60,987 nt of DNA. Origin: Nostoc sp. T09 (GTDB taxonomy: Bacteria > Cyanobacteriota > Cyanobacteriia > Cyanobacteriales > Nostocaceae). Under the pieces are notes generated by a model. The model had not been told where the DNA came from, made no database searches, and saw nothing but the letters and a program-made list of their open reading frames with translations. Of this stretch, positions 1 to 60,987 are shown one piece after another. Every line of letters begins with the position of its first letter. The first letter of the stretch is position 1. Location: NCBI RefSeq assembly GCF_002154695.1, contig NZ_MTAV01000070.1:1-60987 (forward strand), read 5' to 3'. A program made the translations under genes and the position numbers.

Positions 1-28
1 CTGCTTCACCTGTTCCCTCTTAAAGACT

Positions 29-208
29 ATGAATTTAGCATAACAAGTACGGTAGAGCCAAAATATTGAAGGTAAGGTTCAAGAATTCATCGGTGAAATA
101 ACTGGTAATCCTGGAGATAAGGCTGAAGGTAAAGCCAAGCAAGCTGAAGCCCAAATTACCCACACTACCGAAAATATTAAACATGAACTCAAAAAAGCTT
201 TAGATTAG
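29..208 (+). pseudogene. CsbD-family stress protein, disrupted by stop codons
   Basis: Codons from 56 to the TAG at 206-208 encode a stretch typical of CsbD proteins (NIEGKVQEFIGEITG, then DKAEGKAKQAEAQ). In the same frame an ATG lies at 29, but it is followed by TAA at 41-43 and TAG at 53-55, and no ATG or GTG follows before the conserved core. The family is normally about 60 residues and starts with a short N-terminal lead, which is exactly the part that is ruined. CsbD proteins are small soluble stress-induced proteins of unclear mechanism. The remnant is read as a recent pseudogene; two sequencing errors are a less likely alternative. Confidence 0.7.
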
Positions 209-249
209 TTCTCCCGTCCAAATATTTGGGTGCAATTTCTCAAATTTAT

Positions 250-283
250 AACTCCACTTCTTGATAGAGGTGGAGTTCTTTTA
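250..283 (+). terminator. Rho-independent terminator
   Basis: An 8-bp perfect stem (aactccac at 250-257, gtggagtt at 270-277) with a 12-nt loop is followed by a T-rich run. It lies just after the CsbD remnant. Confidence 0.6.
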
Positions 284-343
284 GTTTTATTACTAGGATA
301 AAAGGCTAGCTTTGAATCTAACCAGGAATCTGACAATATTTAC

Positions 344-616
344 TTAATAACTGCTACGACCAGTCACTAAGCCCCATAAGAAAATAGCAATTATGGCACC
401 AATTACAGCAATAATTAAGCTAGGAATGCTGAGAGTTCCAGCAGCAAATGTTGCTCCACCTTTACCCAAAAGAGAAACTAAACTTCCCCCAATTAAAGCA
501 CCAATAATACCTAAAACCATTGTTGCAATAATTCCGCCACCCTGACGACCAGGGTAAATAGCTTTAGCTATAGCTCCAGCAATAATACCTAAAATTATCC
601 AAGCCAGAAGATTCAT
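344..616 (-). CDS. GlsB/YeaQ/YmgE family stress-response membrane protein
   Basis: This 90-residue protein is almost entirely hydrophobic. Three membrane segments (about residues 3-20, 28-50 and 62-84) are joined by Gly-rich turns, with the family-typical start (LAWIILGIIAGAIAKAIYPG) and a basic loop PGRQGGG near residue 22. The family, once called transglycosylase-associated protein, consists of small inner-membrane proteins induced by envelope or acid stress; no catalytic activity is assigned. Length and topology match the family. It stands alone, with a CsbD remnant (another stress family) on the opposite strand beside it. Confidence 0.88.
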   Translation of the reverse strand: MNLLAWIILGIIAGAIAKAIYPGRQGGGIIATMVLGIIGALIGGSLVSLLGKGGATFAAGTLSIPSLIIAVIGAIIAIFLWGLVTGRSSY

Positions 617-909
617 AATACTCTGTTAAAAACTTAACAACTAGTTTATTTATTCCTGGCTAGATTGCCTTCTACCGTAGGAGATAAGTATAAAATGTTA
701 AGAAAAATTATTGCTACTGTCGCTTCAAAAACATATATTAAAAAGCAAACGATGTCTCTTAACAATCACCTAAGTATAAATTCTCTAGCGGAAGATTAGA
801 TAGGTAAAAGATATAAACTCTACCAAAGGATGTATCAATTCGGTCTCTACTTTGAAGTTTAATCAATAAAATGTTTTATTGTGTAACTTCTCAGTTAATA
901 ACAATTTCC

Positions 910-1638
910 ATGACCGATTTGGAACGCTATCTATTTGACTTACAAGGATTCTTGATTATTGAGAATGCGCTCAACAGTGACCAGATTGCAGCTCTTCAAG
1001 CACTTTTAGATCGGCAAATCGCACGCCAAAATAACCCAGAAGCAGCATTCTTGCGTTTTGATGGTTTGTTACCTTGGGGCCAACCTTTTCGCGAACTGAT
1101 TGATAATCCGGCGATCGCTCCCTATCTATCTGAGTTACTAGGAAAGCAGTTTCGCTTAGATCATGATTATGTTCACATCATCCGTCAAGGTCTTGGCCCC
1201 ATTGGTTGCCACTTACATGGGGGTGGAACTCCCTACGATCCTTGCCAGTATTATATTTTCAACAATGGTAGAATCTACAACGGGTTGACTGTTGTTGCTT
1301 ACGAGCTAAATGATGTGCATCTTGGCGAAGGCGGATTTGCTTGCATCCCTGGGAGTCATAAAAGTAATTTACCTTTACCAGAGGAATGGCGAAATCTGCA
1401 ATTTCCTAGTGCTTGCGTACAAGCTTTTACTCTTAAGGCGGGTAGCGCCATCATTTTTACTGAGGCTTTAACTCACGGTACTCTTCCTTGGTGGGGAACA
1501 CATGAGCGCCGTACCCTATTTTATAAGTATTCTCCCCGTCCTTCAGCCTGGTCAACAGACTCATATAATGCTGATGATTATCCTGATTTGACTGCATCTC
1601 AGAAACAAATTCTCAGAAAGCCAGGTATCTATCCTTAA
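910..1638 (+). CDS. Phytanoyl-CoA dioxygenase (PhyH) family protein
   Basis: The protein resembles Fe(II)/2-oxoglutarate oxygenases of the PhyH group: an N-terminal helix with a FLIIENALNSDQI stretch, a central double-stranded beta-helix region with HLHGGG and GEGGFACIPGSHKSN, a distal histidine in EALTHGT, and an Arg-rich strand (ERRTLFYKYSP) where 2-oxoglutarate usually binds. The usual HxD pair is not obvious in the HLHGGG region, so the iron site should be modelled before assuming activity. An upstream in-frame ATG at 871 adds 13 residues; the ATG at 910 (MTDLERY) gives the usual family start. The substrate cannot be inferred. The gene is followed by a strong terminator. Confidence 0.8.
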   Translation: MTDLERYLFDLQGFLIIENALNSDQIAALQALLDRQIARQNNPEAAFLRFDGLLPWGQPFRELIDNPAIAPYLSELLGKQFRLDHDYVHIIRQGLGPIGCHLHGGGTPYDPCQYYIFNNGRIYNGLTVVAYELNDVHLGEGGFACIPGSHKSNLPLPEEWRNLQFPSACVQAFTLKAGSAIIFTEALTHGTLPWWGTHERRTLFYKYSPRPSAWSTDSYNADDYPDLTASQKQILRKPGIYP

Positions 1639-2109
1639 ATTAGTAAAAATGTAGTCAGTTTGCCTAAAACTGAAATTTAGACTAATCGCGATCGCACAAT
1701 CATCTAACTGCTGCTTGTTAAAGGTAGATTACACAAAGGTTCTCAGGAAATGAAAAGCTTTACCCATATCGGTAAAGCTTTTTTTTGTGAGATTTTGGGT
1801 CAGCAAGATCTCTAACTCAATGTCTAATACTTGCTAGCGATCGCATAACTGAGTAACGCCAGAATCATGGTTATTTAACAATATTTTTTCTGTGTATACT
1901 GACTTAGATCCTAAATATTTTTGTTAGGTTTTTTAGATTAGCCTACATAAATTTACTTAATATAAAAAGTGAATTAAATTTCAGCGATCGCACTTTTTAC
2001 AGGTGCTTAACTGTGGGTAGATATTGCTGTTTTTTGATAGTAAATTTTGGATCTAATTTGGGTAATCTAAATAATAAAGGGTATTAGCAAATGTGGAGCA
2101 CAAAATCAC
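1639..2109. other. Intergenic region
   Basis: AT-rich spacer with a strong terminator near its left side and three HIP1-like gcgatcgc or partial sites. No further coding signal was seen. Confidence 0.5.
1753..1786 (+). terminator. Rho-independent terminator
   Basis: A 12-bp perfect stem (aaaagctttacc at 1753-1764 with its complement at 1771-1782), loop catatc, runs into eight Ts. It is placed to end the PhyH-family gene. Confidence 0.88.
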
Positions 2110-2664
2110 ATGAAGGATGCTAAAAGACGTTGGATGCTGACGATCAACATAGCTGTCATGGCAGTAATGCCAACGCTGATATTTTTAGCATTCTTGCATC
2201 AAGCAACAGCTGACGATCCAGGAAGCTGTTTTATGGTAACTTCCTCTGGGAGAACTATCAGTTTAGGAAAGCTTTGCGGTGTAACACCTATAGACAGCAG
2301 AGTTTTTCGGGTTCCCATTAAACGTCGTGTTGGTAAAACTCCTGTCCTTGATGTTACCTTTAATCAGCAACAAACTTTTGAGATGATTTTAGATACAGGT
2401 GCTAGCAGCACCCTGATTACACTCAAAATGGCAAATGCGCTAAAACTTCAGCCTATAGGTAAGGTAAACGCTCAAATTGCAGATGGTACTGAAGTTCAAT
2501 TCGTAACGAGCCAAGTAAAATACATTACTGTTGGCTCAGCTGTAGCTAACAATATTGAGGTAGCGATCGCTCCAAAAGCTTCTATCGGTCTACTCGGTCA
2601 CGATTTCTTTGACAACTACGATATCAAGATTTTAGAAAAAGAAGTAGAATTTCGTCACCGCTAA
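2110..2664 (+). CDS. Retropepsin-like aspartic protease, secreted or membrane-anchored
   Basis: The first ~35 residues hold a basic start and one hydrophobic segment (AVMAVMPTLIFLAFLH), a signal peptide or anchor. The rest is a single-lobe aspartic protease fold. The catalytic loop ILDTGASST matches the (I/L)DTGAS signature, followed by LITLKMANAL, and the second half has IGLLGHDFFDNYD, equivalent to the GLLG motif that supports the active site. At 184 residues it fits one retropepsin-type lobe, so it should act as a homodimer outside the cytoplasm. No neighbour indicates a substrate; the lysozyme gene follows after about 110 bp on the same strand. Confidence 0.85.
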   Translation: MKDAKRRWMLTINIAVMAVMPTLIFLAFLHQATADDPGSCFMVTSSGRTISLGKLCGVTPIDSRVFRVPIKRRVGKTPVLDVTFNQQQTFEMILDTGASSTLITLKMANALKLQPIGKVNAQIADGTEVQFVTSQVKYITVGSAVANNIEVAIAPKASIGLLGHDFFDNYDIKILEKEVEFRHR

Positions 2665-2774
2665 GTAGCATTACCCTTTGCAAATATTTTACTTACCAGC
2701 TGAAGCAATTTCCGTAACCATCTGATATTTATTGGTAGTTAGTGCAGTCTGATTAAATTCAAGGACAACTACCT

Positions 2775-3593
2775 ATGGCAATCGAAGGTATTGACATTGC
2801 GGAATTTAGCGGAAATATCAATTGGGAAAAAGTTAGAAGTCAAGGCATTCGCTTTGCTTTTGCGAGAGTCAATGATGGCACCATCCATACAGATACTCTA
2901 TTTTCTTCTTACTGGCCCGCTATGAAGAAAGCTGGTATTATCCGAGGGGCATATTTTTTCTTTCGTCCCACCCAGGACATCGACGCGCAGGTGAAAATTT
3001 TCGTTCAAAATCTAGAAATAGAACCAGGTGACCTTCCCCCAGTTGTAGACATTGAGACAGCTAACAGTTGGTATGATTTGAGTTTGACCCAAAGACTGGA
3101 GCGTGTGGCTGAGGTATTAAACGCTGTAGAACTGGCTACAGGCTACAAACCAATCATCTATACTGGTCCCAGTTTTTGGCGGGACACGATGGGAAACACC
3201 AAACGCTTTGCTGACTATGACTTGTGGATTGCACATTACCAAACCAGTACTCCTAGTATTCCAGGCGGCTGGGAAATACACACTTTCCATCAATACATAG
3301 GCGATCAAACTGGTTTTCCTGGTATCCCAGGAGATGTAGACCGCAATAGATTTAATGGTACTTTAGATCGTCTCCAAGCAGAAACTGTTAAGGCAGTTGC
3401 GCTTGTGCAAGGCCGTATCGGTCCTAAGGTGAAGAAGTTGCAACAAAATTTGAAAAAACTTGGCTTCGATCCAGGAGTACCAGATGGGATTTTTGGGACA
3501 GGTACTAAAAAAGCTGTTACAGCTTATCAGCAAGCTAACAAACTCACGGTTACAGCCACTGTTCCGCCTGGAGACAAATTGCTGGTCGCTTGA
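2775..3593 (+). CDS. GH25 lysozyme with C-terminal peptidoglycan-binding domain
   Basis: Residues about 1-200 form a GH25 muramidase barrel. It has the opening GIDIAEFSG (Asp7 is the conserved acid), RFAFARVNDG, AYFFFRP and the catalytic-site PVVDIE, and later YTGPSFW, DLWIAHY and IPGDVDRNRFNG. Residues about 212-262 form a PG_binding_1 repeat (VKKLQQNLKKLGFDPGVPDG, then FGTGTKKAVTAYQQ). GH25 enzymes cleave the MurNAc-GlcNAc bond of peptidoglycan. There is no obvious signal peptide, so export would need another route or the protein may act after lysis. The start at 2775 places the first beta strand right after the Met, as is usual for the fold. Confidence 0.93.
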   Translation: MAIEGIDIAEFSGNINWEKVRSQGIRFAFARVNDGTIHTDTLFSSYWPAMKKAGIIRGAYFFFRPTQDIDAQVKIFVQNLEIEPGDLPPVVDIETANSWYDLSLTQRLERVAEVLNAVELATGYKPIIYTGPSFWRDTMGNTKRFADYDLWIAHYQTSTPSIPGGWEIHTFHQYIGDQTGFPGIPGDVDRNRFNGTLDRLQAETVKAVALVQGRIGPKVKKLQQNLKKLGFDPGVPDGIFGTGTKKAVTAYQQANKLTVTATVPPGDKLLVA

Positions 3594-3657
3594 TATTTAG
3601 TTGGCGTTATGAGATTTTTTTAGAAAAGCATTTTTTGTAGCACAAATACTCATATTT

Positions 3658-4785
3658 TTAGTTATCAATAAAACTTTCCAAGCTGGGTACATCCACCCAG
3701 CTTGCTGTTTTATGAGATTCATGGGATAAATCCATCAATAACTGAGAATAAACTCCTTCGCGCAGTGATGGAACTATTTGTTGCTGGTGATTAATTCCTT
3801 GCACCCATTGGTCTAGTACACGCATAAATGCAGAAATGCGTCCATCAGCATGATTTTGAGAAAACATCAGGTGTGCTGGGATTTCGATTTCAGTTAAGGC
3901 TTTACCCGGTTGGGAACCCCAAACACGAAAACCGTGAATGTAATCTTTTTGATTTTCACTACCTAAAACTAAAGTACCGCGATCGCCATATACTTCTACC
4001 CAGTGCGTTCTCGGTGCATGAACAACTGCACTGATCGTAAGTTGGCAAGGTGTACCATCTGCTAATTCCAAGGTCAGCAAGCAGGTGTCATCTGTATTCA
4101 CTGGTTTGCTTTCACCGCTAGCCGGGTCAATGCGTGTGGGAATAGCAGTACTCAAGTGGGCGCTTAATCTGCGTACTGGACCAAATAGCCAGTAAATATA
4201 ATCGAAGGCGTGGGAACCTAAAGACCCCAATGCACCGCCTCCCTTGTCTTGGGAAGAATACCAGTTCCAAGGGCGGGAAGCATCTGCACGTGAAGAACCT
4301 AACCAATCAATTCTAATCAGACGCTTGTTACCCACATAGCCTGCTGATAATAGTTGTGAAAACCTCTGCCATCCTGGCACAAAGCGAAATTCAAAATCTA
4401 CAGTAGCAGTGATGCCTTTTTGTTGAGCTAATTGATAAAGTTCTTTAGCCTCGGCTGCGTTTAAGGCTGTCGGTTTTTCCAGTAACAAATGCTTTCCTGC
4501 TTGCAGCACTATTTTTGCCATTTCATAGTGCAAAAATGGTGGTGTAGCGATAGTGACTGCTTGCACTGTTGGCAACTTCACAATGTCTGCAATTGTATCG
4601 TAAGCATGGGGAATCTGCTGAGATTGAGCGATCGCTTTGGCTTTATTAATATCTCGATGATAAACAGCTACCACCTCAGTTTGAGGATGTGCTTGCAATC
4701 CTGGAATATGGACTTTCTGACCAAAACCTGTACCAATAACCGCCACGCCAATTTTTTCTAGATTTGTCTGTAATGTCGAAACCAT
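3658..4785 (-). CDS. Gfo/Idh/MocA family NAD(P)-dependent oxidoreductase
   Basis: An N-terminal Rossmann fold (IGVAVIGTGFGQKVHIPGL) is followed by the family's LLEKPTALNAAEAKEL motif (EKP with the catalytic Lys), then a C-terminal alpha/beta domain with GGGALGSLGSHAFDYIYWLFG, which carries the conserved His. These enzymes oxidise or reduce sugars, inositol or related substrates; the substrate here is unknown. An ATG at 4983 would add 66 residues that do not look like protein, so the ATG at 4785 (MVSTLQ), which gives about 375 residues, is preferred. No operon partner is present. Confidence 0.9.
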   Translation of the reverse strand: MVSTLQTNLEKIGVAVIGTGFGQKVHIPGLQAHPQTEVVAVYHRDINKAKAIAQSQQIPHAYDTIADIVKLPTVQAVTIATPPFLHYEMAKIVLQAGKHLLLEKPTALNAAEAKELYQLAQQKGITATVDFEFRFVPGWQRFSQLLSAGYVGNKRLIRIDWLGSSRADASRPWNWYSSQDKGGGALGSLGSHAFDYIYWLFGPVRRLSAHLSTAIPTRIDPASGESKPVNTDDTCLLTLELADGTPCQLTISAVVHAPRTHWVEVYGDRGTLVLGSENQKDYIHGFRVWGSQPGKALTEIEIPAHLMFSQNHADGRISAFMRVLDQWVQGINHQQQIVPSLREGVYSQLLMDLSHESHKTASWVDVPSLESFIDN

Positions 4786-4994
4786 ATATAAATTAAGGGA
4801 AAATACCGAGGGATAAAATGATAATAAACCAGCATTTACAAGACGCGATCGCTGGAACCCTAATAATTTCCTGAATCTGCGCGAAAATGATCCCTTCATA
4901 TCATGTTCGGTGAAATACTTATTATTAAGACCACAGGCGGAAAGAGCATTTTCCGGTTTTTGCACAAATGTGGGAATTATCACTAATTAGGCGG

Positions 4995-5162
4995 ACATGA
5001 TATCAGTTGTTTTTGCATTAGACTTCTTGCAAAAGTCGGGAAAAGGGGAAGGGGAAAGGGGGAAAGGTTTGATATTTTCCCTTTCCCCTTTAACCTTTTC
5101 CCTTTTCCCACCTCTTGCAAAAGTGGTTTTTGCAAGAGGTCTATTGACCACTGATATCATGT
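4995..5162. repeat. Nested palindromic repeat element (MITE-like)
   Basis: The outer arms acatgatatcagt (4995-5007) and actgatatcatgt (5150-5162) are perfect 13-bp inverted repeats. Inside them lies a second pair, agacttcttgcaaaa (5020-5034) against ttttgcaagaggtct (5128-5142), with one mismatch. The core is a purine tract (gggaaaaggggaagggg type) followed by a pyrimidine tract, so the whole element could fold into one long hairpin. No coding capacity. Confidence 0.75.
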
Positions 5163-5179
5163 GACCGTCATTACTACCT

Positions 5180-5245
5180 TTGGGAAGTAATCCCAAAAAT
5201 CCGGCGATTGCGTCGTTTCAATCGCAATGACATATTAAGGGTGAT
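5180..5245 (-). repeat. Dispersed intergenic repeat, copy 1
   Basis: Read on the minus strand, this segment matches the one at 48911-48986: both contain cacccttaatatgtcattgc, then aacgacgcaatcgc, then a gggatt(a/g)cttccc end. Copy 1 lacks an internal segment near the middle. It lies just downstream of the truncated HtrA-type gene. Confidence 0.75.
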
Positions 5246-5333
5246 TTGCTGGATATTATATGACTCTTCTGGTGGCGCTCGTTATTCGCTAATGCTAACG
5301 TCATTTGTCAGCAAGCCAGAAATTAGAACAGTT

Positions 5334-6125
5334 TTAACCAGCCTGGGCAATCAATTGAGTAGCAATCTGCTGTGCTTGGTTGATCGGAATGGCAAATCCT
5401 AATCCTTGGGCACCTTGAATAATGGCAGTATTAATGCCGATGACCTGTCCGCTTTGATTTAACAGCGGTCCACCGGAGTTACCAGGGTTAATAGCTGCAT
5501 CTGTCTGAATAAAACTCACTTCCCTGCTGCGTGAGCCAATCGCTCGACTAGAACGTTGTGTACCACTGATAATCCCGACTGTTACGGTGTTGTCTAAACC
5601 GAGAGGATTACCAATTGCGATCGCCCATTCCCCAGGTTTTAACTGATCGGAATTACCAAGGCTGACTGTCGGTAAATTGTTGGCTTGAATTTGAATAACT
5701 GCCACATCTGTGGCGCTATCTGCCCCCAATACTTGACCTGTGAAGCGACGGCCGTCTTTCAAGGTTACTGTTACTCTGTCTGCACCTGAAACTACGTGAG
5801 CGTTAGTCAAAATCACACCATTTGACTTAATGATAAACCCTGAACCAGTTCCCCGTGCCACGCGCGTACCAGATTGTGTATATCGACTAGGAGTTGTGCG
5901 AGTGGAGTCAATGCGAACTACGGCTGAACCAGTTTTTGCTACCGCATCAGCAATAAAGTTATTATTTGTATCTACCGATGAAGTAGAAGGCAACTGCGCA
6001 GTGATTTGTTGAGATAGCACTGGATTTGTAGGCATCAAGTGCGCTCCAATAAGAGCTGACACAGCCCCTACAGACACTAAAGATACATTAACTAGAGATT
6101 TTTTCAAGGAAAAATTAGCAGACAT
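5334..6125 (-). CDS. HtrA/Deg-type serine protease (S1C) without PDZ domain
   Basis: An N-terminal hydrophobic segment and Ala-rich region (residues about 10-40) act as signal or anchor. The trypsin-like domain carries the full triad: His in LTNAHVVSG, Asp in [11 protein letters not shown] and Ser in [10 protein letters not shown]. Cyanobacterial HhoA/HhoB/HtrA proteases run to about 390-420 residues with one PDZ domain after [19 protein letters not shown]. This protein stops after only a few more residues (IAQAG), so the PDZ domain is missing and no PDZ-like sequence was seen in the 150 bp downstream. It probably degrades or refolds proteins in the periplasm or thylakoid lumen, with altered regulation. 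Confidence 0.9.
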
Positions 6126-6259
6126 TGCAGATTTCTAAGTTAAAGAATGGGTTTTAACACAATCAGCAAAAGACGAGACTCCGTTTTCCTCACAAAAGAG
6201 TTCTGAGTATTAGAAATTACCTTTTAGAGTTAGTTTTGTCGGTAACTTCCAACTCAGCA

Positions 6260-7537
6260 CTATGATTTAGCTTGCACTAACTGCTTAACGATACCTACCC
6301 CTACTTGAGTGGCTTCATTCAGTAGTTTTGGATCTACCGTTTTATCGTTCTGGCTGTGATAATTCGGTTCCTGACCCCGGTAGAAAAATAGGATGGGCAC
6401 GTCTTTGTTAGCAAACGGTGCATGATCGCTACCACCATAGCCATAGGAACCCAAAGTTTTTATATCTGAGTCAACAGCTTTGGCGATCGCGGTTAATGAC
6501 GATGTACCACCAATTAAAAGCTCGTTGTTAACGCCAACCATGTCAAAATTCAGCATTCCTTTCAACCCTGAGAGGAACTCTGGTTTAGCAGCATCAACAA
6601 AAGCCCGTGAACCATGCAAACCGTCTTCCTCGCCATCAAAGGCGACGAACCAGGCTTGACGAGCCAGATCTGTGTTCGATAAGTTACGAGCAATCCCCAG
6701 TACAACTGCTGTTCCAGAAGCGTTATCGTTTGCCCCTGGGGAACCTGGCACAGAGTCGTAGTGTCCACCAAGTATCAGGCGTGGCTGAGTTACCCCTGGT
6801 AGATGAGCAATAACATTACGTCCGGTCACTGTCTGCCGTTGAGCATTAACATTGAGGCTGACATTAACTGGTGCAGTTTGTGCTTGCTGAAGCAAGGAAT
6901 TACCGCGATCGCCCGAAAGTGCCAAGACTGGGATTTTTACTGACTCGCCTAATGCAGCACCGTTTAAATTGCCTGGTTCGTTGTTAACAATTACTAAACC
7001 ACTTGCTCCCGCAGTCTCAGCATTGCTAGCTTTTTGGGAAAAACGGATTTCACCACGCCGGACAATGGCGATCGCACCTTTGACATTCACTTTTGCAAAG
7101 TCGTCGGTTCGTCCAAAATTGGGAACTACTATCAGTGGTGCATTCAGCTTTCCTGGAATTGTGCCATTGAGTGCCCTACCCTCAACAATCGCACCATTGA
7201 TCGTGAGGTTTGAACCTAAATCTACAAACTTTTGATAATTAAAAGTCTGAACTTCGGCAACATAACCAGCTTGACGGTACTTATCAATTAAATAAGCGCT
7301 GGCCTTTTCCATCACTGGTGTACCAGCTACTCGCGGACCCAGATTTACCAAAGCTTGCACATCGGCATAAGTTGCATTAGTGCGATCGCTCTCTTGCGCC
7401 TCAGCTTTTGATAAAGATTCAACAATATTATTTAAACGAGTTGGTTGTAAAGCGCAAGCAGTAGGTAGTGAAGCTAGGACAGCCACTACTACCGCATTGA
7501 ACCAAGAATTTGTTTGCTTTCTCTTTAAGGGAGTCAT
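6260..7537 (-). CDS. M28 family zinc aminopeptidase with PA domain, exported
   Basis: After a signal peptide (residues about 15-30, ending near TACALQP, possibly lipidated although the lipobox is imperfect) comes a protease-associated (PA) domain around IAIVRRGEIRFSQKASNAE. The M28 catalytic domain follows, with all metal ligands visible: His-Asp in GGHYDSVPGSPGAND, Glu in FDGEEDGLHGS, Asp in MLNFDMVG, and His in NYHSQND; GGSDHAPF is also conserved. These di-zinc enzymes remove N-terminal residues from peptides. Length (425) is normal. Its neighbour is the HtrA-type protease, 135 bp downstream on the same strand, so the two may serve extracytoplasmic protein turnover. Confidence 0.92.
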   Translation of the reverse strand: MTPLKRKQTNSWFNAVVVAVLASLPTACALQPTRLNNIVESLSKAEAQESDRTNATYADVQALVNLGPRVAGTPVMEKASAYLIDKYRQAGYVAEVQTFNYQKFVDLGSNLTINGAIVEGRALNGTIPGKLNAPLIVVPNFGRTDDFAKVNVKGAIAIVRRGEIRFSQKASNAETAGASGLVIVNNEPGNLNGAALGESVKIPVLALSGDRGNSLLQQAQTAPVNVSLNVNAQRQTVTGRNVIAHLPGVTQPRLILGGHYDSVPGSPGANDNASGTAVVLGIARNLSNTDLARQAWFVAFDGEEDGLHGSRAFVDAAKPEFLSGLKGMLNFDMVGVNNELLIGGTSSLTAIAKAVDSDIKTLGSYGYGGSDHAPFANKDVPILFFYRGQEPNYHSQNDKTVDPKLLNEATQVGVGIVKQLVQAKS

Positions 7538-7884
7538 TAACTCTGTATGAGATGAATCATATACTGATTAGCTCCTGTTATCTTTATTGTGATAGGTAAG
7601 AATGACAAGAAAATGTCAACCACAGTCGTCATCAACTGCGTATACTCTTGGGTGACGCTTGTTTCCCCATAGCGGTATGTCCCCAGCACGCATGAAAATC
7701 CCATTTCCCGCGTTTATTTTCAAGCCAGAGCTAATCCCGACTTAGCATGTCAAACTGATTTAGAAGCTTGTGAGTGGTAGTCTTTGTGCGCCACTATTCC
7801 ATATGATTTTCGCCCCGCTGCACTAGTGTAACGGGGCGAAAATAGCGAGCTAACTAACCCTATCTGGGTATGAGCTTCAATGAG
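7538..7884. other. Intergenic region
   Basis: Spacer upstream of the M28 gene and downstream of the DUF6174 gene. It holds one strong GC-rich hairpin (listed separately) and no convincing ORF. Confidence 0.5.
7807..7842 (-). terminator. Strong GC-rich hairpin, probable terminator
   Basis: An 11-bp perfect stem (ttttcgccccg at 7807-7817, cggggcgaaaa at 7832-7842) with a 14-nt loop lies 43 bp after the stop codon of the minus-strand DUF6174 gene. T-runs on both sides mean it could work in both directions. Confidence 0.7.
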
Positions 7885-8376
7885 TTATTTAATTTTTTGG
7901 AACTTCTCAATTGTGAGATAGATTTCTTCATCAGCCATCTGACTGTTGTAATCGATATTAATTTGGGTTGGGTAGCCAAGTTTAGGATCGTACTGCACAG
8001 TCAGGTTGGATGCTTTCTTGGCGATCGCATCCTCAATTACATTGAACAGCTTGGGAATCGTATCATATTGTTTAAATATTTCTTGATCTACTGATTGACC
8101 AGCCGCATCCGTAATAGAAGTCTTTTTCCCTTTACGGACTTTAACGACTATTGGTCCGCTAGCTTTGGGTGCACAGAAGCAACTCCGGCTAAGTTGATAG
8201 CGATAGTTACGGATATTTTGCTTTTTCCATAACTGGCGATTAATAGTTAATTGGTTCAACTGTGACTTAGCGATCGCCGGGGATTGTGCCGCTGGGCTGG
8301 GAGTTTGGGATATGACCGGTGCATTTAAACTGAGAGTTAGCAATAATCCTGTAGTTATAAAGATAGGTAAGCGCAT
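7885..8376 (-). CDS. DUF6174 domain protein, secreted
   Basis: From the Met at 8376 the protein has a clear signal peptide (MRLPIFITTGLLLTLSLNAP). The mature part holds the DUF6174 pattern: WKKQNIRNYRYQLSRSCFC near its start, a conserved Cys pair, VVKVRKGKK, and the closing YDPKLGYPTQINIDY. In-frame ATGs at 8448 and 8421 would place extra residues before the signal peptide, so 8376 is preferred. The family has no known function; single secreted or lipoprotein members occur widely. Confidence 0.8.
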   Translation of the reverse strand: MRLPIFITTGLLLTLSLNAPVISQTPSPAAQSPAIAKSQLNQLTINRQLWKKQNIRNYRYQLSRSCFCAPKASGPIVVKVRKGKKTSITDAAGQSVDQEIFKQYDTIPKLFNVIEDAIAKKASNLTVQYDPKLGYPTQINIDYNSQMADEEIYLTIEKFQKIK

Positions 8377-8853
8377 ATAACTCGATTGAATTCTTAAGTT
8401 ATGAGAATTTAACAAACTCATCAAAGTTCCTGCCTCGCTTGCCAACACAAAATTTTAGTTTTTATGTTAAATTTGCTACCCTATACCCTGTATATCCTCT
8501 GTATCCCAAGCTGCACTACAGAGGCAGTATTTGGAAGCGATCGCTAAGCAACAGCGATATTTAGGATAAAACGCTTGTATTTTACTAGTTGTAAATAACT
8601 TTGCCTTAAATACTAGTTTGCATAACCCTAAACCATACCGCGTCACGACCTCAGCTGTTTGACTAGGGGATTGTTAGGCAACTCAACAATAAGTATGCGA
8701 TTATACTATAAGGACTCTATTTACGTCTTATATCTAAAGGTAGAGAATAATGGTTAACTCTAATTTGGGAATTATTACCTGAGAGGGGTTATTTCCCAAA
8801 TGTCTCCGCCCAAGAAAATCAGCCTATCTACTCTTTAGTGCAACCGAGGTCAG
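8377..8853. other. Intergenic region between divergent genes
   Basis: Must hold the promoters for the DUF6174 gene (leftward) and the TPR gene (rightward). A TATACT -10-like hexamer lies at 8702, but no well-spaced -35 was found. Confidence 0.4.
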
Positions 8854-9879
8854 ATGACGCAATCTTTAAATCAAGTCACCGAGTGGGAACAACGTCGTGA
8901 TGAGGCAACCCGCTACTACAAGCGGGGAGAATTTCAAGAATATCTCGCACTGGCAACCGAAAATTTAAAGTTGGCTAGAGTCATCCCAGACCGAGCCAGA
9001 GAAGGTTATGCATTGAACGACATTGGTTTAGCTCACCTCGGTTGCTGGCAACCTCAAAGAGCATTAGACTGTTTTTATCAGGCACTTGCGGTTGCTCAAG
9101 AATTTGGTAATGTACGAGCAGAGGCAACTGCACTGAGCAATTTAGGTTCTACCTACAGCCGCCTAGGAAAGTTTTCGCAAGCGCTAGAGTATTTGGACAA
9201 AGCACTTCAAATTTTCCGTAAATTAGAGGACGCTCAAGGCGAAGTTTCCACTCTTAATGATGTGGCACTGATTTATACCAGGTTGGGTGAACCAAAACGA
9301 GCACTGCTGCTGCAAAACCAAATTTTGACCATGCGGCGATTGCTAGGAGACTTTTCTGGTGAAGCAACTACGTTCAATGGTATTGGGTATGCCTATAGTG
9401 CTTTGGGACAATTTGAGCAAGCTCTAGAATATTTTCAAGCAGCATTGCCAATTCAACGGGCTGTTAAAAGTTTAGTTGGCGAAGCCACTACCTTGAATAA
9501 TATTGCCTCTATCTATAGTGATTTAGGACAACCTAAACAAGCACTATTACTCTACCATCAAGTGCTATTAACTCGGCGGGTGCTAAAAGATCGTGCCGGC
9601 GAAGCAACTACGTTGAACAACCTCGGTTTTACTTACAATAGTCTGGCAAATCACTGGCAAGCACTGAAATTATACAAGCAAGCTGTGGCAATTTATAAAG
9701 ATTTAGGCGATCACGTGGGAGAAAGTTCAACTTTCTTGAATATGGGCAGTCTTTACGCCAAAAGAAGACGCAAAAAATTGGCGCTATCATGCTACCGCAA
9801 TGCCCAAGAATTAGCCACGCAAATCCAATATCAACCACTTGTGGAAAAGGTACAACAGTTTATTGATGCATTGTCGTGA
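8854..9879 (+). CDS. Tetratricopeptide repeat protein
   Basis: A 341-residue soluble protein built from about seven 40-residue repeats of the TPR_12 type. Each has the pattern GEATTLNNIG.xY..LGQ..QAL.YY.QAL.I.R. Repeats 3-6 are nearly regular, with the boundary GEATT recurring. No signal peptide, membrane segment or enzymatic domain is present, so it is a cytoplasmic scaffold of unknown partner. The TPR spacing resembles the kinesin-light-chain-like repeats common in filamentous cyanobacteria. Confidence 0.9.
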   Translation: MTQSLNQVTEWEQRRDEATRYYKRGEFQEYLALATENLKLARVIPDRAREGYALNDIGLAHLGCWQPQRALDCFYQALAVAQEFGNVRAEATALSNLGSTYSRLGKFSQALEYLDKALQIFRKLEDAQGEVSTLNDVALIYTRLGEPKRALLLQNQILTMRRLLGDFSGEATTFNGIGYAYSALGQFEQALEYFQAALPIQRAVKSLVGEATTLNNIASIYSDLGQPKQALLLYHQVLLTRRVLKDRAGEATTLNNLGFTYNSLANHWQALKLYKQAVAIYKDLGDHVGESSTFLNMGSLYAKRRRKKLALSCYRNAQELATQIQYQPLVEKVQQFIDALS

Positions 9880-9996
9880 GATTCCAGGCTGCATAAATAA
9901 AATTAAACTCAAAATTTGTCCCTGAGCGTGCTTCTTTTGTAACTCATCATCAGCAGCCAACTCAGGGACTTTATTTATCTAAACAGAATACATCCG

Positions 9997-10142
9997 TCAG
10001 GAGTCAGAATTCAGTACGAATTCTGTACGAGTGGCGGATGAATAAACGGGTATAAAACCCCTACCAAATTTTCAATTTAGTGGTCTTAAATCAGTGGGGG
10101 ATTCAGACCCACCACTGATTTATTCTGAATTCTGACTTCTGA
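9997..10142. repeat. 146-bp MITE-like element with 18-bp terminal inverted repeats
   Basis: Left end tcaggagtcagaattcag (9997-10014) pairs with right end ctgaattctgacttctga (10125-10142), 17 of 18 positions. The middle holds a second hairpin (atcagtggggg against cccaccactgat, one bulge). It has no coding capacity. No target duplication was evident. Confidence 0.8.
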
Positions 10143-10171
10143 ATTCTTCTTCATCAAGATTTATCTATGTA

Positions 10172-10192
10172 GCAGCGGCTAGAAGCCGCTGC
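10172..10192. terminator. Perfect 9-bp hairpin
   Basis: gcagcggct, loop aga, agccgctgc. It sits 18 bp past the stop of the minus-strand beta-barrel-like gene. There is no T-run, so termination is only a guess. Confidence 0.45.
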
Positions 10193-10210
10193 GCAGGAGA
10201 TATGAGTTAA

Positions 10211-10723
10211 CTAGAAACGATAACCTAATCCCGTTTGGAAACTGACAGCATCAGCATCACTATTTCTGTAAGCGTCAATACCCCATTTAGCATCGCCATA
10301 AACAATGACGTTGTTCGCTACCTGTGATTCAGCACCCAAAGTTACTACAGGTGAACTTTGATTACCCAAGGGGGTGTTTTTACCTTCATCAGTGACAAAC
10401 GAGTAACCGCCACCGAAGTAGACGTTAGTATTTTTGGCAATGGGCGCATCATAAGTCACTATCGGCATAATTGCAGTGGCATCACCACCAAACAGAACCG
10501 AACCCCGAAGTGAAACAGGTGTTCTCGGCGCAGTAACCCGTGCTTGGACATTACCGCCAAATTGAGCATCATCATTTCCTTGTCCACCACTGGTTGCACC
10601 AGCAGCAATACCAACACCAATATAGTTGCTGTCAGTACCTGCTGGTTGAGCAGCAGCAATTCCAGCGGAGAGGACAATAGAAGAAACAGCAAGCGCAGAA
10701 GCTGTCAAAGCTCTAAGTTTCAT
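10211..10723 (-). CDS. Small outer-membrane beta-barrel-like protein
   Basis: From the Met at 10723 (preceded by GGAG at good spacing) the protein has a signal peptide (MKLRALTASALAVSSIVLSA, cleaved near AAAQPAG). The mature ~145 residues consist of short alternating strands with Gly turns (VQARVTAPRTPVSLRGSVLF, NVYFGGGYSFV, GLGYRF) and end in a terminal Phe, the typical C-terminal signal for insertion into the outer membrane. No closer family was recognised. An upstream in-frame Met at 10756 lies before the signal peptide and the Shine-Dalgarno and is unlikely. Confidence 0.72.
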   Translation of the reverse strand: MKLRALTASALAVSSIVLSAGIAAAQPAGTDSNYIGVGIAAGATSGGQGNDDAQFGGNVQARVTAPRTPVSLRGSVLFGGDATAIMPIVTYDAPIAKNTNVYFGGGYSFVTDEGKNTPLGNQSSPVVTLGAESQVANNVIVYGDAKWGIDAYRNSDADAVSFQTGLGYRF

Positions 10724-10986
10724 AAATTTCTCCGCACTAGAGTTCAGTGCAATCAATGTTCTCTAGTACTAGAATCCTCTTTTTAAAAGATTTCACCCTC
10801 CTACACTAAGGTCATCCACATGGTTGAATTGTTTTTCATTCTGTTGGGTGAACCTATTTTGAAAAAATGCCAAGGTATTATATAGATTTTTATCTCTACT
10901 ATTATTTATGAAGTAATCGCTGCCGCAATTTTACGCGAAAATGGCTGGCTTTGTATATGTTAGCGATCGCCGTTGATATTAAATTT

Positions 10987-11469
10987 TTAAACACTAGCTA
11001 ACATGGGGTTCGCCATAAAAATTCTCTTGATATTTTCTGGATTCGTCACCGCCATATATTGAGCCGCCATATCTGGTGTGAGCAGTTCTAACATAACTTT
11101 GTTTTCTAACCAAAACTCAATCACGTCAAAGAAAGAATCACGGTTACAACGTAAAACTCGCCAACCTTCGCGTTTGCCAATTTCCTCAATTTCTTCCTGA
11201 CTGCTAGGAACAGAGATGGCTGCATGAGTAGCTGTCATACCATTAGCGGTATTAGTCTGTACAAACTGACACGGACCATCGCCTTCTCCCGGTATTAGCT
11301 TAGTTTCTAACGGATAAACTTCAATTGCTGTGCCTTGTTCGTCCATAGCAAACACCATATAGCTACCCGGATGAGGAAAAAAAGGAAAAGCCTGTCCTTT
11401 CAGAACTTCCGCGATGACTTGGGCAACACGTAGGGGGTTTTGAGCAGCAATAGAAATGTGATAAATCAT
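10987..11469 (-). CDS. VOC/glyoxalase-like protein of unknown function
   Basis: A 160-residue soluble protein starting MIYHISIAAQNPLRVAQVIAEVL, which looks like the first beta-alpha unit of a vicinal-oxygen-chelate fold, with GSYMVFAMDEQGTAIEVYP as a second strand pair carrying an acidic residue. The C-terminal half (VIEFWLENKVMLELLTPDM) resembles the closing strand. Similar proteins are often annotated only as hypothetical. No substrate or partner can be named. Confidence 0.55.
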   Translation of the reverse strand: MIYHISIAAQNPLRVAQVIAEVLKGQAFPFFPHPGSYMVFAMDEQGTAIEVYPLETKLIPGEGDGPCQFVQTNTANGMTATHAAISVPSSQEEIEEIGKREGWRVLRCNRDSFFDVIEFWLENKVMLELLTPDMAAQYMAVTNPENIKRIFMANPMLASV

Positions 11470-12140
11470 AAAATAAATTTCCTTGGATAAAAATTAAGCT
11501 TGTAAGTAAGCAGATTCTGCAAGAATCCTGCTTTGAACCATCAAGTTACTAAAGGTTTGATTATTCTAAGCTTCAAATCCAAGTTGCAAGGTTTCGGAAT
11601 TTTGGACAAAAAGTTTTTGTTGCTTATTTAACTCACGTTGAGCCATTTTTCAATCGCATGATTAAACTTACGTTGGCGTCAACCAGACCGCGCCATTTGA
11701 TCGCTTTCTACATTCCCCTTGTACCGTATTCGCTCAACCGACAAAGGCTATATGTCTTCATGTAGTAAAAAACACTTTATCCTAGCAAAGTGATGAGACT
11801 GCTGTAGGTGCGATCGCTTATTTATTAAAGTAATTACTAGCCCGCGTTAATTAAGATTTTAAACTTATTCTCGTTAGCAACTTGCTGACGACTGATACTG
11901 CGACTATTGATTTCTCAGTTAAATTCCTCCTTTGTGCTGGCTTTATTTACCATTTTTTTAGTTAAAATATTATATGTGCATGAGTAAGCAAGTAGATTAC
12001 TTGGCAGCTAGTAGCCTGTTATTACCATAATTTTATTAGCTAGATTTTAAGTGTTTACTAATAAAAACATCTAAGCTTTAGGCAGAAGTATAAAATATAA
12101 ATTTTCCTTTTTATCACTTTGAAATTTGTTATTTTTAGCT
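11470..12140. other. Long intergenic region
   Basis: About 670 bp of AT-rich sequence between the VOC-like gene (leftward) and the M48 protease gene (rightward). It contains one HIP1-like site and no ORF with coding character. Confidence 0.5.
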
Positions 12141-12902
12141 ATGATTTCGAGAATGCGTAAAGGGTTTTCTGTAGTACTTGGTATGGGAACTGCTGTAGGT
12201 GTAGGATTAACATCGCTTGCACCAGCCAATGCAATTCCTTGGGGTCAGCTAATATTTAATGGTGTTCAGTTGTTGCAACTTTCAAATGTTTCACCGCAGC
12301 AAACAGTCGCCCTAGGACAAAATATTCACCAGCAAGTAAAACAAAATTACAGACTTGATTCCAGTTCTCAAACCAATACTTACGTTAACCGTGTTGGTCA
12401 ACGGTTGGCAAGAGCAAGTAACTGCTCTCAAATTCCTTTTCACTTTTATGTAGTTCGAGACTCTAGTATTAATGCCTTTGCAACCACAGGTGGTTATGTA
12501 TATGTCAATACTGGACTATTAAAAGCTGTAGATAATGAAGACCAATTGGCATCTGTTATGGGACATGAAATTGGTCATATTTGCAACAACGACCTTATCA
12601 AGAAGTTGAAACAAACGCAACTTGCTCAAGGTGCAGCCTCGCTTGCTGGTTTAGACCAAAGTGCTGTAACCGCCATAGCTTATAAGCTAGCTGTAGATTT
12701 ACCTAATAGCCGCGAAGCAGAATATAATGCTGATGACAAGGGATTGCAGTATATGAAACGCGCTGGGTATAACCCAAAAGCTATGCCTGCATTTCTCAAG
12801 AAATTACTTCGGCAATCTTCTCAACCGTCATTTTTGAGCGATCACCCAGGAACCCAAGAGCGGATTTCTCTTATAGAAAGAAAAATTGCTAATGGTAGGT
12901 GA
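12141..12902 (+). CDS. M48 family zinc metalloprotease, exported
   Basis: The protein has a signal peptide (SVVLGMGTAVGVGLTSLAPA, cleaved near ANA) and the M48 catalytic motif HEIGH inside VMGHEIGHICNNDL. The third zinc ligand is the Glu in NSREAEYNADDKGL, and GGYVYVNTGLL upstream is typical of the BepA/LoiP group. Such periplasmic proteases degrade misassembled outer-membrane proteins. No TPR tail is present (length 253), so it is the short form. The ATG at 12141 is preferred over an in-frame TTG at 12126. It converges on the dihydroorotase-type gene. Confidence 0.92.
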   Translation: MISRMRKGFSVVLGMGTAVGVGLTSLAPANAIPWGQLIFNGVQLLQLSNVSPQQTVALGQNIHQQVKQNYRLDSSSQTNTYVNRVGQRLARASNCSQIPFHFYVVRDSSINAFATTGGYVYVNTGLLKAVDNEDQLASVMGHEIGHICNNDLIKKLKQTQLAQGAASLAGLDQSAVTAIAYKLAVDLPNSREAEYNADDKGLQYMKRAGYNPKAMPAFLKKLLRQSSQPSFLSDHPGTQERISLIERKIANGR

Positions 12903-12963
12903 TACCGCTTCAAAAAATGTTTGCCACAGATACCTTAGATTACTAAAAAATTTGGTAGTAATG

Positions 12964-12989
12964 GTGAGTGACGCGATCGCGTCACTCAC
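12964..12989. terminator. 26-bp perfect palindrome containing HIP1, likely bidirectional terminator
   Basis: gtgagtgacgcga is followed directly by its complement tcgcgtcactcac, with gcgatcgc in the centre. It lies between the convergent M48 and dihydroorotase-type genes, 15 bp from the latter's stop codon. Confidence 0.6.
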
Positions 12990-13004
12990 TTTAAATGATG
13001 CTGT

Positions 13005-14321
13005 TCAACACCAAATCTGGACAACACGACCTTGTAACTGTTGCCCTAGCCAAGGTGTATTACTAGAAAGGGTATGAAGATTTTTTCTCTCGACTTTCCA
13101 GTTTTGTTGAGGGTCAAATAACACCAATTCTGCTTTTTGATTTGGTTCCAGCGCACTCACTTTTTGTGTCAAACACTCTGCTGGTCGAGTACTCAAAGCA
13201 CCCCATAATTCTAAAGCTGTAAATTCCCCAGTTTCTACAAGATGCTGCCATAACAAAGGTAATGCCAACTCTAAACCAATTGCTCCTGGTGGTGCTTCAG
13301 CAAAGGCTTGGACTTTTTCTTCGTAGGTGTAGGGTGCGTGGTCAATGGCGATCGCATCTATAATTCCTCTACGTACACCCTCACGTAAAGCTACCACATC
13401 GCTGGGATTACCTAACGGTGGCTCTAAATGCAAGCTGGTGTTATAACTTTTAACTGCTTTGGTATCTAGTAACAAATGCATCCAAGTGGTGCTGGCGGTG
13501 ATCGGTAAACCAGCAGCTTTAGCTGAAGCAATTAATTCCACACTGCGGGCTGTGGAGACACGCATAATATGTACATGAGAATTGCCTGTGGCGGCTACCA
13601 ATTCCAATAAAGCTGCGATCGCAGATGTTTCTGCGCTTTGGGGTATCGGTGGTAATCCCAGACGAATCGCATCTGACCCTTCTCGCATTACCCCATTGGC
13701 GGCTAATTGCTGGTCACAAGGCCAAAAAGCTACTGGTTTACCCAAAGGTAAGAGATATTCTAATACCCGCCTCACCAACCCCAAATTTTCCCTCGGTTGA
13801 CCATCAGTAAAGCCAACTACTCCAGCTGCTGCTAAATCTGCTAATTCTGTTAATTGCTTTCCCGCTAGATCCAAGGTGATAGCACCCCAGATATGAAGAC
13901 GAGGGAGAAGGGAAGACGCGGAGAAACTATTAATAACCTCTCCGCATCCCCTTGCCTTTGCCTCCTCTTGTCCTCTTCTGTTCTTCTGCAACTGTGCCAC
14001 AAGCGCCGGGTTATCGATGGCTGGAGATGTGCTGGGTAAGATGCTGACTCTGGTAAAACCGCCAGCCGCAGCCGCTTGTAACAAAGATAAGAGAGTTTCT
14101 CGCTCTTCAAACCCTGGTTCGCCAGAGTGGCTGTACAAATCCACCAATCCCGGTCCTAGAACTAATCCCCGACAATCTCTGATTTGAGTTTCGGAATTGA
14201 TGTCGGTAATGTGCGCGGCGAGCGCTTGAATATGACCATCAGCAATTAGCACATCAGCTAGTTGGTCGGTTCCAGAAACCGGGTCAATCACCCGTACTTG
14301 TTGTAGCAATTCAGTTGTCAT
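13005..14321 (-). CDS. Dihydroorotase-family (class I) protein with degenerate metal site
   Basis: The 438-residue length and overall pattern match class I dihydroorotase, which closes carbamoyl aspartate to dihydroorotate in pyrimidine synthesis. Matches include GLVLGPGLVDL, GGFTRVSILPSTSPAIDN, VSTARSVELI, IDAIAIDHAPYTYEEK and GAIGLELALPLL. However, the HxHLR motif after GLVDL reads YSHSG: the first zinc-binding His and the substrate-binding Arg are missing. The usual HxxHVST reads HIMRVST, and TDHAPH reads IDHAPY. It may therefore be a non-catalytic homologue, like the pseudo-dihydroorotases that partner aspartate transcarbamoylase in some bacteria, or an enzyme with a changed activity. The histidine phosphatase gene lies 84 bp upstream on the same strand. 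Confidence 0.82.
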   Translation of the reverse strand: MTTELLQQVRVIDPVSGTDQLADVLIADGHIQALAAHITDINSETQIRDCRGLVLGPGLVDLYSHSGEPGFEERETLLSLLQAAAAGGFTRVSILPSTSPAIDNPALVAQLQKNRRGQEEAKARGCGEVINSFSASSLLPRLHIWGAITLDLAGKQLTELADLAAAGVVGFTDGQPRENLGLVRRVLEYLLPLGKPVAFWPCDQQLAANGVMREGSDAIRLGLPPIPQSAETSAIAALLELVAATGNSHVHIMRVSTARSVELIASAKAAGLPITASTTWMHLLLDTKAVKSYNTSLHLEPPLGNPSDVVALREGVRRGIIDAIAIDHAPYTYEEKVQAFAEAPPGAIGLELALPLLWQHLVETGEFTALELWGALSTRPAECLTQKVSALEPNQKAELVLFDPQQNWKVERKNLHTLSSNTPWLGQQLQGRVVQIWC

Positions 14322-14405
14322 GTGAGCTATCAGCTATTACCTATCAGTGCTTCAACTGTTTGTCTATTGTGATTTATCTGTTGACCGACAGCTTAACACT
14401 GACCT

Positions 14406-15758
14406 CTACAATGCCCCAGCTGCCGTTTTATCTAATACGCCTTCACCTAAGTGAGTTGTGATGTTCATTGCTTGCAGCACTGGTAAACCATCAGGACCAG
14501 ATGGGTAATCAATGACGCTGACTGCGCCATTACCCTGGCGAAAATTCCAGAAATTTTCTGATGGTAAACCCAGAATATGGCATAGCAAAGTTTTGTTAGT
14601 AGCGTCGTGAGCCACTACTAATCCAGTTTTAAGTTGACTTTTTGATGCTGCTTGCACAATTGATTGCCAAGCTGCAACGCTACGTTCCCACACTTGCTGT
14701 AAATTTTCCCCTTCGGGCATTTGTACTTCTGCTGGTGTTATTCGCCAGCGTTCCAACTCTCCTGGAAACTCTTGCTCTATTTCTGTTTCTAATTTTCCTT
14801 CCCAAAGTCCGTGACTGATTTCCCTTAAACCATCTTGCAATTCCAACTTTACACTAGGATGGTGCTGCAAAATAATCTCTGCTGTTTCTTTGGGACGAAG
14901 CATTGAGCTGCTAATGGCAAAGTCAATGGCGACATCTTGGAGAAATTCTCCAGCTTTTTGCGCCTGTTTTCTACCGTTGTCGTTGAGCGGAACGTCAATT
15001 TGCCCCTGAAACCTGGTTTGGCGATTCCATTCTGTTTCTCCATGACGTACCAGCAACAATCGTACTCCTTGATGTTCTGGTCGCAATGTAGGGAGAGTTT
15101 CTCCTGCATGTTGGGTCTGATTCAACGACTCTAGTTGAACTGGATCTCCCAAACCCCCAACAAAATTTAAAACGGTGATGCCACAGTTAGATTGTTGTAT
15201 GGAATGGTAGCGGCTTGGGGGAATGCCTAGCGCCGTGCTGATCAGGGCGCGATTAATACCGTTATGCCCAACTATCAGAATAGTTTCACCTTGATGATGA
15301 GGCAAAATTTCCTCCCAAAACTGCCGCGCCTGCTCATACAAAGCCAGAACAGGAAAATGTTCTCTGCTCCCCTCTGCATCATTAAGCAGCATCCGCAGCT
15401 CGTGGGGGCTTTCTTTCCAAGTGCGGTAGTCTTCGGCAAACTTCTGCTTGACATCAGCAGTCAACATTTCTGCCCACAAAGGCAGGTCTATTTCCAGCAG
15501 CTTATCGAAAGTTTGGGGAACGGCAGAGGTTCCAGTCTGAGTTGTCAACTCACTGTGAATAATCTCTGCTGTTTGCTTCGCTCGCTGTAAGGGGCTGCTG
15601 TAAATTGCGTTAAATAGAATATTGCTGAGGGCCTTGCCTACTTTAGTGGCATCGTTCCGACCTTTTTCTGTTAATCTTGACACGTCAGTGCGCCCTTGGA
15701 TGCGCTTTTCAGTGTTATAGCTGCTTTGACCGTGGCGTACAATGATGACACGAGTCAC
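14406..15758 (-). CDS. Tandem histidine phosphatase (phosphoglycerate mutase-like)
   Basis: Two histidine-phosphatase domains lie in one 450-residue chain. The first starts at residue 3 (VIIVRHGQSSYN, with QGRTDV and YSSPLQRAKQTAEII; second His in ILIVGHNGINRALI). The second starts near residue 231 (LLLVRHGETEWN, QGQIDVPLNDNGRKQA, SSSMLRPKETAEII; second His in LVVAHDATNKTLL). Both keep the RHG catalytic His, so both look active. Some cyanobacterial enzymes of this family are metal-independent phosphoserine phosphatases; that is one possibility here, with glycolytic mutase or sugar-phosphate phosphatase as alternatives. It may be co-transcribed with the dihydroorotase-type gene. Confidence 0.88.
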   Translation of the reverse strand: MTRVIIVRHGQSSYNTEKRIQGRTDVSRLTEKGRNDATKVGKALSNILFNAIYSSPLQRAKQTAEIIHSELTTQTGTSAVPQTFDKLLEIDLPLWAEMLTADVKQKFAEDYRTWKESPHELRMLLNDAEGSREHFPVLALYEQARQFWEEILPHHQGETILIVGHNGINRALISTALGIPPSRYHSIQQSNCGITVLNFVGGLGDPVQLESLNQTQHAGETLPTLRPEHQGVRLLLVRHGETEWNRQTRFQGQIDVPLNDNGRKQAQKAGEFLQDVAIDFAISSSMLRPKETAEIILQHHPSVKLELQDGLREISHGLWEGKLETEIEQEFPGELERWRITPAEVQMPEGENLQQVWERSVAAWQSIVQAASKSQLKTGLVVAHDATNKTLLCHILGLPSENFWNFRQGNGAVSVIDYPSGPDGLPVLQAMNITTHLGEGVLDKTAAGAL

Positions 15759-16125
15759 TGGTCTTACCCTCCTCTATCTAAAGGACTAATTTTACTGCAA
15801 ACTGGGTTGGCAGGATGATCAATTACAGCAATGTGCATGTATGGTATTTATAAAATGTATAAAAATTAACTTTTATCATTTTAGTAGTGTGTGCTCTGAT
15901 GTTCTTCAGAGGCGATTGCAAACCTCAGGGTGAAATTTAGGCGAGGAAGCAAAGCTAATTTATGATAAACTACGGTAAACCGATGAGTTTATCAATTATT
16001 TAGATATGCCACCATCAATCATGTAATTTTTAGTAAAAAATTTCAAGGTGGCGCTGGAATTTATAGGTATCTTTGCGTTGTATCAGATAGAGAGTGAAAT
16101 TCTCATAATTTGAGGAATTAAGGTC
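15759..16125. other. Intergenic region between divergent genes
   Basis: AT-rich spacer serving the leftward phosphatase gene and the rightward NIL-domain gene. No repeat or clear promoter pattern was recognised. Confidence 0.4.
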
Positions 16126-16737
16126 ATGGCTTTATCTACAATTGTTGATTCGATGGTGAGCTATATCTGCATTCGCATTCCGCTGCAATGTCATCCCCAA
16201 CCTGTTATTTCACAATTAATTTCTCGCTATGGCTTAACAGTTAATATTGCCGCAGCTTTTTTAGAAGGAAATACTCAAGACAACGGTTGGTTTAATTTGG
16301 AGATTCAAGGTAGTTTTCAAAAAATAGAAGCAGGACTTGCTTATCTACAATCACTAAATATAGATATTGAGCACCTAAATACTAAAACTCTAGTAGCAGA
16401 AGATAAAGAAAAGCTCAAACTCTTATGTGCCAACACCAATGTTTGTAGGCAGGTGCAGTCAAATCAGCAGATACAAAGCAATACACCAGAAGTTAATTTA
16501 ACTAGTAAAAAAAATCGCGCAAAGTTTCAAGTCTGCATTCCCAAAAATTACCGTTCTTCTCCGGTAATTGCCGGGCTGGTTGCTTGCTATGGTTTAACGG
16601 TGAACATTGCCAAGGCTGAGTTGGATAAGGATACTGAAAATGATGGGAGGTTTGATTTGGAAATTTGGGGCAGTTCACAACAAATTATTTTTGGCTTGAG
16701 GTATCTAAAACAACTAGGTTTACAAATTTGGTTGTAA
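16126..16737 (+). CDS. Two-NIL-domain protein
   Basis: The 203 residues hold two copies of a NIL-like (ferredoxin-fold, ACT-like) domain. Copy 1 (residues about 10-85) has VISQLISRYGLTVNIAAAFL, DNGWFNLEIQGS and AGLAYLQSLNIDIEHL. Copy 2 (about 130-203) has VIAGLVACYGLTVNIAKAEL, DGRFDLEIWGS and FGLRYLKQLGLQIWL. NIL domains sit at the C-terminus of methionine ABC-transporter ATPases, where they bind substrate; stand-alone forms occur in cyanobacteria with unknown role. A ligand-sensing function is inferred. The gene stands 114 bp before the selenium-binding protein gene on the same strand. Confidence 0.85.
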   Translation: MALSTIVDSMVSYICIRIPLQCHPQPVISQLISRYGLTVNIAAAFLEGNTQDNGWFNLEIQGSFQKIEAGLAYLQSLNIDIEHLNTKTLVAEDKEKLKLLCANTNVCRQVQSNQQIQSNTPEVNLTSKKNRAKFQVCIPKNYRSSPVIAGLVACYGLTVNIAKAELDKDTENDGRFDLEIWGSSQQIIFGLRYLKQLGLQIWL

Positions 16738-16851
16738 AACGATACAAAACTTCTATTAAGTTGTGAGATTTTTCGTAAAGGCTGTCATTCAGAACTGCTA
16801 CATAAAAAATAGGATGTGTAAATTATTCATAGCTTTTAGAGGTATTCAACT

Positions 16852-18204
16852 ATGACTCATGCTTGCTGTGGACCTGGTTATGCTTCTCCAGAAGCAGCCA
16901 TCAAGGCAGAATCGGAAAAAGTGCTTTATGCGATCGCTCTTTATACTGGTACGGGAATAGAAGAGCCTGATTATCTCGCCACCGTAGATGTTGATCCAAC
17001 ATCCCCTACTTATTCCCAAGTGATTCATCGCTTATCTATGCCTTACATTGGGGATGAGTTACATCATTTTGGCTGGAATGCGTGTAGCTCTTGTCACGGC
17101 GACATTAGTAAATCCCGGCGATTTACTATTATCCCAGGACAACGCTCTAGCAGGATTTATATTGTTGATACAGCAGACACCAAAGCCCCAAAACTGCACA
17201 AAGTCATTGAACCTGAAGAAATTAAACAAAAAACTAACTTAACAGCTCCCCACACAGTACACTGCCTAGCAGATGGTCATGTGATGATTTCCATGCTGGG
17301 TGATAGCCAGGGAAATGGCCCCGGTGGCTTTTTATTACTAGATGAAAATTTTGACATTGCTGGGCGTTGGGAACACAATGCCAATGGCATGAACTTTAAC
17401 TATGACTTCTGGTATCAGCCGCGTCATAACATCATGGTGAGTAGCGAATGGGGCGCACCCAAAACCTATTATCCTGGTTTTGATCTCAACGATGTCACAG
17501 CTGGTAATTATGGTCAGCACATACATTTTTGGGATTGGTCAAAACGCGAGATTATTCAAAGTTTTGATTTGGGACAAGAAGGGTTAATTCCTTTAGAAGT
17601 GCGCTTTCACCATCACCCTGATAGCACTCATGGATTCGTCGCAGCTGCACTCAGCAGTAATGTTTGGCATTGGTATAAGCCTAACGGTCATTGGCAAGTA
17701 GAAAAAGTCATTGATATTCCATCAGTGGAAGTAGAAGGCTGGCCTATACCCGTGCCATCCTTAATTACTGATATCTTGATATCAATAGATGATCGCTATG
17801 TTTACTTCTCCAACTGGCTGCATGGAGATATTCGCCAATATGATATTAGCGATCCTTCCCATCCCAAACTTACCGGACAGGTTTGGTGCGGTGGTTTGCT
17901 AGGAAAAAGTGGCGAAATTCAAGGGCATAAATTAGCTGGTGGTCCCCAGATGTTACAGCTGAGTCTGGATGGTAAGCGGCTTTACGTGACCAATTCTTTA
18001 TTCAGCACTTGGGATAATCAGTTTTATCCTGACTTAGCTAAGAACGGCTCATATTTATTGCAGATTGACTGCGACACGGAAAACGGTGGTCTGAAAATCA
18101 ACGAAAATTTCTACGTTGACTTTGGTAAAGAACCCGCTGGTCCCTCTCGTGCTCATGAGATGCGCTATCCTGGCGGTGATTGCACCTCTGATATTTGGGT
18201 GTAA
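16852..18204 (+). CDS. Selenium-binding protein 56 family (methanethiol oxidase-like)
   Basis: Full-length 450-residue member of the SBP56 family. It starts [12 protein letters not shown] and contains the hallmark [17 protein letters not shown] segment (His and Cys residues used for metal or selenium binding), then [32 protein letters not shown] and the closing [16 protein letters not shown]. Family members are cytoplasmic beta-propellers; some oxidise methanethiol to formaldehyde, hydrogen sulfide and peroxide using copper. The coding region follows a GAGGT ribosome site. A GC-rich hairpin lies downstream. Confidence 0.95.
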
Positions 18205-18270
18205 TTGACTATCAGGCATGGGGGTATCCATACCGAATATTTGTCGAAGAATGCCACAAATGTATTCGTA

Positions 18271-18290
18271 GGGTCGGGGTTTCCCCGCCC
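18271..18290 (+). terminator. GC-rich hairpin after selenium-binding protein gene
   Basis: gggtcgggg, loop ttt, ccccgccc, with one bulged T, followed by tttat. It is probably a terminator; the sequence also resembles a common cyanobacterial intergenic repeat. Confidence 0.55.
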
Positions 18291-18374
18291 TTTATGAAAA
18301 GGTGAGTGAGACTTCATACAGCCATCACTACAAGTCACACACAGTGTTCATAAGTTTACATTTTAGGATTTAAC

Positions 18375-19547
18375 ATGAACCATTTGACATCGAAAACCTC
18401 AAGTATGAAAGCGATGGTATTAAGCGACATCGCTAAACTAGAGTTGCGTGAAGTACCGCGCCCTGTGGTGCAGCAATATGAGGTTTTGATACGTGTGTTA
18501 GCAGTAGGATTGTGTGGCACAGACTTTCACATCTTTTCTGGGCAAGCCAACTACAACATTAATCAGCGAGGAAAGGTTATTCCACTGGTAGAACAGCCGC
18601 AGATTCTAGGTCACGAACTTGTTGGTATCGTTGAAGAAGTAGGAAGCCTAGTTAAAGATTTGCATATAGGCGATCGCGTCGTTATCGATCAGGGGTTGAA
18701 CTGCCTTAGCCGACGGCGACAACCGAAGTGCGAATACTGTGTCAGTGGCGACTCTCATCAATGTCAGTTTTTCTCCGAACATGGCATCACTGGCTTACCG
18801 GGAGGACTCGCTGAATATATAGCGGTTCCTGCTGTAAATGCCATACCCATTAATTCTGACTTGGAAACTATCGCCGCTGTTCTCACAGAACCCCTTGGTT
18901 GTATCAGCCATGCCTTAGATAGGGGAACACGCTCCCGCACCCGTTATGTAATTAATGCTGAAGATATCAATCAACGCGTGCGGTCAATTCTGATTTTTGG
19001 TGCTGGCCCAGCGGGGCTATTATTTATTCAATATCTGTACAAAGTCCTAAACTATGATGGCTTGATTCTAGTCAGCGAACCAAATCAGCGAAAGCGGGAA
19101 TTAGCCTCTTGCTTTGGTGCAGAGGTAATTGACCCTCAAGTAGTTGATTTAGTCGATGTTGTGCAGGACAAAACTGGTGGACGGCGAGTAGAGTATTTAA
19201 TTGATGCTTGCGGTGCTGGTTCGGTCTTCAAAGATATTCCTGCTTTAATCCGCAGACAGGCTACAGTTCTACTCTACGGGTTAGGTCATGCAGGTGTAGA
19301 TTTGAGCGTACTGAATAACTTACAATTCATGGAACCAACGCTGGTTGCTGCCATTGGCGCGTCAGGAGGGTTCCGCAGCGACGGACGCCCATGTACCTAC
19401 GATAGAGCACTTGGCTTGCTGGCAGCCAAGCAGATCGAGGTAACTTCGTGGATTACCCATTGTTACCAATCCCTGGAATCTGTGCCTCAAGCCTTTACTA
19501 GCGATCATCTAGAACCCGACTATATAAAAGGTGTAGTAGTGCTATAG
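18375..19547 (+). CDS. Zinc-dependent medium-chain alcohol dehydrogenase
   Basis: A GroES-like N-terminal half has the catalytic zinc Cys in GLCGTDFH and the GHELVGIVEEVG motif. A cysteine loop (CLSRRRQPKCEYCVSGDSHQC) forms the structural zinc site, with unusual spacing in its first part. The Rossmann half begins around IFGAGPAGLLFIQYL. The protein (390 residues) belongs with threonine/sorbitol dehydrogenase-like enzymes; the substrate is not deducible. An AGGA lies about 8 nt before the ATG at 18375; an alternative ATG at 18405 (MKAMVLSDI) would give a more usual N-terminus. The upstream neighbour on the same strand is the selenium-binding protein. Confidence 0.88.
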   Translation: MNHLTSKTSSMKAMVLSDIAKLELREVPRPVVQQYEVLIRVLAVGLCGTDFHIFSGQANYNINQRGKVIPLVEQPQILGHELVGIVEEVGSLVKDLHIGDRVVIDQGLNCLSRRRQPKCEYCVSGDSHQCQFFSEHGITGLPGGLAEYIAVPAVNAIPINSDLETIAAVLTEPLGCISHALDRGTRSRTRYVINAEDINQRVRSILIFGAGPAGLLFIQYLYKVLNYDGLILVSEPNQRKRELASCFGAEVIDPQVVDLVDVVQDKTGGRRVEYLIDACGAGSVFKDIPALIRRQATVLLYGLGHAGVDLSVLNNLQFMEPTLVAAIGASGGFRSDGRPCTYDRALGLLAAKQIEVTSWITHCYQSLESVPQAFTSDHLEPDYIKGVVVL

Positions 19548-19606
19548 GGGTCATTGATCCGTTACCAATTCAAATGAAGCGATCGCTAACTTTGCCCTGC
19601 GTACAC

Positions 19607-19727
19607 TTAAGTAATAAAAGCTCCTATTAATATAATTATAATTTATATAGAATTAATAATTGATTTTTAAACAATACGTAGGTTGGGCAATGCCCAATCT
19701 ACAAATATTTAAGTAATAAAAGCTCCT
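19607..19727 (+). repeat. Pair of 19-bp direct repeats flanking a hairpin
   Basis: ttaagtaataaaagctcct occurs at 19607-19625 and 19709-19727, a spacing of 102 bp. Between them (19678-19702) is a 12-bp stem, gtaggttgggca against tgcccaatctac with one G-T pair. AT-rich sequence follows both copies and is also similar, so the unit seems duplicated. Confidence 0.65.
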
Positions 19728-19841
19728 GTAAATATAATTAAAAATTATATGAAATAGAAAGCAGTAAAAAAATGAAATTTGACTTCATCAAAATAATTAG
19801 CCCTCACTGATTCAAATACCTTTGATGAGGTTCTGAATTGC

Positions 19842-20045
19842 TTGACTGAAAATATTTCTATTGCAACTCAGGGAGCTTGTAACCAAAAAACTTTATTTAA
19901 AATCTTAATTAAAACAGCGAGTAGTGGAGATAGTATTGAAAACATAACCAAAATCTTAAATCAAAGTTTATGTGGGCGCGCTCTCAGATATCACCTGGAA
20001 AAAACTTTGCGATTTACTAACAGTGAGTGTGTCACAACTAGATGA
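19842..20045 (+). pseudogene. Possible transposase N-terminal remnant
   Basis: The 67-codon frame starts at a TTG and reads ACNQKTLFKILIKTASSGDS, then NITKILNQSLCGRALRYHLE. This resembles the opening helices of certain cyanobacterial IS transposases, in which a GxALRYHLEK motif precedes the catalytic domain. The frame then ends, with no DDE domain following. It overlaps the ferredoxin start by four bases (ATGA-type), which could equally mean translational coupling of a real small gene. The assignment rests on memory of the motif only. Confidence 0.35.
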
Positions 20046-20368
20046 TGAATAAAACTTACAAAATTGAACTCGTAAATCGTATTCATTTTTGTGTTGAAGT
20101 ATCGGAAAATCAATATATCTTAAATGCAGCAGAAGCAGCGGGATTGCGCTTGCCTGTGGGTTGTCGATACGGTGCTTGCATTAGCTGTGCTGCACGTTTG
20201 ATTGAAGGCAAAGTTGATCAATCTCAGGCGATCGCACTCAAACCTGCCCAAGAAAAGATGGGTTATGTTTTACTGTGCATTGCCTATCCGCGCTCAGATT
20301 GTAAGTTTGAAGTGGGTGTAGAATGCCAAAAACAACTTTATATCAATCCGTTTAAAGGTTGCCGTTGA
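20042..20368 (+). CDS. Plant-type [2Fe-2S] ferredoxin
   Basis: The 108-residue protein has the plant-type cluster motif CRYGACISC (Cys-x4-Cys-x2-Cys) and a fourth Cys in YVLLCIAYPRSDC, with the expected spacing. The beta-grasp core is visible (KIELVNRIHFCVEV, ILNAAEAAGLRLPVGC). It carries electrons, but the partner is unknown; it is not a close match to photosynthetic PetF, since the loop residues differ and it has an extended basic C-terminus. Two ATGs in a row (20042 and 20045) mark the start. It partly overlaps the possible transposase remnant. Confidence 0.92.
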   Translation: MMNKTYKIELVNRIHFCVEVSENQYILNAAEAAGLRLPVGCRYGACISCAARLIEGKVDQSQAIALKPAQEKMGYVLLCIAYPRSDCKFEVGVECQKQLYINPFKGCR

Positions 20369-20857
20369 GTTGAAAATTCTTTCTCCAACAGCTAAAAATA
20401 TAGATTCTTTACCATTTTTAGTAATCAGTTTGATACGTACCACTAACTCTGGACGTAGTTTTATGGATTCATACTTAGCGCATTCTGCGCTTGATTAGTC
20501 TTTTGTCAAGACCACTGTTTAGAGATCTCGGCTTTACTACTAGCTTTTTATCGGCTAAACCGAAACATCTAACCAAGGTTAGGTGGAAGAGAACTGCCTC
20601 ATCTGTAAAACTAAAGTACTCAAGCTTGGTTTAAATTCATACTCAATTGGCCTTTACTTGTTGCGCCTTATAACTCTGTCAGATTTTGTTGCCAAGCAGG
20701 ATTTGCATCAGACGGTAATTTTATTGGCTCAGGTTGTCAAATCGAGATCTGAACAACACCTGTTGCTATGAAAAACATTTAGGGCAGTCTTGTTGAGGCA
20801 TATTACCTTGCCAGCGATTTAAGTAGCAATCAAATTTTTCCTTTAGGAGAACTAAAT
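20369..20857. other. Intergenic region
   Basis: About 490 bp before the hemerythrin-type gene. A short ORF at 20583-20771 has no recognisable protein character. A TAGGAGAA ribosome site lies directly before the next gene. Confidence 0.45.
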
Positions 20858-21905
20858 ATGGTGACAAAACTAGACGATCATAAACGGCTGGCAATCGCTG
20901 AAAGATTAGCAGACCTGAGAGCATTTCAAAATTTAATTCTTTCTAACGATCAAAAACTAATAGATATCTGCCCTTATCAAGATGTTCGCGATCGCCTGCA
21001 AAATATGCTCGAAGATGACCAGAAAAACTTGGGCATTATCGACACTGTGATTGTTCAATACGGCATTCAATCTGAACCCAGTGCAGCGACTAAGATATTC
21101 ATTCCGCAGTTTGAGCAGATGATGTCAGGTAATGAGTTTACGTTCTACCAGAAACTCATTCACCACGAACTGATGAAGCACGGTCAGGCTATGAGTGGAA
21201 TCGTTATTCACAAAGCTGCTCAGGTAGTGGGGGCTGATATTGAAGTAGCGATTACGCCTTTGAATACTGTTAACTTTGAGGGTCGCGCTCACCAAGAACA
21301 GCTTAAGGGGATACTCGAACAGGTGGGTGTGCGAGAAATGACTGGCAAAGATGCAGACCAGGGACTTTGGGGACGGGTACAAGATGCGATCGCGGCATTA
21401 TCGGGTGTAGGTGGCAGTGTAATTACCCAAAACACTGATAAACAGGATATGAACATCCAAACCCTCATCCGCTTAGATTCACAGCAAAGTAAATACAATT
21501 TTCACTGAAATTGGCGCAACTAAAGATCCTCAAAAGCTCCAAGAGTATTTTGGGCAGATCTACAAAGATTTATTAGCACATGCTCAAGCTGAAGAAGAAG
21601 TCGTATACCCGCAAGTTCGCTCATTTTATGGCGATGACAATACTCAGGAACTTTACGATGAGCAAGCCCAAATGAAGCGGATGCTGGATGAAATTAAGTC
21701 TATTGATCCTGCTTCAGCTGATGAGTTCAGATCAAAAATTAAACAGCTGATGGATACAGTTGGCGATCACATTCGTCAAGAAGAAAGTACTATGTTCGCA
21801 GCGATCGACAGAAATTGCAGCGATATCCAAAAAGAGCAAATGGCTACTGAGTTCAAAGCTGCCAAGAGCAAGATTCAGCAAGAAATGTTAACATCCATGC
21901 AATAG
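20858..21905 (+). pseudogene. Ferritin-like/hemerythrin domain protein, split by a frameshift
   Basis: The first frame (20858 to the stop at 21508) encodes a helical ferritin-like region (LADLRAFQNLILSNDQKL, IHHELMKHGQAMSG). It then enters a hemerythrin HHE domain at TLIRLD and stops. Removing one T from the TT at 21478-21479 restores DHSKVNTIFTEIGATKDP, then LLAHAQAEEEVVYPQVRSFY and GDHIRQEESTMFAAIDRN, ending at 21905. That gives a full hemerythrin set of His/Glu ligands. The whole would be about 349 residues. Such proteins bind a di-iron centre and sense or store oxygen or NO. It may be a true pseudogene or a sequencing error. Confidence 0.85.
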
Positions 21906-22051
21906 CAGCAAACATTTTTACAGGCGACTATGTTGCTATCTCTCTATGCGAGGATGAGATATAGCAATAGCTAAGGCACTGAGAAAGTAAATAGTTTTTA
22001 CAGAGTTGCGTTTAGGTGATCGCATTATATATAGATTGCAAAAACGCAACT

Positions 22052-22096
22052 GCCCTCTGAAGATTGCCTGGAATGTAAGGCAAGCACTCAGAGGGC
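22052..22096. terminator. Two-tier hairpin between convergent genes
   Basis: Outer stem gccctctga (22052-22060) with tcagagggc (22088-22096); inner stem ttgcct (22064-22069) with aggcaa (22078-22083). It lies between the hemerythrin-type gene and the ammonium transporter gene, whose 3' ends face each other. Confidence 0.6.
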
Positions 22097-22177
22097 GTAA
22101 AGTTGTTGAGATACCATTTCTCACGCTTCATAGTCCACAGGACTTGAGGAGAGATTGATGGCAAAATTCTCTAATTT

Positions 22178-23596
22178 CTAGGGAACGTTAATGCGATCGC
22201 TAAATTCGGAGTTGTAACCTTCTTCTCCGTGTTCGTTAATATCCAGACCTTGGTATTCAGCTTCCTCCTTGACGCGCAGACCGACTGTAGCATCAATAAT
22301 CTTCAAAATGATGAAAGTCCCAACCGCAGCAATGATATAGGCAATAACAATGGCTAGTAGTTCTACTCCTAGTTCGCCAAAATTACCTTTTAGTACACCG
22401 TTTTTACCACCTGAGTTTACTTCTACGGTCGCAAAGATTGCTGTCAGAATAGCGCCAACTGTACCACCAACACCATGCACAGGGTAAGTATCTAAGGCAT
22501 CGTCAACTCGTAATTTGTGCTTAAAACTCACCGCATAGAAACAAACGAAAGCGGTGATAAAGCCAATAAAAATTGCTGATAGGGGAGTGACAAACCCAGC
22601 GGCTGGGGTAATGCCTACTAGACCAGCAACGGCTCCTGTAGCTGCTCCCACTGCGGTGGGTTTACCGCGTAAAGCTGCTTCCAAAATCAGCCACATTAAA
22701 GCTGCTGCTGCTGCTGCTGTATTAGTTGCTACAAAGGCTGTTGTTGCTACATTTGTTACTAAGTTTCCCGAAGTTCCACCAGCAGCAGACAAGGCACTTC
22801 CAGCATTAAAGCCGAACCAGCCAAACCAGAGTAAGCCAGCACCTAGCAAAATGAAGGGAACGTTGTGCGGAGGGCTGAGACGATCGGGATGGCTTTTGCG
22901 GGGGCCAAGAACGATCGCGGCGACGAGGGCAGAAACACCTGAACTGATGTGAACTACTGTACCACCAGCAAAGTCAAGGGCACCCAAACCACCATACAAT
23001 CCCAAAAATCCACCTTTTGCCCATACCATGTGAGCCAGAGGCGTGTAAACAAAGGTTGACCACAACAGTACAAATAAAGCATAAGCTTTAAAGCTCATCC
23101 GTTCTGCGATCGCTCCGGAAATTAAGGCTGGGGTGATGATGGCAAACATGGCTTGATAAATCATGAATGCCTGGTGGGGAATTGTCCCGGCATAGGAAAC
23201 AACCTCGGGTGGGTTATAACCTTGGAGATAACCAGTGACATCTAGCCCAACGCCATTTAAACCTAGCCACTGCAATCCACCGATGAAGGACGTTCCAGGT
23301 GCAAAGGAAAGGCTATAGCCCCAAAGAATCCAGGTAACTCCGACGATCGCCATCAGCACAAAGCTCATCATCAATGTGTTGAGGACGTTGCGCGATCGCA
23401 CAAATCCACCATAGAAGAACGCCAATCCTGGTGTCATTAGCAGAACTAGCGCTGCTGAAATCAGCATAAATGCTGTATCTCCAGTATCAGCAGTTGGTGG
23501 AGGTGTGGCAGCTGCTTGGGCTAACGCATTGCCCATCAGCGGTCCTCCCAGCAGCAATAGGGTCATAGCCCCAATAATTACAACTTTCTTCAACAC
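22178..23596 (-). CDS. amt: Ammonium transporter
   Basis: The 472-residue protein has a signal peptide (ending near ALAQAAA) and about eleven membrane helices. Family landmarks are ISAALVLLMTPGLAFFYGGF, ALDFAGGTVVHISSGVSAL (the AmtB signature with the pore His), LWFGWFGFNAGSAL, and DDALDTYPVHGVGGTVGAIL (second pore His). It takes up ammonium as a trimer in the cytoplasmic membrane. An NtcA-type box about 51 bp before the start codon suggests induction when nitrogen is limiting. No glnK gene is adjacent. Confidence 0.96.
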   Translation of the reverse strand: MLKKVVIIGAMTLLLLGGPLMGNALAQAAATPPPTADTGDTAFMLISAALVLLMTPGLAFFYGGFVRSRNVLNTLMMSFVLMAIVGVTWILWGYSLSFAPGTSFIGGLQWLGLNGVGLDVTGYLQGYNPPEVVSYAGTIPHQAFMIYQAMFAIITPALISGAIAERMSFKAYALFVLLWSTFVYTPLAHMVWAKGGFLGLYGGLGALDFAGGTVVHISSGVSALVAAIVLGPRKSHPDRLSPPHNVPFILLGAGLLWFGWFGFNAGSALSAAGGTSGNLVTNVATTAFVATNTAAAAAALMWLILEAALRGKPTAVGAATGAVAGLVGITPAAGFVTPLSAIFIGFITAFVCFYAVSFKHKLRVDDALDTYPVHGVGGTVGAILTAIFATVEVNSGGKNGVLKGNFGELGVELLAIVIAYIIAAVGTFIILKIIDATVGLRVKEEAEYQGLDINEHGEEGYNSEFSDRINVP

Positions 23597-24060
23597 TTTT
23601 TTTGTCCCCGAGCACCAAAATTGTTGTGTTTATTCAAAACAATAGAGTATTTTTTTATACTCTATTTTGTTCGAGCAATTAATCAACCTTAGTTGTTTAG
23701 AAAGGTTTATAAAAATATAATACTAATAGCAGATACCAAATGTTGAATGATTCCATAAAGATGCAATAATTAGATTTGTTAGATTCGTGTAATAGCATTT
23801 TGTTTAAGTGCTACAAAATCATGATGTTTTTAAGTACAAATTATGGCAGAAAAACATCTTTGTGGTAATTAGTAAGTTTGACCAAATTTTTACCAGTTTT
23901 ATCAGTCAAGTTGTACATTCATGTAACGAATCTTATTTCTATTTTCTGTAAAGCTCTAATCCATTAAGTTTAAGTAATCCAGTATATTCCCTTTAGCTAC
24001 CTTCTTTACTGTTGCTTATTAAGAGCCTCTACAACTAAGTTCATAAATCAAATAGAGGTG
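23597..24060. other. Promoter-bearing intergenic region of amt
   Basis: AT-rich region upstream of amt and downstream of the ynfA-type gene. It holds the NtcA box but no ORF. The position of the transcription start could not be fixed. Confidence 0.5.
23647..23660 (-). promoter_or_regulatory. NtcA-binding site (GTAN8TAC)
   Basis: gtatttttttatac matches the NtcA consensus exactly, GTA, eight bases, TAC. It is embedded in a longer inverted repeat (aatagagtat at 23641-23650, atactctatt at 23657-23666) and lies 51 bp upstream of the amt start codon. NtcA is the global nitrogen regulator of cyanobacteria. Confidence 0.75.
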
Positions 24061-24384
24061 CTATATTCTGGGTGCGTACATAATAATGAAAACACTCAAC
24101 AAGGCTAAACAGGCTCCTATGAAGTCGTAGTGGTCTGGAGTCACACCGTCTACTTTCCATCCCCAAAGCATAGCCATTGTGATAAAAACACCACCATAAG
24201 CAGCATAGACTCTGCCAAAGTTTGCTGGTTGGCGGGTAGCTATTACTCCATAGGTAGCTAAAGTAATTCCACCCAATATCCCCCACCAAATAGATTTACC
24301 TTCCCGCAACCACAACCAAATTGAGTAACCACCTCCTATTTCAAATAAACCAGCCCATAAAAAATACAACAGGGACTTAATCAT
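24061..24384 (-). CDS. YnfA/UPF0060 family small membrane protein
   Basis: A 107-residue protein with four membrane helices and the family signature: FLWAGLFEIGGGYSIWLWLR, GGITLATYGVIATRQPANFG (with the conserved Gln-Pro), RVYAAYGGVFI and the tail GWKVDGVTPDHYDFIGA. The fold is a four-helix SMR-like transporter half; some members have been linked to drug efflux but the natural substrate is unknown. The length is exactly that of the family. It stands alone upstream of amt with no overlap. Confidence 0.93.
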   Translation of the reverse strand: MIKSLLYFLWAGLFEIGGGYSIWLWLREGKSIWWGILGGITLATYGVIATRQPANFGRVYAAYGGVFITMAMLWGWKVDGVTPDHYDFIGACLALLSVFIIMYAPRI

Positions 24385-25060
24385 TTGAGCAATTTGGCAA
24401 TTTTTTTGCCAACCAGAAAATCAAACAACCTAAATAGAAGTTTAAGAAACTATTGGTACTTTTGTAAATAAGTTTGCAAATTTTGGGATGACCTTAAATA
24501 AACAATTATTATGTCGCTTAGGAAACAGTCAGTCAAGCCTTGTTCACTGAATCTTTAATTTTTAACTTCAATTCCTGTTACAAAGTGAAAAACATCGTAG
24601 AAACTAAGATACATCTTTATAACACAATTTTGAATTATACAAAAATTGTGTTTTGAACTCTTAAAAGCTTCTTCACAGAAATCATATAAAGTTATCCCCG
24701 TAGAGAAACTTTTGATGAACTCACTAATAAATTTGATTGATTGTCTATGTTACCAAATTCATAATTCTGTATCAGAAGTTACGGTTTGTTTGTTTGGCCT
24801 TTTCTATTAACCTTTAATACTTTAGTTGAACAAACTGAAATCTCTACATTGTAAGCATTTACCGAGATTACAATCAAACAACCAAAAAAATATTAAATTT
24901 TTATACAAAAGATTAATCACGCCTTGACAGGTAAAAAATATTGTAATGTTTACATTGCATAATTACGGATAAAAAGAAATACAGTATTTTTACGAGTTAA
25001 ATTGTTACTACAATAACACTGGTGAATGCTAATAAAATCTCGCCTGTTTTTGTGAAGATA
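24385..25060. other. Long AT-rich intergenic region
   Basis: About 675 bp with no ORF of coding character and no clear hairpin. The composition is markedly AT-rich. It could hide a small RNA or decayed sequence, but nothing specific was seen. Confidence 0.45.
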
Positions 25061-25579
25061 TTACAATTCAATTTTTAAATATTCTTCATAGCCGAGTTGT
25101 TCTAGTTTGGCTTGCTTTGCCATGACTGATTCAGATAGCGTTTGACGATATTGTTGTACTTTTTCTAGCAATTCAGGTTGGTGGATAGCGAGAATTTGCA
25201 CTGCTAACAGACCAGCATTTTTGGCATTACCTATAGCTACCGTTGCTACAGGAATACCAGCAGGCATCTGTACAATTGAATACAAAGAATCAACGCCATG
25301 CAAGTTACGTGTAGCTACAGGAACACCGATTACAGGAAGTGGGGTTAAAGAAGCTACCATTCCCGGAAGATGGGCAGCACCACCAGCACCAGCGATAATT
25401 ACCTTAATGCCGCGTTGGTGTGCTTGCTGGGCGTATTGCACCATGCGTTCTGGAGTACGATGAGCAGAAACGATCGCCACTTCGCGTTCAATGCCAAATT
25501 CGTCACAAACTGCGATCGCGTCTTTCATAGTGGGCAAATCTGAATCACTGCCCATGATAATACCGACAAGGGGAGCCAT
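25061..25579 (-). CDS. purE: N5-carboxyaminoimidazole ribonucleotide mutase
   Basis: At 172 residues this is a class I PurE. It moves the carboxyl group of N5-CAIR to give CAIR in purine synthesis. Motifs are [11 protein letters not shown], the catalytic-site [14 protein letters not shown] (conserved His), [38 protein letters not shown] and [20 protein letters not shown]. The protein forms an octamer in the cytoplasm. It is divergent from nagA, with under 100 bp between the start codons. Confidence 0.97.
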
Positions 25580-25663
25580 AGAATTTTAGATTTTTGATTT
25601 GGGATTATTGCTGACTGTTCTATCTAAAATCGGGTGAGACTTAGCTATTTTCCCGCCAATGTG

Positions 25664-26839
25664 ATGAATAAAGCAACACCAAGCGCGATCGCCGCAAATG
25701 TAGATATTATCAATGCACGAGTACCAGGTTACAAAGACTTGCAGATGCTCTTGATTAATCAAGAAGGCATGATTGAGCAAATCTTACCAATGGGTACTGT
25801 GTTTAAACGAGTTCCTGGGCCAGATCTGCAAGTGTTAGATGTTGCAGGTGATTGGATTTCTTTGGGTGGCGTCGATTTGCAGATTAACGGCGCGTTGGGT
25901 TTAGCATTTCCTGATTTAAAAACTGAAAATGCTCACTTACTGCCAAAAATCTCCCAATTTTTATGGGATGTAGGAGTAGATGGATATTTACCTACATTGG
26001 TGACAACTTCATTAGAAAATATCCAGCGATCGCTAGCTGTCATCGCTAATTTTATTCAAACTCAGAAAGCAGGTGCCCAGATTCTCGGCGTACATTTAGA
26101 GGGGCCATTTTTAAATTCTCAAAAACGCGGCGCACATCCCGCAGAATATCTGTTACCCCTAACAATTGATCAAGTAAAAAGGGTTTTGGGTGATTATGCT
26201 GGAGTTGTGAAAATCATCACCCTAGCACCAGAGTTAGATCCTACTGATGAAGTCATCCCATATTTGCGTTCCTTGGGTATTATCGTCAGTTTAGGGCATT
26301 CTCAAGCCACAACCGCCCAAGCGCAACGCGCTTTTGAACTTGGTGCCACAATGGTAACTCACGCTTTCAACGCCATGCCAACATTACATCACCGCGAACC
26401 AGGGTTATTAGGGGCAGCAATTACTAATCCTGATGTGATGTGTGGTTTTATTGCCGATGGACAGCATGTTGTATCAACGATGCTGCAAATTCTCATCCGT
26501 GCTACCGAAGGGCTATTTCTTGTCAGCGATGCTCTGGCACCTCTAGGCTTACCTGAAGGGGTGTATCCTTGGGACAGTCGGCACATAGAAGTAAACAACG
26601 GCACGGCACGACTACCCGATGGTACTTTATCAGGGACGACTTTACCTTTATTAGTAGGTGTACAGAATTTGGTGCAGTCGGGGATTTGTGATGTGGAAAG
26701 AGCGATCGCCCTAGCCACAGATGCACCCAGACAGGCAATTAATTTACCAGGAATTTCTCCTAATCAATCGGCCAATTTATTGCGCTGGCATTTGGATGAA
26801 ACGACAAAAAAACTCACATGGCAGCGACTATTTAGCTAG
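25664..26839 (+). CDS. nagA: N-acetylglucosamine-6-phosphate deacetylase
   Basis: This amidohydrolase carries the NagA landmarks: WISLGGVDLQINGALG near the N-terminus, GVHLEGPFLNSQKRGAHP with the metal-binding Glu, SLGHSQATTAQAQRAFELG (metal His), MVTHAFNAMPTLHHREPG (metal His, substrate loop) and FLVSDALAPLGLPEG with the catalytic Asp. It removes acetate from GlcNAc-6-phosphate to recycle amino sugars, probably from cell-wall turnover. An upstream in-frame start at 25634 would add ten residues; the ATG at 25664 is chosen. No nagB or transporter gene is adjacent. Confidence 0.95.
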   Translation: MNKATPSAIAANVDIINARVPGYKDLQMLLINQEGMIEQILPMGTVFKRVPGPDLQVLDVAGDWISLGGVDLQINGALGLAFPDLKTENAHLLPKISQFLWDVGVDGYLPTLVTTSLENIQRSLAVIANFIQTQKAGAQILGVHLEGPFLNSQKRGAHPAEYLLPLTIDQVKRVLGDYAGVVKIITLAPELDPTDEVIPYLRSLGIIVSLGHSQATTAQAQRAFELGATMVTHAFNAMPTLHHREPGLLGAAITNPDVMCGFIADGQHVVSTMLQILIRATEGLFLVSDALAPLGLPEGVYPWDSRHIEVNNGTARLPDGTLSGTTLPLLVGVQNLVQSGICDVERAIALATDAPRQAINLPGISPNQSANLLRWHLDETTKKLTWQRLFS

Positions 26840-26896
26840 ATTCCCAGGTTGCAGCTACCTTCACACTACCCCAAAAAGCTGAAAAACTTTTCAGGC

Positions 26897-29386
26897 TCAG
26901 TCTTCTGGTTCAAAGTAATGCCGATCAAAAATATGAAGGTAACTGTGTTTACTGGCTGTCTGTTGAGACTGTCGAATCGGAATCTGAATTACAAACTCGG
27001 CTCCCTGACCAGGTATAGAATGGCACTGCAATGAGCCACCATGCTTCTCGGTCACAATCTGGTAGCTGATCGACATTCCCAATCCTGTCCCTTTGCCAAC
27101 TGGCTTAGTGGTAAAGAATGGGTCACACAATCGCTTTTGAACAGCTTCTGGGATACCAGGGCCGTTATCCACAAACCGAATCTGTACGTGGTCTGAACCT
27201 ACCATCTGTGTATAAATCTGAATTTCACTGGTCTTTTGCCCAATCTCCTGAAACCTGCATAATTGGTGTGGTTCTTCGAGGGCATCGATGGCGTTGCTAA
27301 TGATGTTCATAAACACCTGGTTGAGTTGTCCGGCGTAGCACTCAACTAACGGCAGGTTGCCATAGTTCTTAACCACTTCAATTGCCGGATGATCTTGCTT
27401 GGCTTTCAGCCGATTCTGTAAGATCATCAGCGTACTATCAATGCCCTCATGGATATTCACCGATTTCATCTCGGCTTCGTCCATACGGGAGAAGTTGCGT
27501 AAAGAGAGCACAATCTTTTTAATTCGGTCGGCACCAACTTCCATTGAACAGAGCAACTTGGGCAAATCTTCTACTAGGAATTCTAGGTCGATCTCCTCGC
27601 TTTTGACCTGGATTTCTGACGCTGGGCTGGGATAATGCTGTTGATATAATTGCAGTAGTTCAAGGAGATCGTGAATATACTGATTTGCAGGATTTAAGTT
27701 GGCATAAATAAAGTTCACTGGGTTATTGATTTCATGAGCTACCCCAGCCACTAATTGCCCTAAACTAGACATTTTCTCATTCTGCACTAGCTGAGTCTGC
27801 GTTCGCTTCAGTTCAAGTAAGGTAGTTTCCAGATCAGTTGCTTTCTGCCGCAACTGGGCTTCTGATTCTTGCAAAGCGGCTTCGGCTTGTTTACGCGCAC
27901 TGATATCGCGAGCAATTTTAGAAGCACCGATGATTTTGCCTGTGGAATCTTTCACTGGAGAAATAGTCAGCGAAATATCAATCAACGTCCCATCCTTGCG
28001 TTGACGCACCGTCTCAAAGTGATCGACTCGTTCTCCGCGCCTGAGTTTCTCCAGAATTTGGGGTTCCTCATTGATGTGGTCCGCAGGAACAAGCATTGTC
28101 ATAGGTTGACCGATCGCTTCTTGTGCGGTGTAGCCAAATAGTCTTTCTGCCCCAAAATTCCAGCTGACAATTACTCCATTCAAGGTTTTGCTGATAATGG
28201 CATCCTCTGAAGACTCGACAATTGCTGCTAAGCGAAAAAAAGCTTCTTCGGCTTGTTTACGCGCACCAATTTCGCGAGCAATTGTGGAAGCACCGATGAT
28301 TTTGCCACTGGCATCTTTAACTGGAGAAATGGTCAACGAAATCTCAATCAGCTTTCCATCCTTGTGCTGACGTAATGTCTCAAAGTGATCAACTCGTTCT
28401 CCACGCTTGAGTTTCTCAATAATTTGGGCTTCCTCATTGATGCGATCGCCAGGAATGAGGATTGTTACAGGTTGACCAATCGCTTCTTGTGCTGTGTAGC
28501 CAAACAGCCTTTCTGCCCCAAAATTCCAGCTGGCAATTACGCTATCCAAGGTTTTGCTCATAATGGCATCTTCTGAAGATTCGACAATTGCCGCTAGGCG
28601 AAACATAGCTTCTTGGGCTTGTTTGTGTTCTGTAATGTCTCTATGAACTCCAATCCATTCGCGAATACTGCCATCAGCATTCAATATCGGCATAGACTTA
28701 ACAATCATGTAACGATACTCACCGTCATAGCGGCGCAAACGATGTTCCACCTTGTACAAGGTTTGGCTTGCAACTGCTTGTGCCCAAACTTCTGCTGTGT
28801 GCGATTGATCGTCTGGGTGAACCGCATTCAGCCAGCCCCAGCCCTTTAGTTCCTCGAATGTTTGTCCGGTATAGGCACTCCAACCAGGCTGCTTGCTGAC
28901 AAACTCACCTTCAGCTTTGGTATCCCAAATAATTTCAGATGTGGCTGTCATCAGGAAGCGGTAGCGTTCTTCACTATGGCGTAATGCGAGTTCTGCCTGT
29001 TTGCGATCTGTGACATCTTCAGCCACAAGCATCACTCCGTTCACAACCCCCGCACTGCTGCACCACGGGCGAAGCGTCCACTGACGCCAGCCTTTTTTAC
29101 CGTCAGCCTGCTGAAATCGCTCCTCTACACACAATTCAACCGCTGCCACCAAACAGTACTGGTATGCTTCTGCCAATGGTTCATAAAACTGCCGAAATAA
29201 CTCTTTGTGCGATCGCCCAATAATCTCTTGTCCCTCCAGCCCTAACTCACTCAACCATCGTTGGCTGGTCAGCAAATACTTCATTTCGCGGTCTACAATT
29301 GCAGCCGCAATTGGTAGGTTTTCCAAAAACGCACAGTAGAGATCATCTCGTTGGAAATCATTATTTATAAGAGAATTTTGGCTCAT
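26897..29386 (-). CDS. Sensor histidine kinase with four PAS domains
   Basis: Four PAS domains fill residues about 12-510, followed by a coiled linker and a kinase core: H-box [20 protein letters not shown] (phospho-accepting His), N-box NIISNAIDALEE, G1 FVDNGPGIP and G2 GKGTGLGMSISYQIV. There is no transmembrane segment and no receiver, so it is a cytoplasmic sensor that must signal to a separate regulator. PAS 3 and 4 are near-identical (122-residue period). The kinase core carries the long inserted cassette also seen in the REC-kinase and HAMP-kinase genes of this window. Confidence 0.93.
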   Translation of the reverse strand: MSQNSLINNDFQRDDLYCAFLENLPIAAAIVDREMKYLLTSQRWLSELGLEGQEIIGRSHKELFRQFYEPLAEAYQYCLVAAVELCVEERFQQADGKKGWRQWTLRPWCSSAGVVNGVMLVAEDVTDRKQAELALRHSEERYRFLMTATSEIIWDTKAEGEFVSKQPGWSAYTGQTFEELKGWGWLNAVHPDDQSHTAEVWAQAVASQTLYKVEHRLRRYDGEYRYMIVKSMPILNADGSIREWIGVHRDITEHKQAQEAMFRLAAIVESSEDAIMSKTLDSVIASWNFGAERLFGYTAQEAIGQPVTILIPGDRINEEAQIIEKLKRGERVDHFETLRQHKDGKLIEISLTISPVKDASGKIIGASTIAREIGARKQAEEAFFRLAAIVESSEDAIISKTLNGVIVSWNFGAERLFGYTAQEAIGQPMTMLVPADHINEEPQILEKLRRGERVDHFETVRQRKDGTLIDISLTISPVKDSTGKIIGASKIARDISARKQAEAALQESEAQLRQKATDLETTLLELKRTQTQLVQNEKMSSLGQLVAGVAHEINNPVNFIYANLNPANQYIHDLLELLQLYQQHYPSPASEIQVKSEEIDLEFLVEDLPKLLCSMEVGADRIKKIVLSLRNFSRMDEAEMKSVNIHEGIDSTLMILQNRLKAKQDHPAIEVVKNYGNLPLVECYAGQLNQVFMNIISNAIDALEEPHQLCRFQEIGQKTSEIQIYTQMVGSDHVQIRFVDNGPGIPEAVQKRLCDPFFTTKPVGKGTGLGMSISYQIVTEKHGGSLQCHSIPGQGAEFVIQIPIRQSQQTASKHSYLHIFDRHYFEPED

Positions 29387-29613
29387 GGTATACCCTGAAT
29401 GTCTAATTAGTATTTCAGCACTTAATTTTTTTTTGTATGTAATACTATTGGTTATATTTTGCTCTTTTGATGTTACTAATGCACCGTTTAATCAAGGTTG
29501 ATGAAGATATATATTCCGCATTTTGTGTTGCTCAAATTCTGACAGCATTAACATGAGCTTGAACTCCTTATAAAAACTTGGTGATACTGGCATATAGTTA
29601 TCAGCAAGCTAAT

Positions 29614-30891
29614 CTAGACTGTAGTACTCACACTTGGAATTGCAATCTTAAACTCGGTTCCTATACCCGGCTGAGAATTTACTTCCATTGTGCCTTTGTG
29701 TTTTTCCACAACAATTTGATGAGCTATCGACAAGCCAAGCCCAGTACCCTTGCCAACGGGTTTCGTGGTAAACAAAGGCTCAAACAGCCGTTGTTTGAGT
29801 CGCTCAGGAATACCAATCCCATTGTCAGCAATCCGAATTACAACCCAATGTTGAGAATTTATTTCTGTTGTAATTTGAATTTGAGGAATTTTATTGCTCA
29901 TTTTGCCTTTGTTTATGGCTTCATCAAGGGCATCAATTGCGTTAGCAATAATGTTGATAAATACTTGATTCATCTGGCCTAAATAGCAGTTTACCTCTGG
30001 CAATGTTCCATATTTCTTAATTACTTCAATACCAGGAAGATCGCCATTACCCTTGAGGCGGTGTTGTAAAATCATTAATGTACTATCTAGCCCTTGGTGC
30101 AAATCCGCAGGTACTTTGGTATCACTATCCGAACGGCAAAAGGTACGAAGTGAAGTAGAAACTTGACGAATTCGTTCAGTTCCCAGTTTGAATGAGTCCA
30201 AAATTTTGACCATATCTTGAAGAATGAATTCTAGATCCCAGTCTTCCAGAGCAGTGGTAATTTTAGCTGTCGGGTTTGGATATTCTTGTTGATACAGTTG
30301 GAGAATTTCGGTTACTCCGCCAATATATTCCTCCAAAGGTGGGATATTGCTGGTGATAAAGTTGATGGGGTTGTTCATTTCATGGCCAATACCAGCGATT
30401 AACTCTCCCAGTGTTGATAATTTCTCTTGTTGCACCAGTTTGACTTGGGCTTGTTGCAAAGCAGCAGTGCGATCGCGCACTTGTTGTTCTAAAAATTCAT
30501 TAAGTTGTTTAAGCCGTAAATGCACGCGGACTCTGGCAATAACTTCCTCCTGAGCAAATGGTTTGGGTATGTAGTCTACCGCACCCAGAGAAAATCCCTT
30601 AGTTTTACTATCCATATCCGCTAAAGCAGTGGTAAAAATAATCGGAATCTTCTGGGTAACAGGATTGGCTTTGAGGCGACGACAGGTTTCAAAGCCGTTA
30701 AGACCTGGCATTTGTACATCCAGCAAAATTAAATCTGGTTGATTGCGTTCGGCTTGGGCGATCGCACTTTCGCCGTCGACTGCAACACGGAAACGCAACC
30801 CCTCACTAGCCAGCGCTTCGGACAGGACAGACAAATTGGTGGGATTATCATCAACAATCAAAATAAATCCGTTATTTGAAATCTTGGTCAT
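29614..30891 (-). CDS. Receiver-histidine kinase hybrid
   Basis: An N-terminal receiver domain (residues about 10-130; ILIVDDNPTNLSVL, phospho-acceptor Asp in LILLDVQMPG, Lys in VDYIPKPF) is joined by a coiled coil to a kinase core with H-box LGELIAGIGHEMNNPINFI and ATP-binding boxes IIANAIDALDE, IADNGIGIPE and [15 protein letters not shown]. This REC-first layout is typical of cyanobacterial kinases that take a phosphate from a hybrid kinase upstream. It begins 30 bp after the ethylene-receptor-type hybrid kinase ends, so the two are almost surely one operon. Confidence 0.93.
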   Translation of the reverse strand: MTKISNNGFILIVDDNPTNLSVLSEALASEGLRFRVAVDGESAIAQAERNQPDLILLDVQMPGLNGFETCRRLKANPVTQKIPIIFTTALADMDSKTKGFSLGAVDYIPKPFAQEEVIARVRVHLRLKQLNEFLEQQVRDRTAALQQAQVKLVQQEKLSTLGELIAGIGHEMNNPINFITSNIPPLEEYIGGVTEILQLYQQEYPNPTAKITTALEDWDLEFILQDMVKILDSFKLGTERIRQVSTSLRTFCRSDSDTKVPADLHQGLDSTLMILQHRLKGNGDLPGIEVIKKYGTLPEVNCYLGQMNQVFINIIANAIDALDEAINKGKMSNKIPQIQITTEINSQHWVVIRIADNGIGIPERLKQRLFEPLFTTKPVGKGTGLGLSIAHQIVVEKHKGTMEVNSQPGIGTEFKIAIPSVSTTV

Positions 30892-30921
30892 AATGCATAT
30901 AAAAATTAAATTTACCCCGAA

Positions 30922-32808
30922 TTAATTAATGTGTTGTTGAATAAAAGTTTCTAAACGTTTGAGTTGGAAGTTGCTAGCTAACTGAAAGAGTTGTCTGCTA
31001 AAAAGGCTAAATTGCTCATCGGATGCAGAAAGTTGTTGAGCCATTTCTGAAATTTTTTGAATATCGCCGTCTTGTACTAGTTCCAGTAATTTTTGTAGAA
31101 CCTCCTTGGGAGGAGGAACCATATCAACTGGAGGATTTAAATTATTTGTATTGGTTTTGTTGATTGTGTTTGTCTTGTTCTCATATAACCATTCCAGTCG
31201 CAAAAATTGTCGCAGTAGTTCCAGCAGCGTTTCAGCTTCTATCGGCTTGGGGAGAAACGCATCTGCACCAACATCAATACTCTTATATTGGTCAATTGCA
31301 AACACACTGGCTGACGAAGCGATGACAGCCATCTCTTTAAATTGACCAGACTGACGCAAACTTTTAATGAACTCAAATCCATCCATCACAGGCATAACCA
31401 AGTCAGTAATAATCAAGTCTGGTTTATGGGCTTTTACCTGTTCCCATCCTTCTTGACCCTGACTAGCTTCTACAACAGTAAACCCCACTGGCTCCAGTAA
31501 ATTAACGATTACCGAGCGATTTTCCCATTTGTCATCCACAATCAAAATGGTGCGCCTTTGCCCTTGATAACCAATAATGCTTCCCTTCTCAACTACTCTG
31601 GAAACCCTTGCCCAGTCTTTAGATTCTGGCAAGTCCACTTCAAACCAAAAAGTGCTACCTGTGCCAAACTCACTTTCTACTTGAATTTGACTACCCATCA
31701 ACGAAATAATTTTTTGGCTGATTGCTAATCCTAAACCTGTACCTTCAGTTTGTCGTTTCTGATTTCCTACTTGCTCAAAAGGTAAAAAGATTTTCTCAGC
31801 TTGCTCAGGGGTGATACCCGTGCCAGTATCTATTACTTCAAAGCGAATTTTATATGTAATTTGTTTATTGCCATTTGATGCTTGATTAATGACTTTAACC
31901 TTGAAGGTAACGCTGCCTTGATTAGTAAATTTGATTGCATTCCCAAGCAAGTTGATCAGTACTTGCCGCAAGCGTTTTTCATCAGCACGAATCCCTGTTG
32001 GTAAATCGGGGTCAAGTTGCAGATGAAATTCGATTACCTTTTGTTCGGCACGGATGCGACAAATTTCACTTACACTGTCTAGAAATGCAGGCAAGTAAAA
32101 ATCAATCGGATTTAATTCCAACTTTCGGGCTTCAATTTTGGAGAGATCCAAGACATCATTAATCAAAGTTAATAAATGAGAACCACATTGGTAAATAATG
32201 CCAATTCCTTTGCTACCTTTTTCACTTAAAGCTTCTGTGCGTTGAAGGATTTGTGTATAGCCAAGGATGCCGTTGAGAGGTGTGCGTAGCTCATGACTCA
32301 TATTGGCGAGAAATTCACTCTTGGCTTGGCTAGAGTTCTTCGCCACTTCCTCAGCAAGGCGTAGCTCTTTCTCAATGCGTTTACGCTCGACAATTTCACT
32401 TGTGAGTACTCGGTTGATAGCTTCTAATTGGGCAGGGCTGGGTAGTGTCAAAGCTTGAGGCATGAGATAAATTAATGCAAATGCCGTATATATCGAAATA
32501 ATGGCAGTGAAAGCTTTCAAACCGCCTGCTATCCAGTAATTGGGATGCCAAAGCGTCCAAATTTCCATCAAGTGCCCAGTACCACAAGCAATGATAAAAG
32601 CACCAAATAACAGAAATACCCCATTGAAAGGAACGTCTTTACGCTTGGAAATAAAGTAGATCAGTAGAAAAGGAATAGAATAATAGGCCAGGGCAATCGT
32701 GGCATCAGAAATAATGTGGAGCCACACCAGCCCCGTTTTCCAGAGATAACAATGTCCGTGCGGGATAAAACTGTTTGAGTAAGAAGGATAATTAAAAAAA
32801 GCTAACAT
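30922..32808 (-). CDS. Ethylene-receptor-type hybrid histidine kinase
   Basis: From the Met at 32808 the first ~130 residues hold three membrane helices like the ethylene-binding domain of plant ETR1 and Synechocystis SynEtr1. They include ISDATIALAYYSIPFLLIYF, LFGAFIIACGTGHLMEIWTL and AFTAIISIYTAFALIYLMP. Asp35, Cys75 and His79 have the same spacing (40 and 4) as ETR1 Asp25, Cys65 and His69, where Cys and His hold the copper cofactor. A HisKA domain (MSHELRTPLNGILGYTQIL), an ATPase domain ([12 protein letters not shown]), a receiver (Asp in LIITDLVMPVMDG) and a C-terminal helical module complete it. An in-frame TTG at 32862 is an alternative start. Confidence 0.9.
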   Translation of the reverse strand: MLAFFNYPSYSNSFIPHGHCYLWKTGLVWLHIISDATIALAYYSIPFLLIYFISKRKDVPFNGVFLLFGAFIIACGTGHLMEIWTLWHPNYWIAGGLKAFTAIISIYTAFALIYLMPQALTLPSPAQLEAINRVLTSEIVERKRIEKELRLAEEVAKNSSQAKSEFLANMSHELRTPLNGILGYTQILQRTEALSEKGSKGIGIIYQCGSHLLTLINDVLDLSKIEARKLELNPIDFYLPAFLDSVSEICRIRAEQKVIEFHLQLDPDLPTGIRADEKRLRQVLINLLGNAIKFTNQGSVTFKVKVINQASNGNKQITYKIRFEVIDTGTGITPEQAEKIFLPFEQVGNQKRQTEGTGLGLAISQKIISLMGSQIQVESEFGTGSTFWFEVDLPESKDWARVSRVVEKGSIIGYQGQRRTILIVDDKWENRSVIVNLLEPVGFTVVEASQGQEGWEQVKAHKPDLIITDLVMPVMDGFEFIKSLRQSGQFKEMAVIASSASVFAIDQYKSIDVGADAFLPKPIEAETLLELLRQFLRLEWLYENKTNTINKTNTNNLNPPVDMVPPPKEVLQKLLELVQDGDIQKISEMAQQLSASDEQFSLFSRQLFQLASNFQLKRLETFIQQHIN

Positions 32809-33268
32809 AATGGTAGAGGTAACTAGATTTGTGATAATTATCTGTAACCTCAGTATTCCCAAAAAGGTTTAGACTTTTAAGTTTCGATTACTTATTTTTA
32901 TTTATTACTTGTGCCAAATTATACAAAGATTGGTGATTAATTAATATTTATCTATTGATTAAAATTAATGCATCCTCAAATCTTTCATCATTTCTATTTG
33001 AAGATTCAAGTTAGACTTGTGCATTCAATAGATTAGTCATGGTGCGATCTATGTGTTCTGCCTTGGTTGCCAAAATTTGATTCATAGGTTCAAATCCTTG
33101 GCGATCGCCTATATATCATCGATGGACAGGACAAACGGTAAGCCCTTGGCGTTTGTCATATTTTTGACATAACCTTTGAGCGATCGCTAGTGACATTGCC
33201 TACAGGAAATTGTGGTATACAAGGTGCTATACTCATCAAGTTTTAGTTAGCTATAGTTAGCATATCTA
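32809..33268. other. Intergenic region between divergent genes
   Basis: Contains an 8-bp hairpin, gacaaacg (33130-33137) with cgtttgtc (33150-33157), and two HIP1 sites. Promoters for the ethylene-receptor-type operon and the lipase-like gene must lie here. Confidence 0.45.
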
Positions 33269-34348
33269 ATGGCATCCCAACGAGAAGCGATTATTTTCAT
33301 TCACGGATTTTATCTAGGTAGAGATAGAAATTATTTTATTGATAGTTTATCTACTGGTTTTACAGAAGTATTAGAAACTCCAAGAGTTGAAGAAGTAGGT
33401 GAAGCAAAAATTGCTGGATATGCTGGCAAAAAATTTAAAGTATACCTAGACTTAGAAAATATCAAAGAAGTTGATGTTTATGATGCCTATTGGAACGATC
33501 TCATAAGTCAACCGTTAAGTAGTAGTAACTTAAAGAATCAAGTGTTTCGTGGCATATACATGTTATTTTATTGGCTGATTACAAGGGATTTATTTGCTTT
33601 AAAAAACTCTCCTCCTTTACTTATCGGTTTAGGTATATCTTTACTGCTATGGATTTTTTGGTTTTATGGAGTTATTGCACTTGCGCTTGTAGCTTTAGGA
33701 CAGGAACCAAATTTGTTAGGTTTTTCGATTTCTGAGGATTGGTCAAAACAAATCAGCGCTTTTGGAAAACAGATGACAAATTGGTCTGCTTGGTTGATTG
33801 TGAGTGGTTTATTCAGTTTTGTACCGATTAATATGATCGCTGACATTGCAGACTTTTCTACACGATATTTAGAAGAAAATCCTGAAGGAAAGATTTTAAA
33901 AGCAAAAATTCGTAAAAAAGTTGCAGAAACATTAAATGCTGTCATAGAGTCTGGACTTTATGACAGGATAACTGTATTAGGTCATAGTTTTGGAAATGTT
34001 ATAGCTACTGATGTGCTTGCAGACTATCAGCAAAAATTTCAAGTTCGCTATATTTCTATGGGAAGCTCTTTGAAAGTTTTTTCTTCTAAATCTAAACAGA
34101 TTGAGGAAGAAATTAAAAAATGTTTCAACAATCAACAAATAGAAACATGGATTGACTTTTATTCCAATCAAGATTGGCTATGTACAAAAACACCTATTCC
34201 TGAAGGTTGCAATTCTATGAAATTTATATACAAAAAAATTAAAATTCCATTTTCGCTATTAAATCAACTTACTGGGAAATCTCACGATCACTATTTTATG
34301 AATGAAGAAGTTTTGAAAACATGTTTAAACTTTAAAAATCATAGTTAA
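33269..34348 (+). CDS. Membrane-embedded alpha/beta hydrolase-like protein
   Basis: The N-terminus has an HGF motif (AIIFIHGFYLG), typical of the oxyanion loop. The nucleophile elbow GHSFG lies at Ser240 in ITVLGHSFGNVIATDVL. Between them two hydrophobic segments (about 118-143 and 173-192) interrupt the fold, so the protein should be membrane-anchored. A C-terminal HDHYF (His about 340) could complete the triad. The substrate is unknown; an esterase or lipase-like role is inferred. AT-rich codon use and lone position set it apart from the kinase genes around it. Confidence 0.75.
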   Translation: MASQREAIIFIHGFYLGRDRNYFIDSLSTGFTEVLETPRVEEVGEAKIAGYAGKKFKVYLDLENIKEVDVYDAYWNDLISQPLSSSNLKNQVFRGIYMLFYWLITRDLFALKNSPPLLIGLGISLLLWIFWFYGVIALALVALGQEPNLLGFSISEDWSKQISAFGKQMTNWSAWLIVSGLFSFVPINMIADIADFSTRYLEENPEGKILKAKIRKKVAETLNAVIESGLYDRITVLGHSFGNVIATDVLADYQQKFQVRYISMGSSLKVFSSKSKQIEEEIKKCFNNQQIETWIDFYSNQDWLCTKTPIPEGCNSMKFIYKKIKIPFSLLNQLTGKSHDHYFMNEEVLKTCLNFKNHS

Positions 34349-34657
34349 TGTGATTACATACTAATCCGATTTGATTTCTTAACTTACTCGTAGAGGTAGG
34401 AAACAGGGAATGGGAAAGAAAGGAGGTAGTACAGGAGCTAAGAGTGAAATTTTTGATACTGATGAAATCGCTTCAGCGTAAGCAACGTAACATTGCGATC
34501 GCCTACTAACTCTAAATGTTAAATATTTTAATTTGCGAGTTAAAGATTGACATTCAAAGCTTTGTCATTACAATTGTAGTATTTAAACTACATTATTAGC
34601 AAATGCATGAGCTACGATTTTGTATTGCGGAGTTGTGACCTGAATAAACTCAACTCC
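34349..34657. other. Intergenic region
   Basis: Spacer before the RNA-ligase-type gene. A 17-codon in-frame extension from an ATG at 34607 could belong to it. No repeat was seen. Confidence 0.4.
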
Positions 34658-35377
34658 ATGACCAAATATCCCAGTATTCCTACTTATCACGCCTTAGGAG
34701 ATAGAGGCGCATTACTGGAAGAAACAGTCATTTTTGATGGCGAAGTAATTCTTACCGAAAAAGTAGATGGCACAAATTCTCGCATCATTCTACTGCCTGA
34801 TGGCAACTTTGTTCTGGGTAGTAGAGAAGAGCTTTTATTTGCAAAAGGTGACTTGATTGGTAATCCCGCGCTGGGGATTGTGGATTCTCTTAAAGGTGTT
34901 GCAAGTTGCTTACCTCAGTCTCAAGGCTGCATCACTGTTGCGTATCTTGAGTTGTACGGTGGCAAGATTACTTCTGCTAGTAAACAATATACCTCTGAGC
35001 AGAGAGTCGGTTGGCGATTGTTTGATGTTGCAGTTCTTACAGATATCGAAACGCTGTTCGACAAGTCTACCAAGCAACTATCAGCTTGGCGGGATAATGG
35101 TGGTCAAATGTTTTTGGATGAAGCGCAACTAAGCAAAACTGCCGAAGATTATGGATTTGAGCTAACACCGCGACTTGCAACAGTTGCAGCTTTACCAACT
35201 AGTATCCAAGAAGCCCACGAGTTTCTTAAGTCAATTTTACCGAAAACCAATGTAGCGTTGGATGAAGGTGCAAATGGTCGAGGCGAAGGTATTGTTGCTA
35301 GAACTAATTCTAGGAGTGCGATCGCCAAGCTGCGTTTTGAAGATTACGAACGCCATGCTCAACGTCGCAATCAGTAG
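34658..35377 (+). CDS. RNA-ligase-family nucleotidyltransferase (Rnl2-like)
   Basis: The 239-residue protein keeps the motifs of the covalent nucleotidyltransferase superfamily. Motif I is Lys35 in TEKVDGTNSRI, the AMP-accepting lysine. Motif III is YLELYGG, followed by GWRLFDV; motif IV is EGIVAR (210-215) and motif V is AIAKLRF (221-227). It lacks the extra C-terminal domain of T4 Rnl2, so it is a minimal catalytic core. It could seal or adenylylate RNA ends, as in RNA repair, but substrate specificity is not visible. The ATG at 34658 (MTKYPSIP) is preferred over 34607. The TetR gene faces it tail to tail. Confidence 0.82.
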   Translation: MTKYPSIPTYHALGDRGALLEETVIFDGEVILTEKVDGTNSRIILLPDGNFVLGSREELLFAKGDLIGNPALGIVDSLKGVASCLPQSQGCITVAYLELYGGKITSASKQYTSEQRVGWRLFDVAVLTDIETLFDKSTKQLSAWRDNGGQMFLDEAQLSKTAEDYGFELTPRLATVAALPTSIQEAHEFLKSILPKTNVALDEGANGRGEGIVARTNSRSAIAKLRFEDYERHAQRRNQ

Positions 35378-35425
35378 AATCAAGTTGTACAGTATCCTAG
35401 AAAAGATTACTAGCTGTCGCTCATC

Positions 35426-36016
35426 TCAATTAGCCTGAACTTTAAGGAAAAGATGCAAGGCACGACGAACGTATGCTTCCCATGATTCGGGTATAGGTTG
35501 AAAGATTAGTGCATAAAGCATAATTGCACTCATAGTATCGAAGACTAGTCCTGGATCTAAATCTGCCTGAATCTCATTTCTGGCTTTTGCTCGTTCAAGC
35601 ACAACAGCAAAGGCTTGTCTTCTAGGTTGTAAATATTTTGTCCAGTAAATTTGAGCAAACTGAGAATTATTTGATGCACTGTTGATAATCATGGCAACAG
35701 TTTTTCGCCCTAAAGGACTGAGGGTGATTTGTGCAGCATTCTTAATCAATTCATCAATATCGTCCCAGAATTTACCTGTGTTGGGAATTACAACATCTTG
35801 CCTCACACTCTCAATCGCATCAGCAACTAGTTCTTCTTTAGAAGCGTAGCGTCGGTAAATAGTCGGTTTGCCAACTCCAGCACGGGCTGCGATCGCATCA
35901 ATACTCATGGCATCAAAACCAACTTCTGCCAACAATTCTAAGGCTGCTTGCAACATTGCTTGATGAGCTTGGGTACTTCGGGGTCTTCCTAACGATTTTT
36001 TATTGCTATCCGTCAT
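35426..36016 (-). CDS. TetR/AcrR family transcriptional regulator
   Basis: A 196-residue protein with an N-terminal helix-turn-helix (MSIDAIAARAGVGKPTIYRR, then ASKEELVADAI) and a C-terminal all-helical ligand-binding domain. Its start codon lies 51 bp from that of the Coq4-like gene on the other strand, and a perfect palindrome sits between them. It probably represses both genes and lets go when a small molecule binds. The ligand is unknown. Confidence 0.94.
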   Translation of the reverse strand: MTDSNKKSLGRPRSTQAHQAMLQAALELLAEVGFDAMSIDAIAARAGVGKPTIYRRYASKEELVADAIESVRQDVVIPNTGKFWDDIDELIKNAAQITLSPLGRKTVAMIINSASNNSQFAQIYWTKYLQPRRQAFAVVLERAKARNEIQADLDPGLVFDTMSAIMLYALIFQPIPESWEAYVRRALHLFLKVQAN

Positions 36017-36030
36017 GAGTGATATTATAA

Positions 36031-36051
36031 TTTACGAAACGGTTTCGTAAA
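36031..36051. promoter_or_regulatory. Perfect 21-bp palindromic operator
   Basis: tttacgaaac, central g, gtttcgtaaa: ten-base arms match exactly. It lies between the divergent start codons of the TetR gene (15 bp away) and the Coq4-like gene (17 bp away). This is the expected form of a TetR dimer site. Confidence 0.85.
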
Positions 36052-36067
36052 GAAATGAGATCGTCTT

Positions 36068-36574
36068 ATGAGCAAGTATCATCGCCCACTTTATAAAGAT
36101 AAACACAGCACCCAGACTCTTCAGCAAGGACTCAATGAATATTACGCGGTGAATCCGAATGTCACCAATCCTCAAGAACTGCTACCAGAATTTGCCAGAA
36201 TTTTGCTGGCGCATGATGCCAGTCATGTTATCTACGGCTGTGATACGGGGATGTATGATGAACTAAAGTTGTTGCCGCTGATTTGGTGGACAAGCGATTA
36301 CAAATTTCGTGACCACTTACAAACGCTGAAAGATCCAACTATCAGTCCGGCAATTCGTATCATGTATGACGACTTGATCAAACAGCATGGAGTTTTGTGG
36401 TTATATAGTTCGATTTTCTTAACTTTGCCACAATTAGTACCAGAATTAACGCAGATGTGGTTCAAAAGTCGCCAGAGAAAGTCTTATGTTCCCTTCTTGA
36501 ATTTTGAACCACTGCTAGAGCGATCACTCTTAGATATTCGCCAAGAGTTTGACCTTTTGCCTTTGATCGAGTAA
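36068..36574 (+). CDS. Coq4-family-like protein
   Basis: The 168-residue soluble protein contains HDASH followed by eleven residues and Glu (HDxxHx11E, near residues 49-65), the metal motif of Coq4, an enzyme of ubiquinone C1 decarboxylation and hydroxylation in other organisms. The remainder is helical (LQQGLNEYYAVNPNVTNPQE; TQMWFKSRQRKSYVPFLNFE). Cyanobacteria make plastoquinone and not ubiquinone, so the role must differ. The divergent TetR gene and operator imply tight control by a signal molecule. The call rests mostly on this one motif and general size; the alternative is an unrelated helical protein. Confidence 0.6.
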   Translation: MSKYHRPLYKDKHSTQTLQQGLNEYYAVNPNVTNPQELLPEFARILLAHDASHVIYGCDTGMYDELKLLPLIWWTSDYKFRDHLQTLKDPTISPAIRIMYDDLIKQHGVLWLYSSIFLTLPQLVPELTQMWFKSRQRKSYVPFLNFEPLLERSLLDIRQEFDLLPLIE

Positions 36575-36590
36575 TTGCTAACCGCTGAAT

Positions 36591-38609
36591 TTAAAAGGAA
36601 ATTGCTCTGTTCAATTGACTGGTTTTATTTCCATTTTCTGGGTTGGTTGCTCCTTGGTAAAGAACCTCGGATACAGTTTGCAATAATTCCTGAGTTGTGT
36701 AAGGTTTAGAGATAAATTTGTTGACAGTCGTATTTTTGGCAATTTTATTGCAGGCTACCAGACCGCTAACAGCAACAATCTTCACCAGCGGATTCATTGT
36801 TTGCAATGTGCGAATGGTAGTTGCACCATCCATCAATGGCATCATCATATCTACCAAAACCAGACTAATTTCATTATGGTAGCGGGCATAAAGTGCGATC
36901 GCTTCAATACCATTGCTAGCAGTCATAACCTTGTAGTTATAACTTTCTAAGGAAATTTTAGTAGTTTCGAGAATTTGAGCTTCGTCATCTATTACTAAAA
37001 TTAATTCTCCATTGCCATGTGGCAGTTCGAGATTTTCGGCTTGAGATGTTGCCATAGTCTCTACTGCTGGTAAGAATAATTTAAATTCAGTTCCTTTACC
37101 GATTTGGCTATGCACATTAATAAAACCACCGTGACTTTTGATGATTCCTCTCACGGTTGAAAGACCTAAACCTGTACCTTTACCAACCTCTTTAGTAGTA
37201 AAAAATGGCTCAAATATTCTATCTAAGATTTCTGGTGGCATCCCCATTCCTGTATCCGCAACAGTAATGACAATATAGGGGCCAACATGAGCATCCAGAT
37301 TCATCCGGGCATATTGTTCATCAACTAACAAATTTTTGGCAGAAATAGTCAGCTTACCACCGTTGGGCATGGCATCACGAGCATTGACTGTGAGGTTCAT
37401 CAGTACTTGATGTAAGTGTGTGGCATCTCCAATCACAGCCCAAAGTTCGGAGTTAATATTTATCGAAAATTCAATTGATTTGGGAAATGTGCCATGAACA
37501 ATCTGCTCAATTTCTGAGAATAGGCGGTCAATTAGCACAATTGAACGTTTACCTTCAACCCCGCGTGCAAACTGTAACACTTGCTTAACTAAAGCAGCTC
37601 CGCGTTTAGAGTTAGTTTCAATTGTTCGATACATTTGCTGACTCCATTCCTCAGAATGAGAGCGTTTTAGCTGTAGCAGTTGTGATGCTGACAAAATGGG
37701 TGTGAGTATATTGTTGAGGTCATGAGCAATGCCGCCAGCAAGTGTACCCAAACTCTCTAAGCGTTGCGTGCGAAGAAATTGGCTTTCCAGTTGTTTTTTT
37801 TCTGTAATGTCGGTGTTAACTGTCAAAATCGATTTAGGTTGTCCATCTTGATCCCGCATTAAAGTCCAACGACTGGCAACAATAATTGTTTGATTTTGTT
37901 TAGTAACTTGCTGTAATTCACCTTGCCAGCAGCCATATTCCAATAAACTTGTGCGGATAGTTTGTAGTTGAGGTAAGATATCTGCTGAATAGAGAAGCTG
38001 ATTGATATTTTTGCCAATTACTTCTGTTGCTTGCCATCCGTATAAATTTTCAGCCCCTTGGTTCCAAAAACTGATTTGATTATCCCAATCGTTAACAATA
38101 ATTGCATCTGTAGCGATATCTAGCAAAGCAGCTTGTTCATGAATTTTTTGTTCTGCTTGCTGGCGCTCAGAAATTTCCCTCTCCAAACGTTGATTTTGCT
38201 CTTGGAGTGTCTTAGTTAAGTTACGCAGCTGGAGATGAAGTTCAATCCGGGCTAAAACTTCTTCGTGCTGTAGCGGTTTAGTAACGTAATCCACTGCTCC
38301 CAAACTCAAGCCTTTGACCTTATCCACTGTTTCTGTGAGTGCGGTCATGAAAATGATGGGAATATCTTTTGTGCGTGCATTCGCTTTTAAACGGCGACAG
38401 GTTTCAAAACCGTCTATTTCTGGCATGAGTACGTCCAACAGCATCATATCAGGTGGGGCATACTCAGCTCTGGCGATCGCACTTTCGCCATCTTCCGCAA
38501 CTAAAACAGTAAATCCTGTATCGGCTAAAAAATCAAACAACATTTCTAAATTTGTCGGGGTGTCATCAACAATTAAGATGACACCTTTATGACTTAAATT
38601 AATATTCAT
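36591..38609 (-). CDS. Hybrid histidine kinase, REC-PAS-kinase-REC
   Basis: Domain order is receiver 1 (residues about 10-130, [14 protein letters not shown], Asp in [12 protein letters not shown]), coiled coil, PAS (about 155-275, [20 protein letters not shown]), H-box [20 protein letters not shown], ATPase boxes ([29 protein letters not shown]) and receiver 2 near the C-terminus ([13 protein letters not shown], Asp in [11 protein letters not shown]). The two receivers flanking a HWE/NtrB-like kinase core suggest a phosphorelay. No membrane segment is present. It ends 16 bp from the stop codon of the Coq4-like gene, tail to tail. It lies 145 bp downstream of the giant kinase gene on the same strand. 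Confidence 0.93.
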
Positions 38610-38754
38610 AAAACCTCATTTTTAAATCAGGCAGAGGTCAGCAACTATGTTAATCTACATCCCTATTACCGTTGTGCGGAAGTTAAAACTCAAAAGTCAA
38701 ATGGCAATTACAAATGACAAGCCCCACCAATGAGATTTAACTACGCCGAACTAC

Positions 38755-41700
38755 TTACTTATTTTCTGCAAACTGTGAATATTGTTTAATAAAATCTACG
38801 ATTTGTCTTCCTTTAAACTCTTTAGCAAGTTTGCGCAAATGAGTAGTAAACGGTAACAATTGTTCATCCATCTCCTCTAATTGTGTTGCTTTTTGGGCAA
38901 TACTCCTGAGGTCTCCTTTCATTGCTAAATCTAGCAAAATTGCAATTTCCTCTGCTGGTGGAGGAATCAACTGTAAATTTTGAATTTTTGATTTTAGATT
39001 AACATCTTTTTGTTCTTTTGGATCGTTGTCTGTCTCTTCATAAATCCATTCCAAGCCTAAGTGAATTCTTAATTTTTCTAAAAGTTCTGTTAACCGGAAT
39101 GGTTTAGGCAGAAAGTCATTACAGCCTAATTCTAGACTCTGCTTTTGCTCAAAATCAAAAACGCTAGCTGATATAGCAATTACTACTACTTCTTTGAAGT
39201 TTGGTAACATCCTCAAGCGATGGGTGGCTTCAAAACCATCCATCACAGTCATTACCAAGTCCATAAAAATTAAATCTGGCTTAAATACTGCTGCTTTGTC
39301 AAGACAGTCTAAGCCATCTGTTGCTTCTAAAACTTCAAAACCTAATGGCTGTAGTATATTGACTAAAACAGAACGATTTGACCATTTATCATCTACTACT
39401 AAAATCTTCTTTTGATCACCAGCAAAACCAATAATGTTACGTTCAACAACTTTCTTAAGATTCATTGGATAAGCAACCTCAGCTAAATCCAAATCTAGCC
39501 AGAAAACGCTGCCTTTACCTAAAGTACTTTTGACCTTGAGTTCACCGCCCATCATCTCAACTAATTGACGGCTAATTGCCAATCCTAAACCTGTACCTTC
39601 TGTCTTGCGGCTATCTTCTCCTACCTGCTTAAAGGGCAAAAATATTTCTTCTAATTGCTCCTCGGCTATACCTATACCTGTATCTTCTACTTGAAACCGT
39701 ATTTTTCCTTCCTGATAGCCTACCTGAAATTTTACACTACCTTTTTCGGTAAATTTGACAGCATTACTCAGTAAATTAATTAAAACTTGCCGTAACCGTT
39801 TTACATCTGCTCGCACAACTTTAGGTACAGGTGATATCTGATTATAAACTAAAGCAATTCCTTTTTGTTCGCTCCGAATCTGGCAGATTTGCACAATACT
39901 TTCAAGAAATTCTGGAAAAGAAAATTCTGTAGGATAAAGTTCTAATTTTCCTGCTTCAATTTTAGAAAGATCTAAAATATCGTTAATCAGTGTTAGTAAA
40001 TGTTCGCCACATTGATGAATGATGTTTATACCATTCTTTTGTTCAGCAGTGAAAGTGTTATTTTTATTCAAAATTTGAGCATACCCCAAAATCCCATTGA
40101 GGGGTGTGCGCAGTTCATGGCTCATGCTAGCGAGGAATTGGCTTTTGGCGCGGTTGGCGGTTTCCGCTGCTTCTTCAGCACGTTGGCGATCCCTTCGGGC
40201 AGCTTCGCTAACGCGGATTTCCTGTTGCAGTTGTAAATTTTTAGCTTGTAATTCCAGAGTTCGCTCTTTTACCCTAAATTCTAGCGTGCGATTATATTCT
40301 TCTAAATCCTGATAAAGACGCGCATTTTCAATTGAAATTGCTGCTTGGGATGATAAAATTTGTAATATTTCCAAGCGCTGTGGTGTAAATGCCCCAGTGG
40401 TTAAATTATTTTCTAAGTAAAGAATGCCAATTAGTTTTCCTTGATTCACAATTGGCGTACATAAAATAGATTTTGGTTTTTGGGTGATGATATAGTTATC
40501 CAGGTTAAATACAGCTTCACTGGTAGCATCATTCAAAACCACGTTTTTCTGTGTTCTCTGCACGTAGTTGATGATGGATATTGGTAGTTGCTGACTACTT
40601 TCTACAGGTATTGATTGCTGGACATTTATTTCATCTTTATCTATACCTCCTGAAGCTGCTATCTGTAACTTTCCTGCTGTTTCTAAAATTAAAAATCCCT
40701 TTTCGGCACCCGCATTTTCAATTAAAATTTGCATCAAATTAGTTAGCAACTTATCTAGAAAAATTTCCCCAGAAAGTGCTTGCGAAGCTTTCATAACTGC
40801 GGCTAAATCTAAACCCCCAGAACTACCTATAGTTGTAGAGCTAATTGTCTGATTTACCTCTAGACTTTTGGTTTTTCGCTTCAGACCTTGGGAGAAAATA
40901 TGCGGATATTTTGCTTCAAAGTCTTTAATTTTAACTGTGGCTCCCCATTGAGCATAAGCATAGTAAGATTGAGTTAAATAATCTCTAGCCAAGTTTTCCC
41001 TACCACGCTCAAAATAAAACTCAGCTGCTAATTCTGAGGCTACTGCTTCTTCATGGAGAAATCCCTGTTCTTTGGCGTTAGAGATGGCGCGATCGTACAG
41101 ATCCATTGCTACTAAATGTTGTCCCAAAACTCGCGCTTTCTCTGCTTCCACCAAATCGTATTTGTGCTGAAAGTTCATCGGAGCATGAACAGCCCATTCT
41201 TGCATTTTCTGTTGATTTTGGGTAACTTTTTCGAGAATTTGTGGTTGTTCTTCCTTTAAAACATGAGGATATTGAGCCAACAGAGCGAGAGAATAATATA
41301 ACCTATAAGTACCATTCAAACTCAGACCGTTTACGCCCCCTAGATGTTTTTCTGCTAAAGTTGTGTAGTGAAGCGATCGCGGGTAATCTTTAGCAAAATA
41401 ATAGAGGATCGCCCTGGAAAAGTAAGCCGCAAACAACAACATATTGTTATCGGCTTTGATTAACTTTGGTAACAGGGCATTAGCATCGAGAATTTCCCCA
41501 TGACAATGGTATTCTTCCTCTGGCGCATCCAGTAATTTTAATACTGCAATTCGCCAACTCTTGAGGTAAGAACTATGAAAATCGAGTTTGAGTTTGATTA
41601 AAGAATCAAGATGCTGCGTTTGCTTTTGTGCAACTACTTCCAGCGGTTGACCAATAAAAAACATCTGGTCACAAGCATAGAAAAAATCATAGCCAGACCA

Positions 41701-44700
41701 TTCCAAATCTCCAAATTCTAACCCCGTTTGCACTCCGTCCAACAAAGGAGCAATACATTCTCTGGCGTGTTCTTTCCAATGGATAATATGACCGTGAACT
41801 ATATTATGAACAGCGGCTTTTAATTGTTTAGCATTAAATTGCTCTAACAGCTTTAAACCGAGTTTGCCATAGCGATATCCTGTTTCAATATCTCCTAAAA
41901 TAGCGCAGAGAATTAAGCCATAAAGAGCATATCCAAATGCAGATAGTGATGTATTACCATGTTCAACACTTTGGTTGACAAGTGTAAAAGCAATGCTGGG
42001 AAATACCTCTGGAGTCGTCGCATAAGCAGGAGCCGCACAGCTGACTAAAATTCGCATGATTGCTAAATGCTCTGCATCAGTCATTTCTGGTCGGTTCGCC
42101 AACTCTTCCACATCCATCTTTTCAGGCGGAACAGTTGCTAGAGTTACACCCATCATATCCAGAACTTTTAGCCCAGTTTCTAACGCGGCTTTCATTTGAT
42201 TTCTCTGGATATAAAACAGCATTTGTAGTTCATAAATTTTGACTTTATCAAGCAGACTTTTCGCCTGTTTGAGAACTACTTCTGCCAGACTTGTGGCTCG
42301 TTCGGCATTGAGATTTAGATACTCGGCTCCTGTTGCCTCTACATACAAATCTAATGTCAAATTATATTGATGATGCCAGCTATCATCAGGCAGAAGTTCC
42401 AGTCCCTTCGATAAATACCGAACGGCAGTTTCATAAGCTGTTGCGGCTTTGGCTTTCTTGCCGGCAATTAAATTAAGTTGTGCGAGTTTATCTTTTTCAG
42501 ATTTCTCGGTAATTAATTCAGCACCAATATTTAACTGGTTGACAATTTCAAAGATATTTTCTTCGATTTCTGCTTCCGAAGTATGCTTAAGTAACAGTTC
42601 ACCAATTTTCAGGTGAGTTTGTTTTTTATCCTCTGGGAGAATCAGAGAATAAGCGGCTTGCTGCACTCGGTCATGCAGGAATTTGTAGGTAATTGTTGAC
42701 TGGGCAGTTTCCGGCACAGTCGTTATGTTGTCTGACTCAAATACCAGAGGAATTTTGTAAGACTGGTTTAAGGGAAGAACTAATCCTGCCTGTAAAGACT
42801 CCCATAAATCTTTAGCGGTTTCTGATAAAGTTTTTTCATTAACAATACTCAGAATATCTAAAGTAAACTTGTCACCAATACAAGCAGCTAACTTTAAAAC
42901 ATTTTGTGTAGTCGGCAACAGCTTTTGAATCTGGCTGACCATTAATTCAATCACATTATCAGTGATATCAATATTTTGTAGACGATGGATGTTCCACTGC
43001 CAACAACCTTCACTGAAATTAAATGATAATAAGTTCTCTTGATAGAGAGATTTAAGTAGCTGAGTTAAGAAAAAAGGATTACCTTGAGTTTTGTTGTAAA
43101 CTAAATCAGCTAATGATTCTGAATTTTCTGAGTGAGTGTGGAGAGTATCACTGACTAATTGGTTGACATGAGAAATCCGCAAAGTCTGAAGTACAATATT
43201 GTTGACAACTGCACCAGATTTTTGAATTTCTTCTAAAGTCAATATCAAAGGATGAGTTACATTGACTTCGTTATCTCGATACGCACCAATCATTAATACA
43301 TATTGACTATCTGGGTCAGTGGCAAGCAACTGAATCAACTTTAATGAAGCTGAATCTGCCCATTGTAAGTCATCCAAGAACACTACCAACGGATGTTCGG
43401 GTTTACAAAATACATGAATAAATTGTTGAAACAGTCGATTAAATCGGTTTTGCGATTCAGCAGGGCCTAATTGCGGAACTTCTGGTTGAGTCCCAATAAT
43501 TCTTTCTAGTTCAGGAATAACATCAATAATAACTTGAGCATTGTTACCCAGAGCAGCCAAAATCTTTGCTTGCCAAATTGCTATTTGCTTGCTACTTTCT
43601 GTTAATAACTGCCTGATTAATTCTTGAAAAGCTTGAATTAAAGAAGCATAAGGGATATTACGTTTAAATTGGTCAAACTTACCTGAAATAAAATAGCCTC
43701 TTTGCCGGACTATGGGTTTATGAACTTCATTGACTAAGCAGGATTTTCCTATACCAGAGTACCCACTTACTAACATCATCTCAGTTGCCCCAAGACTAAC
43801 TCGCTCAAAGGCATTCATGAGAATGGCAACTTCTTTCTCGCGGCCATAAAGTTTTTGGGGAATGAGAAATTGGCTATATAAATCAAGCTGTCCGATGCAG
43901 AAATCCGCAATTTTTTCAGTAGCTTGTAGTTGTTGTAAGCATTCTTCTAAGTCTGCTTTGAGTCCCAAAGCATTTTGATATCTATCTTCAGCAGTTTTGG
44001 CTAATAATTTCATCACAATATCAGAAACTACCGCAGGAATTTTTGAGTTAATTTCTTTAGGAGGTACTGGTGTTTTAGCAATGTGGCAATGAACTAATTC
44101 TAAAGAGTCATGGGCTTGAAAAGGTAGCTGCCCCGTTAACATTTCATAGAAAGTGGCACCTAAAGAGTAAAAATCAGTACGATAATCAATTGAACGATTC
44201 ATCCTGCCTGTTTGTTCTGGGGACATATAGGCGAGGGTGCCTTCTAACAAATTAGGATCGCTGGGATTCTGACTTTCTTTGGATAAACATGATGAAATAC
44301 TAAAGTCAATAATTTTAACTTGGTCTGTTTGCGAATTAATTAAAATATTTTGCGGCTTAATATCTTTATGAATAATATTATTTTGATGTAATTGTGAAAG
44401 AATATTAGCTAATTGAATAGCAATGTTCAAAAAAATGCTTAAGTCAAAATTTTGGGTAGTAATAAAATTTTTTAGAGGTTCTCCTGCAAAATCTGTCAGA
44501 ATTAGTGCTAAACCATTTTGATAATTTTCCAAAGCCAGGGGTTTAACAATTCCTTCTATTTCTAAAGGTTGGAGTATTTGATATTCATGTCTTAATTGAG
44601 TCAGCTGTTGTATGGTGGGATACTCAGTTTTCAGAGTTTTAATAATTACCGATGTTTGCTCTGGCTCTCGTAAGGCACGATAAACACAGGTAGTAGTGCC

Positions 44701-44748
44701 GTCATACAGAACTTCGATGAGATTATAACCAGCAATGGTAATACTCAT
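38755..44748 (-). CDS. Giant Ser/Thr kinase-AAA-GAF-histidine kinase-receiver hybrid
   Basis: About 1997 residues from the Met at 44748 (MSITIAGYNLIEVLYDG). The N-terminal Ser/Thr kinase domain has HKDIKPQNILI, DFS in place of DFG, and GTLAYMSPEQTGRMNR. An AAA_16-type ATPase follows (Walker A GYSGIGKS, Walker B VVFLDDLQWADS), then a long helical TPR-like region, a GAF domain (GAEKGFLILETAGKLQ) and a coiled coil. Last come a HisKA/ATPase kinase ([31 protein letters not shown]) and a receiver (Asp in LIFMDLVM), plus a C-terminal helical module. Proteins of this layout are the HstK-type kinases of filamentous cyanobacteria. An ORF start at 44823 adds 25 residues of no protein character. Confidence 0.94.
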   Translation of the reverse strand: MSITIAGYNLIEVLYDGTTTCVYRALREPEQTSVIIKTLKTEYPTIQQLTQLRHEYQILQPLEIEGIVKPLALENYQNGLALILTDFAGEPLKNFITTQNFDLSIFLNIAIQLANILSQLHQNNIIHKDIKPQNILINSQTDQVKIIDFSISSCLSKESQNPSDPNLLEGTLAYMSPEQTGRMNRSIDYRTDFYSLGATFYEMLTGQLPFQAHDSLELVHCHIAKTPVPPKEINSKIPAVVSDIVMKLLAKTAEDRYQNALGLKADLEECLQQLQATEKIADFCIGQLDLYSQFLIPQKLYGREKEVAILMNAFERVSLGATEMMLVSGYSGIGKSCLVNEVHKPIVRQRGYFISGKFDQFKRNIPYASLIQAFQELIRQLLTESSKQIAIWQAKILAALGNNAQVIIDVIPELERIIGTQPEVPQLGPAESQNRFNRLFQQFIHVFCKPEHPLVVFLDDLQWADSASLKLIQLLATDPDSQYVLMIGAYRDNEVNVTHPLILTLEEIQKSGAVVNNIVLQTLRISHVNQLVSDTLHTHSENSESLADLVYNKTQGNPFFLTQLLKSLYQENLLSFNFSEGCWQWNIHRLQNIDITDNVIELMVSQIQKLLPTTQNVLKLAACIGDKFTLDILSIVNEKTLSETAKDLWESLQAGLVLPLNQSYKIPLVFESDNITTVPETAQSTITYKFLHDRVQQAAYSLILPEDKKQTHLKIGELLLKHTSEAEIEENIFEIVNQLNIGAELITEKSEKDKLAQLNLIAGKKAKAATAYETAVRYLSKGLELLPDDSWHHQYNLTLDLYVEATGAEYLNLNAERATSLAEVVLKQAKSLLDKVKIYELQMLFYIQRNQMKAALETGLKVLDMMGVTLATVPPEKMDVEELANRPEMTDAEHLAIMRILVSCAAPAYATTPEVFPSIAFTLVNQSVEHGNTSLSAFGYALYGLILCAILGDIETGYRYGKLGLKLLEQFNAKQLKAAVHNIVHGHIIHWKEHARECIAPLLDGVQTGLEFGDLEWSGYDFFYACDQMFFIGQPLEVVAQKQTQHLDSLIKLKLDFHSSYLKSWRIAVLKLLDAPEEEYHCHGEILDANALLPKLIKADNNMLLFAAYFSRAILYYFAKDYPRSLHYTTLAEKHLGGVNGLSLNGTYRLYYSLALLAQYPHVLKEEQPQILEKVTQNQQKMQEWAVHAPMNFQHKYDLVEAEKARVLGQHLVAMDLYDRAISNAKEQGFLHEEAVASELAAEFYFERGRENLARDYLTQSYYAYAQWGATVKIKDFEAKYPHIFSQGLKRKTKSLEVNQTISSTTIGSSGGLDLAAVMKASQALSGEIFLDKLLTNLMQILIENAGAEKGFLILETAGKLQIAASGGIDKDEINVQQSIPVESSQQLPISIINYVQRTQKNVVLNDATSEAVFNLDNYIITQKPKSILCTPIVNQGKLIGILYLENNLTTGAFTPQRLEILQILSSQAAISIENARLYQDLEEYNRTLEFRVKERTLELQAKNLQLQQEIRVSEAARRDRQRAEEAAETANRAKSQFLASMSHELRTPLNGILGYAQILNKNNTFTAEQKNGINIIHQCGEHLLTLINDILDLSKIEAGKLELYPTEFSFPEFLESIVQICQIRSEQKGIALVYNQISPVPKVVRADVKRLRQVLINLLSNAVKFTEKGSVKFQVGYQEGKIRFQVEDTGIGIAEEQLEEIFLPFKQVGEDSRKTEGTGLGLAISRQLVEMMGGELKVKSTLGKGSVFWLDLDLAEVAYPMNLKKVVERNIIGFAGDQKKILVVDDKWSNRSVLVNILQPLGFEVLEATDGLDCLDKAAVFKPDLIFMDLVMTVMDGFEATHRLRMLPNFKEVVVIAISASVFDFEQKQSLELGCNDFLPKPFRLTELLEKLRIHLGLEWIYEETDNDPKEQKDVNLKSKIQNLQLIPPPAEEIAILLDLAMKGDLRSIAQKATQLEEMDEQLLPFTTHLRKLAKEFKGRQIVDFIKQYSQFAENK

Positions 44749-45073
44749 GTTTGATTTAAATTTTGTTAAATTTTTATTAAATTTACTCAGGTGTTCAGCT
44801 GATATCGCTATCCACAAATGCACACAGATATTTATCTGTGGTTACTTATTTATCTTAATTCGGATTTTTGCTAGCAGTCTTTTCCTGTTCGATAAGATTC
44901 ACGTGTTATCGGTCTTTGATTCTAATTTACGATGTATGAAATAGAGTCCTAAATGTTTTTAAACGGGCGCAGAAGTTTGCGCGGTGAAGCTTAGAGGTTT
45001 TATCAATTATTGTAAATAAATATGAATGCTTAATTAAGGGAAAAGCTGCTTCTTTGCTGCTATGTGTATTCTA

Positions 45074-46795
45074 TTAAGCATGAGAGATGGGGAGAGCGAT
45101 ACCTCCGGTGGGCAAAGCGATCGCAAACTCTGTACCTTGATTTAATTCAGATTGGCAGGTAATTTTACCTTGATGTTTTTCTACTACAATCTGATAGCTA
45201 ATTGCTAAACCCAAGCCTGTACCAATACCTCGTGGTTTAGTTGTGAAAAATGTTTCAAATATTTTTTGTTGCGTGTCTGGTGCAATCCCAGGCCCATTAT
45301 CTGCAATTCGCACAACTACAAAATTATCTTCCCAGCGTTCAGTGATGATGGTAATTTCAGGTTTAAATAAGGAATTTTCAGCCCATTTTTCCTCTACAGC
45401 ATCGATCGCATTACTCAGGATATTCATAAATACCTGATAAAGTAAACCTGTATAACCTGGAATTGCGGGAATCTCCCCATAGTTGCGAATAACGCTGATA
45501 CCTTTTTTCAAGCGATTGTTCAAAATCAACAATGTACTATCGATACAAGGATGTATTTCTACCAACTGCGCGTCACCCTCATCTAAACGAGAGAAATCTT
45601 TCAAACTTCGGACAATTTCGCGGGTGCGATCAACCCCAACTTCCATAGAATTGAAGAGTTTTGGCAAATCAGCTTCCAGAAATTCTAAATCAATCTCTTT
45701 TGCTAAATATTGTACTGCATCGGGAGGATTGGGAACTTCAGCTTGGTATGTTTGTAGTAGGGCTAACAAATCATCAATATAAGTTTTTGCGTGTACAAGA
45801 TTGCCAGAAATAAAGTTTACTGGATTATTAATTTCATGGGCAACGCCAGTTAACATCCGTCCCAAACTGGACATTTTTTCACTTTGAATTAGTCGTGCTT
45901 GGGCTTCAGCTTGTTGTGCTTCTAAAAGGTGCTTTACCTGTTGGATGAGTTGGTTAAGAGAACTAGCTAATGCACCTATTTCGTCTGTTGTCGTTACAGG
46001 TGCTTGCAGGTCAAAATTGGCTTCTTGAGTAACTTTCTGCGCTACATTTGTGACTGCATTAATCGGACGAGCGATAATGCGGCTGATAGACAAAGCGAGG
46101 ATAGCAGCGATCGCCACTGACAGCAGGATACTACCGACAATAATCTGAGCTTGGATCACCGCAGCCTGATTTTGGGCGGTATCGGCTGCTTCTTGGCGTT
46201 CTCGTACTGTTTTGGCAAATTCGGTTAACTCATGGGCAAATTGATAAAATTTCTTTGCAGTCTGACTGGTGCTAAATTCTAAAATTAATTGCTGCGCTTT
46301 CGCCAATTGCTCTGGCTTTGAATTGAGTGACGAAATTTGTTGGCACAGCGCCTTGAGTTGGGATAAATATACTACTGTAGTAGTATCATACTTCTTCAGT
46401 AAAGCTTGCAAATTCGCTTCCGAACTGGTTTGGCTCAATTCCTGCAACTGAGAAATTACAGTTTCAGCTTCCGTTATATCCATTAGAAGATCAGATGTTT
46501 GCTGTTGCACTGCTTGCGACTGCTGCAACAGAGTTAGTATTTCTGGCTGGTGGGTCTGTATTCCTAACATTTTTCCTTGTAAAGTACTTAACAAACCTCC
46601 CTCCTCATCCGCCAACATCATCTGATATCTAGCTTTTTGGAAGTAGCGATCGCCTATGACCAATCCTATGGTTATTCCTACAACCCCAATTCCCAAAGCC
46701 AGACCATACCCAAAGACGATTTTTTGCCGAATACTTAATCGATAGAATAATTGTTTAAGCCAGTTAGAGGATTTTTGTACAGATATTTCTGTCAT
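45074..46795 (-). CDS. Membrane sensor histidine kinase with HAMP domain
   Basis: The Met at 46795 is preceded by AAAGGCG. Two membrane helices (about 25-45 and 220-245) bracket a ~170-residue extracytoplasmic helical sensor. A HAMP linker follows ([20 protein letters not shown]), then the kinase core: H-box [21 protein letters not shown]-box [24 protein letters not shown] and [13 protein letters not shown]. No ligand-binding signature is visible in the sensor. The core shares the long cassette with two other kinases in the window. A TTG at 46810 is a weaker alternative start. Confidence 0.92.
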
Positions 46796-47029
46796 GGTCG
46801 CCTTTTCCAAAAGTCAGACACAATTCTTTTGCTGTTGATAAACCTGAAACCCAACCCTGATAGCTATTTGGTAAGTTTTTACTTGCTGCTATGGCAGTAA
46901 CTTCTGTGCCTTTTTCTGTAAATTTGATACCAAATGCGTTTTCAGTTTATCAAAGGTTGCTTTTGTCTACCCTGGTGAAAAACACTGAAACTATTAAGAT
47001 TAGAAGCATCCGCCTACTAAATACCCGCC

Positions 47030-48592
47030 ATGCCTCTGTCACGCATAGTCACGCTGATTGTTGGTCTGATAGTTATTTTGGGGCTAAGCCTGTGGCTGAT
47101 TGACTCCCTTTCACGCCTCTACTGGCAGTTGTCCTATTCCCCGCTGCTGGGCAATTTGCTGTTGCTGCTGTTGGTTGTGCTGATCGGCGGCTTGGTTGCA
47201 GCCTTTGTTTATTATGTGATGGTGCTGCAAGCAGGCGAGCAACGTTCCCGACGCAAGCGTCCGCGTGTAACGCCAGCACAAATTCCGGCTGTCAAATCTG
47301 ATGCGGCTTCTTCAACGTTACAAGCTGTGCGGCAGCAGGTTGCACAAATTCAAGATGAAGTAGCTAAGCAAGCTTTACTCAGCCGATCGCGGGAGATTGA
47401 AGTCAATTTAGCACGGGGTGAAATTCAAGTCGTCGTGTTTGGCACGGGGAGTGCTGGTAAAACATCCCTAGTAAATGCTGTGATGGGGCGCATGGTGGGA
47501 CAAGTTGACGCACCGATGGGCACAACTCAAGTAGGAGAAACTTATTGTCTGCGGTTGAAGGGATTAGAACGCAAAATTTTAATTACCGATACACCAGGGA
47601 TTTTAGAAGCAGGGGTGGCGGGAACAGAACGGGAACAACTGGCGCGGGCGCTAGCAACGGAAGCAGATTTACTGTTGTTTGTGGTAGATAATGATTTACG
47701 GCGATCGGAATATGAGCCACTGCGGGGTTTGGCAGAAATTGGTAAGCGATCGCTGTTGATTCTCAATAAGACTGATTTATACACAGACGAAAATAAGGAA
47801 TCGATCCTGGCAAGGTTGCGTCAACGGGTGCGGGGATTTATTGCGCCTAATGATGTTGTGGCGATCGCCGCTAACCCCCAAACTGCCCAACTGGAAACTG
47901 GCGAAATTTTTCAGCCAGAACCGGATATTGTGCCCTTACTGCGGCGGATGGCGGCAATTTTAAGAGCTGAGGGTGAAGATTTAGTGGCAGATAATATTCT
48001 GTTACAATCTCTGCGCTTGGGAGAAGAAGCTCGCAAACTCATCGACGCTCAACGTCGCCGCCAAGCAGATAAGATAGTCGAGCGATTTCAGTGGATTGGC
48101 GCTGGTGTGGTATCAGTCATGCCTTTACCAGTCGTAGATTTACTGGCAACAGCTGCTGTAAATGCCCAAATGGTAGTAGAAATTGGCAGAATCTACGGCT
48201 GTGAACTGAACATGGAACGGGGGCGAGAGTTAGCCCTATCTTTAGCGAAAACCCTTGCTAGTTTGGGAATTGTCAAAGGAGCAATTCAATTACTTTCTAC
48301 AGCTTTGCAAACTAATCCTGCCACTTTTATTGTTGGTCGGGCAATTCAAGGCGTGACAGCGGCTTATTTAACGCGGATTGCGGGTAAAAGTTTTATTGAA
48401 TATTTTCGCCATGATCAAGATTGGGGCGATGGTGGGATGACAGAAGTTGTACAGCGACAGTTTCAAATTAATCGCCGGGATGAATTTATTAAGGCTTTTG
48501 TGCAGGAAGCGATCGCGCGGGTAGTCAAGCCATTAACAGATAGATCTGAGGTGATTGAAGAGCAAAAGGAGGAGTTAGAAAGTAGAGATTAG
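47030..48592 (+). CDS. Membrane-associated Era-like GTPase with DUF697 domain
   Basis: Two membrane segments near the N-terminus (about 5-24 and 40-66) precede a GTPase domain with P-loop GTGSAGKT (138-145), Thr switch in MGTTQVGETY, DTPGI, and NKTD. After a helical linker the C-terminal region (VVSVMPLPVVDLLATAAVNA, then MVVEIGRIYGCEL) is typical of DUF697, a membrane-binding tail. Such GTPases are conserved in cyanobacteria and plastids, with proposed roles in membrane dynamics. The gene diverges from the HAMP kinase. Confidence 0.88.
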   Translation: MPLSRIVTLIVGLIVILGLSLWLIDSLSRLYWQLSYSPLLGNLLLLLLVVLIGGLVAAFVYYVMVLQAGEQRSRRKRPRVTPAQIPAVKSDAASSTLQAVRQQVAQIQDEVAKQALLSRSREIEVNLARGEIQVVVFGTGSAGKTSLVNAVMGRMVGQVDAPMGTTQVGETYCLRLKGLERKILITDTPGILEAGVAGTEREQLARALATEADLLLFVVDNDLRRSEYEPLRGLAEIGKRSLLILNKTDLYTDENKESILARLRQRVRGFIAPNDVVAIAANPQTAQLETGEIFQPEPDIVPLLRRMAAILRAEGEDLVADNILLQSLRLGEEARKLIDAQRRRQADKIVERFQWIGAGVVSVMPLPVVDLLATAAVNAQMVVEIGRIYGCELNMERGRELALSLAKTLASLGIVKGAIQLLSTALQTNPATFIVGRAIQGVTAAYLTRIAGKSFIEYFRHDQDWGDGGMTEVVQRQFQINRRDEFIKAFVQEAIARVVKPLTDRSEVIEEQKEELESRD

Positions 48593-49285
48593 GGCTTAGA
48601 TAATTGATAGAGAGATAATGGAATAGATGCGATATTTGTCTAACACATTTACATATAAACGCAAGCTTTTAGATTCCAGGGTAGCTTAGTCATCATTAAT
48701 CACCCATCTATCTTTGATAAAAGCATTTTTGACTTGATTGTGAGGGATATTTACTGTAGTGTTTGTTAACAACAAGTATATATGCTTGTCAATCAAAACA
48801 GCAATGCTTCTAATCTTGATCTATCTGCATTCTCAATCTAGATCAAAATCCGAACTCGTCAATTTGAGTGCTGGAATTAGTCGTTTTCTCCAGCTAATAT
48901 GATGTCCTGTCAATCACCCTTAATATGTCATTGCGAGTGGAACGGAGTGAAACGACGCAATCGCAAGGTTGTTGGGATTGCTTCCCTACGGTCGCAATTG
49001 ACTTGTATTCAACCGGACTTGATACAAGATATTGAATAATCAATCTGCTATCATTTGTAAAAATACTTTAAGTACGCACATAGAAGTAGCTCAATTTTTT
49101 ATATTTATCATAATATTTTTGCATTTTATTTAGCCCCAGGCTGGCACTGCCAAACCTAGACAAAAAATATGAATATTACAATAGGGGAATACTACTTATA
49201 AATGGGCATAATCCGCTCTAGTTAGAGCTAAAAAGTTTTTAGAAAAAATTTTAAAATAGAGATAAGTCACAAAGATATTTTTATA
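48593..49285. other. Long intergenic region
   Basis: About 690 bp between the GTPase gene and the RemA-like gene. It holds a dispersed repeat (48911-48986), AT-rich sequence on either side, and no ORF. Confidence 0.5.
48911..48986 (+). repeat. Dispersed intergenic repeat, copy 2
   Basis: The same unit as at 5180-5245 (in inverse orientation), with an additional internal segment, gagtggaacggagtg. It starts caatcacccttaatatgtca and ends gggattgcttccc. Confidence 0.75.
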
Positions 49286-49642
49286 ATGAAAATACAGTCA
49301 TCAGTGCTAGTCCATTTAGGATTTGGTAAGTATGTTCGCTCGGATCAGGTAACAGCACTTGTACCTATTGAAGAAGAGCGAGGACCAGGGCGGCGCACCT
49401 TGGTTCACCTTGAAGGACAAAGTAACCCAATTATTGCCTCAAGAGCTGAAGATACTATAGTGCGGGATTTAGTCCAAGAGCCGCGAGAAGTTACCCAGGC
49501 ACGTCAGCAGCAAGAAATTCTTCAGGATTTATTAGCAGACTTAGGCAACGTTAACTCAACTGTACGGCGAATTAGTCGTGATGAAGGTAGTTTAGATTTG
49601 GATTTGCTGGAACGACGAATTCGGCAAGTTATAGAAAATTAA
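49286..49642 (+). CDS. DUF370/RemA-like protein with C-terminal extension
   Basis: The first ~60 residues (VLVHLGFGKYVRSDQVTALV, then GRRTLVHLEGQSNPII and RAEDTIVRDL) resemble the DUF370/RemA fold, a ring-forming DNA-binding protein that regulates matrix genes in Bacillus. The last ~50 residues (REVTQARQQQEILQDLLADL, then RRISRDEGSLDLDLLERRIR) form a charged helix absent from RemA. That suggests a cyanobacterial variant with an added interaction helix. About 97 bp separate it from the radical SAM gene on the same strand. Confidence 0.65.
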   Translation: MKIQSSVLVHLGFGKYVRSDQVTALVPIEEERGPGRRTLVHLEGQSNPIIASRAEDTIVRDLVQEPREVTQARQQQEILQDLLADLGNVNSTVRRISRDEGSLDLDLLERRIRQVIEN

Positions 49643-49738
49643 TTGCAGATATCAGCAAGCTCAGCAGTTTTCATGGGGAATAGGAGACTATTACCTATTC
49701 CCTCAACGGCAAACTCTCATCAATAACGGAGAACAACA

Positions 49739-50827
49739 TTGCTGAATACAGTTACAGAGCAGGTTTCGGTATCAGAGACAAAAACACGACCATCAAAGTT
49801 GTGGATGCCTGAACGAGTAATGTTTACACCAGCCGCTCTAGATGAGCCTTGGGGAAAGCAAATTCTGGCGCGTGTGCAGTCACTTAACCTGCCAATAGAA
49901 GAGTTATCACGCAATCGCCTGACAGGTTTGCGAGGTGAAGACGAGCGTGAGACTTATAATATTGCCAAGCGTACTCTTGCAGTTGTGAATGCACCGCCTA
50001 GCCACTTCAAGCTGAGTCCTATCCCACCGTCTGCTGATTGGCAATTTCATCTGGCTGAGGGTTGTCCCGCACATTGCCAATACTGTTATTTGGCTGGTAG
50101 TTTATCTGGTCCGCCAGTTATCCGCGCCTTTGCTAACTTGCCACAGATATTAGAAAACTTGGCAGCTTACGAGCGCCCAGGACAAGCCACAACTTATGAA
50201 GTTAGCTGCTATACTGACCCTTTAGGTATTGAGCATCTTACAGGTAGCCTTGCTGAGTGTATCCGTTACTTTGGCAGCCGTAGTGATGCACATTTACGTT
50301 GGGTGTCAAAATTTGACGCGGTAGATAGCTTACTCAACTTACCTCACAACGGTCATACTCGCTGCCGGATGAGCGTTAATGCTATACCCATTTCCGCTAG
50401 GTTTGAAGGTGGTACGGCGTCGGTAGCATCAAGGTTACAAGCTTTGCGGCGATTGGCTTTACCCCAAGAGCGCGGCGGGGGTGGGTATCCAGTAGGACTG
50501 GTAATCGCGCCAATTATGCCTGTAGATGATTGGCAGATGCACTATGGTCGATTGTTTGACTTGATTAGCGAAGCGCTAGATATGAACTGTGACCTGACTT
50601 TTGAGTTAATTTCGCACCGCTTTACACCAGGGTCAAAAGAGGTGTTGCAGACATGGTATCCGCAATCAAAATTAGACATGGATGAAGCAAAACGCAATGT
50701 TAAACGCAATAAGTTTGGCGGCATAAAATATGTCTACGACGCTAACACAATGAAGACAATGAAGCGGTTTTTTGAGGATGAGATTCAACGGCGCTTTCCA
50801 AATGCTGAGATTTTATATTGGACTTAG
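49739..50827 (+). CDS. Spore photoproduct lyase-like radical SAM protein
   Basis: The 362-residue protein has the SP lyase arrangement: an N-terminal helical region, the radical SAM Cys triad in GCPAHCQYC (Cys109, 113, 116), and VSCYTDPLGIEHLTGSLAEC containing Cys157, which lines up with the catalytic Cys141 of Bacillus SP lyase (there in a Cys-Thr-Ser-Asp context). SP lyase repairs thymine dimer damage by a radical route. The start is a TTG with GGAG about 8 nt ahead; no closer ATG is suitable. Cyanobacteria form no endospores, so the substrate may be a dimer in vegetative or dormant cells. Confidence 0.85.
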   Translation: MLNTVTEQVSVSETKTRPSKLWMPERVMFTPAALDEPWGKQILARVQSLNLPIEELSRNRLTGLRGEDERETYNIAKRTLAVVNAPPSHFKLSPIPPSADWQFHLAEGCPAHCQYCYLAGSLSGPPVIRAFANLPQILENLAAYERPGQATTYEVSCYTDPLGIEHLTGSLAECIRYFGSRSDAHLRWVSKFDAVDSLLNLPHNGHTRCRMSVNAIPISARFEGGTASVASRLQALRRLALPQERGGGGYPVGLVIAPIMPVDDWQMHYGRLFDLISEALDMNCDLTFELISHRFTPGSKEVLQTWYPQSKLDMDEAKRNVKRNKFGGIKYVYDANTMKTMKRFFEDEIQRRFPNAEILYWT

Positions 50828-50867
50828 ATAACTTTTTACCTAATCGATATTGTAGGAAATTCTGTTA

Positions 50868-50927
50868 ACCCCTTTGCCTTGACCCCGCTAGTGCGAGATT
50901 TCTGGCATAGGGGTGTTTTATTTTTTA
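50868..50927 (+). terminator. Probable Rho-independent terminator
   Basis: Stem acccct/aggggt (50868-50873 and 50909-50914) extended by tgcc/ggca, followed by a long T-rich run ttttattttttt-type. It lies about 40 bp past the radical SAM gene's stop codon. Confidence 0.6.
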
Positions 50928-51067
50928 CCTATCTTTATAACTCCAAGCTCTTGGAAATGAAGCGTTGGGGCTTTTCGATGGTTAAGATAGACTTACTTTT
51001 TCCAACTACTTTGGCAGCACGACCAGGCGATGTCTGCCGACAAGAAGCAGAGCTTCTACGCGTTTAA

Positions 51068-51505
51068 TCATTCTTGGGTATACTTACCTATTACCTTTGC
51101 TAAGTCTGGCACTGCTTCCTCGACATGTTGCTTGGCTGAACCACGAAATTTTTCGTATGTTCCACGCACAATTGGGCGTTTGGCTTGTTTTACCCTCTCA
51201 TCGGTGACGCTGAGTAATGCGTCAGCAGTGCGATCGCGACTCGCAACCAAGTGCTCTACGGGATCGCCCTTCTGCACGCCTTCATCCCAGATAGGATCGA
51301 GTGCTACGAAGCACTGTGGCAGAAGCTGCTCGACAACGTAAGGAATATATCCAGGCTTAACCCCCTTCAATGCAGCGAAGGCAGTTTTTAAAGCTATGCC
51401 ACTGATGCCAGATTTGGAAGCGAGTTGTGCTTCTATCACTGTGCAACAGTCATCTACAATCAGCTCCTTTTTATTTGAGTTCAAGAGTTCTTCACTCAGT
51501 CCCAT
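51068..51505 (-). CDS. DUF6918 family protein
   Basis: A 145-residue soluble, helical protein matching the DUF6918 pattern: CCTVIEAQLASKSGISGIAL near the start, a central KTAFAALKGVKPGYIPYVVE, LLPQCFVALDPIWDEG, and DRTADALLSVTDERVKQAKR. Its function is unknown. A GGAG-type ribosome site (from aggagtg on the minus strand) precedes the ATG. Confidence 0.78.
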   Translation of the reverse strand: MGLSEELLNSNKKELIVDDCCTVIEAQLASKSGISGIALKTAFAALKGVKPGYIPYVVEQLLPQCFVALDPIWDEGVQKGDPVEHLVASRDRTADALLSVTDERVKQAKRPIVRGTYEKFRGSAKQHVEEAVPDLAKVIGKYTQE

Positions 51506-52030
51506 TTCACTCCTCCTTATTGTTAAAATGCTTAATTTTCAATTCAATCAGTTTTGCCAACGAACAGGAAATTACAAAATAGCGCAGGAAGTCTGAAAGC
51601 TTACCAAGCACACCCAGAAATTCTAAACAATTCTTCAAGGTAACGCAAAATCAACTGTTTCGGTTTTTACTATACCTTAGATGCTCAAATAATTCTCAAA
51701 GTGACTTTACTCAGTGGTGAATGATGTATTTTGAATATTCTTTAACACACAGTAGTCATAGTTTAAAGATGCTCAAAAAATAGAGCAGAGATTTTGTGTT
51801 TCTCTACCCTATTGGTGAATGATAAGTGAAATATAACTAGTCATCTTGAGACTATCAACTTTGCTTATTGTTTAACGTGTCCATTCGATACAAGCCACTG
51901 GTGCTTTTTCTAGATCATGCAAGCACAATAAAAACAAGATATTAATATAAGCAGTAATAGCGCGGTTATGGCGTGACTTCCCAAAAACCGAAACTTCGCC
52001 CGTACTTGACTCAAAAGCGAAGTCGAGTTA
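51506..52030. other. Intergenic region with partial repeat
   Basis: About 525 bp. It contains one copy of the 27-bp repeat listed at 51606-51632 and no ORF with coding character. Confidence 0.5.
51606..51632 (+). repeat. Single-arm copy of the 53868-53906 hairpin repeat
   Basis: The 27 bases aagcacacccagaaatt then ctaaacaatt match the left arm, loop and beginning of the right arm of the hairpin repeat at 53868-53906. The right arm then stops matching. Confidence 0.75.
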
Positions 52031-52678
52031 TTACGCTTTATGCTTTGTGGGGTTAACTAATTTATATGATTGATCAACTTCACGTGTTGGTGGAAACGGA
52101 TGTCCTGCGGTTGATGTTACCTCTAGCCCTGTACCTTCCCCATCAGGATTGATTAGTTCGTACTGCCCGCTAACGGGAGTGCGATCGCCTGGACTATACA
52201 AAGAGGATGGATGTTGTTTACGATCATTTGCGTGCTTTGGTTGTACAGAACCAGCACTGTAGGTTAGCGTCAACTGGCTCCTAATTTCAAAACCAGGAAG
52301 ATAGCCACCGTGGTACGGTATTTCTGACAACTGGCTAAGTGTGCCTTTAATGGCAGAAATGGGTTCGAGCAATTGCGAGTTTTTTTGGCTCCAAAGGATA
52401 ATTTGTGCATCTAGCAATTCTTGAAATTCAAGAGCGTGTAGCGTCGCCTCCTCTAAAGGAGTTTGGCTATCTACAACAATTGATAAATTGAGAGTCAATA
52501 AAAGTCTTGTTTGTATTTCTAAAGAATCATCACTAGACGTAACTTGAGTAGAATACTCGTCTACATGAAAGCCAAACTGGGCTTTAAAATTTGAAAAGCT
52601 CGGTGTTTGCAGTTGCCCATTAAGATAGGGCAGCAATCCGGTATCCGGCTCTGATAAGATCTGGCGAATGATTGGCAT
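52031..52678 (-). CDS. Hypothetical protein with YjzC-like C-terminal segment
   Basis: A 215-residue soluble protein. The first ~160 residues (SEPDTGLLPYLNGQLQTPSF, then LLLTLNLSIVVDSQ) have mixed strands with no family I recognise. The last ~45 (GDRTPVSGQYELINPDGEGT, then TAGHPFPPTREVDQSYKLVN) resemble YjzC-like proteins in their layout: Pro-x-Ser-Gly-x-Tyr, a Gly-Asp turn, then FPPT and a Tyr-x-Leu end. If so, this is a fusion of an unknown domain to a YjzC-like tail. It begins MPIIRQILSEPD at 52678. Confidence 0.5.
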   Translation of the reverse strand: MPIIRQILSEPDTGLLPYLNGQLQTPSFSNFKAQFGFHVDEYSTQVTSSDDSLEIQTRLLLTLNLSIVVDSQTPLEEATLHALEFQELLDAQIILWSQKNSQLLEPISAIKGTLSQLSEIPYHGGYLPGFEIRSQLTLTYSAGSVQPKHANDRKQHPSSLYSPGDRTPVSGQYELINPDGEGTGLEVTSTAGHPFPPTREVDQSYKLVNPTKHKA

Positions 52679-52776
52679 TTGTGTTATGTCTGCTCTACAA
52701 GTTTTTAATTGGCAACTTTCAGATAAACAATCTTACTTAATTAAGCACTATCAGACATCCATCAAACTAACGAAAC

Positions 52777-52944
52777 TTAGCTCAATCCCCCTATCGATTT
52801 ACTTAATGCATCTTTCGTGCTGCTCCCTAACAATTGGGTGCGCTGCCGAGACATGCAAAGCATTTCATCAATTTCGATTTGTAAGATTTCTACAATTTCA
52901 TCATTCAATCTCTGATTGAGAAAGCTTGTGAAAAAGTTATCCAT
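52777..52944 (-). CDS. Possible small hypothetical protein (55 aa)
   Basis: The minus-strand frame starts at the ATG at 52944 and reads [20 protein letters not shown], then [19 protein letters not shown]. This is a charged, amphipathic sequence with a protein-like composition. It overlaps the end of the decayed response-regulator fragment and lacks a clear ribosome site. It could be chance. Confidence 0.3.
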
Positions 52945-53067
52945 TACCTGTGGCTGTCAAAATAAATTCTGGATTGTCGGGGTCGTTTTCTAACTTCGAG
53001 CGCAACCTGTAAATATGCACATCTACTATCCGAGTAACCGCGTGTTGTTCTTTGAGCAAGTTATTTA
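52937..53067 (-). pseudogene. Remnant of OmpR-family response regulator DNA-binding domain
   Basis: On the minus strand this reads [20 protein letters not shown], then [20 protein letters not shown]. This is the recognition-helix and wing region of an OmpR/PhoB winged helix-turn-helix (typically VVDVHIRRLRxKLE, then ILTVRGxGY). A stop replaces the expected Tyr, an in-frame TAG lies directly before 53067, and no receiver domain is present upstream. Confidence 0.75.
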
Positions 53068-53152
53068 CCTATATCGCCAGTGCGGTTGGTCAAGTTATCA
53101 CAGATTATTGCTAATCTTATAACTTTTTGGTTGCCAGATATAAAAGCAATTT

Positions 53153-53614
53153 CTAAGCTAAATGGGGTATTTGGTTGGCTAATTTCTCCACATATATGTC
53201 ATGTTCTCTATTAATAAAGACTTCAGATAAAACTTGATAAGCTTCTGTCCAAGCTGCCATCACCTCTTCTGTAGCTGCTGCTCCTAATACCTCACTCATG
53301 GCTTGCAGTAAACTCTCTCCTACAATCGGATATTGTTCTGGTAGAACATCTGTTTGTACATGACGTTGGGCAATATTTTCTACCATTGATGCTAAAGCTG
53401 AAAGATTATCAATTTGGCTGGCATAACCGTAAATTGCTGTAGCTAATTTCATCGGCTGTGAACCATTCGCTTGAGCAGACATATCAAATTGTTTTTTGAT
53501 ATCTGGATGGTTATGGAACATAATTTCATACATCCGAGTTGTAATTTGTTGACCGTTCTTCTTTAAGATAGGTGCGGTAGATTTAATAATATTTATTGTT
53601 TGTTGGCTAATCAT
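53153..53614 (-). CDS. Single-domain globin of the flavohemoglobin type
   Basis: A 153-residue globin resembling the N-terminal domain of Hmp flavohemoproteins: TINIIKSTAPILKKNGQQIT at helix A, MYEIMFHNHPDIKKQFDM (helices B-C), and the proximal His in NIAQRHVQTDVLPEQYPIVG, with the following LLQAMSEVLGAA. The FAD/NAD reductase part (~240 residues) is absent and nothing like it follows. It probably binds O2 or NO and needs a separate reductase. A GTG at 53629 is an alternative start. Confidence 0.9.
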   Translation of the reverse strand: MISQQTINIIKSTAPILKKNGQQITTRMYEIMFHNHPDIKKQFDMSAQANGSQPMKLATAIYGYASQIDNLSALASMVENIAQRHVQTDVLPEQYPIVGESLLQAMSEVLGAAATEEVMAAWTEAYQVLSEVFINREHDIYVEKLANQIPHLA

Positions 53615-53629
53615 ACTTTCTTGCCCCAC

Positions 53630-54110
53630 TTAATACTTTGATTAACTTCAATTTAGTGGGGATTTTGATTAGTGACTATGAGCTATCTCAGAGAAGCGAG
53701 ATAAAACCACATAATCCTCTATTTATTATTTCATTGCCAATTAGTAATATAAGCCTTTTCTTATGACTGACCTTTTCTAGCCTTGCCTGTAGGTGATTTT
53801 GGTGAGTTAACCATAATGCTCAATAAATGCTCAAATGTGATGTATCGCTTGACCTATCCACATCACAAAGCACACCCAGAAATTCTAAACAATTTCTGGG
53901 TGTGCTGTCATACGTAGATTGGGATTAAAGATAATTTCTATATTCAAGGGAACAGGAAACCGTTGCCTATAGCCTGTTCCCCGTTCCCTGCTGAAGGGAA
54001 CCGTAATAATTAACCACTCGATCAAGGCTAATTATCACATGGTTATACGTTATCTTGCCTGAGGTTTTGTCATTTACTCAAAAGAGCAGCAAGTATTTTG
54101 ATTCAGCTAG
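53630..54110. other. Intergenic region with strong hairpin
   Basis: About 480 bp between the globin gene and the 96-residue hypothetical, both on the minus strand. It contains the 16-bp hairpin repeat at 53869-53906 and no ORF. Confidence 0.5.
53868..53906. repeat. 16-bp hairpin repeat, full copy
   Basis: agcacacccagaaatt (53869-53884) pairs perfectly with aatttctgggtgtgct (53891-53906), loop ctaaac. The left 27 bases recur at 51606-51632. It could also end transcription from the minus-strand 96-residue gene. Confidence 0.8.
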
Positions 54111-54401
54111 TTAATTTTCATGCTCTGGATGATTTCCTGTGCCTGTCTCAGTTTCGAGTAGTCGTGAAATAAATACGTCTGGCTTTCTACTCATAACAGA
54201 CTTAACTTTATCAATAGCAATTACTTCACTGATTTTGACAATCATTTCCCACAGAGTATCTTCCTCTGTGTCTTTGTTGTAAGTTCTATGTTTAAACCAC
54301 AACAAATCATCCCAAACTCCGATCACTGTGGCGAAATACCACTTATCTCTGATTAGTATCCAGATTTCTTGTTCTAAGTAGGTCTGAAGAATCGATTTCA
54401 C
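54111..54401 (-). CDS. Hypothetical small beta-rich protein
   Basis: The 96 residues start MKSILQTYLEQEIWILIRDK, continue WYFATVIGVWDDLLWFKHRT, then ISEVIAIDKVKSVMSR. Short strands with a small-barrel rhythm recall SH3-like or Sm-like folds, but I do not recognise a family. The charged acidic tail (ETETGTGNHPEHEN) looks disordered. No neighbours give context. Confidence 0.55.
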   Translation of the reverse strand: MKSILQTYLEQEIWILIRDKWYFATVIGVWDDLLWFKHRTYNKDTEEDTLWEMIVKISEVIAIDKVKSVMSRKPDVFISRLLETETGTGNHPEHEN

Positions 54402-54709
54402 AACGTCTTAGGGCATCAAAAGATATTCGCTACAGATTAAACGGATGTTACAGCCTATTGCTACTGTGAAAATACGGAATTGATAAGTACAGAATTAGCG
54501 ATTTATTGGCAGATGAAATCCTGACTATGGAAAACTTTGGCTTTTTATAGGGAGAAATTTACCTCTTTTGTCCAATTTTCAACACCGTATCAGGTGGTGT
54601 ATACTGCCCCCTCCAGTCAGGGAAAGATGATAAACTTCTGACTCATTGGCTAAACTAATTTCATTGCTTAGCTCTAGAACAAGACTGGCGAACTTAAGGT
54701 GAGGTATTT
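54402..54709. other. Intergenic region between divergent genes
   Basis: About 308 bp carrying the promoters for the small hypothetical (leftward) and DUF2237 (rightward) genes. GGTGAGG lies a few bases before the DUF2237 ATG. Nothing else was noted. Confidence 0.45.
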
Positions 54710-55081
54710 ATGGCGGAAGCTAAAAACGTACTAGGCACAAATCTGGAGATTTGCTGCACTTCTCCCATGACTGGTTATTACCGCGATGGGTTGTGCAATA
54801 CAGGTGGACAGGATTTTGGGATGCACGTTGTTTGTGCCCAAGTAACAGCCGAATTTCTAGAATTTACCAAATTGCAAGGAAACGACCTGAGCACACCTGT
54901 TCCTGAATTTAATTTTCCGGGATTGAAACCAGGCGATCGCTGGTGTTTATGTGCGGCTCGTTGGCAAGAAGCTCTAGAAGCTGGCGTGGCTCCCCCAGTC
55001 GTCCTTTCAGCTACCCATGCTAGAGCTTTGGAAGCCTGTAATTTAGAGGATTTGCAAAAACATGCTTTCTCTCGCTCCTAA
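54710..55081 (+). CDS. DUF2237 family protein
   Basis: A 123-residue soluble protein with all the family landmarks: NVLGTNLEICCTSPMTGYYR (double Cys), GLCNTGGQDFGMHVVCAQVT, FNFPGLKPGDRWCLCAARWQ and APPVVLSATHARALEACNLE. The clustered conserved Cys, Asp and His residues suggest metal binding. Function is unknown. The length matches other members. Confidence 0.93.
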   Translation: MAEAKNVLGTNLEICCTSPMTGYYRDGLCNTGGQDFGMHVVCAQVTAEFLEFTKLQGNDLSTPVPEFNFPGLKPGDRWCLCAARWQEALEAGVAPPVVLSATHARALEACNLEDLQKHAFSRS

Positions 55082-55103
55082 ACGATTCTGCACATGGAAG
55101 AGT

Positions 55104-55961
55104 TTAAGAAGCTATTTTCTCATTTGAGCGTGAATTGTGTTGAGAAAAGGCTGTAACAAGCCGCAGAGCGCTCTTAGCTAGCACAGGTAGTAGTTGAGGC
55201 TGGAGTAATCTAGAGTCAAATTCACTCATGCGTCGTGCGTTTTCCATTAAACACTCTGAGATCAGCAGTTCCAAGCTAAAGTTATCCAGAAATACACTTG
55301 CTTCAGTTGCTGCAAAATCTTGGCTATTACTCTGGGCACTGTTACCAACTACACCCATCATTCTTTGCGCTGCTCTACCATAATTCCAAACTGAAGATAA
55401 CCCCCGCAGAACTTTAGCGCCTCGTCCCCGACTCACCTGTACATAAGCAATCCAATTCACAAAAAAGACAATGTGACGGGCTTCTTCCTGTAGTAGTAGA
55501 TCAAATATTTTAAACAGTGGCTCTGGTAAAAAGTCTGATTGACGGGCAATCTTAAACAGCCCAAAGCCGAGAAATGAGTCTAGACACTCACCATAGCCAA
55601 AATCAATGAAAGCTTGCTCAGGATTACCAGATAGTTGAGCTGGAGCCTGTCCAGAGGTTTCTATACCGTAGTGTTGAATCAGGAATTGAAACAGCCGACC
55701 ATGACGGGCTTCTTCCTCTCCCTGTAAAGCAACAGCTTCATACAGAAGTGGATCGCTAATCATTGGTAGGTAGGCATTAATCTTAGCTCCAGCCGCCAAT
55801 TCTGTATTGAGGGCTTCTTCCCAAAAAGGAATTTTTCGTAGACGGTCGAGAGCAACTGCTTCTAGCTTTGGCCAAGGTAGTTGCTCTGGCTGATATTGAA
55901 TATAGCTATCAATAAAGCTACGGCAGAATAACTCTTTGTGAAATTCAGAACCGATTTTCAT
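55104..55961 (-). CDS. Ferritin-like di-iron protein in the hopanoid gene group
   Basis: The 285-residue helical protein has two matching helix pairs with Glu-Ala-Arg-His motifs: LQGEEEARHGRLFQF (His87) and LLQEEARHIVFFVNW (His163). These resemble the ExxH ligand pairs of ferritin-like di-iron enzymes. No membrane segment is clear, although VFFVNWIAYV is hydrophobic. It starts 3 bp after the hpnK gene ends, which links it to hopanoid synthesis; a hydroxylase or desaturase acting on a hopanoid is one inferred role. Confidence 0.78.
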   Translation of the reverse strand: MKIGSEFHKELFCRSFIDSYIQYQPEQLPWPKLEAVALDRLRKIPFWEEALNTELAAGAKINAYLPMISDPLLYEAVALQGEEEARHGRLFQFLIQHYGIETSGQAPAQLSGNPEQAFIDFGYGECLDSFLGFGLFKIARQSDFLPEPLFKIFDLLLQEEARHIVFFVNWIAYVQVSRGRGAKVLRGLSSVWNYGRAAQRMMGVVGNSAQSNSQDFAATEASVFLDNFSLELLISECLMENARRMSEFDSRLLQPQLLPVLAKSALRLVTAFSQHNSRSNEKIAS

Positions 55962-55964
55962 TTT

Positions 55965-56870
55965 TTAAGGGTGGTAATCAGCTTGTATATGTTCTTTTAA
56001 CCACCTGACTTTATTGTAATTCGTTAGCTCAAAACCACTTTGAATAATCGTATCTCTAACTTTGTTACTCAAAAGCGCAGAGAGTTCTGCTGCACCTGAG
56101 CCTGATGGTCCATTTAAAGGTTCCCCAAGGGTAATAACTGCTGGATGGGAATATATTTCTACCAGATCTGCCTGAATTTGGGGTATGAGACCAAGTAAGT
56201 ATTGCTCAGTCATGGAGCCAGTTTGTAGCAATCCATATACCCGCTCTGCGAACTTAATATCTTGAGAGGCCAGCAAACCTTCACCATAACGGCGCAGTCC
56301 CCCAAATACTCCTGACCAGACTAATTTAGTTATTAGATTCCGACGGTCAAGCTTTAGGGTTTTTTCCAATTCTTCAGATGGTAAACGGATGACTCGGATG
56401 TCAAATTCCTGCGCCAATTCCACTAGTAACCGTAATACTACGGGATGGGCATGTAAATGTAAATGTCCATCTACATGAGAAAGGGACAGCCCAGAGGCGC
56501 GGAATTTTTCTAACTGGGCGCGGATTTCTTGCCGCAGTTCCTCACGAGCAGCAGGATGGAATTGATAGCGTAATCCAGCCACCAGAGGGCTATCTGAAAA
56601 GTTACCCTTGGAGTCAACCAAATGGGGAATTTGAGAAGGAGGCAAAACAGATCGACCGCACACCAGTACTAAATGCAGACCAACTGCCAAATTTGGGTGA
56701 GTACGTGCCCAGGCGATCGCTTCTTCGGCAGCATCTCCCGTTACCATCAAACTGGTACTAGTTAGCACACCCTGTTCGTAAGCTTGGATAATTGCTTGAT
56801 TGACGCCAACAGAAAAGCCAAAGTCATCACCATTAATGATGGCGAAGCGACGGGATTTGTTATTTGTCAT
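55965..56870 (-). CDS. hpnK: HpnK-type deacetylase (ChbG/YdjC fold)
   Basis: The 301-residue protein has the YdjC/ChbG metal motif IINGDDFGFSVGVNQAI and the second site LSHVDGHLHLHAHPVVLRLL. In the hopanoid pathway HpnK is proposed to deacetylate hopanoid-linked glucosamine. It is preceded by hpnJ and followed 3 bp later by the ferritin-like gene on the same strand. The start codon at 56870 is formed within heptad repeats that supply an ATG every 7 bases, but only this one is followed by an open frame into the protein. Confidence 0.85.
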   Translation of the reverse strand: MTNNKSRRFAIINGDDFGFSVGVNQAIIQAYEQGVLTSTSLMVTGDAAEEAIAWARTHPNLAVGLHLVLVCGRSVLPPSQIPHLVDSKGNFSDSPLVAGLRYQFHPAAREELRQEIRAQLEKFRASGLSLSHVDGHLHLHAHPVVLRLLVELAQEFDIRVIRLPSEELEKTLKLDRRNLITKLVWSGVFGGLRRYGEGLLASQDIKFAERVYGLLQTGSMTEQYLLGLIPQIQADLVEIYSHPAVITLGEPLNGPSGSGAAELSALLSNKVRDTIIQSGFELTNYNKVRWLKEHIQADYHP

Positions 56871-56897
56871 TGGTCATTTGTCATTGGTCATTGGGCA
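56863..56897. repeat. Heptanucleotide tandem repeat (5 units)
   Basis: tttgtca, ttggtca, tttgtca, ttggtca, ttgggca in succession. It overlaps the start codon of the HpnK gene. Downstream (56905-57045) there is a purine-rich stretch with gtgtgggag units facing a pyrimidine stretch with ccccacactc units. Confidence 0.85.
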
Positions 56898-57050
56898 TGG
56901 AGCAAACAAGGAGTGTGGGAAGTGTGGGAGGATGGCGAAGATGGGGGGGAGCGCTCGAAAGAAAGTGTGGTTCGTTTCTCCCCACACTCCCCTCTCTCCC
57001 CACACTCTCCTCTGCTGCTCTGCTCCCCTGCTTTTTCGTCCTTTCCAGTT

Positions 57051-58517
57051 CTATGAAATAACAGCCGTTTGGCTAGATTGTGCGTGTGCAGCAGTCTGCT
57101 GAGTGCGGCGTTCTTTCAGGTAGGAGAAAAACTCCCCGCCTTCGCGCAGACGGCGTACCATCATCTGCCTGTCTGTGAGCATTTCCCGCACAATCGGTAT
57201 GATCGCCTTAGGACGGAAGTAGAATTTACGGTACATGCGCTCAACTGCATCCTCTATTTCTTCACTAGAAAGTGTGGGATATTGCAGTGTTGAGGTTTGA
57301 ATACCGGAGTTAGCTACTAAAGACTGGTTGGTAAACCAGCCGTTTTCCTTGGCTTGTTCGTACAATTCTGTACCGGGATAAGGCGCAGCAATTGAGACTT
57401 GAATTGTATGGGGACTGAGTTCGCAGGCGAAGCGAATTGTCTCTTCTACAGTTTCTTTAGTTTCAACTGGTAGACCAATAATGAAAGTTCCGTGAACGGT
57501 AATGCCGAGTTTGTGGCAGTTTTTCATAAATTCCCGCGCCACTTCTAGCTTGATGCCTTTCTTAATTCGGTTGAGAATATCTTGGTTACCAGATTCAAAA
57601 CCGACAAGCAGCAAGCGCAGACCGTTGTCGCGCAAGGTTTTTAGGGTATCGTAGTCTAAATTGGCACGAGCGTTACAACTCCATGTGAGTTTGAGCCGCT
57701 TCATATGTTCGCTAATGGCGATCGCCCGATGTTTGTCTATCGTAAAGGTATCGTCATCAAACATATATTCCCGCACTTTGTCACCGAAGATGGCTTTAGC
57801 TTCTTCCATCTCCCGCCCAACAACTTCTGGGCTTTTATGACGGTAGAGGTGACCGCCAATCGTTTGCGGCCAAAGGCAGAAGGTACATTTCGCCGGACAA
57901 CCGCGCCCAGTGTAAAAAGAAATGTAGGGATGCAGTAAGTAACCGATGAAATATTTGCTAATGTCTAAGTCACGGGCATAAGTGGGGAGGACGCTGGGCA
58001 TGGCATCCCAATCGTGAATTAAGGGGCGCTCCTCATTGTGACGCAGGTTAGAGTATCGGTCACGGTAGCTTAGACCCTTTATATCTTCCCAAGGTATGCC
58101 TTGTGCTAGTTCTTTGCAGGTATAGTCGAATTCGTTGCGACAAACAAAGTCGATAACTGGATTATCCCGCAGTGTCTCCTCTGGTAAGACTGCTACATGG
58201 GCCCCCACAAAGCCAATCTGCACGTCTGGATTTTGAGCTTTAATCGCTTCCGCACACTTAACATCATTCGCCAGTGAGGGTGTACTGGTATGCATGATTA
58301 CTAATTCGTAATCCTTAGCGATTTTCAGTACATCTTCCACAGTTTGACCATGTGGTGGAGCATCCACAAGTTTGCTACCTGGTACAAGTGCGGCGGGTTG
58401 CGCTAGCCATGTGGGATACCAAAAGGAAGTAATTTCGCGTTTGGCTTGGTATCGCGAACCCGCACCACCGTCAAACCCATCAAAGGAAGGAGGACTGAGG
58501 AACAAAGTTTTCTTCAC
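57051..58517 (-). CDS. hpnJ: Hopanoid-associated radical SAM protein HpnJ
   Basis: The 488-residue protein has a B12-binding-like N-terminal domain (residues about 50-160, ELVIMHTSTPSLANDVKCAE, VGAHVAVLPEETLRDNP) and a radical SAM core with Cys triad GRGCPAKCTFC. Its opening (KTLFLSPPSFDGFDGGAGSR) is highly characteristic of HpnJ, which performs the ring contraction in the cyclitol ether of bacteriohopanepolyols. It is the second gene of the minus-strand group after the squalene/phytoene synthase gene. Confidence 0.9.
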   Translation of the reverse strand: MKKTLFLSPPSFDGFDGGAGSRYQAKREITSFWYPTWLAQPAALVPGSKLVDAPPHGQTVEDVLKIAKDYELVIMHTSTPSLANDVKCAEAIKAQNPDVQIGFVGAHVAVLPEETLRDNPVIDFVCRNEFDYTCKELAQGIPWEDIKGLSYRDRYSNLRHNEERPLIHDWDAMPSVLPTYARDLDISKYFIGYLLHPYISFYTGRGCPAKCTFCLWPQTIGGHLYRHKSPEVVGREMEEAKAIFGDKVREYMFDDDTFTIDKHRAIAISEHMKRLKLTWSCNARANLDYDTLKTLRDNGLRLLLVGFESGNQDILNRIKKGIKLEVAREFMKNCHKLGITVHGTFIIGLPVETKETVEETIRFACELSPHTIQVSIAAPYPGTELYEQAKENGWFTNQSLVANSGIQTSTLQYPTLSSEEIEDAVERMYRKFYFRPKAIIPIVREMLTDRQMMVRRLREGGEFFSYLKERRTQQTAAHAQSSQTAVIS

Positions 58518-58532
58518 TGATTATGTCTCCTT

Positions 58533-58609
58533 AGTCAATAGTCAATAGTAATTGGGCATTGGGCATTGGGCATTGAGCATTGAGCATTGGGCATTGGGCA
58601 TTGGGCATT
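58533..58609. repeat. Heptanucleotide tandem repeats (STRR)
   Basis: Two agtcaat units (58533-58546), then from 58551 eight 7-bp units: three attgggc, two attgagc, three attgggc. Such short tandem repeats are typical of filamentous cyanobacteria. A pyrimidine-rich tract (cccttgtccccc type) follows up to 58685. Confidence 0.9.
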
Positions 58610-58690
58610 TCTTATTTATCTTCCTTGTCCCCTTGTCCCCCTTCCCCCCTTCCCCTCTGCCTTCTGCCCTCTGCCATCTGCCTTCACAAA

Positions 58691-59521
58691 CTAGCTAGCT
58701 TTGATGTTCACATCGATAAACTGCTTGATAAGTGCCAAAACATCGTTCCGGCTGAGTTTTTCTTTGCCGTTGGCTAAGGCATCAAGTGTCCCATGTGCTA
58801 AGGTGAGCGGAATCTGACAAAAGTCTAAAGCTGGACCAGCAGGAAGACTTTTGGTGTAAGCATCTGCCAGCGTTAAATTGCGGCGTGCATACTCCTGCAT
58901 ATTTGCTGCACTCCAACCTTCAGGATAGAAGTCTACCCCTCGTTTCAAATCTTCAGTGTGGTTACGCAAGATGTTAACTGCTTGTAAGCCCCGCCCAAAC
59001 CCAATTGCTTGAGTACGGTTAGTTTGCGTGCCATCGTACCAAGCCCACAAATCAGACAATAACAAGCCCACCGCACCTGCAACCCCAAATGTATAACGAT
59101 CTAAATCAGACTCTGTCTGAATTTTCCAGTTAATTTCTGCCCAGTGCGCCATCCTGTCTGCCATTGCGGCGGTGGCATCCCAAATTCGAGGTGCGATCGC
59201 TTCAGGTGCTAATATTGACCATTCTCTAACCCCAAGGGTGACTTCTGGTAAGATATTTTCATAACCATTAAATCCTAAAGAAAAAGCATCAACTGCAAAA
59301 CCATCAACCCCCGCTTGTAATGTCAAGCTAATTGTTCGTAGCAACTGCGCTTTAGTTGGGTTATCCAGTTCTGGATGATCTTCAATTTCATCAATAGCAC
59401 GCATACACAAGTATGCTGATGCAACTGCCTCTTGTAAACCCGATGGCAAAAGACTAATTGGAATGTAAAAAGTTCTACTAGTTTCCTTTAGGATTTGCAG
59501 TGCATCTCTACGTAAATCCAT
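58691..59521 (-). CDS. Squalene/phytoene synthase family enzyme
   Basis: The Met at 59521 follows GGAGTGAAAAC. First Asp motif: YLCMRAIDEIEDH (DxxED type, as in squalene synthase). The second is NILRNHTEDLKRGVDFYPEG; the usual first Asp of DxxED reads Asn here. It joins two prenyl diphosphates, most likely FPP to squalene or presqualene diphosphate, supplying hopanoid synthesis given hpnJ and hpnK downstream. No squalene-hopene cyclase lies in the window. Phytoene synthase is the main alternative but the context argues against it. Confidence 0.85.
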   Translation of the reverse strand: MDLRRDALQILKETSRTFYIPISLLPSGLQEAVASAYLCMRAIDEIEDHPELDNPTKAQLLRTISLTLQAGVDGFAVDAFSLGFNGYENILPEVTLGVREWSILAPEAIAPRIWDATAAMADRMAHWAEINWKIQTESDLDRYTFGVAGAVGLLLSDLWAWYDGTQTNRTQAIGFGRGLQAVNILRNHTEDLKRGVDFYPEGWSAANMQEYARRNLTLADAYTKSLPAGPALDFCQIPLTLAHGTLDALANGKEKLSRNDVLALIKQFIDVNIKAS

Positions 59522-60220
59522 GTTTTCACTCCTCTCTTGATTTTCACACCACATGAAGTTTTAGTTTTTTTGATGATACTGGATCTAATTTTTACTAAAC
59601 CTTAAGAACTGTATTTTCGCTAGGATTTCCTCTAAAAATTAATAGTCTACGGTATCACAATTAACAAAAATCTCAAATTGCTTAAAGTCTAGTCTAGTAT
59701 ATAAGGCTTTGGTAACAAAAATGGATAGGGGATATTATGCTATAGCTATCATAAAATTTTCCTGTAGATATGAACAATTATGCTAAAATTTGGGTAATTA
59801 CCTGCAAAGTTTTCTAGTAATGAACAGCAAATTTTAGAAGGGTAAAAGTCCTGAAGTCTTTGTGAAGTGGACTAGAATAGCACAGTTATTGTATCCATAG
59901 AGACAAGTTATTAAGCCTCTTGTAATGGATAATAACAACCCCCAGCAACTATCAATGCCCATAGTCTAAGCAAGCGCGGCTTCTGGAATGTAACGAATAA
60001 AGAGAGTGGACAAATACAACTACTACTGCAAGTCTCTATAGTGTATAGATATCAATCACGATGATTGAGAAGAAGTAGTTCCCAAAAATTAAACCTAACA
60101 AATATAAAAAGAGCGGGTATTGCCCACTCAACAAAATACTCTTGAATCTCCTCTACGTTGTTTTTGGGAGTCCACGGTCTAATGACTAATGAACTTTGTG
60201 GAATATTGAACACCTCCATA
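59522..60220. other. Intergenic region upstream of the hopanoid group
   Basis: About 700 bp, AT-rich, no convincing ORF. It should hold the promoter of the squalene/phytoene synthase gene. No operator or repeat was recognised up to the IS-like end at 60221. Confidence 0.45.
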
Positions 60221-60242
60221 AGAGACCATTTATAAAGTAAAT
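60221..60242. repeat. 22-bp IS end sequence, copy 1
   Basis: agagaccatttataaagtaa plus at. It recurs at 60928-60949 in the same orientation. It directly abuts the 3' end of the transposase remnant. Confidence 0.8.
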
Positions 60243-60927
60243 CTTTAGGCTATAAGACGACGCAGCATTATACGAGTCATCACAGCATATATGGCAGCTT
60301 CGCTCATTTCAGGTAGACGCTCATAATCTTTACTGAGACGATGGTACTGGTTAAACCAGCCAAATGTTCTTTCTACTACCCAACGTTTGGGGAGAACCTG
60401 AAATTCTTGCTCAGTACGGCGTATGACTTCAACGTGAGCTTGGATCATCAGCCAAACGCAAAGCGCAAATTTATCACCGTCATAACCGGAATCAACCCAC
60501 ATAACTTCAACTTTTTCCAGTAATTCTGGACGCTCCTCTAGTAGTTCCGTGACTTGCGTAGGCAGCAATTAATCTTTCTGGGGCATTTGCAACACTTGCC
60601 CACCACTTTCAACAATAGTCCTAAGCTATCAACCAAAGTCTGCCGCTTTCGGCCTTTTACCTTTTTACCTCCATCAAAGCCGTACACATCCCCCTTTTTT
60701 CAGTCGTTTTGACCGACTGGCTATCTGCGGCGGTAAGCGAAGCCATGCCGTTAGGCTTATCGCTGTTGGTTGTGTTGATTTACCTAATGAGAGCACGAAC
60801 CTGTCCTCGTAGTGTATGGTTTAATTTTTCCCAAACTCCCTTGCGTTGCCATTTCCTGTAGTAGCTATAAACAGTTGAACTAGGAGGAAAATCTGCTGGC
60901 AGCATATTCCATTGACATCCTGTTTTC
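60222..60927 (-). mobile_element. Degraded IS5-type insertion sequence
   Basis: Minus-strand reading shows an IS5-like transposase in pieces. The upstream part reads LKTGCQWNMLPADFPPSSTV, YRKWQRKGVWEKLNHTLR, then a stop, then DSQSVKTTEKRG, GRKRQTLVDSLGLLL. After a frame change comes VDSGYDGDKFALCVW, LPKRWVVERTFGWFNQYHRL and the end RRLIA at 60245. The N-terminal ~50 residues are absent; the 22-bp end sequence takes their place. The element is therefore inactive. Confidence 0.82.
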
Positions 60928-60949
60928 AGAGACCATTTATAAAGTAAAT
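60928..60949. repeat. 22-bp IS end sequence, copy 2
   Basis: Same sequence and orientation as 60221-60242. For an intact IS the second end should be inverted, so this copy seems to be the left end of another element or MITE that continues past the window edge (attaagtagggtgtgttacg follows). Confidence 0.75.
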
Positions 60950-60987
60950 ATTAAGTAGGGTGTGTTACGGCTATGCAAGGATTTAGG

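Follow-up and report, generated by a model that had tools for sequence, protein, structure and literature searches.

Introduction

Histidine kinases that carry an ethylene-binding domain (EBD) are already known from cyanobacteria and other bacteria, and two of them bind ethylene. SynEtr1 (Slr1212) of Synechocystis is described as an ethylene-binding protein (PMC6682694), and a fragment of the Azospirillum brasilense receptor, AzoEtr1(1-130), binds 14C-ethylene when made in Pichia (PMC11819568). Residues D35, C75, H79 and K98 of AzoEtr1 are equated there with D25, C65, H69 and K91 of plant ETR1, in which loss of C65 or D25 abolishes ethylene binding (PMC11819568); I35, P36 and I62 of ETR1 are likewise reported as essential for binding (PMC6586836). 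The bacterial EBD kinases described in these papers place a PAS or GAF domain between the EBD and the kinase (PMC6682694; PMC11819568).

Here we analyze a hybrid kinase gene that a sequence-only reading had singled out in the window, the whole 60,987-nucleotide stretch of Nostoc sp. T09 DNA studied here. The genome it belongs to (G000) measures 8.25 Mb.

An ethylene-receptor-type domain joined directly to a hybrid histidine kinase

The receptor frame runs on the minus strand from an ATG at 32808 to a stop codon at 30922-30924, and the plus strand of this interval has many stops throughout. The interval given by the sequence-only reading is thus right, and the minus strand can be added to it (Table 1). 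An alternative in-frame TTG lies upstream at 32862 and would lengthen the protein by 18 residues. The nearest named orthologue is that of Nostoc sp. 106C, with 99% identity over residues 1-165 and 94% over the whole protein.

Table 1. Features of the receptor locus in window coordinates. Counts of EBDs refer to 90 distinct EBDs picked from the strong and the weak ends of the list of matches, which is not a random sample.
Feature	Position	Strand	Basis or remark
EBD-HK-REC hybrid histidine kinase gene	30922..32808	-	628 aa; translation, Pfam, orthologues
Ethylene-binding domain (ETR1_N), residues 27-122	32443..32730	-	Pfam; 3 predicted membrane helices
Asp35 codon (ETR1 Asp25 position)	32704..32706	-	Asp in 82/90 distinct EBDs, Asn in the other 8
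Cys75 codon (ETR1 Cys65 position, copper ligand)	32584..32586	-	89/90 distinct EBDs
His79 codon (ETR1 His69 position, copper ligand)	32572..32574	-	90/90 distinct EBDs
Lys98 codon (ETR1 Lys91 position, helix 3)	32515..32517	-	82/90 distinct EBDs
Linker 123-161, sensor to kinase	32326..32442	-	modelled helix 125-149; no PAS/GAF match
Histidine kinase core: HisKA 162-227, HATPase 276-394, phospho-acceptor H172	31627..32325	-	Pfam
C-terminal receiver (REC), residues 421-532, phospho-acceptor D469	31213..31548	-	Pfam
C-terminal tail, residues 533-628	30925..31212	-	fast evolving; 4 short helices in last ~60 residues; no conserved His
REC-HK partner gene, 425 aa	29614..30891	-	30 bp downstream; D58, T88, K110, H170 conserved
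PAS-rich HK gene, 227 bp beyond REC-HK	26897..29386	-	outside conserved pair; Pfam

The ETR1_N domain of the receptor scores 142.8 bits against a curated cut-off of 27 (E 4e-42), and the ETR1_N family search matched none of 14 control genomes. The match is therefore beyond chance, and a chance origin of the copper-ligand motif is ruled out by the same score. Pfam gave zero matches between sensor and kinase (residues 123-161), where a SynEtr1-like PAS/GAF light-sensing module is accordingly absent. With REC at 421-532, this agrees with the earlier description of a membrane part joined directly to the kinase and of a C-terminal receiver. The presence of HisKA, HATPase and a C-terminal REC, together with catalytic residues that at least 29 of 30 relatives retain (H172 in 29, D469 in all 30), identifies the protein as a hybrid histidine kinase; the sole miss at H172 is most likely L047, whose second piece begins past this residue.

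AlphaFold2 modelled residues 1-150 (mean pLDDT 89.1) with helices at 25-55, 62-87 and 91-120 and a fourth at 125-149 that leads into the kinase, so that the three membrane helices proposed from the letters are also predicted by the model. Neither a sequence search nor a fold search with the EBD model (threshold E 0.001) found a solved relative of the EBD. The receiver is followed by 96 further residues, which the earlier reading did not mention. A role of this tail as an HPt domain is ruled out, since no conserved phospho-accepting His follows REC and the model shows four short helices over the last ~60 residues. With phmmer, REC plus tail matched PDB 12aw, but a follow-up profile showed weak alignment of the tail and a score that came from the receiver, and the match was set aside; a fold search of the REC-tail model returned receivers.

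Conservation of the sensor residues

Asp35, Cys75 and His79 are present in the translation at the ETR1 spacing of 40 and 4 residues, as had been claimed. The receptor was compared with a region of A. brasilense Sp7 found by an EBD search of plasmid records. Across the alignment with the 525-aa Sp7 ORF, which we take as AzoEtr1 by its published length and not by locus tag, 71 of 144 residues are identical, and C20, D35, Y42, I45, P46, I72, C75, H79 and K98 carry the same numbers in both proteins. The receptor thus also has other positions on which binding by ETR1 depends, namely I45, P46, I72 and Y42, the last being the equivalent of ETR1 Y32.

Relatives were collected by a profile search of genome contigs with orthologue alignment, and the best 80 of 470 were kept. 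Among these 80, the EBD is at least 77% identical to that of the receptor in 57, of which 53 are orthologous in the kinase part too and four combine the same EBD with another kinase. C20, D35, C75, H79, K98, I45, P46, I72 and Y42 are found in 53/53 of the orthologues among the best 80 of 470 relatives, which rules out a loss of the motif in close relatives, a check that the earlier reading had proposed. The Pfam profile, the residue match with the putative AzoEtr1 and this conservation support the assignment of the domain as a putative ethylene-receptor-type sensor, in keeping with that reading.

Domain dN/dS was calculated for 49 orthologues, excluding L163, L170, L174 and L177, which have no full-length frame. 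The median values, all pairwise against the one sequence of the window and hence not independent, are 0.056 for the EBD, 0.114 for HK, 0.144 for REC and 0.41 for the tail. Among the large domains, the EBD has the lowest median in these 49 orthologues, and its median identity is 92%.

The receptor is broken or short in three of the 53 orthologues among the best 80 of 470 relatives (L170, L174 and L177) and the gene is interrupted in G006, suggesting that some strains manage without the receptor, unless these are assembly faults. L047 belongs beside the first three as a locus with an interrupted or short receptor, by decay or assembly fault; the partner gene described below is retained in three of these four loci, the exception being L174, where no close REC-HK was found within the 10.5 kb stretch.

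Asn replaces Asp at the position of Asp35 in the EBDs of L080, L116, L118, L091, L105, L089, L101 and L090. Within this group, the position of Lys98 is Arg in L105 and L089, Ser in L101 and Gly in L090. These Asn-type EBDs are perhaps altered in sensing.

EBD genes elsewhere and the genes behind them

Of 386 genomes sampled from the phylum, 90 have ETR1_N genes. The window's genome has six, including the receptor; four of them have PAS between EBD and kinase, and L050 (433 aa) has its EBD joined directly to the kinase. Several more EBD genes share the direct join, as judged by the distance from sensor to H-box. The contrast with SynEtr1 drawn in the sequence-only reading is thus true, but it overstated how odd the arrangement is.

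Four loci, L188 (4947-7094), L198, L199 and L200, carry an EBD 77-83% identical to that of the window on a PAS-rich kinase with no receiver. These EBDs are the product of recent domain shuffling; the EBD tree, with support of 58/0, leaves undecided the direction of the move relative to the PAS-HK proteins L188 and L198.

We examined what follows the 71 other EBD genes that have at least 600 bp behind them (two were dropped for having less; near-copies are included). A REC-first gene comes next in 29 of the 71, and in 14 of the 26 that bear a receiver of their own. Twenty of the 29 REC-first neighbours were scanned and comprise seven REC-adenylate/guanylate cyclases, seven proteins with REC and a histidine kinase, three REC-GGDEF proteins (two of them cut at the edge) and three REC-AraC proteins. 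The remaining nine are 124-171 aa long and were detected by the custom REC profile only. Six of the cyclase neighbours belong to family f2 and the seventh is at L218.

At L112, L117, L095, L120, L121, L124 and L218, the gene of a REC-led class III adenylate/guanylate cyclase begins 0-163 bp behind that of an EBD hybrid kinase. In four of these loci (L112, L117, L095 and L124) the cyclase gene is preceded by tandem EBD kinases, the first of ~515 aa and the second of 1023-1232 aa, with 50-109 bp between them. A possible route from ethylene to cAMP is suggested by such loci.

A REC-HK gene paired with the receptor

The sequence-only reading had also noted a REC-first kinase 30 bp on. Such a gene does start at 30891, on the same strand and 30 bp past the receptor stop, and Pfam finds REC at residues 10-122 followed by HATPase and no output domain. 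Of 30 relatives, 29 retain the His at its phospho-acceptor position (H170). A scan for promoters and terminators gave no more sites than shuffled sequences (7 vs 14.1 and 6 vs 6.1, respectively).

In 50/53 orthologues among the best 80 of 470 relatives, a same-strand REC-HK is found no more than 600 bp downstream. The other three of these 53 include L197, where the REC-HK is directly upstream at 186 bp, and L163, which ends at the contig end, and within the list the partner of L149 is split in two frames and that of L166 is cut by a contig end. Likewise, REC-HK stands behind the receptor in all of 11 orthologue neighbourhoods, at -4 to 259 bp, a list that shares genomes with the 53 orthologues so that the two counts are not additive. 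Of the 53 loci among the best 80 of 470 relatives, only L145 also has the window genes on the other side (33269 and 34607), indicating that the receptor/REC-HK pair is kept where its surroundings change. The PAS-rich HK gene beyond the pair was rejected as a third member of the system, being found behind it only in G005 (70%, partial) among the 11 neighbourhoods.

A two-gene chassis with different sensors

Pairs of an HK-REC and a following REC-HK recur in cyanobacteria. The 34 HK-REC relatives above 400 bits consist of 11 EBD orthologues (L047 broken) and 23 proteins with no EBD, and a REC-HK follows in 18 of these 23; of the five with no pair, L055 is at a contig end. The sensors of nine scanned non-EBD relatives, by Pfam, are MASE1 (L125), Cache (L127, L131, L132 and L136), CHASE2 (L054) and PAS (L134 and L141), with HAMP only in L138. 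The 12 EBD rows cluster together, with support of 100/99, in a tree built from 30 paired kinases. From the varied sensors on paired non-EBD relatives and the single EBD clade we conclude that an existing two-gene unit had its sensor exchanged, by either gain or loss of the EBD.

The partner tree adds a qualification to this picture. The REC-HK of L131, from a Cache cassette in G009, is placed within the EBD group or next to it; the set of 13 is supported at 100/100, and the EBD group stands alone in 29% of bootstrap trees. By this placement, sensor and partner have not always moved together.

The same arrangement recurs within the window's genome, where REC-HK matches occur at 44 places. Twelve of the 44, the window's included, were read and are full-length REC-HK genes; for nine of these 12 an HK-REC paralogue precedes the gene at a distance of -4 to 30 bp, and three have no preceding HK-REC. 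The HK-REC paralogues of this genome reach 64% identity in the core.

The window also has a second pair on its minus strand (36591-44823), in which a Ser/Thr kinase-AAA-GAF-HK-REC gene (38755-44823) is followed after 145 bp by a REC-PAS-HK-REC gene (36591-38609). The core of the 38755-44823 protein is about half identical to that of the EBD kinase, and a paralogue of it elsewhere, L233, has a REC-HK 2 bp behind.

Proposed mechanism and alternative explanations

We consider it likely that the receptor is an ethylene-receptor-type hybrid histidine kinase with a Cu(I) sensor, signalling to its own receiver and/or to REC-HK, and that it belongs to a family of sensor-swappable cassettes. The domains, residues, conservation, pairing and single clade are read from sequence; from these we infer the use of Cu(I), ethylene as the signal, phosphotransfer, the direction and sign of the response and its final output. 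The three N-terminal helices would form a dimer in which Cys75 and His79 of each subunit bind one Cu(I) close to Asp35 and Lys98. On binding at the copper, ethylene would shift the helices, and the shift, carried through helix 125-149 to the DHp, would alter autophosphorylation of His172. The phosphoryl group may then pass from His172 to Asp469 of the protein's own receiver and/or to Asp58 of REC-HK, whose own kinase (His170) would relay the signal onward. The cassettes would share the form sensor-HK-REC plus REC-HK with interchangeable sensors, the EBD filling the sensor slot in this lineage.

The sensor could be an EBD by descent and yet respond at Cu(I) to redox or CO, to copper status or to a small olefin other than ethylene. 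Such a role would need only the copper ligands, and the family is widespread in cyanobacteria (the 90 of 386 genomes above); against this, I45, P46, I72 and Y42, positions required for ethylene in ETR1, are kept in 53/53 orthologues among the best 80 of 470 relatives. The EBDs of SynEtr1 and AzoEtr1 also bind ethylene (PMC6682694; PMC11819568), and we regard sensing of something other than ethylene as improbable. Still harder to accept, and in our view very improbable, is that the EBD merely anchors and dimerizes the protein in this lineage: a broken receptor copy in some strains would fit such a role, whereas the metal-site residues are all kept in the 53 orthologues among the best 80 of 470 relatives and the EBD has a median dN/dS of 0.056 (lowest of the large domains) and 92% median identity in 49 orthologues.

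The identity of the partner calls for similar caution. REC-HK may be no phosphotransfer partner at all, its adjacency reflecting a shared history of the kinase core, with the hybrid's receiver serving a distant protein. The intact D469, the lack of an output domain in REC-HK and the apparent exchange of partner at L131 would all fit this explanation, which we nonetheless think rather unlikely given the pairing in 50/53 orthologues while flanking genes 33269 and 34607 recur only at L145 (both among the best 80 of 470 relatives), and given the REC-first gene after 14 of 26 other receiver-bearing EBD genes. The pairing in 50 of the 53, together with the recurring cyanobacterial pair, makes it more likely that the putative receptor passes its signal to REC-HK.

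A broader proposal, on which we place somewhat less than even confidence, is that heterocystous cyanobacteria possess a set of two-gene, exchangeable-sensor phosphorelay cassettes, into one of which an EBD was plugged once, providing a private ethylene input to a kinase network. Cyanobacterial EBD kinases would more generally be wired to REC-led effectors encoded by the next gene, among them class III adenylate cyclases, which account for 7 of the 29 REC-first neighbours, with cAMP as a second messenger for ethylene.

If the receptor binds ethylene, two small proteins of 628 and 425 aa would couple ethylene to a phosphorelay without an intervening light-sensing domain, so that, unlike with SynEtr1, the effect of ethylene could be studied separately from that of light. 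Chassis that are nearly identical but carry other sensors offer ready controls and material for chimaeras. Some orthologues come from strains described as lichen partners (Peltigera membranacea cyanobiont), and whether Nostoc hears the ethylene of its partner thus becomes testable.

Comparison with known systems

A mostly abstract-level literature search found no description of an EBD-HK-REC protein with a REC-HK partner, and prior notice is possible; a title-level search found nothing relevant on the HK-REC plus REC-HK chassis.

AzoEtr1/AzoRRetr1 of A. brasilense resembles our locus in having a response-regulator gene directly downstream of the receptor gene (PMC11819568). Unlike the Nostoc receptor, AzoEtr1 has PAS between sensor and kinase and no reported receiver, and its partner is a lone receiver of 135 aa where ours is a REC-HK. 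The regulator of SynEtr1 is of the AraC type. SynEtr1 resembles our receptor as an EBD histidine kinase whose pathway includes a response regulator gene (PMC6682694, PMC11819568), but it has PAS/GAF light-sensing domains and senses light too. GeiEtr1 and GeiEtr2 of Geitlerinema PCC 7105 are EBD kinases with the seven binding residues, and GeiEtr2 also shares the C-terminal receiver; they differ from the receptor in having GAF, or PAS-PAC-GAF, between EBD and kinase (PMC6682694). Plant ETR1 shares the three-helix EBD family and the ligand spacing, but contains a GAF domain and signals through CTR1/EIN2 (PMC7700396, PMC6586836).

The pairs of sensor-HK-REC and REC-HK genes in Nostocales that carry MASE1, Cache, CHASE2 or PAS match the receptor in kinase core, receiver, tail and downstream REC-HK, and differ from it in that another sensor replaces the EBD. 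What is new here is this chassis, an EBD placed on a two-gene unit that relatives use with other sensors.
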